From: Salvelinus alpinus
Taxonomy: Eukaryota > Chordata > Actinopteri > Salmoniformes > Salmonidae
Length of the DNA stretch: 64,000 bases
Direction: 5' to 3'
Assembly: GCF_045679555.1 (NCBI RefSeq)
Contig: NC_092094.1
Location: forward strand, 38,103,430 to 38,167,429
The position numbers and the translations under genes were made by a program. Below, piece after piece: positions 1-64,000 of this stretch. Positions within the stretch are counted from its first letter, which is position 1. The number at the start of each line of letters is the position of its first letter. The notes beneath the pieces are model-generated. The model worked only from the letters and a program-made list of their open reading frames with translations. It made no database searches and had not been told where the DNA came from.

Positions 1-617
1 GGTGTCTGAACTGTAGTACAGTTTGTTCAGATTGTGCAGGCCCTTTGTTGGCACTTCAGACATTCACAGCACACACCTCTGTGGTCTTGAGATGTTTGAG
101 GGGTGTGTAAACTCTCACACGGGATAGGCTTACATCTTGGTACAAGCTTGTTGGCCATTGAGGTGTTATCCTCCAGACAGCCTCTTCTGCTCCCTCAGAA
201 CCCTGTCAATAGTGTTTAGGCTGACCGAATGCTTCCTCAGAGCTATAGAGGTCTGGGTCTGATTTTACGCTCTAATGATGAAGGACTTGAACCTGTGAGC
301 AGAGACAGATTCTTCTCTGGGATTATCCTTCAGGAGAAGTTACCAAGGGAGCATTAGGTCTGCTGTCATTGGTCAGATTTATAGGCAGGAGGAGGGAGGC
401 CAATGTGCCAGCCTCTCTATCAGACAAAACAACATCCTCAACAGTTGCAGCCGCACACCCATCCATCGCACTGTTCCGCTCTGCCTCTAGCTTGTCATCT
501 GAATTTCATAACTGCTTAGAGCAAGACACTTAACATTGCACCCACACATTACATGTGATGATTATTGAACTTCACTGTCACAAGATTCTCTGTTCACAAT
601 CACATTTTGTTTTTTAG
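1..617. other. rspry1 intron sequence, nothing recognised
   Basis: This stretch lies upstream of the first visible rspry1 exon and ends in the acceptor pyrimidine tract and AG at 616-617. No open frame of note, RNA gene or repeat family was recognised by eye. It is inferred to be intronic only because the exon at 618 starts inside a codon. Confidence 0.6.
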
Positions 618-25137
<24,520 letters not shown>

Positions 25138-26350
25138 CACATCACCTTCAAACCAGGACATGAACGCTCCTCCCCTCCTCCTATCACCTTTATCCCAGTA
25201 ATCAACCAGACCAATAGGACTGTGAGGCTGTGCCAGGGTTCCTGATCAGACCCTGGGCCTAATGTGAGGAGGGAGTGATGGGACCTGACAGAGCTCCAGG
25301 AGAGATACAGTGTGGGGGATAGTGTAGGGAGAATAGGACAAGGAGTGGTAACCTTTTCTTCTGCTGCACTCCATGGAGCGTTCTCTCTGTGAGGAGATGG
25401 GGCCCCACATCCCGTCTGGGAGCAAAAAAGTGCTTGAAGACTGAGGGGGCAGTGGGAGGAAGACAATTAGAGACATTACCAGGCAGCAGCATTTCCAGAA
25501 TCACCCCATCAATCTTAATGTCATAAACTCAGTGTCTGCACATGGATCTGCCTAATGTTCCCTCCCTTAGCCTCTGGTCAATGTGTCCTGTGTATCTCTG
25601 CTCAGAGGTTTTACATGTATCTGTGATTCTCTTGTTTTATTCTGACTAAACGTAAAGGCACAACAACGAAAAGACAGCCTTGGTTGGCTCAGTTGGCTGT
25701 GACAATGATGTTAAGGCCCTGCTCGATCATACAATACTAACTGAGCACAGATTTGTGTCCCTCTCTCTACTTGAAGCATTTCTGGGTTGATTGAGTAACC
25801 ATGCTGTTATAAATGAGATTGAACATTTTATGAAATAACTGTTATTCAAAATACTATTATATTTATCTACAATTCAAACAAAATGTAATGAAATTGGGGT
25901 TATTGAAATCACAGCTAATCACATTTTATTTACGGGGTTATATGAAGTGGTTGTGGAAAATCAGAAGGTACTACATCTCGATCAATACTAATGACTGCAT
26001 TTGGCCACAGTGTGTATATATGGAGGACCAGTTGTCTCCAGTTCATTCCTGACAATGAGTTAGTTATGGAAGAAATTACGAGTTAAAAGTTCAATTGTAT
26101 CTGTCTTTAATGGAGTAGCCCCAGGGGTCACAAAGATGTGATTTACTGAATAATCATTGTTTTCTGGGTTATGATAATTGTAATAAATGTATTGTGTTGC
26201 TTGTCAATGATGCCAATTTTATTGACAAGATTTAGCAGGCTAGCTACATCACTATTAAACGCATCATCAGCCAGAATGTATGATGTGTATGCCATGCCGC
26301 ATTATCATGGGACGGAAAGAGAAATAAATGTAGTCCATGATTGCAATAAA
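25138..26350 (+). other. rspry1 3' untranslated region (inferred)
   Basis: No coding signal follows the TGA at 25135-25137. Candidate polyadenylation hexamers AATAAA stand at 26181, 26323 and 26345; the last lies about 240 bp before the arl2bp start. The extent is inferred from these signals. Confidence 0.55.
26345..26350 (+). terminator. candidate polyadenylation signal of rspry1
   Basis: Canonical AATAAA, the most distal of three in the last 170 bp of the presumed 3' UTR (others at 26181 and 26323). Which one is used cannot be told from sequence. Confidence 0.4.
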
Positions 26351-26592
26351 GGACCTATTAACGCACTTAAACATTGAACGTTAATTTCAGTTCACACGAT
26401 GTTGAGAGCCTGACCGTACCGTACTCAACTGTACTTTCGAAACTAATTAGCTGGGATCCGTTTCCTCAAGGGACTTAATTTTCTGAAGGGAGCGTTTATT
26501 TCGTTGCCTTGGTAATTTGGTGCCTTGGAAGCGATTACTGAAAATCAGACAAACTGATACGTTAGCTTGATAGCTAGCTAAGTAGATTTAGA

Positions 26593-28327
26593 ATGGACGT
26601 GAAAGAGCGAAGTAAGTAACTTGACAAATTGTAAATCATAAAAATAAAGTCGGATGGCAATGATTGCTATCTATTGCTGAGCTTGTTAGCCTTTAGTGTG
26701 GTAACTTGTTTGCATGCTAATTTAATGTTAGCTTCCATTAGGCTAGCTAACTAATGTGTTGACATGTTATCTCATTGAGATCCTTTGTAATTTCTAATTC
26801 TTTGCCATATCTAATGTTATTGTGCAATGCCTTATTTTTTTAGATCTGCTGGGTGATGGAGAGAACATCGTTGAAATGATGGACTTAGAGGAAGAGAATT
26901 TTGCTGTTTCAAAGTATGTGTCTGAGGAGGAAGAAGTGAGTGAGGTAACTAGGTTAGAAGATAATGATGGTTTATATTGTTTGGTTGCTGACTACGGTAT
27001 GTTTTAACCTCCCTAGCTCATCAGATGCTGATGCTGCCTTTGATGCTGTCATTGGGAGTATTGAAGACATCATCATGGGTAAATTGCAGTCTTAGACATG
27101 TTTCAGTGTGTAAAGGTTAAATTAATTGCTAATGTTACTAAATTTCCACCTTAGAGGACGACTTCCAGCACCTGCAACAGAGCTTCATGGAGAAACACTA
27201 TCTGGAGTTTGATGACTCAGAGGAGAACAAACTCACCTACATACCCATCTTCAACGAATATGTAAAGCAGTGTTTATGTTAATCTGCCTCCCTTATTTGA
27301 ACTAACTCATGTACTATAAGAGCGTTTTTTTTCTTTTTCTGAAAGTATGTCTCGATCATACATATTGTTTACTTCAACCTCAGATTGAGAAACTTGAGAA
27401 ACGCCTCGAGCAGCAGCTGATGGAGAGGATTCCCTGTTTCAACATGAGCACATTTAACCATTTACTCAAGTAAGTACATTTCCCTTCAGGAGTAACTTTA
27501 CATGCTGCCACTAGGTGGCACATTGCCCCTTGTAAACCAAGTACACCTCACTGCAGAGTGCAACATGTATTGGTTCTCGTTTCACAAAACATTTTTTTGT
27601 TTCAGGCAGCACAAAGATGAGGTGTCAGGAGACATCTTCGACATGTTGCTTACTTTTACAGATTTTATGGCCTTCAAGGAAATGTTAATTGACTACAGAG
27701 CAGTGAGTAACAACCCAGAATGTTTCCGATTTGATTTTTTTATTTTAGGATCTGCACTAATCATTTGTTAGAGAGGATTGTCTCCTCTATGTTGTTGTGT
27801 GTCAGAAACATAGAGATAGGTGGAGGACTCTAGTGCCCAAAAGCCAGTTTAGTATGGGCAGTGCCATTGAGTACTTGAAACATTTTGAAGTAATCAACTG
27901 TGTGGGACTTCCTAAGGTTTAAGGAAGGATCTCATAATTCCATCCAGGTCACCAGGAAGGATCAGCCAATAAATGATACTTGTGAGGAAACATTCCATAA
28001 CTGCAGGTGGCAGTAAATCGCCAACCTTGGCTTTATACCTGTTCAAACAAAACACTCTAGGTGCCAGTGTGCACCCTTTCAGTTTCTTTGCCAACTCATA
28101 GAAGTAGTAGAAAAATAAAATTGACTACCTCAAAATGGAGATGGCATCAATGGTGCTGCCTGTGCTCTCATAGACGCCATGATGTGATGTATATGCTCAG
28201 CACCTATACCTTCTGTCTTCAGGAGAGGGAGGGCCGAGGGCTGGACCTCAGTGATGGCCTAGTCGTGAGGTCTCTCAGCTCTGCAACCTCTAAACCCATC
28301 ACCTCCAGAACAACAGAACTGAAATAA
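26593..28327 (+). CDS. arl2bp: ADP-ribosylation factor-like 2-binding protein (BART), complete
   Basis: Seven exons: 26593-26611 (ATG), 26844-26913, 27017-27078, 27155-27261, 27384-27469, 27606-27702 and 28223-28327 (TAA). GT-AG junctions and phases are continuous for 181 residues. The protein matches remembered ARL2BP: SDADAAFDAVIGSIEDIIM, YLEFDDSEENKLTYIPIFNE, GDIFDMLLTFTDFMAFKEM, REGRGLDLSDGLVV. This is the all-helical BART domain that binds GTP-loaded ARL2/ARL3; the protein acts at cilia, centrosomes and mitochondria and helps nuclear retention of STAT3. Exons 1-2 add an acidic leader (MMDLEEENFAVS) making it about 18 residues longer than the human protein. The start is the first ATG of a 19-nt coding exon followed by GTAAGT. 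It sits between rspry1 and convergent pllp, the human order. Confidence 0.95.
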
Positions 28328-28717
28328 CTAATTAAGAATCATCCCCAAACCTACAAACATACACATTCATTTCAAATAATGTAGTGCTGCTGGTGACAGA
28401 ACATAAGTGTTCATGTCTTGCCCATGCTCACCTTTTTGTATTTGAACTGTTGCAGGTTTGCAATGGGAATGGTATCAGTATATTTTACATCTAGCCATTC
28501 TCTGGTGAAGATGGACACTTTTGTCCTCATGGCACAAGGTTTTTTTATTGAATTTGTGAACTTAATTACTTTGAGTTTTGTGTCTGATTTTTACATCCTT
28601 ACACATATGTCTGAAGTTTCTAAAACAAACAGTATTTTTATTACGTCATGCACTCAGTGAATGTCACCGGTTTGTGCATATTTGCTTATGTCCCATTGTC
28701 TGTAAATAAGGGTTTCA

Positions 28718-28723
28718 AATAAA
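28718..28723 (+). terminator. polyadenylation signal of arl2bp
   Basis: AATAAA 391 bp after the arl2bp stop, preceded by TTGTCTGTAAATAAGGGTTTC and followed by a T/G-containing stretch. It lies only 33 bp from a minus-strand AATAAA at 28757-28762. Confidence 0.65.
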
Positions 28724-28756
28724 GACATTCAGTCATTCTGTAAAATCACATTCTAC

Positions 28757-28762
28757 TTTATT
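28757..28762 (-). terminator. minus-strand polyadenylation signal (pllp side)
   Basis: TTTATT on the plus strand, AATAAA on the minus strand, about 460 bp downstream of the pllp-like stop at 29222. It suggests the convergent pllp transcript ends here, almost on top of the arl2bp 3' end. Confidence 0.5.
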
Positions 28763-29221
28763 TTAAAAAAGTGTACTGGTCGCACACAACACATGATTCT
28801 CTTGGTCTTCAGAATGAAAAACATTTCTGAATGCGTGTTCCACACAGACCATTGGGATGCATGTGTATCTACAAGTATTACAATATAAATAGTGTATCAT
28901 TCATGACACTTTCCTAGAGTATATGATCATAGTGGTTCTGTATGGGAGCATGTACAGTATGTGAGTCATGAGTGAGTACTGATAGATGTGCAATGCTGGG
29001 GTTGCCATAGCAACATACTCAGAAATGGGCTGCAAAATGCTTCTGGTGTTCCTTCCAGTCATAATCTTGACATCTCAAAAATCTATTGATGTCTAGCTTT
29101 TTAAAAACAGTTATTTGATGAGCAGGCTCGGTATCTCCTCTTGTCACGGTCTTGTCACGGTTCACACTGTACAAGTCTCTGTGTATGGAGAGGGTTTCTC
29201 AGGATAAGTAGTAGAGTAGTC

Positions 29222-29338
29222 CTATGCAGCACCAGCGTTGCAGACTGCATTACCTCCATTCGACTTCCAGGCCATGTTGTAAAAGAAGGCGCTGGCTCCG
29301 TATATGTTGGTACAATGCCAAAAAAACGGAACAAGTGA
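29222..29338 (-). pseudogene. pllp: plasmolipin-like last exon (start uncertain, frame apparently disturbed)
   Basis: The minus strand reads TNIYGASAFFYNMAWKSNGG, then NAVCNAGAA and TAG at 29224-29222. This aligns with the plasmolipin C-terminus as remembered (AYGVSAFFSYQAWR...GSNAA), the fourth transmembrane segment of this MARVEL-domain myelin and epithelial membrane protein. Upstream of the Thr codon the expected residues (FLALY) lie in a different frame, and no AG acceptor exists where the exon should begin: the T7 tract is followed by GG. So this copy may be damaged, or the assembly may have lost a base. Homology is fairly sure; the intactness call is tentative. Confidence 0.6.
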
Positions 29339-30362
29339 CAAACGCATAGTAAGACCAAATCAGACATGAGAGCAGAATGTTATCATAAAAGACATGCCTG
29401 CATTCATTATTTCTCGATTGTCAGTTAACTGATATTGTTGATTTCTTAACTGGCAATGTCGAGGATAGGCAGGTGGGTTGTCAGTACTTGTCATATCTGT
29501 ATGGGCTTTAGCCAGCTCATTTTCCATTTGTTGTCATGCCATACATGCTACATATTGATAAAGTCTGACTCCTGACCTACATCTATGACGTTTGTGAAAA
29601 TTTCTGGTCAAATAATATTAATGGTAGGATGGGAATATTTATTGTCTTGACTCTAGAGTCACCGGGCTACTGATTTCCTGGGTTGTAAAAGGCATTTAAA
29701 CACGCTTTAATCTCCTATGCATGGTGAAACTGTTCATAAGCTCTGTTAGACACATTAACAGCCCTATGTCTTTGTGCAACAGGGCCAATGTTATGGTGAC
29801 TAGCTTGTTCCTCCCAGGAAGATCAAGGGCTTGACATATGCCTTATTGTAAATAGCAAACACAGCCATAGACACGTAAAAAGGCACACAGACAGGCTGGC
29901 TGACTTCATAGTTGGTTTACCTAGTTCTAATCAGTTGATAAGTGACAGAAACACATGAGAAGGCCTTGTTTAGACAAGCACTCCCCTTACAGAGGGCTAT
30001 ATAGACTGTCTGAATACATTCCGATCAATACTTGCTATTTTTTCATTGTCAAGCAGAAAACCTTTCACAGGAAGTGCGGATATCCACATTCTATACAGTT
30101 ATTGGTAGAATGAATAGAAAACAAAGAAGTTTGTTTCTGGCCCTCCTACTACTTGATCTTTTTTCCACTAATTGGTCTTTTGACCAATCACATCAGATCT
30201 TTTAATGTCAGATATTTTTCAGACCTGATCTGATTGGTCAAAATACCAATTAGTGAAAAAAATATCACATTTAGGCTGCCTGTGTAAATGCAGCCAATGT
30301 TTCGATCCGATGTCTGCATGTGTCTTTGTATGTCTGTACCAGGTGCTCTGTTCTTGACTTAC
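29339..30362. other. pllp intron, no repeat recognised
   Basis: Sequence between the two pllp-like exons. A short interrupted inverted repeat around 30158-30262 (TTTTTTCCACTAATTGGTCTT against AATACCAATTAGTGAAAAAA) resembles the arms of a small MITE. Nothing coding was seen. Confidence 0.45.
30158..30262. repeat. small inverted-repeat element
   Basis: TCCACTAATTGGTCTTTTGA at about 30164 is matched in inverted orientation by TGGTCAAAATACCAATTAGT at about 30235, around a centre with two facing GATCTTTTAATGTCAGA-like halves. The roughly 100 bp hairpin potential suggests a MITE; no target duplication was verified. Confidence 0.5.
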
Positions 30363-30481
30363 CTTAGCAGCTGCAACATGGTCGTAGCTGTATATGTGTA
30401 CTGGTAAGGCGTGACTGATGCGGCATTGGCCAGAAACGCTGTGAGGTACAGAACGGTTGCCACAGTATTATACACCATCAC
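30363..30481 (-). pseudogene. pllp: plasmolipin-like internal exon with apparent frame change
   Basis: The exon is bounded on the minus strand by TTGTAG acceptor and AAG/GTAAGT donor. From its start it reads VMVYNTVATVLYLTAFLANA, matching the third transmembrane segment of plasmolipin (LMIFNISATVLYITAFIACS from memory). Near its 3' end the conserved-looking YSYDHVAAAK (compare PYNQRAAAS) is in a different frame, which requires one extra base in between. The exon is 119 nt, one short of a multiple of three. Exons for the N-terminus and first two membrane segments were not found further right. It could be a decaying duplicate or contain a sequencing deletion. Confidence 0.62.
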
Positions 30482-30624
30482 CTACAAGATAGAGAACAGA
30501 TGTTGATGAAGAAAAAACTATATGAGCATACAGCCTAAACGTTCCATTTTCCATTGAATAACAATTACAATAACAGGAGGTTAGTTGCACTTTAATTGGG
30601 GAGGACGGGCTCGTGGTAATAGCT

Positions 30625-30945
30625 GGAGCGGGATTATCAACAACCAATTTGACAGAGCTTGAATAATTTTTTTAAGAAAGTGGAAATCCAGGTGTGCAAA
30701 GTTCTTTGAGACTTACTCAGAAAGACGTACAGCTGTAATCGCTGCCAATGGTGATTATAATTCATGTAAATTAGATATTTCTCTATTTTATTTCCAATAA
30801 ATTCACATTGTCGTTGTGCGGTATTGTGTGTAGATGGGTGAGACAAAAACAACCTATTTAAAACCATTTTGAATTAAGGCTGTAACACAACAAATTATGA
30901 AATAAATCAAGGGGTATGAATAATTTCTAAAGGCACTTTTAGCCC
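30625..30945 (+). mobile_element. 3' fragment of a Tc1-like transposon
   Basis: From about 30645 (CCAATTTGACAGAGCTTGAA) to GGGGTATGAATAATTTCTAA near 30930 the text parallels 21498-21840, the 3' end of the Tc1-like copy at 20260-21841, in the same orientation. Only the last 300 bp survives. Confidence 0.82.
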
Positions 30946-31275
30946 ACTGTCTGTATTAAGACATTGTCTATATCGGCTCTCAATAGCTTTTCCCCCCCGT
31001 GCCTGTCACAAACTCAAGTGTCCAAACCCTAGTCTATATAATGCAAGCGGACCTAGCCTACATCAATTTGCTTTTAGTTGCAAAATACAAATTTTCACAA
31101 TAACATTGCCTAAAATGTTTCCCTATGTTTTATCACCGCTTAATCATCATAGGCTACAGTTATTTATTTCGTTCTTTCTTTTAGAACACCATTCATTGAT
31201 CAATTCAATAGAAAAAAGAACGAATAGTTAGTTACTGGCTACCTACTACTATTAAATTACCTTTCTAAAAAGAAT
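30946..31275. other. intergenic spacer, nothing recognised
   Basis: A/T-rich sequence upstream (in tRNA terms, 3' flank) of the minus-strand tRNA. A run of T for pol III termination on the minus strand would appear as AAAA on the plus strand; CTAAAAAGAAT is present at 31266-31276. Confidence 0.5.
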
Positions 31276-31358
31276 TGTCAGAAGTGGGATTCGAACCCAC
31301 GCCTCCAGGGGAGACTGCGACCTGAACGCAGCGCCTTAGACCGCTCGGCCATCCTGAC
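31276..31358 (-). tRNA. tRNA-Leu (anticodon CAG)
   Basis: The minus strand folds as a type II tRNA of 83 nt including the discriminator A. The acceptor stem GTCAGGA pairs with TTCTGAC, the anticodon stem CTGCG/CGCAG encloses loop TTCAGGT with anticodon CAG, a long variable arm follows, and the T arm is GTGGGTTCGAATCCCAC. The A box (TGGCCGAGCGGTC) and B box (GGTTCGAATCC) are intact, and there is no intron. A downstream T-run (AAAAAG on the plus strand at 31268) can serve as pol III terminator. It stands alone between repeats, and its well-kept stems argue for a functional gene. Confidence 0.96.
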
Positions 31359-31797
31359 GTTATTCTGCTAGGCTGTGGTAGCACTTATGAGCATATGCAC
31401 CCGAGTGAAAATTGTCTATAAAACTATAGAAAACGTAGCCAGCGAGCTACTTTTGTAACAATAGTATGGCGAATAACATGTGAATGAATAATGAAACAAG
31501 GAAGAATATCAGCGAGCTATGAAGCAAATTAACGTTAGCAGCTAGCTAGCATATAATCATTAGCTAGCTAGCTAACGTTAGCACGTGGTTTCAAACTCTT
31601 GAATAACATTAAGTTACTGTAGCAAGCTTGATCTTAATTTGTCCTCCGTCAGGCGAGACACCTTGGAAGCTATGTGCAATTCTCATAGCATTTATTTGTT
31701 TGTTGAACTGGGAAATAACAATGTAGCACGGCTACTTGTTAGGCGATATTTCGTCTTAAAAATATTTTTCCCATCAGCATTGGTCAGTCGTCTGTCG
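31359..31797. other. intergenic spacer with a GCTAGC-rich inverted repeat
   Basis: No gene. Contains the inverted repeat at 31531-31582 described separately. Confidence 0.5.
31531..31582. repeat. inverted repeat of AACGTTAGC / GCTAGCTAGC words
   Basis: AACGTTAGCAGCTAGCTAGC and TTAGCTAGCTAGCTAACGTT face each other across ATATAATCAT. Such GCTAGC and AACGTTAGC words are frequent in salmonid DNA; no function is claimed. Confidence 0.6.
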
Positions 31798-31930
31798 CAG
31801 TGCTTAATTTGAGCCGGTTCTGCCGGAACAGGATCAGGCACCTCTCAGTTTTGGACTGTTTCGTTCCTTAACCCATTTTCCAGGATCCGGTACCTCTCGT
31901 GGCATGAAACATTATTTTCACTGTTTGCAA
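31798..31930. repeat. short dispersed repeat with internal duplication
   Basis: CAGTGCTTAATTTGAGCCGG begins a block with two related halves, AGGATCAGGCACCTCTC and AGGATCCGGTACCTCTC, about 60 bp apart. The arrangement is remembered from salmonid repeats; class unknown. Confidence 0.4.
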
Positions 31931-32440
31931 CGTAAAAATTTAGTTAATTTAAATTACCTCTGTAATTCTCCTACCCTCTAAAAAGGTTATATGAAAACGT
32001 GCCTAATATTCTAAGAACGTATTCATGTTGGGCCCGTCCGGGTTTATGGTTCACTTTCTATGATCTTTCTCCCTCTCTCTGCTAGACATGAATGAATCAA
32101 TCCAATTTCTAAAGCCTTTTTCACATAAGCACATGTCACAAAGTACTTGTACAGAAACCCAGCCTAAAACCCCAAACAGCAAGTAATGCAGCTCTCATCT
32201 CTCCAGCGTTGCACTTCATTTATTTCCTTGTAGAATGATAGCCGCTGGAGGTGCTGCAGAACCCTCAATTTACAAATAGGCCAATTGAGTGAACAACAAA
32301 AAAGATAGGCTTTCGGTATGAGCGCAACGACTATCGCTGGTGAATGAGCTGTGGGTGAGTCAGTGAAACTGGAAAGCTTGTATTGTCACACGCCAGTTCG
32401 TCTTGTTTGCCAAGTCAACCAGCGGGTTTCTCATAGCCCC
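31931..32440. other. intergenic spacer, nothing recognised
   Basis: No ORF, RNA gene or confident repeat. Confidence 0.4.
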
Positions 32441-32695
32441 TGCTGTTCACGAGTCTCTTTTTCCTCGTCCTCCTGGTTCTGACCCATGCCTGTCCCGACT
32501 CTGAGCCCGCCTTCCTGACCATTCTGCCTGCCTGCTGAACTGTACCGTTTTGGACAGTGACCTGGTTATGAACTCTTGCCTGTCCCAGACCTGCCTTTGC
32601 CTACCGGTTGGACTGTAATAAATATCAGAGCTCAAACCATCTGCCTCCCGTGTCTGCATCTGGGTCTGGCCTCTTGTTATATTTATAGGAATATA
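32441..32695 (+). repeat. possible solo-LTR or LTR-derived repeat
   Basis: C/T-rich sequence (CCTCGTCCTCCTGGTTCTGA) leads to GGACTGTAATAAATATCAGA, which contains a polyadenylation hexamer, and then CTGCATCTGGGTCTGGCCTC. That order (pyrimidine-rich U3/R, AATAAA, short U5) resembles fish Gypsy-type LTRs as remembered. No internal region or second LTR was found. Confidence 0.4.
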
Positions 32696-32902
32696 ATCTC
32701 CTCATATTGTACAATATGTGTGTCTCCACACACCTAGGCCTAGGCTGGTGATGGATTCAAGACGAGGTCGTTTTTATTGATCTCAGTTTGTTAGTGTCAA
32801 AGTAGCCTGTCATTTCGATCATTTGTGAGCTATTAAAAAATATTCTGCTAAGGTCTCCAGTCATGTAGAATTGCATGAAATGTGTTATAATTTTTCTCTC
32901 TA

Positions 32903-35068
32903 TCAATTCAATTCAAGGGGCTTTATTGACATAGAAAACATATATTTACATTACCAAAGCAAGTGAAATGGACAAACAAGAGTGAAATAAACAAAAAGTG
33001 AACAGTAAATATCACACTCATATTATGTCAATACACTGTTGTAATGATGTGCAAATAGTTCAAGTACAAAAGGGAAAATAAATAAACATAAATATGGGTT
33101 GTATTTACATTGGTGTTTGTTCTCTACTGTTTACCCTTTTCTTGTGTCAACAGGTCACACATCTTGCTGCTGTTATTGCACACTGTGATATTTCACCCAA
33201 TAGATATGGGAGTTTATCAAAATAGGATTTGTTTTCTAATTCTTTGTTGGTCTGTGTAATCTGAGGGAAATATGTGTCTCTAATATGGTCATATATTTGG
33301 CAGGAGGTTAGGAAGTGCAGCTCAGTTTCCACCTCATTTTGTGGGCAGTGTGCACATAGCCTGTCTTCTCTGCCTACGGCAACCTTTCTCAATAGCAAGA
33401 CTATGTCTGTACAGAGTCAAAGCTTTCTTTAATTTTGGGTCAGTCACAGTGGTCAGGTATTCTGCCACTGTGCACTCTCTGTTTGGGGCCAAATAGCATT
33501 CTAGTTTGCTCCGTTTTTTTGTTAATTCTTTCCAAAATGTTAAGTAATTATCTTTTTGTTTTCTCATGATTTGGTTGGGTCTAATTGTGTTGCTGTCCTG
33601 GGGCTCTGTGGGGTCTGTTTGTGAACAAAGCCCCAGGACCAGCTTGCTTAGGGGACTCTTCTCCAGGTTCATCTCTCTGTAGGTGACGTCTTTGTTATGG
33701 AAGGTTTGGGAATCGCATCCTTTCAGGAGGTTATTGATTTTAACGTCTCTTTTCTGGATTTTGATAATTAGCGGGTATCGGCCTAATTCTGCTCTGCATG
33801 CATTATTTGGTGTTTTACATTGTACACGGAGGACATTTTTGCAGAATTCTGCATGTAGAGTCTCAATTTGGTGTTTGTCCCATTTTGTGAATTCTTGGTT
33901 TCTGAGCGGACCCCAGACCTCACAACCATAAAGGTCAATGGGTTCTATAACTGATTCAAGTATTTTTAGCCAGATCCTATTTGGTATGTCACATTTTATG
34001 TTCCCTTTGATGGCATAGAAGGCCCTTCTTGCGTTGTCTCTCAGTTCGTTCACAGCTTTGTGGAATTTACCTGTGGCGCTGATGTTTCGGCCGAGGTATG
34101 TATCGTTTTTTGTGTGCTCTAGGGCAACGTTGTCTAGGTGGAATTTGTGTTTGTGGTCCTGGCAACTGGACCTTTTTTGGAACACCATAATTTTTGTCTT
34201 ACTGAGATTTACTGTCAGGGCCCAGGTCTGACAGAATCTGTGCAGAAGATCTAGGTGCTGCTGTATTCCCTCCTTGGTTGGGGACAGAAGCAGCAGATCA
34301 TCAGCAAACAGTAGACATTTGACTTCAGATTCTAGTAGGGTGAGGCCGGTTGCTGCAGACTTTTCTAGTGCCCGCGCCAATTCGTTGATCTATATGTTGA
34401 AGAGGGTGGGGCTTAAGCTGCATCCCTGTCTCACCCCATGGCCCTGTGGAAAGAAATGTGTCTTGCCATTTTTTACCACACACTTGTTTGTGTACATTGA
34501 TTTTATAATGTCATATGTTTTTCCCCCAACACCACTTTCCATCAATTTGTATAGCAGACCCTCATGTCAAATTGAGTCAAAAGCTTTTTTGAAGTAAACT
34601 CAACATGAAGACTTTGCCTTTGTTTTTGTTTGTTTGTTTGTCAATTAGGCTGTGCAGAGTGAATACGTGGTCTGTCGTACGATAATTTGGTAAAAGCCTA
34701 TTTGACAGTTGCTCAGTACATTGTTTTCACTGAGGAAATGTACAAGTCTGATGTTAATGATAATGCAGAGGATTTTTGGGTCTCTATGTTTTTGGTTGGA
34801 TAGGTTTCTCAATTTCTTTCTTAGGCTTTTGCATTCTTCATCAAACCATTTGTCAATTTTATAAATTTTCTTAGATTGTCTGTTTGACAATTTTTGATTT
34901 GATAGGGAAGCTGAAGGGTCAAATATACTGTTTAGGCTTTCTACTACAAATTTTACACCTTCACTAATACAGTGAAATGTTTTGTCCAGGAACTTGTCTA
35001 AAAGGGATTGAATTTGTTGTTGCCTAATAGTTTTTTGGTAGGTTTCTACACTACTTACCTTCCATCAG
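32903..35068 (-). mobile_element. LINE, minus orientation, 3' part (reverse transcriptase), inactive
   Basis: The 3' end, read on the minus strand, is AAAGCCCCTTGAATTGAATTGA at 32903-32924. The ORF at 33334-34380 carries the reverse-transcriptase palm with the FADD catalytic motif (KCLLFADDLLLLSPT), then thumb and C-terminal sequence (NLSKTKIMVFQKRSS, DLYGCEVWGP, AMCTLPTK). Just upstream on the minus strand is QGCSLSPTLFNI followed by a TAG codon near 34392 where a Tyr is expected. The element is interrupted at 35068 by a second LINE and resumes at 36891. Confidence 0.88.
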
Positions 35069-36890
35069 CCGAGAGCTGACCAGTGACACGAGCCTACCAG
35101 ATGAGCTAAATTACTTCTATGCTCGCTTCGAGGCAAGTAGCACTGAAACATGCATGAGCGCACCAGCTGTTCCGGACGACTGTATGATCACGCTGTCCGC
35201 AGTGGATGTGAGTAAGACCTTTAAACAGGTCAACATTCACAAGGCCGCAGGGCCAGACGGATTACCAGGACGTGTACCCCGAGTATGCACTGATCAACTG
35301 GCAAGTGTCTTCACATTTTCAAACTCTCCCTGTCTGAGTCTGTAATACCAACATGTTTCAAGCAGACCACCATAGTCCCTGTGCCCAAGAGCACTAAGGT
35401 AACCTGCCTAAATGACTTCCGACCCGTAGCATTCACGTCTGTAGTCATGAAGTGCTTTGAAAGGCTGGTCATGGCTCACATTAACACCATTATCCCAGAA
35501 ACCCTAGACTCACTCCAATTTGCATACCGCCTCAACAGATCCAAAGATGATGCAATCTCTATTGCACTCCACACTGCCCTTTCACACCTGGACAAAAGAA
35601 ACACCTATGTGAGAATGCTATTCATTGACTACAGCTCAGCATTCAACACCATAGTGCCCTCAGCTCATGACTACGCTAAGGACCCTGGGACTAAACACCT
35701 GCAACTGGATCCTGGACTTCCTGATGGGCCACCCCCAGGTGGTAAAGGTAGGTAACAACACATCCGCCACGCTGATCCTTAACACGGGGGCCCCTCAGGG
35801 GTGTGTGCTCAGTCCCCTACTGTACTCCCTGTTCACTCATGACTGCATGGCCAGGCACGACTCCAAAACCATCGTTAAGTTTGCCAATGACACAACAGTG
35901 GTAGGCCTGATCACCAACAACGACGAGACAGCATATAAGGAGGAGGTCAGAGACCTGGCTGTGTGGTGCCAGGACAACAACCTCTCCCTCAACGTGATCA
36001 AGACTAAGGAGATGATTGTGGACTGCAGGAAAAGGAGGACCGAGCATGCCATCATTCTAATTGACGGGGCTGTAGTGGAGCAGGCTGAGAGCTTCAAGTT
36101 CCTTGGCGTCCACATCGCCAACAAACTAACATGGTCCAAGCACACCAAGACAGTTGTGAAGAGGGCACGACAAAACCTATTCCCCCTCAGGAGACTGAAA
36201 AGTTTTGGCATGGGTCCTCATATCCTCAAAAGGTTCTACAGCTGCACCATCGAGAGCATCCTGACTGGTTGCATCACTGCATGGTATTGCAACTGCTTAG
36301 CCTCTGACCGCAAGGCACTAAAGAGGGTAGTGCGTACTGCCCAGTACATCGCTGGGGCCAAACTTCCTGCCATCCAGAATCTCTATACCAGGCGGTGTCA
36401 GAGGAAGGCCCTAAAAATTGTCGAAGACTCCAGCCACCCTAGTCATAGACTGTTCTCTCTGCTACCGCACAGCAAGCGGTACCGGAGGGCCAAGTCTAGG
36501 TCCAAGAGGCTTCTAAACAGCTTCTACCCCCAAGTCATAAGACTACTGAATATCTATACAAATGGCTACCCAGACTACTTGCATTGCCCCCCTCTTTTAT
36601 GCTCCTGTTACTCTCTGTTATTATCTATGCATAGTCACTTTAATAACTCTACCCACATGTATATATTACCTCAATTACCTCGATTAACCGGTGCCCCGCA
36701 CATTGACTCTGTACCGGTACCCCCTGTATATAGTCTCGTTATTGTTATTTTACTGCTGCTCTTTAATTATTTGTTACTTTATTTGTTATTTTCTATGTAT
36801 TTTTCTTAAAACTGCATTGTTGGCTTGTAAGTAAGCATTTCACTGTAAGGTGTTGTATTCGGTGCATGTGACAAATACAATTTGATTTGA
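35069..36890 (+). mobile_element. jockey-like LINE, 5'-truncated, inserted into the minus-strand LINE
   Basis: Reverse-transcriptase domain only. Motifs in order: [79 protein letters not shown], and a C-terminal region ([41 protein letters not shown]) to about 36530. The catalytic FADD is changed to FAND, which removes one of the two essential aspartates. Frameshifts lie near 35343 and 35700. The tail TGTATTCGGTGCATGTGACA plus TTTGATTTGA ends at 36890. Confidence 0.92.
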
Positions 36891-38115
36891 TCTACAGCAT
36901 TTCTTAATATTGTGCAGTTCCTTTGGCTTTGATGCCTCATGATTGACTATTGTTCTGTTTAGGTAGACTGTGATTTTGCTGTGATCTGATAGGGGTGTTA
37001 GTGGACTGACTGAACGCTCTGAGAGAGACTGGGTTGAGGTCAGTGATACAGTAATCTACAGTACTACTACCAAGGGACGAGCTGTAGTTGTACCTACCAT
37101 AGGAGTGTCCTCGAAGACTACAATTAACTATGTACAGACCCAGCTTGCGACAGAGCTGCAAGAGTTGTGAACAATTTTTGTTGGTTGTTTTGTCATAGTT
37201 GTGTCTAGGGGGGCATATTTGGGAGGGAATATTGTCACCTCCAGGTAGGTGTTTGTCTCCCGTGTGCTAGAGTGAGTCAGGTTCTTGTCCAGTTCTGGCA
37301 TTTAGGTAATCACAGACTGGGACATTCCCTGGGCCTGGAAATGGTTGATCTCCCCCTCTAGGATGGAGAAGCTGTCATCGTTAAAGTATGGAGATTCTAT
37401 TGGGGGGATATAGGTAGCACACATGAGGACATTTTCCTCTGTTGGGATAATTTCCTTATTCATTTCTAGCCAGATGTAAAATGTTCCTGGTTTGACTAAT
37501 TTAATAGAGTGGGTTAGGTCTTCTACCAAATTAACATACCCCCTGCGTCTCTTCCCTGTTTCACACCTGGTAGTTTGGTGGATGGTCATCAGTGGTTCCA
37601 TCTCCTCTATACCATGATTTTTATAGAATGACAATGTCTGTATTTCCAATTTCTTTGATGAAGTCTGGGTTCCTGCTCTTTAGGCCAAAGGCAGATGACC
37701 TCAGACCTTGTATATTCCAGGATGACATATTAAAAGCTTTGTGTTCCATAGTGTCGAGTGTTGTTTTTGTGTGGTTTAGGCCCGGACCATTACAGTAGGT
37801 GTGAGCAGAGCATGTTGAGCATCTGATACATACCTCATAGGTCGCAAGATGTGGCTTTGGGGGGTGCATTAGTAGGGTTTGGGCCTCTTGCTCTTCTTAC
37901 GGCCTGGCATATGTGAGGCTGTCATGTTGAGGTCCTTGCTGCAGGGGCCATGGGGGTGGCATAGGTCTGATCAAGGGGGGGCCTATATAGGGTGTGGCCA
38001 GGGTTTGTTTGGGGTGGTCTCAGCTGGTTGGGGTATGGGTGTAGGTCCTTTTGGCATGGGTTCTCTCGGTGCAGGTCCTTCGGGAGGCGGTCTTGCAGGT
38101 CTGGGAGGGTGTCTC

Positions 38116-38194
<79 letters not shown>

Positions 38195-38466
38195 TCTGTG
38201 ACTTCCTCCTGGCAGCACGCACTCAGCCTGTGTTGATGGAGATGTCTGCACACCAAGTGTTGCAGCTGCCTCTGCAGGAGAAGGAAGGATCAAGAACAAG
38301 ACCTCCTGAAGACCACAGATAGCTCTAAATCTCTTGTTCAGAGTCTGAGTACATGTTGACTGAGGTGTCTGATTCACTGTCCTTACTTCTGCGTTGTCTG
38401 GTGTAGTGAAAGAGGGGATTCATGACTTACATGGGGTGTAATTTCAGGGAGTCACTCAATCTGGGC
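36891..38466 (-). mobile_element. LINE, minus orientation, 5' part (endonuclease)
   Basis: Continuation of 32903-35068 beyond the inserted LINE. On the minus strand it carries the apurinic endonuclease domain start (MSSWNIQGLRSSAFG, KEIGNTDIVIL, about 37620-37740) and a further piece in another frame (VNLVEDLTHSIKLVK, MCATYIPPIESPYFND at 37390-37560), with frameshifts between. The 5' stretch above about 37870 is proline-rich when read on the minus strand and contains the (AC)n tract. The left limit is not certain. Confidence 0.75.
38117..38193. repeat. (AC)n microsatellite
   Basis: A perfect dinucleotide array of about 38 units. It lies within the 5' region of the minus-strand LINE and creates spurious Thr-His or Cys-Val open frames on the two strands. 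Likely highly polymorphic. Confidence 0.97.
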
Positions 38467-38649
38467 CAGGCCTCTACAACCCTTTTCATGGAGAGCTACT
38501 ATCTTGTAGGTTTTCACTCCAACCCTGATCTAGCACGCCTGATTCTAATAATTAGCTGGTTGATAAACTGTACCAGGTTAATTACAACCGGGTTTGGAGT
38601 GAAAACCTACAGGACGGTAACTCTCCAGGAGCAGGATTGGAGACCCCTG
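38467..38649. mobile_element. palindromic hAT-type MITE with 8-bp target duplication
   Basis: The left arm (GAGAGCTACTATCTTGTAGG, TTTTCACTCCAACCC) and right arm (GGGTTTGGAGTGAAAACC, TACAGGACGGTAACTCTCC) are long inverted repeats around a 50 bp centre. The right terminus is GGAGACCCCTG. ATCTGGGC stands immediately outside both ends (38459-38466 and 38650-38657), an exact 8-bp duplication as hAT transposases make. No coding capacity. Confidence 0.88.
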
Positions 38650-38657
38650 ATCTGGGC

Positions 38658-38741
38658 TGTCCCTGCCCTGCTGTATCTATACACCCGCAAAAACCTTTGC
38701 TAAATATGTATATGTGACCAATAAAATTGTATTTGATTTAC
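38658..38741 (+). mobile_element. possible retroelement 3' tail
   Basis: CTAAATATGTATATGTGACC, AATAAAATTG and ATTTGATTTA near 38701-38741 resemble the T(G)ATTTGA-type tails of the fish LINEs seen elsewhere in the window. Only the tail is recognisable. Confidence 0.4.
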
Positions 38742-40057
38742 AGTACATAGCCAGCCCACATGTAACAATGCTGCCTCAGTCCCCAGGTAGGACTGGCTAT
38801 GCTCCAAAAATGCACCCGCTCTGTCAGGAGGAGAGTATTTATGTCTCAGCGTTGGCACAAGCGCGAAGAAGAGGATGAAAGATGCTTATTATTTCAGTGG
38901 CGGTCTGTGGAGAGTAACTCTCCCTGTGTGAACATTCGGATCAGTGATTATTTTATTCAAACTTGGCTGATACCTCAGCCTTCTGGCTGGCTGTATATCA
39001 TCAGGACACACACTTTACACTCCACTTCGATGCACTGTGATTTTCGTAGCAGGTGAGGATAGCATTTTCACTAACTCTAACCCTTTTCCTAACCTTAACC
39101 TCAGTCTCCTAACCTGCTACGTTAATTCTGCTAATCTGCTGCGTAAATTTGCCTAACCTGTTACGAAAAAGTGTATAAAAAAGAGTTTCTCGTAAATCAT
39201 CACTCTACCCCAGACTTGACCTTTACAGCCTGTCATCTTGTTCTCATATCCTCCCTGAGCTCCCAAGAAGAGAGAGACATAGTGTGACTTGTCATACTGG
39301 TCAACTGTCAAGAAGCTTGTCACATAGGTGCTATGAGGAAGAAGTCCTATGAGCCATTTTCCCGAAACCTGACTGTCACAGCATTCCTCAGTTTAGTGTC
39401 TAACACACTTGTTTGCCCCCTGTGTAAGCTGGACAGAGGGGCTTCTGTGTGTCAGCAAAAGCAAGCACCACCCAAGCAATGTAACAGCATGGTGATAATC
39501 TGCTGCCATAAAAATTATTTGAGAGGTTATTGTTCCTTCCGCTTTCCACTCAGAAAATACCAGAGGCCTCATTTATTATTTATAGTCACTGAGAGTTAAC
39601 TAAATATGTCACACACTGTAGCAAGAGGGTATGATGCTGTCATGGTGATGAAGAAAGATCCCTCATATTGTATCCCTTTTGGTGTGTCTCCTTACTCCAC
39701 TATCACTGTGGGAATTTGACTTTTAAACACAGTCTGGCTGGCAAACACACATACCTCTTACACACTCATCATTCCAATTCTCACAAATTGTAACTTCACA
39801 TAGCCTAATATCTACTGATAGTTGAGCAAGTACACACTCAGAAAGTACTTGTATTTATGACCTATTACTGTATTGTAGCTATATTAGTAATAGAATTGTG
39901 GACTTGAATCCCATGACTTGGATTTGAATCGAGTCTCACAAATATTATAACATGATACTCGACTTGAAATTGGAGCGTTGACCCTCATGACATGTCATTG
40001 AAGTAGTCAGTCTCGACAGATGATATGATAAACTACATTACCAAAAGTAAAAAAAGT
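38742..40057. other. intergenic, one short MITE, no gene recognised
   Basis: Open frames at 38799-39056 and 39333-39599 show no recognisable domain and no splice context. The 127 bp inverted-repeat element at 39042-39168 is listed separately. Confidence 0.45.
39042..39168. mobile_element. short MITE with terminal inverted repeats
   Basis: TTTCGTAGCAGGT at 39042 and ACCTGTTACGAAA ending at 39168 are inverted repeats with one mismatch. The interior is rich in CTAACC and CTGCTACGTTAA words. Confidence 0.6.
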
Positions 40058-40059
40058 CA

Positions 40060-40998
40060 AACATCTCCAAAAGTCAAACATCTCATTCCAAAATCATGGG
40101 CATTAATATGGAGTTGGTCCCCTCTGCTGCTATAACAGCCTCCACTCTTCTGGAAAGGCTTTTCAATAGATGTTGGAAGATTGCTGCGGGGACTTGCGTC
40201 TATTCAGCCACAAGAGCATTAGTGAGGTCGGGCACTGATGTTGGACGATTAGGCCTGGCTCACAGTCTGCGTTCCAATTCATCCCAGAGGTGTTTGAGGT
40301 CAGGGCTCTTCCACACCGACAAACCATTTCTGTGTGGACCTCGCTTTGTGCACGGGGCATTTTCATGCTGAAACAGGAAAGGGCCTCCCCCAAACTGTTA
40401 CCACAAAGTTGGAAGCACAGAATCGTCTAGAATGTCATTGTATGCTGTAGCGTTAAGATTTCCCTTCACTGGAACGAAGGGGCCTAGCCCAAACCATGAA
40501 AAACAGCCCCAGACCATTATTCCTCCTCCACCAAACTTTACAGTTGGCACTATGCATTCGGGCAGGTAGCATTCTCCTGGCATCTGCCAAACCCAGATTC
40601 ATCTGTCAGACTCCAGAGAACGCGTTTCCACTGCTCTAGTCCAATTGCGGCAAGTTTTTTTAATTAATTTTTAAAAATAAATTTTACCCCCTTTTCTCCC
40701 CAATTTTTGTGGTATCCAATCGCTGGTAATTACTATCTTGTTTTACACCACTCCAGCCGACGCTTGGCATTGCGCATGGAGATCTTAGGTTTGTGTGCGG
40801 CTGCTCGGCCATGGAAACCCATTTCATGAATCTCCCAACAAACAGTTATTGTGCTGACGTTGCTTCCAGAGGCCGTTTGGAACTCAGTAGTGAGAGTTGC
40901 AACTGACTACCATTTCGTGGCAGAGCCGTTGTTAGTCTTAGACGTTTCCACTTCACAATAACAGCACTTACAGTTGACCAGGGCAGCTCTAGCAGGGC
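40060..40998 (-). mobile_element. Tc1-like transposon, minus orientation, with SINE and LINE junctions
   Basis: Reverse-complement relative of 3067-4020 (CATTCCAAAATCATGGGCAT; TCTGCCAAACCCAGATTCAT). Minus-strand transposase traces include [20 protein letters not shown] at 40500-40540. A SINE tail fragment interrupts it at 40651-40742, and after GTTGACCAGGGCAGCTCTAG the element is cut at about 40998 by LINE sequence. Inactive. Confidence 0.85.
40651..40742 (-). mobile_element. SINE 3' tail fragment
   Basis: TTTTACCCCCTTTTCTCCCC through GTATCCAATCGCTGGTAATT matches 19690-19750, the tail end of the SINE at 19661-20113, in the same orientation. The head is missing, so this is a deleted copy. Confidence 0.85.
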
Positions 40999-41372
40999 AC
41001 AAAAACATCCGGTGGCGCACTGCACTAGCTTCGAATAGTCCCCGCGATATGCAACTTTTCAGGGAAGTCAGGAACCAACATACACAGTCAGTTAGGAAAG
41101 CAAAGGCTAGCTTTTTCAAACAGAGATTTGCATCCTGCTGCACTAATACCAAAAAGTTTTGGGACACTGTAAAGTCCATGGAGAATAAGAGCACCTCCTC
41201 TCAGCTGCACTGCACTGAGGCTAGGAAACACTGTAACCACCGATAAATCCACGATAACCGAGAATTTCAATAAGCATTTCTCTACGGCTGGCCACGCTTT
41301 CCACCTGGCTACCCCAACCCTGGCCAACAGCTCTGCACCCCGCAGCAACTGGCCTACCTGGTTAAAGGTGGG
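40999..41372 (+). mobile_element. L2/CR1-like LINE fragment with internal deletion
   Basis: Parallels 17425-17760 (AACATCCGGTGGCGCACTGC; AAGTTTTGGGACACTGTAAA), then passes directly into the 3' tail phrase GGCCTACCTGGTTAAA at about 41350. The whole reverse-transcriptase palm is deleted. A G10 run follows at 41371. Confidence 0.85.
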
Positions 41373-42072
41373 GGGGGGGGAGTGTATTTCAATACCATAC
41401 ATTTCAGTAGAAATCCCCATTCTGCTTTCACTAGTATTCTTCAACATTGGGACGTGTCTCCAGTCTAAATGACTCAACAAATGATGAAGCATATATTATG
41501 TTGATTAAATTGCTATACCATGTGCAAGGAAAAATGGACAGAGCTCCAGTCAATGTCCTGGACACCAATACATATGAATAAAAACCCTGGAACAAAATCA
41601 TATTTTCCCTCTTAAGTAGTATATCATGCTGTAAACGTATTCAACTTGTTTGTTCTCTTAAGTTGTGACTGGCCCATCCAGAAAGAAAAAAGTGCCCATG
41701 TACGTGCTATAGAGACTGTGAAACAGGAAATTGTATATGATGCAAAACATTTACTGGAATACTGCTGGATTAGTAAAAGTGTGCCCTATTCCCTGAACCC
41801 ATCTGCTGAACAAAAAAACGGGTGTCTGAACTTGCATCAGAGGGGCAGACGGCTGACACAAACTATAGTAAATACCTGGGCTCTCATCCTTTTTTCAGTA
41901 TTGAAGTAAAATATTGAAGTAGGCAGACACACATGGGGGCGCATGACGAACACACACACACAGAGAGACTGACTGTGAGCACACCTTTGTTCTGGATCTC
42001 CACAGAGTGTGATGTCAGAGGTCAGGAAGGATAGTGAATGGGAGGTGTGTGTGTGAGCGTGTGTTGGAGCAC
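41373..42072. other. upstream region of the transglutaminase-like gene
   Basis: About 700 bp between the LINE fragment and the promoter. No repeat was recognised. The last 150 bp carries CACACA and GTGTGTGTGAG runs. Enhancers may lie here but none can be named. Confidence 0.4.
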
Positions 42073-42090
42073 AGGAATGGGGCCATTCCT
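42073..42090. promoter_or_regulatory. inverted pair of CATTCC (TEAD/MCAT-type) motifs
   Basis: AGGAATGG and CCATTCCT face each other across GG, a perfect 8+8 inverted repeat ending 6 bp before the TATA box. CATTCCT is the consensus for TEAD family factors. Function is inferred from motif and position only. Confidence 0.45.
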
Positions 42091-42096
42091 CTCCAG

Positions 42097-42103
42097 TATA
42101 AAT
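42097..42103 (+). promoter_or_regulatory. TATA box of the transglutaminase-like gene
   Basis: TATAAAT in the context CTCCAGTATAAATACAGAG, 150 bp upstream of the predicted ATG at 42247. A start site would be expected at about 42127-42132, giving a short 5' UTR in exon 1. Confidence 0.65.
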
Positions 42104-42246
42104 ACAGAGTCCTGGTGGGGACAGTGGTAGAAAAGTGAGGCATACACCTTCAGGGCTGTTTGAAAAGGCACAAGAGGAGTCAAACTTATCATAAAAGGAG
42201 GTAAAACGGCAGAGAAGGAGGAGATATTCACAACAAAGACTGGAAA

Positions 42247-45200
42247 ATGGCTGACCAAAACGGTGAGTGATTTATCATTATTACACTGCTTTTTCAAACC
42301 ATTGAGAGTGCTCTCTGAAGTAGAGGAGACAAATATTGCTTGCAGTTTCCATATCTGTGAAAAATGTGCTACCATATAAATAAAATGTGCTGTCGTATGA
42401 ATTCACAGCAGTGTGTTGAGATCACTCATTCTAATTTAAGCAATGCATACTAGGAGAGTAAGAGACCAATTTAGGCTTGTATGCACTATTCATAAAAATA
42501 TGAGGATGGGCAGATGTGCTAACTGAAAGTTTATCCTGAAATGTATACATTTCTAAATTTATACAGAATATACAGTAGATCAGTGTTTCTCCTAGTGGAA
42601 AAAGATGGTCTGTCTCTGTGTGTGTTATAAGTACATGGCACACAAGATTTCCTGCCAAAATAGATTAGCAAAAAGTAATCAACTTAAGGGCATTTCATAT
42701 TTTTTTCACACAACTTTGAACCTAAATCCAATAACATGATGAAATGTTTTGTGGATTTCACGTTGAATTCACGTTAGTTGACAACTCAACCAAATGTAAA
42801 TCAAAACTACATGTTGAACTGACGTCTGTGCCCAGTGGGTATCATCAGCACAATGACTGCAAGTCTACAGATACCTTAGGGTATGCTACATAAAAATGCT
42901 ATCCACAAGTTCATCTGACACTGGATAAATAAATAAAAACATATCGATTGCCAGAATCTCAATCTCTAATGTTTTCACACAGTACATCATGCTTGAATGG
43001 AGTTGCCTACCTACAGTAGCTTCTATAAATATGAAGTGTGGTCCTTGACTTGGTGACTCATAATGATAGTCAGGCTCCAATTGATGACTTGTCTGACCTT
43101 TCTGTTGTTTGACCTGTACAACCATTGTGATTGATATGACTAAAATAGAGATCTGTCTAGAAATATGAATATCTACTAGAGTATTAGTGTATGGCCTGGT
43201 TACCACCAAGATTCCATCATGAACACATTATTCCTAACTACACAGTAGAAGTGACTGTGCCCTATGTTCTTTCTTTTATTGTGTTCCAGGTGTATTAATG
43301 GGGATGGACCTGCATTGCCAGGTGAACAACCATGCCCATCGTACAGGGGAAATGGACCTGGAAAGGCTGCTGGTTCGTAGGGGGCAGCCCTTCTCCCTCG
43401 CTCTGCAGTGCTCCACACCCCTGCCGCCCAAACACAAACTAGCCATGATCCTGCATCTGGGTGAGCAACTCAATGCCAAGGACCATAAGCTTTAGTCAGC
43501 TATAGAGTGGATACTATTGCAAAGTGGGAGGAGGAGTCAGTTATGATTGACAGATATAAAACGAAAATGGTCTGGTAAAATAGCTTTGACTGACAGTATA
43601 TGAGTTTTTGTTTGTTTGCGTGTTTAGGTAAGGAGGGTGAGGTGGTGGTGAAGGTTTTGGATGCCCGTGCTGGCCGTGACAAGTGGTGGTTCCGCCAGCA
43701 GAGGGCTCAGAATGAGGTGCTGCTGACGATCCACAGCCCAGCAGACGCCCCTGTGGGAATCTACAGCATGACATTGCTGCTCCTCTCCCCTGATGGACAC
43801 ATCCTGGAGCAGACCACACCAGAGACGTTCTACCTGCTCTTCAATCCCTGGTGCAAAGGTGAGCTCCGACACATAAACACACACACACAAATTGGTAGAA
43901 TCAGTTGAAACGACCCTGTTTTATTTGCTCTTTTGGTGAGGGGAACCAATAAGGGCTCAGGAAGGTGTCATCGGTATTCATTACTTTTGCACTCTTAGTA
44001 GGTCAGAGTCAGGGGACTCAACTTCTACTTCTGTTGTGTGTTTGTCTCAGTCTGTCTCCCCCTGTGTTTACTTTTAAATAAGTTTTAGCTAAACATGAAA
44101 TTACTAGAAGGGATAAAGAAATGTCAAAGTTGGTGAAGAGATTGCTGATATGAAAGCTGTCAATTATGTGATACAATATCAAATCAATAAGATTGCTGTT
44201 GCCCCATATGTTTTCTCACTCAGTCTTTCCTCTGCTGGGTCTTTGTTTTTCTCCCTCCCAGCTGACTCTGTGTACCTACCTGATGAGGAGCTACTAGAGG
44301 AGTACATACTGAATGAAAATGGCCTCCTTTACCAGGGCTCCTGGGACCAGATCTCCTCACTGCCCTGGAACTTTGGACAGGTAGCAAACAGCACACCTCT
44401 GAAGGATGGACAGCTAACCCACCTGAGACAAAATTGATATATAGAGAGAAAATCTTTTGATCACAACCCATCGATCCATTGAGAACAAGAACTCAGTGTT
44501 GTGTTGCCTAAATCACTGTTCTAGCTGAGACGTTTTCAAACAGAAAGATAAACAACAGGGCATGTGGGAGGGTGTTGGCAGCCAGTAGTTTCTGGCGAGT
44601 CTGATGGCTTGATGGTGGCCTGTGTGAATTGTCACAGCTTGGTGGCATTGGAGACACAGTGCCTCAGCTGGCTGAATAAATGTCTTTGGTGGATGTAAGG
44701 CATTTCTACCCTGGCTGTGTGAAAATCCAGGGTTTGTCTCATTTCAGAGAGAGAGACATAGTCACATAGACATTGAGAGACGGACAGACAGCCTGCATGG
44801 CTGATTGTCTCCATCTAGTGAGGAGGATGGTACATATTCACAGTCACAATCACCAACTGTATGTTAACACTGGTTTGAGATTTGCATACCTCATCATGAG
44901 CACAATGTGTTCTCATAATATTTTAACATTTCATTTTTCATAGTTTGAACAAGATGTGGTGGATATCTGTTTTGAAATCCTGAACAATTCACCTGCTGCA
45001 CTGAAAAACCCAGAGATTGACACAGCCAACCGAGCAGATCCAGTGTACGTGAGCAGGACAATTACTGCAATGGTAAGGTTCACCATATAAAGTAATTATT
45101 TATACATCTAGGGGAATAGATGACGCCGGAGAAGAAGGCTGACGTTTTACATGTTCCTATCCAATTGTGTTTTTTGGTTTGTTTCTTTGCGTTGTTTGTA

Positions 45201-48200
45201 ACTTTTTTTTTTTACTTATTTTGTACATAATGCTACCATCTCTTATTAGAACTGCGATTTCTCACCATGAACTGGCAGAATAATTTTTTCGTTTAACGAG
45301 TCCGACGAGCCCGACGTGAATGGTATACTGCTTTCCCAGGAACAGGCCCAGATCCCCGTCATTTGCGTTACGATAAGACGGAGAAAAAGGGTCTGGAGGG
45401 CGGGCTGCCTTCTGAGAATTCGTAGGCAATCGAATAAACCCCCACTGCCTTCCATTCTGCTAGCAAACGTGCAATCTTTGGAAAATAAAATTGATGACAT
45501 ACGCAGCAGATTAAACTACCAACGGGACATTCAAAACTGTAATATCTTATGCTTCACAGAGTCGTGACTGAACGACGACATTATCAACATACTGGTTGAT
45601 TAACGGCTGGTTATACGCTGTATCGGCAGGATAGAACAGCGGCATCTGGTAAGACAAGGGGCGGCGGACTATGTATTTTTGTAAATAACAGCTGGTGCAC
45701 AATATCTAAGGAAGTCTTGAGGTTTTGCTCACCTGAGGTACATAAGCTGTAGACCACACTATTTACCAAGAGAGTTTTCTGTATTCTTCGTAGCTATCTA
45801 CATACCACCACAGACTGAGGCTGGCAGTAAGACCGCACTCAATGAGCTGTATTCCGCCATAAGCAAACAGGAAAATGCTCACCCAGAGGCGGTGCTCCTA
45901 GTGGCCGGGGACTTTAATGCATGGAAACTTAAATAGGTCTAACCAAATTTCCATCAGCATGTTAAATGTGCAACCTGAGGGAAAAAAACTCTGGACCACC
46001 TTTAGTCCACACGCAGAGACGCTTACAAAGCTCGCCCTCCATTTGGCAAATCTGACCATAATTCTATCCTCCTGATTCCTGCTTACAAGCAAAAATTAAA
46101 GCAGGAAGCACCAGTGACTCGATCAGTAAAAAAATGGTCAGATGAAGCAGACGCTAATCTACAGGACTGTTTTGCTTGCACAGACTGGAATATGTTCCCG
46201 GGATTCCTCCATGGCATTGAGGAGCACACCGCATCAGTTATTGGCTTCATCAATAAGTGCATCGATGACGTCATCCCCACAGTGACCGTACGTACATACC
46301 CCAACCAGAAGCCATGGATTACAGGCAACATCCGCACTGAGCTAAAGGCTAGAGCTGCCATAGCCATGAAGTGCTTTGAAAGGCTGGTTATGACTCACAT
46401 CAACACCATTATCCCAGAAACCATAAACGCTCTCCAATTTGCATACAGCCCTAACAGATCCACAGATGATGCAATCTCTATTGCACTCCACACTGCCCTT
46501 TCCCACCTGGAAAAAGAGAACACCTATGTGAGAATACTGTTCATTAACTACAGCTCAGCATTCAACACCATAGTGCCCTCAAAGTTCATCATTAAGCTAT
46601 GGACCCTGGAACTAAACACCTTCTTTTGCAACTGGATCCTGGCCGCCCCCAGGTCGTCCTCAACACAGGGGCCCCTCAGGGGTGTGTGCTCAGTCCCCTC
46701 CTGTACTCCCTGTTCACTCATGACTGCACGGCCAGGCATGACTACAACACCATCATTAAGTTTGCCGATGACACAACAGTGGTAGGTCTGATCAACGACG
46801 AGACAGCATATAGGGAGGAGGTCATGGCCGTGTGGTGCCAGGACAACAACCTCTCCCTCAACGTGATCAAGACTAAGGAGATGATTGTGGACTGCAGGGG
46901 AAAGAGGACCAAGCACACACCCATTCTCGTCGACGGGGCTGTAGTGGAGCAGGTTGAGAGCTTCAAGTTCCTTGGTGTCCACATCACCAACAAACTAACA
47001 TGGTCCAAGCACACCAGGTTATACAGCTGCACCATCAAGAGCATCCTGACTGGTTGCATCACTGCCTGGTATGGCAACTGCTTGGCCTCCGATTGCAAGG
47101 CACTACAGAGGGTAGTGCGTACTGCCCAGTACATCACTGGGGCAAAGCTTTCTGCCATCCAAGACCTCTATACCAGGCGGTGTCAGAGGAAGGCTCTAAA
47201 AAATGCCAAAGACTCCAGCCACCCTAGTCATAGACTGTTCTCTCTGCTACCGCATGGCAAGTGGGACCGGAGGGCCAAGTCTTGGTCCAAGAGGCTTCTA
47301 AACAGCTTCTACCCCCAAGCCATAAGACTACTGAATATCTAATCAAATGGCTACCCAGACTACTTGCATTGCCCTCCGCCCCCTTTTTACACCGCTGCTA
47401 CTCTCTGTTGTTATCATCTATGCATAGTCACTGTAATAACTCTACCTACATGTACATATTACCTCAATTACCTCGACTAACGGGTGCCCCCGCAAATTGA
47501 CTCTGTACCGGTAATCCCCTGTATATAGTCTCACTATTGTTATTTTACTGCTGCTCTTTAATTACTTGCTACTTTTATTTCTTATTCTTATTTGTACTGC
47601 ATTGTTGGTTAGGGGGTCATAAGTAAGCATTTCACTGTGAGATCTACACCTGTTGTATTCGGCGCATGTGACAAATAACATTTGATTTGATTTAGTTATA
47701 ATCTCACAGTAATTAACTTACTTCCTCTACATCTGTGCAGGTGAACGCTAATGATGACCGTGGAGTGGTGTTGGGCCGCTGGGACGGGAAGTATGATGAT
47801 GGGGTGTCGCCCACACGCTGGACCGGCAGTGTGGCCATCCTCAGGCGATGGCGCGAGGCCGGGACACAGAGGGTGCGATACGGACAGTGCTGGGTGTTCT
47901 CAGGTGTAGCCTGCACAGGTGAGGCACACATACCGCGCCCTGACACAGGATGGCTCTCTTTTTTTCAACTACAAATTTCCAACACTCTCTGGCTCTATAT
48001 TTTCTTTAACCTTTCATTAGGCCTCCAGTAATATTCAGCTCTGTAATTCTAGACAGACTATATGCTATTTGCTGATTGGCTCCTTCCGTTCACCCATCCC
48101 ACAGTTCTTCGCTGTCTGGGCATACCTACTCGCCCTGTTACAAACTACTCCTCTGCCCATGACACTGACGGCAACCTGAATGTGGACTATCTGTACAATG

Positions 48201-50044
48201 AGCAGCTGGAGAGTGTGTCTGAAGGCAGGAAGGACATGATCTGGTAAAGCTCAAAAGCTGCATTTCGGTCTCGACAAAGTCAGCACATTCATCCGTTTTC
48301 TTATAGTGGCCTCCCTCACATCAATACTGTAAATGCTTTGTGTGTGTAGGAACTACCATTGCTGGGTGGAGTCCTGGATGGATAGGGAGGATCTTCCTAA
48401 AGGCTATGATGGGTGGCAGGCTCTGGATCCCACCCCACAGGAGAGGAGTGATGGTACGGCCCCACTTGATATTCATGATCAGTCTGTCTCACTAAGGAAA
48501 AGCTCCTTTAAAACTCTGTTATTGGGCTCTTCATAACCTCACTCTTCAAATCACCCCATCCCCCCACTATCGTTCCCTTGTCTCTTAGGGGTGTACTGTT
48601 GTGGGCCCTGTCCAGTCAAGGCGGTGAGGGACGGTGATGTGGGGATGAAGTATGATGCAGCCTTCGTGTTCTCTGAGGTGAACGCAGACCTGGTCACCTG
48701 GATCGTCTACCCAGATGGCCAACGCTCACAGGTTTCCCTCAACCAGAAAACTGTGGGCCGAAACATCAGCACCAAGAGTGTGTATGGAGACTACAGAGAG
48801 GACATCACTAAACATTACAAATACCCTGAAGGTATTCACTTCCTTTCGTTAAGCACAGATAAGCACAAATATTCTCACCTGCTTCAATATTAGCACAGAT
48901 GGGAACCGAACAGAAAGAGTACAGTACCGTTATACACAACAAATACCTCAAGGGAAGGGTGTTACTATATACACACGCATACCGTAAAAACAGACATTTT
49001 ATATAACAGTATGACATCGTCCTTTCTTTCTACCAGGTTCAGTGAAGGAGCGTGAGGTGTATGAGAAGGCAGGACGTCGGATAACGCAGCTGAATGGAGG
49101 ACCAGGGCAGCTGGAGCTGAAGATCAGACACGCCCAGGCCATCCTGGGGACAGACTTTGATGTGATAGTGGAGGTGCACAACGTGGGTGGGGAGGACACC
49201 CCGGCCCAGCTCACTGTGACCTCCAACGCTGTCACCTACAACAGCCTTCACCGGGGGGAGTGCCAGAGGAGGACTGCCAGCCTGACCGTGCCAGCCCAGA
49301 AAGGTGGGCCTCCGCTTGTCACATACACCATATAGGTGCCGTAGGCGAGACGAATCAAGACTCAGAACTGGTGTCAGTCCCTGTGTTAGATTTGTTTTTT
49401 TACTTGCACTGGGTGAGTCTGACCTACAACATCCCTGGGTTTCTTGTATTTTTAGGAACCGAGTAAACAGAGCAAAAAATACCACACCGAAGTGAAAAGA
49501 ATACAATAATACTTTTTCCTCTCATCCCTATTATTCTCACAGCTCATAAGGAAGTGATGCGTCTACGGTACGATCACTATGGGGCTTGTGTGTCTGAGCA
49601 TAACCTGATCAGGGTCACAGCACTGCTCCAGGCCAGCAGCCAGCCCGACATCATTCTGCAAGAGGTCAACATCCCACTAAGCATGCCACAGCTCCATGTC
49701 AAGGTACTAGGCTATACTGTATGTAACTGTAAATAGCTGGTGAATAATTGCTTGATGAATTGCGTGCTACTGTTTGCACTTTACACAATTGTCAAGATTG
49801 GCCATTTCCGGAGGGAAAGCAGTTGAAATATGCTGTAGGGGCTTGTTTTAGATATACTGAAATAATCCTCTCTGATGATGCCTGCACTGTCCATTTTCTT
49901 GCTTCAGGTAGTGGGAGATGCAGTTGTATCTCGGAAATTAATTGCACACATCAGCTTCACCAATCCCCTGCCTATCACCCTGAGAGGGGGAGTGTTCACA
50001 GTGGAGGGGGCAGGTCTGACTGCACCACGGGAGCTCCAAGCACC
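42247..50044 (+). CDS. tgm2: transglutaminase 2-like (protein-glutamine gamma-glutamyltransferase), 3' end not seen
   Basis: Twelve exons: 42247-42262 (ATG), 43290-43460, 43628-43858, 44262-44380, 44944-45072, 47741-47918, 48105-48243, 48350-48453, 48589-48831, 49037-49303, 49543-49703, 49908-50044. Junctions are GT-AG and in phase, 631 codons so far. Calcium-dependent crosslinking enzyme of the TGM2 type: N-terminal beta-sandwich ([20 protein letters not shown]), core with triad Cys272 (YGQCWVF), His331 (NYHCWVESW) and Asp354 ([10 protein letters not shown]), the oxyanion-type Trp236 (LGRWD), and two C-terminal beta-barrels (exons 10-12). The protein starts MADQNG without a signal peptide, so it is probably cytosolic or unconventionally exported. 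About 55 residues of the second barrel are missing; the next exon is not in 50045-50843. Intron 5 carries a LINE. The exact paralogue name is uncertain. Confidence 0.93.
45112..47694 (+). mobile_element. jockey-like LINE in transglutaminase intron 5, internally deleted
   Basis: The 5' region starts near GATGACGCCGGAGAAGAAGG (45120). Then comes the endonuclease part ([19 protein letters not shown] at 45460-45520; [10 protein letters not shown]-like text near 45790). A fusion at about 46350 joins the linker ([10 protein letters not shown]) directly to [17 protein letters not shown] of the RT. RT motifs follow: [29 protein letters not shown], and [11 protein letters not shown] with both catalytic Asp present. 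The 3' tail TGTATTCGGCGCATGTGACA ends in ATTTGATTTGATTTA. Frameshifts at 45566, 46650 and elsewhere disable it. Same family as 35069-36890. Confidence 0.92.
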
Positions 50045-50843
50045 GTAAGTATCTCTGTGTTGTATGTGAGGGGACACATTCTTCATTGACTGTCAGCATG
50101 TTTGCCAATAAGTGTGTTCAGAGAGAATGTTACATCAGTATTACAGCCATGTTATTACTCTAAGTATAGAGGTGCAAAGTGCTATTTAAGCATAGAAGTT
50201 GACTCATCTAAGGTTTTGCTTAAATAGCTATGATTGTGGGTTTATCCATGAGCAATGAGTGAGACATGGCAGAATGAGTTTGAACAATGGTCTACTTACA
50301 ATATGTAGACCTGAAACTCTTTAAAGCCCGGGGCTCTTTAAAGATCCCACACCTCGTGCAGCAGCAGATTTAGGCCAGCAAGGACATACTCTTGCAATGT
50401 GGTCAGACTATAAAGAACAAGATCAGATTTTCTCTCACTCCACCTCCCCCAAAGACAAAGAGAGAGCCAGACATACCCTCCTTTTGCCAGGCCAAAGACG
50501 ACTAACCTACCAGCCCAGCGTGGCTCTCCAGGACCACAAGCCAAATGTTACCACACATAACCTCCAACAGGAGACGCCAATGTAAACATAAGCCATCAGA
50601 CTAAACACAGGATTATTTCTCTGCCCGTCAGTGACGTGAGGCTGGGGTAAATTGAACATTCTTTGAATGGTATTATGTTCAGATTGTGATATATTATTAA
50701 ATCATGATCCAGACTGTTTTGCTAAGAAAGAACCAAACAAAAAACATAATTCTTGCTGGATGAACCTAGCCTACCTCATCTTTTGGTCAGTCATCTCATA
50801 TTGTTCAAGTGTGAAATATTTTTAAACATTCCATGGCACACTG
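50045..50843. other. intron 12 start of the transglutaminase gene, no exon found
   Basis: Starts with the GTAAGT donor at 50045. No frame resembling the last transglutaminase exon was seen. A small near-palindrome, TCTTTAAAG-CCCGGGG-CTCTTTAAAGA, lies at about 50318-50344. Confidence 0.5.
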
Positions 50844-53640
50844 TCATAGCAGCACATAGTGTAGTAGCACATAGCAGCACATACTGTAGAAGCACATAGC
50901 AGCACCTAGTGTAGTAGAACATAGCAGCACATAGTGTAGTAGCACATAGTGTAGTAGCACATAGCAGCACCTAGTGTAGTAGCACATAGTGTAGTAGCAC
51001 ATAGTAACACATACTGTAGTAGCACATAGTGTAGTAGCACATAGTAACACATAGTGTAGTAGCACATAGCAGCACATAGTGTAGTAGCACATAGTAGCAC
51101 ATAGTGTAGTAGCACATAGTAACACATAGTGTAGTAGCACATAGTAGCACATAGTGTAGTAGCACATAGCAGCAAATAGTGTAGTAGCACATAGCAGCAC
51201 ATAGTGTAGTAGCACATAGTAGCACATAGTGTAGTAGCACATAGTGTAGTAGCACATAGCAGCACATACTGTAGTAGCACATAGCAGCACATAGTGTAGT
51301 AGCACATAGCAGCACATAGTGTAGTAGCACATAGCAGCACATACTGTAGTAGCATATAGCAGCACATAGTGTAGTAGCACATAGCAGCACATAGTGTAGT
51401 AGCACATAGTAGCACATAGTGTAGTAGCACATAGCAGCACATAGTGTAGTAGCACATAGTGTAGTAGCACATAGCAGCACATAGTGTAGTAGCACATAGT
51501 AGCACATAGTGTAGTAGCACATAGCAGCACATAGTGTAGTAGCACATAGTGTAGTAGCACATAGCAGCACATAGTGTAGTAGCACATAGTGTAGCAGCAC
51601 ATAGCAGCACATAGTGTAGTAGCACATAGTGTAGTAGCACATAGCAGCACATAGTGTAGTAGCACATAGTGTAGTAGCACATAGTGTAGTAGCACATAGC
51701 AGCACATAGTGTAGTAGCACATAGTGTAGTAGCACATAGTGTAGTAGCACATAGCAGCACATAGTGTAGTAGCACATAGTGTAGTAGCACATAGCAGCAC
51801 ATAGTGTAGTAGCACATAGCAGCACCTAGTGTAGTAGCACATAGTGTATTAGCACATAGCAGCACCTAGTGTAGTAGCACATAGTGTAGTAGCACATAGC
51901 AGCACCTAGTGGAGTAGCACATAGTGTAGTAGCACATAGTAGCACATAGCAGCACATACTGTAGTAGCACATAGCAGCACATACTGTAGTAGCACATAGT
52001 AGCACATAGTGTAGTAGCACATAGCAGCACCTAGTGTAGTAGAACATAGCAGCACATAGTGTAGTAGCACATAGTGTAGTAGCACATAGCAGCACCTAGT
52101 GTAGTAGCACATAGTGTAGTAGCACAAAGTAACACATACTGTAGTAGCACATAGTGTAGTAACACATAGTGTAGTAGCACATAGCAGCACATAGTGTAGT
52201 AGCACATAGCAGCAAATAGTGTAGTAGCACATAGTAGCACATAGTGTAGTAGCACATAGTGTAGTTGCACATAGCAGCACATAGTAGCACATAGCAGCAC
52301 ATAGTGTAGTAGCACATAGTAACACATAGTGTAGTAGCCCATAGCAGCACATAGTAACACATAGCAGCACATAGTGTAGTAGCACATAGCAGCACATAGT
52401 AACACATAGTAGCACATAGCAGCACATAGTGTTGTAGCACATAGCAGCACATAGTGTAGTAGCACATAGCAGCACATAGTGTAGTAGCACATAGTGTAGG
52501 AGCACATAGTGTAGTAGCACATATTAGCACATAGTGTAGTAGCACATAGCAGCACATAATATAGTAGTACATAGCAGCACATAGTGTAGTAGCACATAAC
52601 AGCACATACTGTAGTAGCACATAGTAGCACATAGCAGCACATAGTAGCACATAGCAGCACATAGTAGCACATAGTAGCACGTAATATAGTAGCACATAGC
52701 ATAACATACTGTACTAGCACATAGTAGCACAACGCAGAACATAGTAGTACAGAGCAGCACATACTATAGTAGCACATAGTAACACATACTGTAGTAGCAC
52801 ATAGCAGCACACACTGTAGTAGCACATAGTAACACATAGTGTAGTAGCACATAGCATAACATACTGTAGTAGCACATAACAGCACATACTGTAGTAGCAC
52901 ATAGTAGCACAACGCAGCACATAGTAGCACAGAGCAGCACATACTATAATAGCACATAGTAACACATAGTGTAGTAGCACATAGCAACACATAGTAACAC
53001 ATAGTAGCACATAGCAGCACATAGTAACACATAGCAGCACATCGTGTAGTAGCACATAGCAGCACATAGTAACACATAGTAGCACATAGCAGCACATAGT
53101 GTTGTAGCACATAGCAGCACATAATGTAGTAGCACATAGCAGCACATAGTGTAGTAGCACATAGTGTAGGAGCACATAGTGTAGTAACACATAGCAGCAC
53201 ATAGTGTAGTAGCCCATAGCAGCACATAGTGTACGAGTACATAGCAAGACATAGTAACACATAGTGTAGTTGCACATAGTAGTTCATAGTAACACATAGC
53301 AGCACATAGTGTAGTAGCACATAGCAGCACATAGTAACACATAGTAGCACATAGCAGCACATAGTAACACATAGCAGCACATAGTGTAGTAGCACATAGC
53401 AGCACATAGTAACACATAGTAGCACATAGCAGCACATAATGTAGTAGCACATAGTGGAGCAGCACATAATGTAGTAGCACAAAACAGCACATACTGTAGT
53501 AGCACATAGTAGCACATAATATAGTAGCACACAGCAGCACATAGTGTAGTAGCACATAGTGTAGTAGCACATAGTAGCACATAGTGTAGTAGCACATAGC
53601 AGCACATAATATAGTAGCACATAGCAGCACATACTGTAGT

Positions 53641-53867
53641 CTTCCGGCACAGCCAGAAGAGGACTGGCCACCCCTCATAGCCTGGTTCCTCTCTAAGTTT
53701 CTTCCTAGGTTTTGGCCTTTCTAGGGAGTTTTTCCTAGCCACCGTGCTTCTACACCTGCATTACTAGCTGTTTGGGGTTTTAGGCTGGGTGTCTGTACAG
53801 CACTTCGAGATATTAGCTGATGTACGAAGGGCTATATAAAATAAAATTGATTGATTGATTGATTGAT
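53641..53867 (+). mobile_element. LINE 3' tail captured in the satellite, copy 1
   Basis: 227 bp of non-satellite sequence from CTTCCGGCACAGCCAGAAGA to the (ATTG)n end. Phrases such as GGACTGGCCACCCCTCATAG, GGGAGTTTTTCCTAGCCACC and GATGTACGAAGGGCTATATA are remembered from the 3' region of an abundant fish LINE. The ATTG-repeat tail is typical of such elements. It sits between modules GTAGT and AGTAGCAC. Confidence 0.75.
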
Positions 53868-56800
53868 AGTAGCACATAGTAGCACATACTGTAGTAGCAC
53901 ATAGCAGCACATAATATAGTAGCACATAGCAGCACATACTGTAGTAGCACATAGTAGCACATACTGTAGTAGCACATAGCAGCACATAGTATAACAGCAC
54001 ATACTGTAGTAGCACATAGTAGCACATAGCAGCACATAGCAGCACATAATATAGTAGCACATAGTGTAGTAGCACATAGCAGCACATACTGTAGTAGCAC
54101 ATAGTAGCACAACGCAGCACATAGTGTAGTAGCACATAGTAGCACATAATATAGTAGCACATAGCAGCACATAGTGTAGTAGCACATAATATAGTAGCAC
54201 ATAGCAGCACATACTGTAGTAGCACATAGCAGCACATAGTAGCACATAGCAGCACATAGTAGCACATAGTAGCACATAATATAGTAGCACATAGCATAAC
54301 ATACTATAGCAGCACATAGTAGCACAGAGCAGCACATACTATAGTAGCACATAGTAACACATACTGTAGTAGCACATAGCAGCACACACTGTAGTAGCAC
54401 ATAGTAACACATAGTGTAGTAGCACATAACAGCACATACTGTAGTAGCACATAGTAGTACAACGCAGCACATAGTAGCACAGAGCAGCACATACTATAAT
54501 AGCACATAGTAACACATAGTGTAGTAGCACATAGCAGCACATAGTAACACATAGTAGCACATAGCAGCACATAGTAACACATAGCAGCACATCGTGTAGT
54601 AGCACATAGCAGCACATAGTAACACATAGTAGCACATAGCAGCACATAGTGTTGTAGCACATAGCAGCACATAATGTAGTAGCACATAGCAGCACATAGT
54701 GTAGTAGCACATAGTGTAGGAGCACATAGTGTAGTAACACATAGCAGCACATAGTGTAGTAGCCCATAGCAGCACATAGTGTACGAGCACATAGCAAGAC
54801 ATAGTAACACATAGTGTAGTTGCACATAGTAGTTCATAGTAACACATAGCAGCACATAGTGTAGTAGCACATAGCAGCACATAGTAACACATAGTAGCAC
54901 ATAGCAGCACATAGTAACACATAGCAACACATAGTGTAGTAGCACATAGCAGCACATAGTAACACATAGTAGCACATAGCAGCACATAATGTAGTAGCAC
55001 ATAGTGGAGCAGCACATAATGTAGTAGCACAAAACAGCACATACTATAGTAGCACATAGTAGCACATAGCAGCACATACTGTAGTAGCACATAGTAGCAC
55101 ATAGTGTAGTAGCACATAGTAGCACATAATATAGTAGCACATAGCAGCACATAGTGTAGTAGCACATAGTGTAGTAGCACATAGTGTAGTAGCACATAGC
55201 AGCACATAATATAGTAGCACATAGCAGCACATACTGTAGTAGCACATAGTAGCACATACTGTAGTAGCACATAGCAGCACATAGTATAACAGCACATACT
55301 GTAGTAGCACATAGTAGCACATAGTAGCACATAGCAGCACATAGTGTAGTAGCACATAGCAGCACATACTGTAGTAGCACAACGCAGCACATAGTGCAGT
55401 AGCACATAGTAGCACATAATATAGTAGCACATAGCAGCACATAGTGTAGTAGCACATAGTAGCACATAGCAGCACATAGTAGCACATAGCAGCACATAGT
55501 AGCACATAGTAGCACATAATATAGTAGCACATAGCATAACATACTATAGTAGCACATAGTAGCACAACGCAGCACATAGTAGCACAGAGCAGCACATACT
55601 ATAGTAGCACATAGCAGCACACACTGTAGTAGCACATAGTAACACATAGTGTAGTAGCACATAGCATAACATACTGTAGTAGCACATAACAGCACATACT
55701 GTAGTAGCACATAGTAGCACAACGCAGCACATAGTAGCACAGAGCAGCACATACTATAATAGCACATAGTAACACATACTGTAGTAGCACATAGCAGCAC
55801 ATACTGTAGTAACACATAGTAACACATAGTGTAGTAGCACATAGCAGCACATAGTAACACATAGTAGCACATAGCAGCACATAGTAACACATAGCAGCAC
55901 ATCGTGTAGTAGCACATAGCAGCACATAGTAACACATAGTAGCACATAGCAGCACATAGTGTTGTAGCACATAGCAGCACATAGTATAGCAGCACATAGT
56001 GTAGTAGCACATAGTGTAGGAGCACATAGTGTAGTAACACATAGCAGCACATAGTGTAGTAGCCCATAGCAGCACATAGTGTACGAGCACATAGCAAGAC
56101 ATAGTAACACATAGTATAGCAGCACATAGTAACACATAGTAGCACATAGCAGCACATAGTGTTGTAGCACATAGCAGCACATAGTGTAGTAGCACATAGC
56201 AGCACATAGTGTAGTAGCACATAGTGTAGGAGCACATAGTGTAGTAGCACATATTAGCACATAGTGTAGTAGCACATAGCAGCACATAATATAGTAGTAC
56301 ATAGCAGCACATAGTGTAGTAGCACATAACAGCACATACTGTAGCAGCACATAGTAGCACATAGTAGCACGTAATATAGTAGCACATAGCATAACATACT
56401 GTACTAGCACATAGTAGCACAACGCAGAACATAGTAGCACAGAGCAGCACATACTATAGTAGCACATAGTAACACATACTGTAGTAGCACATAGCAGCAC
56501 ACACTGTAGTAGCACATAGTAACACATAGTGTAGTAGCACATAGCATAACATACTGTAGTAGCACATAACAGCACATACTGTAGTAGCACATAGTAGCAC
56601 AACGCAGCACATAGTAGCACAGAGCAGCACATACTATAATAGCACATAGTAACACATAGTGTAGTAGCACATAGCAACACATAGTAACACATAGTAGCAC
56701 ATAGCAGCACATAGTAACACATAGCAGCACATCGTGTAGTAGCACATAGCAGCACATAGTAACACATAGTAGCACATAGCAGCACATAGTGTTGTAGCAC

Positions 56801-58085
56801 ATAGCAGCACATAATGTAGTAGCACATAGCAGCACATAGTGTAGTAGCACATAGTGTAGGAGCACATAGTGTAGTAACACATAGCAGCACATAGTGTAGT
56901 AGCCCATAGCAGCACATAGTGTACGAGTACATAGCAAGACATAGTAACACATAGTGTAGTTGCACATAGTAGTTCATAGTAACACATAGCAGCACATAGT
57001 GTAGTAGCACATAGCAGCACATAGTAACACATAGTAGCACATAGCAGCACATAGTAACACATAGCAGCACATAGTGTAGTAGCACATAGCAGCACATAGT
57101 AACACATAGTAGCACATAGCAGCACATAATGTAGTAGCACATAGTGGAGCAGCACATAATGTAGTAGCACAAAACAGCACATACTGTAGTAGCACATAGT
57201 AGCACATAATATAGTAGCACATAGCAGCACATACTGTAGTAGCACATAGCAGCACACACTGTAGTAGCACATAGTAACACATAGTGTAGTAGCACATAGC
57301 ATAACATACTGTAGTAGCACATAACAGCACATACTGTAGTAGCACATAGTAGCACAACGCAGCACATAGTAGCACAGAGCAGCACATACTATAATAGCAC
57401 ATAGTAACACATAGTGTAGTAGCACATAGCAACACATAGTAACACATAGTAGCACATAGCAGCACATAGTAACACATAGCAGCACATCGTGTAGTAGCAC
57501 ATAGCAGCACATAGTAACACATAGTAGCACATAGCAGCACATAGTGTTGTAGCACATAGCAGCACATAATGTAGTAGCACATAGCAGCACATAGTGTAGT
57601 AGCACATAGTGTAGGAGCACATAGTGTAGTAACACATAGCAGCACATAGTGTAGTAGCCCATAGCAGCACATAGTGTACGAGTACATAGCAAGACATAGT
57701 AACACATAGTGTAGTTGCACATAGTAGTTCATAGTAACACATAGCAGCACATAGTGTAGTAGCACATAGCAGCACATAGTAACACATAGTAGCACATAGC
57801 AGCACATAGTAACACATAGCAGCACATAGTGTAGTAGCACATAGCAGCACATAGTAACACATAGTAGCACATAGCAGCACATAATGTAGTAGCACATAGT
57901 GGAGCAGCACATAATGTAGTAGCACAAAACAGCACATACTGTAGTAGCACATAGTAGCACATAATATAGTAGCACACAGCAGCACATAGTGTAGTAGCAC
58001 ATAGTGTAGTAGCACATAGTAGCACATAGTGTAGTAGCACATAGCAGCACATAATATAGTAGCACATAGCAGCACATACTGTAGT

Positions 58086-58312
58086 CTTCCGGCACAGCCA
58101 GAAGAGGACTGGCCACCCCTCATAGCCTGGTTCCTCTCTAAGTTTCTTCCTAGGTTTTGGCCTTTCTAGGGAGTTTTTCCTAGCCACCGTGCTTCTACAC
58201 CTGCATTACTAGCTGTTTGGGGTTTTAGGCTGGGTGTCTGTACAGCACTTCGAGATATTAGCTGATGTACGAAGGGCTATATAAAATAAAATTGATTGAT
58301 TGATTGATTGAT
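58086..58312 (+). mobile_element. LINE 3' tail captured in the satellite, copy 2
   Basis: By eye identical to 53641-53867 over its whole 227 bp, including the tail length, and exactly 4445 bp downstream with the same flanking satellite modules. It was therefore copied together with the surrounding array rather than inserted independently. Confidence 0.85.
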
Positions 58313-61300
58313 AGTAGCACATAGTAGCACATACTGTAGTAGCACATAGCAGCACATAATATAGTAGCACATAGCAGCACATACTGTAGTAGCACATAGT
58401 AGCACATACTGTAGTAGCACATAGCAGCACATAGTATAACAGCACATACTGTAGTAGCACATAGTAGCACATAGCAGCACATAGCAGCACATAATATAGT
58501 AGCACATAGTGTAGTAGCACATAGCAGCACATACTGTAGTAGCACATAGTAGCACAACGCAGCACATAGTGTAGTAGCACATAGTAGCACATAATATAGT
58601 AGCACATAGCAGCACATAGTGTAGTAGCACATAATATAGTAGCACATAGCAGCACATACTGTAGTAGCACATAGCAGCACATAGTAGCACATAGCAGCAC
58701 ATAGTAGCACATAGTAGCACATAATATAGTAGCACATAGCATAACATACTATAGCAGCACATAGTAGCACAGAGCAGCACATACTATAGTAGCACATAGT
58801 AACACATACTGTAGTAGCACATAGCAGCACACACTGTAGTAGCACATAGTAACACATAGTGTAGTAGCACATAACAGCACATACTGTAGTAGCACATAGT
58901 AGTACAACGCAGCACATAGTAGCACAGAGCAGCACATACTATAATAGCACATAGTAACACATAGTGTAGTAGCACATAGCAGCACATAGTAACACATAGT
59001 AGCACATAGCAGCACATAGTAACACATAGCAGCACATCGTGTAGTAGCACATAGCAGCACATAGTAACACATAGTAGCACATAGCAGCACATAGTGTTGT
59101 AGCACATAGCAGCACATAATGTAGTAGCACATAGCAGCACATAGTGTAGTAGCACATAGTGTAGGAGCACATAGTGTAGTAACACATAGCAGCACATAGT
59201 GTAGTAGCCCATAGCAGCACATAGTGTACGAGCACATAGCAAGACATAGTAACACATAGTGTAGTTGCACATAGTAGTTCATAGTAACACATAGCAGCAC
59301 ATAGTGTAGTAGCACATAGCAGCACATAGTAACACATAGTAGCACATAGCAGCACATAGTAACACATAGCAACACATAGTGTAGTAGCACATAGCAGCAC
59401 ATAGTAACACATAGTAGCACATAGCAGCACATAATGTAGTAGCACATAGTGGAGCAGCACATAATGTAGTAGCACAAAACAGCACATACTATAGTAGCAC
59501 ATAGTAGCACATAGCAGCACATACTGTAGTAGCACATAGTAGCACATAGTGTAGTAGCACATAGTAGCACATAATATAGTAGCACATAGCAGCACATAGT
59601 GTAGTAGCACATAGTGTAGTAGCACATAGTGTAGTAGCACATAGCAGCACATAATATAGTAGCACATAGCAGCACATACTGTAGTAGCACATAGTAGCAC
59701 ATACTGTAGTAGCACATAGCAGCACATAGTATAACAGCACATACTGTAGTAGCACATAGTAGCACATAGTAGCACATAGCAGCACATAGTGTAGTAGCAC
59801 ATAGCAGCACATACTGTAGTAGCACATAGTAGCACAACGCAGCACATAGTGCAGTAGCACATAGTAGCACATAATATAGTAGCACATAGCAGCACATAGT
59901 GTAGTAGCACATAGTAGCACATAGCAGCACATAGTAGCACATAGCAGCACATAGTAGCACATAGTAGCACATAATATAGTAGCACATAGCATAACATACT
60001 ATAGTAGCACATAGTAGCACAACGCAGCACATAGTAGCACAGAGCAGCACATACTATAGTAGCACATAGCAGCACACACTGTAGTAGCACATAGTAACAC
60101 ATAGTGTAGTAGCACATAGCATAACATACTGTAGTAGCACATAACAGCACATACTGTAGTAGCACATAGTAGCACAACGCAGCACATAGTAGCACAGAGC
60201 AGCACATACTATAATAGCACATAGTAACACATACTGTAGTAGCACATAGCAGCACATACTGTAGTAACACATAGTAACACATAGTGTAGTAGCACATAGC
60301 AGCACATAGTAACACATAGTAGCACATAGCAGCACATAGTAACACATAGCAGCACATCGTGTAGTAGCACATAGCAGCACATAGTAACACATAGTAGCAC
60401 ATAGCAGCACATAGTGTTGTAGCACATAGCAGCACATAGTATAGCAGCACATAGTGTAGTAGCACATAGTGTAGGAGCACATAGTGTAGTAACACATAGC
60501 AGCACATAGTGTAGTAGCCCATAGCAGCACATAGTGTACGAGCACATAGCAAGACATAGTAACACATAGTGTAGTAGCACATAGCAGCACATAGTAACAC
60601 ATAGTAGCACATAGCAGCACATAGTGTTGTAGCACATAGCAGCACATAGTGTAGTAGCACATAGCAGCACATAGTGTAGTAGCACATAGTGTAGGAGCAC
60701 ATAGTGTAGTAGCACATATTAGCACATAGTGTAGTAGCACATAGCAGCACATAATATAGTAGTACATAGCAGCACATAGTGTAGTAGCACATAACAGCAC
60801 ATACTGTAGCAGCACATAGTAGCACATAGTAGCACGTAATATAGTAGCACATAGCATAACATACTGTACTAGCACATAGTAGCACAACGCAGAACATAGT
60901 AGCACAGAGCAGCACATACTATAGTAGCACATAGTAACACATACTGTAGTAGCACATAGCAGCACACACTGTAGTAGCACATAGTAACACATAGTGTAGT
61001 AGCACATAGCATAACATACTGTAGTAGCACATAACAGCACATACTGTAGTAGCACATAGTAGCACAACGCAGCACATAGTAGCACAGAGCAGCACATACT
61101 ATAATAGCACATAGTAACACATAGTGTAGTAGCACATAGCAACACATAGTAACACATAGTAGCACATAGCAGCACATAGTAACACATAGCAGCACATCGT
61201 GTAGTAGCACATAGCAGCACATAGTAACACATAGTAGCACATAGCAGCACATAGTGTTGTAGCACATAGCAGCACATAATGTAGTAGCACATAGCAGCAC

Positions 61301-64000
61301 ATAGTGTAGTAGCACATAGTGTAGGAGCACATAGTGTAGTAACACATAGCAGCACATAGTGTAGTAGCCCATAGCAGCACATAGTGTACGAGTACATAGC
61401 AAGACATAGTAACACATAGTGTAGTTGCACATAGTAGTTCATAGTAACACATAGCAGCACATAGTGTAGTAGCACATAGCAGCACATAGTAACACATAGT
61501 AGCACATAGCAGCACATAGTAACACATAGCAGCACATAGTGTAGTAGCACATAGCAGCACATAGTAACACATAGTAGCACATAGCAGCACATAATGTAGT
61601 AGCACATAGTGGAGCAGCACATAATGTAGTAGCACAAAACAGCACATACTGTAGTAGCACATAGTAGCACATAATATAGTAGCACATAGCAGCACATACT
61701 GTAGTAGCACATAGTAGCACATACTGTAGTAGCACATAGCAGCACATACTGTAGTAGCACATAGTGTACTAGCACATAGTAGCACATAATATAGTAGCAC
61801 ACAGCAGCACATAGTGTAGTAGCACATAGTGTAGTAGCACATAGTAGCACATAGTGTAGTAGCACATAGCAGCACATAATATAGTAGCACATAGCAGCAC
61901 ATACTGTAGTAGCACATAGTAGCACATACTGTAGTAGCACATAGCAGCACATAGTATAACAGCACATACTGTAGTAGCACATAGTAGCACATAGCAGCAC
62001 ATAGTAGCACATAGCAGCACATAATATAGTAGCACATAGTGTAGTAGCACATAGCAGCACATACTGTAGTAGCACATAGTAGCACAACGCAGCACATAGT
62101 TCAGTAGCACATAGTAGCACATAATATAGTAGCACATAGCAGCACATAGTGTAGTAGCACATAATATAGTAGCACATAGCAGCACATACTGTAGTAGCAC
62201 ATAGCAGCACATAGTAGCACATAGCAGCACATAGTAGCACATAGTAGCACATAATATAGTAGCACATAGCATAACATACTATAGTAGCACATAGTAGCAC
62301 AACGCAGCACATAGTAGCACAGAGCAGCACATACTATAGTAGCACATAGTAACACATACTGTAGTAGCACATAGCAGCACACACTGTAGTAGCACATAGT
62401 AACACATAGTGTAGTAGCACATAGCATAACATACTGTAGTAGCACATAGCAGCACATAGTAGCACATAGCAGCACATAGTAGCACATAGTAGCACATAAT
62501 ATAGTAGCACATAGCATAACATACTATAGTAGCACATAGTAGCACAACGCAGCACATAGTAGCACAGAGCAGCACATAATGTAGTAGCACATAGTGGAGC
62601 AGCACATAATGTAGTAGCACAAAACAGCACATACTATAGTAGCACATAGTAGCACATAGCAGCACATACTGTAGTAGCACATAGTAGCACATAGTGTAGT
62701 AGCACATAGTAGCACATAATATAGTAGCACATAGCAGCACATAGTGTAGTAGCACATAGTGTAGTAGCACATAGTGTAGTAGCACATAGCAGCACATAAT
62801 ATAGTAGCACATAGCAGCACATACTGTAGTAGCACATAGTAGCACATACTGTAGTAGCACATAGCAGCACATAGTATAACAGCACATACTGTAGTAGCAC
62901 ATAGTAGCACATAGTAGCACATAGCAGCACATAGTGTAGTAGCACATAGCAGCACATACTGTAGTAGCACATAGTAGCACAACGCAGCACATAGTGCAGT
63001 AGCACATAGTAGCACATAATATAGTAGCACATAGCAGCACATAGTGTAGTAGCACATAGTAGCACATAGCAGCACATAGTAGCACATAGCAGCACATAGT
63101 AGCACATAGTAGCACATAATATAGTAGCACATAGCATAACATACTATAGTAGCACATAGTAGCACAACGCAGCACATAGTAGCACAGAGCAGCACATACT
63201 ATAGTAGCACATAGTAACACATACTGTAGTAGCACATAGCAGCACACACTGTAGTAGCACATAGTAACACATAGTGTAGTAGCACATAGCATAACATACT
63301 GTAGTAGCACATAACAGCACATACTGTAGTATCACATAGTAGTACAACGCAGCACATAGTAGCACAGAGCAGCACATACTATAATAGCACATAGTAACAC
63401 ATAGTAGCACATAGCAGCACATAGTAACACATAGCAGCACATCGTGTAGTAGCACATAGCAGCACATAGTAACACATAGTAGCACATAGCAGCACATAGT
63501 GTTGTAGCACATAGCAGCACATAATGTAGTAGCACATAGCAGCACATAGTGTAGTAGCACATAGTGTAGGAGCACATAGTGTAGTAACACATAGCAGCAC
63601 ATAGTGTAGTAGCCCATAGCAGCACATAGTGTACGAGCACATAGCAAGACATAGTAACACATAGTGTAGTTGCACATAGTAGTTCATAGTAACACATAGC
63701 AGCACATAGTGTAGTAGCACATAGCAGCACATAGTAACACATAGTAGCACATAGCAGCACATAGTAACACATAGCAGCACATAGTGTAGTAGCACATAGC
63801 AGCACATAGTAACACATAGTAGCACATAGCAGCACATAATGTAGTAGCACATAGTGGAGCAGCACATAATGTAGTAGCACAAAACAGCACATACTATAGT
63901 AGCACATAGTAGCACATAGCAGCACATACTGTAGTAGCACATAGTAGCACATAGTGTAGTAGCACATAGTAGCACATAATATAGTAGCACATAGCAGCAC

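Follow-up and report, generated by a model that had tools for sequence, protein, structure and literature searches.

Results

The window, the whole 64,000-bp stretch of Salvelinus alpinus DNA that was analysed, carries a tandem array within a transglutaminase gene, in its last intron and on its sense strand (Table 1). One upstream exon contains the motif YGQCWVF, which we take to hold the catalytic cysteine. When ten single open frames were scanned against Pfam, four matched and both transglutaminase matches were under Pfam's own cut-off; therefore, the identity of the gene was set by the comparison with PDB and by joining the last two exons. The penultimate exon joined to the last exon, which starts at L010:5083 (L010 is the 10 kb of chromosome directly after the window), matched PF00927 with 52.2 bits and PDB 1g0d with 2.1e-29.

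Table 1. Features of the transglutaminase gene and of the array in its last intron
Feature	Position	Strand	Basis and remarks
Open frame with exon bearing YGQCWVF	47717..48028	+	Frame; phmmer against PDB, transglutaminase 2, 5.9e-26
Penultimate exon, followed by gtaag	49908..50044	+	Splice signals; array in the following intron
Last intron, ~19 kb	50045..64000 in the window, ends at L010:5082	+	Splice signals, joined domain
Minisatellite array, part in the window	50845..64000	+	TRF, tiling, extension into L010, no phase switch
Array units: 10 bp (AGCAC ATAGT / AGCAC ATAGC), 15 bp (AGCAC ATAGT GTAGT) and variants	50845..64000	+	
Left putative seed copy, CATAGCAGCACATAGT	50845..50860	+	Last base changed; alignment with C15 intron
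Right putative seed copy, CATAGCAGCACATTGT	L010:1995-2010	+	Two bases changed; beyond the window; alignment with C15 intron
Higher-order block, ~4.45 kb, first copy	52786..57230	+	Second copy 57,231 to ~61,710
Interspersed-repeat insert with (TTGA)n tail, copy 1	53641..53865	+	225 bp; sequence and phase
Identical second insert copy	58086..58310	+	0 differences over 300 bp

By TRF, module tiling and extension downstream, the array spans 50,845 to ~66,005 in window-extended coordinates (L010:2005), which is 15.16 kb. The original prediction had described a 13 kb array ending at 64,000, and this proved too short: the array continues 2.0 kb past that point into L010. The assembly holds no N within it. 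The 5-bp register that had been predicted is indeed strict, as 1,000 of 1,000 AGCAC words in the array fall in one phase (position 1 mod 5). Between 50,000 and 66,200 only three AGCAC are out of phase, one in the left flank and one in each of two identical 225-bp retroposon inserts. Of the other core words, 13 of 344 ATAGC, 15 of 354 GTAGT and 1 of 645 ATAGT are out of phase; taken as a group rather than viewed singly, we read them as words spanning module joints, because the fixed tiling never breaks. There is no phase switch in the array. Over lags 1-500 in the window part, mean identity was 0.51 at multiples of five and 0.11, 0.32, 0.32 and 0.11 at lag residues 1-4 mod 5, although identity at lag 5 alone (0.33) is lower than at lag 3 (0.39). 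The six marker spacings quoted in favour of the register (1550, 2140, 755, 1550, 2160 and 2245) were all recovered as diagonals free of gaps, 505 to 745 bp long and 99.4 to 100% identical, and they are shifts between paralogous blocks. The claim that the array varies by exchange of modules and by their gain or loss was also upheld, and no off-register indel was found in the array.

Tiling from 50,846 without the inserts gave 2,943 modules of 40 kinds, and 2,314 of these modules equal one of the four core words exactly, while 541 differ from one by one substitution and 88 by two. Where the modules are cut is a matter of convention: a cut one base later yields nearly equal entropy. The motif A[GA]CAC recurs at spacings of 10 bp (628 cases) and 15 bp (436 cases), and the working units of the array are 10 and 15 bp. 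In a network of one-base steps, built without a random-set control, 39 module types are linked by 37 steps to ATAGC and AGCAC, the two modules of the C15 seed word, and none required two bases at once; 37 was used as the minimum substitution count. Runs of at least three equal bases make up 0.5% of the array compared with 19% of the flank (30,001-50,843), and lag-1 identity is 0.03 compared with 0.26 in the same flank.

Later copies of earlier array, at 98-100% identity, account for 9,510 of 15,165 bp (~63%), so a large part of the register was inherited when array was copied. The largest block lies on diagonals at shifts of 4445, 4455 and 4465, with 0 mismatches over 2,595, 740 and 1,130 bp; thus, two 10-bp length changes and no substitution separate the abutting copies of this 4,445- to 4,465-bp duplication. 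Additional nested copies show 98 to 99.9% identity. The register resumes in phase past the insert because the insert is 225 bp long. Forty matches to it were scored among 418 candidates in the genome, and 38 of the 40 lie outside the array, the best of them at 98%. The second insert came along with the 4,445-bp tandem duplication (shift 4445, 2,595 bp, 100%).

A second copy of the gene, on C15 and at ~80% identity, has no such array at the aligned site. The comparison covered the C15 intron apart from ~2.2 kb (28,750,001 to ~28,752,159). This copy aligns in four pieces of 78 to 84%, reaching 28 bp before the array, and the alignment resumes at the right edge of the array at 69 to 84%. The order on C15 is CATAGCAGCAC, then a 907-bp insert, then ATAGCCACAACT; the insert is hAT-like, with an 8-bp target duplication (AGCAGCAC) and ends that agree in 9 of 10 bases. 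Read across this insertion, C15 gives CATAGCAGCACATAGC, with a 6-bp direct repeat at 10-bp spacing.

Elsewhere in the 2.37-Gb genome the array could not be found by exact matching. The 24-mer AGCACATAGTGTAGTAGCACATAG has 115 copies genome-wide and 115 were counted in the array (100 of the 115 genomic places were listed, all within it), and both genomic occurrences of the seed dimer are there as well.

Discussion

The array described here is a minisatellite at a single locus, with units of 10 and 15 bp, in a transglutaminase intron. The original prediction had called it a satellite with a strict 5-bp register; the register part stands, and the satellite part is not supported, as every exact 24-mer (115) and each of the two seed dimers of the genome lie in one intronic array. 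Its place in an intron argues against a centromeric or subtelomeric satellite, and as a single intronic locus it is unlike classical satellite DNA, whose long arrays lie at many loci and are usually heterochromatic. The units are longer than those of a microsatellite, and 15.16 kb exceeds the usual range of 0.5 kb to several kb given for minisatellite arrays (PMC2820488). The repeat seems to be of a common type, and its birth has left an unusually clear record. All data come from one genome assembly.

Our preferred reading, to which we give a probability of about 0.8, is that of a non-coding minisatellite in the last transglutaminase intron which was born by slipped-strand mispairing at a seed and has grown by copying of modules and blocks. 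We infer from the aligned introns that the C15 copy probably shows the ancestral, unexpanded state, and the whole array seems to have grown from the 16-letter seed kept there. With the insert excluded, that copy has CATAGC-AGCA-CATAGC, a direct repeat around a spacer, and the ancestral intron would have contained the same arrangement. Mispairing of slipped strands between the two CATAGC words may then have doubled the decamer ATAGCAGCAC, a subsequent 5-bp step would have produced the GTAGT module and the 15-bp unit, and the remaining module types probably arose by point substitutions. Later changes in length would have copied or lost whole modules and larger blocks of up to 4.45 kb; the duplications themselves are observed, and slippage, unequal exchange or conversion may have made them. 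At the right edge AGCAC is followed by the changed module ATTGT, which leaves a half-unit there, a weak sign of an incomplete terminal unit because 10- and 15-bp units are mixed. In this comparison of two gene copies, the array may also have been lost from the C15 copy rather than born on C9, the chromosome of the window. Hairpin-driven expansion was considered and found no support, as one 241-nt piece of the array folds worse than 200 of 200 shuffles.

The perfect register may be accounted for in part by three circumstances: runs are nearly absent, so that the commonest small indels find no site; strands misaligned by 10 bp or more find their best match at multiples of five; and the array is for the most part a recent copy. 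A counterpoint is the short-range self-similarity, which is higher at lag 3 (0.39) than at lag 5 (0.33). Scarcity of runs explains part of the strictness and not all of it, since other run-poor arrays of the genome carry off-register indels, namely L015 with a 23-bp unit (8 distinct types), L018 with a 15-bp unit (8) and L019 (47). One could ask whether off-register variants are preferentially removed, for example by repair or conversion of misaligned copies that accepts only in-register products. The array has at least 37 substitutions by the minimum network and zero off-register indels, against 8.1 expected from the alignment of the gene copies (23 off-register gaps per 105 substitutions, P ~3e-4) and 12.2 expected from 31 other arrays pooled (179 distinct off-register indels per 541 distinct substitutions); among the controls longer than 2.83 kb, four of four have phase switches. 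These controls were drawn from the window itself, from 50 kb of sequence downstream of it and from 11 loci chosen for their resemblance to the array, and were kept at a unit of at least 5 bp, at least 6 copies and at least 150 bp, with the best-scoring of overlapping rows retained and the target row left out. Because each control was scored against a single consensus and its full period but the target against a 5-bp module, the comparison between them is not a strict one. On the other side, the indel rates behind the expectation derive partly from run-rich DNA, 5 of the 31 controls have no phase switch and 7 of the 31 no off-register indel type, and P is only 0.03 at the rate seen in a zinc-finger-like array (7 per 77). 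Active maintenance of the register appears unlikely to us.

More improbable again is that much of the length is an artefact of assembly, such as two haplotypes joined head to tail. The abutting 4.45-kb copies do differ as two alleles might, by length and not by substitution, but the further nested copies are 98 to 99.9% identical, the array is free of N, and the seed and the register are independent of this duplication. Membership in a genome-wide satellite family, whether centromeric, subtelomeric or dispersed, we hold to be very improbable. A 201-bp piece of the array did match 32 genomic places, spread over 11 neighbourhoods, at 67 to 77% identity, in a search that skips very common words, is not exhaustive and returned no hit to the array in the window itself. 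The tandem repeats seen across all 11 neighbourhoods have other units (3, 8, 10, 15, 19, 23, 28 and 55 bp), and a similar decamer was seen only in a 101-bp array at C2:107.69 Mb; for exact 24-mers, a dispersed family is ruled out by 115 of 115 falling in one array. Antisense open frames of up to 758 codons might suggest a repetitive protein encoded on the opposite strand, but such frames follow from the alphabet, in which the complements of the four core words contain no stop codon by inspection. As the array changes length by 5 or 10 bp at a time, which breaks a frame, and as many as three overlapping frames are simultaneously open, we rejected this coding function, and the chance of it is practically negligible.

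The birth proposed above fits the slipped-strand origin of minisatellites, and the locus resembles a known fish locus (PMC3389668, PMC2820488) in the short direct repeat with spacer in the unexpanded sequence, in a first unit made of repeat plus spacer and in an incomplete terminal unit. Unlike there, it is the other copy of the gene within one genome that provides the unexpanded state here, and growth has brought the array to 15 kb, with blocks of higher order. The TERT VNTR6-1 repeat (PMC11830802) is likewise a single locus of tandem units within an intron, with one 38-bp unit in contrast to the 10- and 15-bp units sharing a 5-bp register here. Human satellites 2 and 3 are also arrays of diverged pentamer-based modules, with CATTC as the ancestral pentamer (PMC4022460). 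They form multi-megabase heterochromatic regions, while this is one 15-kb intronic locus in which five is the common divisor of 10 and 15 and not the founding unit. Interspersed variant units are carried by human minisatellites of the MS32 type, and the present array shares this feature. Six 15- to 16-mers of the array had no mention in the literature searched, which is a weak test, and the array was not named among the matches listed, in the portions available, for salmonid satellites, for transglutaminase with minisatellites or for minisatellites of duplicate genes.

The origin of a minisatellite is difficult to follow, since its starting state has in most cases disappeared; in this case the other copy of the intron seems to have preserved it. 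One locus thus shows birth (16-bp seed), diversification (at least 37 one-base steps), growth by nested blocks and the absence of off-register indels, and genome duplication of the salmonid type offers a general route to finding further such pairs. With a 15-kb block of repeats in the last intron of one gene copy and none at the aligned site of the C15 copy, the two introns form a natural system for tests of splicing or expression.

As the array lies on the sense strand, every pre-mRNA would contain ~1,000 Musashi recognition sequences, (G/A)U1-3AGU, in the modules AUAGU and GUAGU, at 68 per kb compared with 2.5 per kb in the flank. It is conceivable, and in our judgement only remotely so, that the register holds an evenly spaced array which might titrate nuclear proteins of the Musashi type or influence the splicing of the last transglutaminase exon. 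In the one piece of this candidate RNA that was folded, structure was weaker than in any of the shuffles.

Results

In the window and the downstream 10 kb of the chromosome (L010), the intronic array of 5-bp modules extends from 50,845 to about 66,005, a total of 15.16 kb, and it passes the window edge at 64,000, where the original prediction had ended it. The strict 5-bp register claimed for it was borne out. AGCAC occurs 1,000 times in the array in a single phase modulo five, and the 1,099 ACATA words over 14,710 bp, with two inserts excluded, have zero phase switches. Out-of-phase core words (13 of 344 ATAGC, 15 of 354 GTAGT and 1 of 645 ATAGT) were taken as words spanning module joints. 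Tiling in fives from 50,846 gives 2,943 modules of 40 kinds, each at most two substitutions from AGCAC, ATAGT, ATAGC or GTAGT. The module boundary is a convention only, and the working units of the array are 10 and 15 bp; A[GA]CAC spacings are 10 bp in 628 cases and 15 bp in 436.

Later copies of earlier array cover 9,510 of 15,165 bp, and the six marker spacings quoted previously, which were confirmed, are shifts between paralogous blocks. The largest growth step duplicated 4,445 bp in tandem; the copies match in blocks of 2,595, 740 and 1,130 bp without a single substitution and differ by two length changes of 10 bp each. A 225-bp interspersed repeat travelled along in this step and had entered the array before it; against the genome this insert gave 40 scored matches from 418 candidates, and its length is divisible by five, a one-in-five chance.

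The array lies in the last intron of a transglutaminase gene, on the sense strand, because the exon pair joins across it, in frame, into one transglutaminase C-terminal domain (PF00927, 52.2 bits); singly, either exon falls below the Pfam cut-off. The joined exons matched PDB 1g0d, the red sea bream transglutaminase, at 2.1e-29. The downstream frames are presumably EXOSC6 (RNase PH) and AARS1 (alanyl-tRNA synthetase).

Coordinates of features at the array locus, in the second gene copy (C15) and at other loci fetched for resemblance to the array
Feature	Position	Remarks
Transglutaminase-matching frame	47,717-48,028	match to transglutaminases, 5.9e-26
Penultimate exon, host gene	ends 50,044	gtaag donor
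Last exon, host gene	starts L010:5083	preceded by cag acceptor
Frames with RNase PH domain and with alanyl-tRNA synthetase domain		downstream of transglutaminase gene
Overlapping antisense ORFs	50844-64000, minus strand	up to 758 codons
hAT-like element	C15:28,747,896-28,748,802 (L026)	907 bp; exactly in seed of second gene copy's intron
5-kb array	L019:681-5744 (C17:51.40 Mb)	lags 21, 55, 13, 34, 8
2.7-kb array	L023:4686-7427 (C2:116.99 Mb)	8-bp unit ACTATACT
101-bp array	L017:4697-4797 (C2:107.69 Mb)	decamer AGCACATA(T/G)T

Judged by exact words, the array is one locus. The 24-mer AGCACATAGTGTAGTAGCACATAG has an exact genome count of 115, with 115 copies counted inside the array and all 100 among the matches listed belonging to it, and the seed dimer has 2 genomic occurrences, both within the array. 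A 201-bp array piece, in a search that passes over common words and by which the window's own array went undetected, found 32 places at 67-77% identity, all inside 11 fetched loci, where the tandem repeats have units that differ from the array's.

The left flank aligned with the C15 copy in four pieces (78-84% identity), the last stopping 28 bp short of the array, and the right-edge pieces at 69-84%. TRF gave four short rows in L026, the fetched stretch of C15, with no copy of the array repeat among them; roughly 2.2 kb of the intron on C15 lies outside this stretch. The C15 site reads, in order, CATAGCAGCAC, the 907-bp insert and AGCAGCACATAGCCACAACT. The insert starts with TAGGGTTGGG and ends with its inverse, with one difference; AGCAGCAC, repeated around it, is an 8-bp target duplication, of the length that hAT transposons create. 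With the insert removed, the site is CATAGCAGCACATAGCCACAACT; the array edges are CATAGCAGCACATAGT (left) and CATAGCAGCACATTGTCACAACT (right). From this site and both edges, the unexpanded site is read as ATAGC-AGCAC-ATAGC, in which two CATAGC words lie 10 bp apart. Thirty-nine module types (to 66,005) can be linked to ATAGC and AGCAC via 37 one-base steps, which form a minimum network and not demonstrated descent.

Discussion

Two published models of minisatellite birth, summarised in PMC3389668 and PMC2820488, invoke slippage at noncontiguous repeats on the one hand and, on the other, duplication between direct repeats of 5-10 bp. Set against the slippage model, the present locus has the direct repeats and, more weakly, the incomplete end. 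Its birth record is unusually complete for a known kind of repeat.

The gene-copy alignment (five pieces, 853 columns, covering last intron and last exon with 3' flank) holds 105 substitutions and 24 gaps, 23 of which are not multiples of five. Per the minimum of 37 substitutions, 8.1 off-register indels were expected in the array and 0 observed (P ~3e-4); a hand count restricted to the four intron pieces (57 substitutions, 14 of 14 gaps off-register) gives about 9 expected. With the 223 core-word differences of the non-redundant part P is far smaller, but that figure counts copies. Across 31 other arrays, distinct substitutions numbered 541 and distinct off-register indels 179; phase switches were absent from 5 of the 31 (longest 2.83 kb), and 7 had no off-register indel type. 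Runs of at least three identical bases take up 0.5% of the array versus 19% of the flank, and this near-absence of runs removes the usual small-indel sites. Run scarcity is weakened as an explanation by the occurrence of some off-register indels in other run-poor arrays, and by a self-similarity in the array that is higher at lag 3 (0.39) than at lag 5 (0.33). Active maintenance of the register seems unlikely to us.

The sense RNA of the array would contain 998 matches to (G/A)U1-3AGU, given as the Musashi-1 consensus in PMC12342889; 100 mononucleotide shuffles averaged 34 such matches, and the opposite strand has 37. A functional role of these matches in the intron RNA is very improbable, because the same bias results whenever a seed mutating to ATAGT is amplified. 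The antisense ORFs are a by-product, since the core-word complements carry no stop codons.

Among the other arrays, that at L023 keeps a register almost as strict as the intronic one, with 2 phase switches and, by alignment, 5 distinct off-register indel types. The L017 array is possibly an independent start of a nearly identical decamer, and the sequence adjoining it resembles a Tc1-type end. The five strongest lags of the L019 array are every one a Fibonacci number; its TACTA words are most commonly spaced 5, 8 or 13 bp apart, and it looks to be built of a 5-bp and an 8-bp tile.
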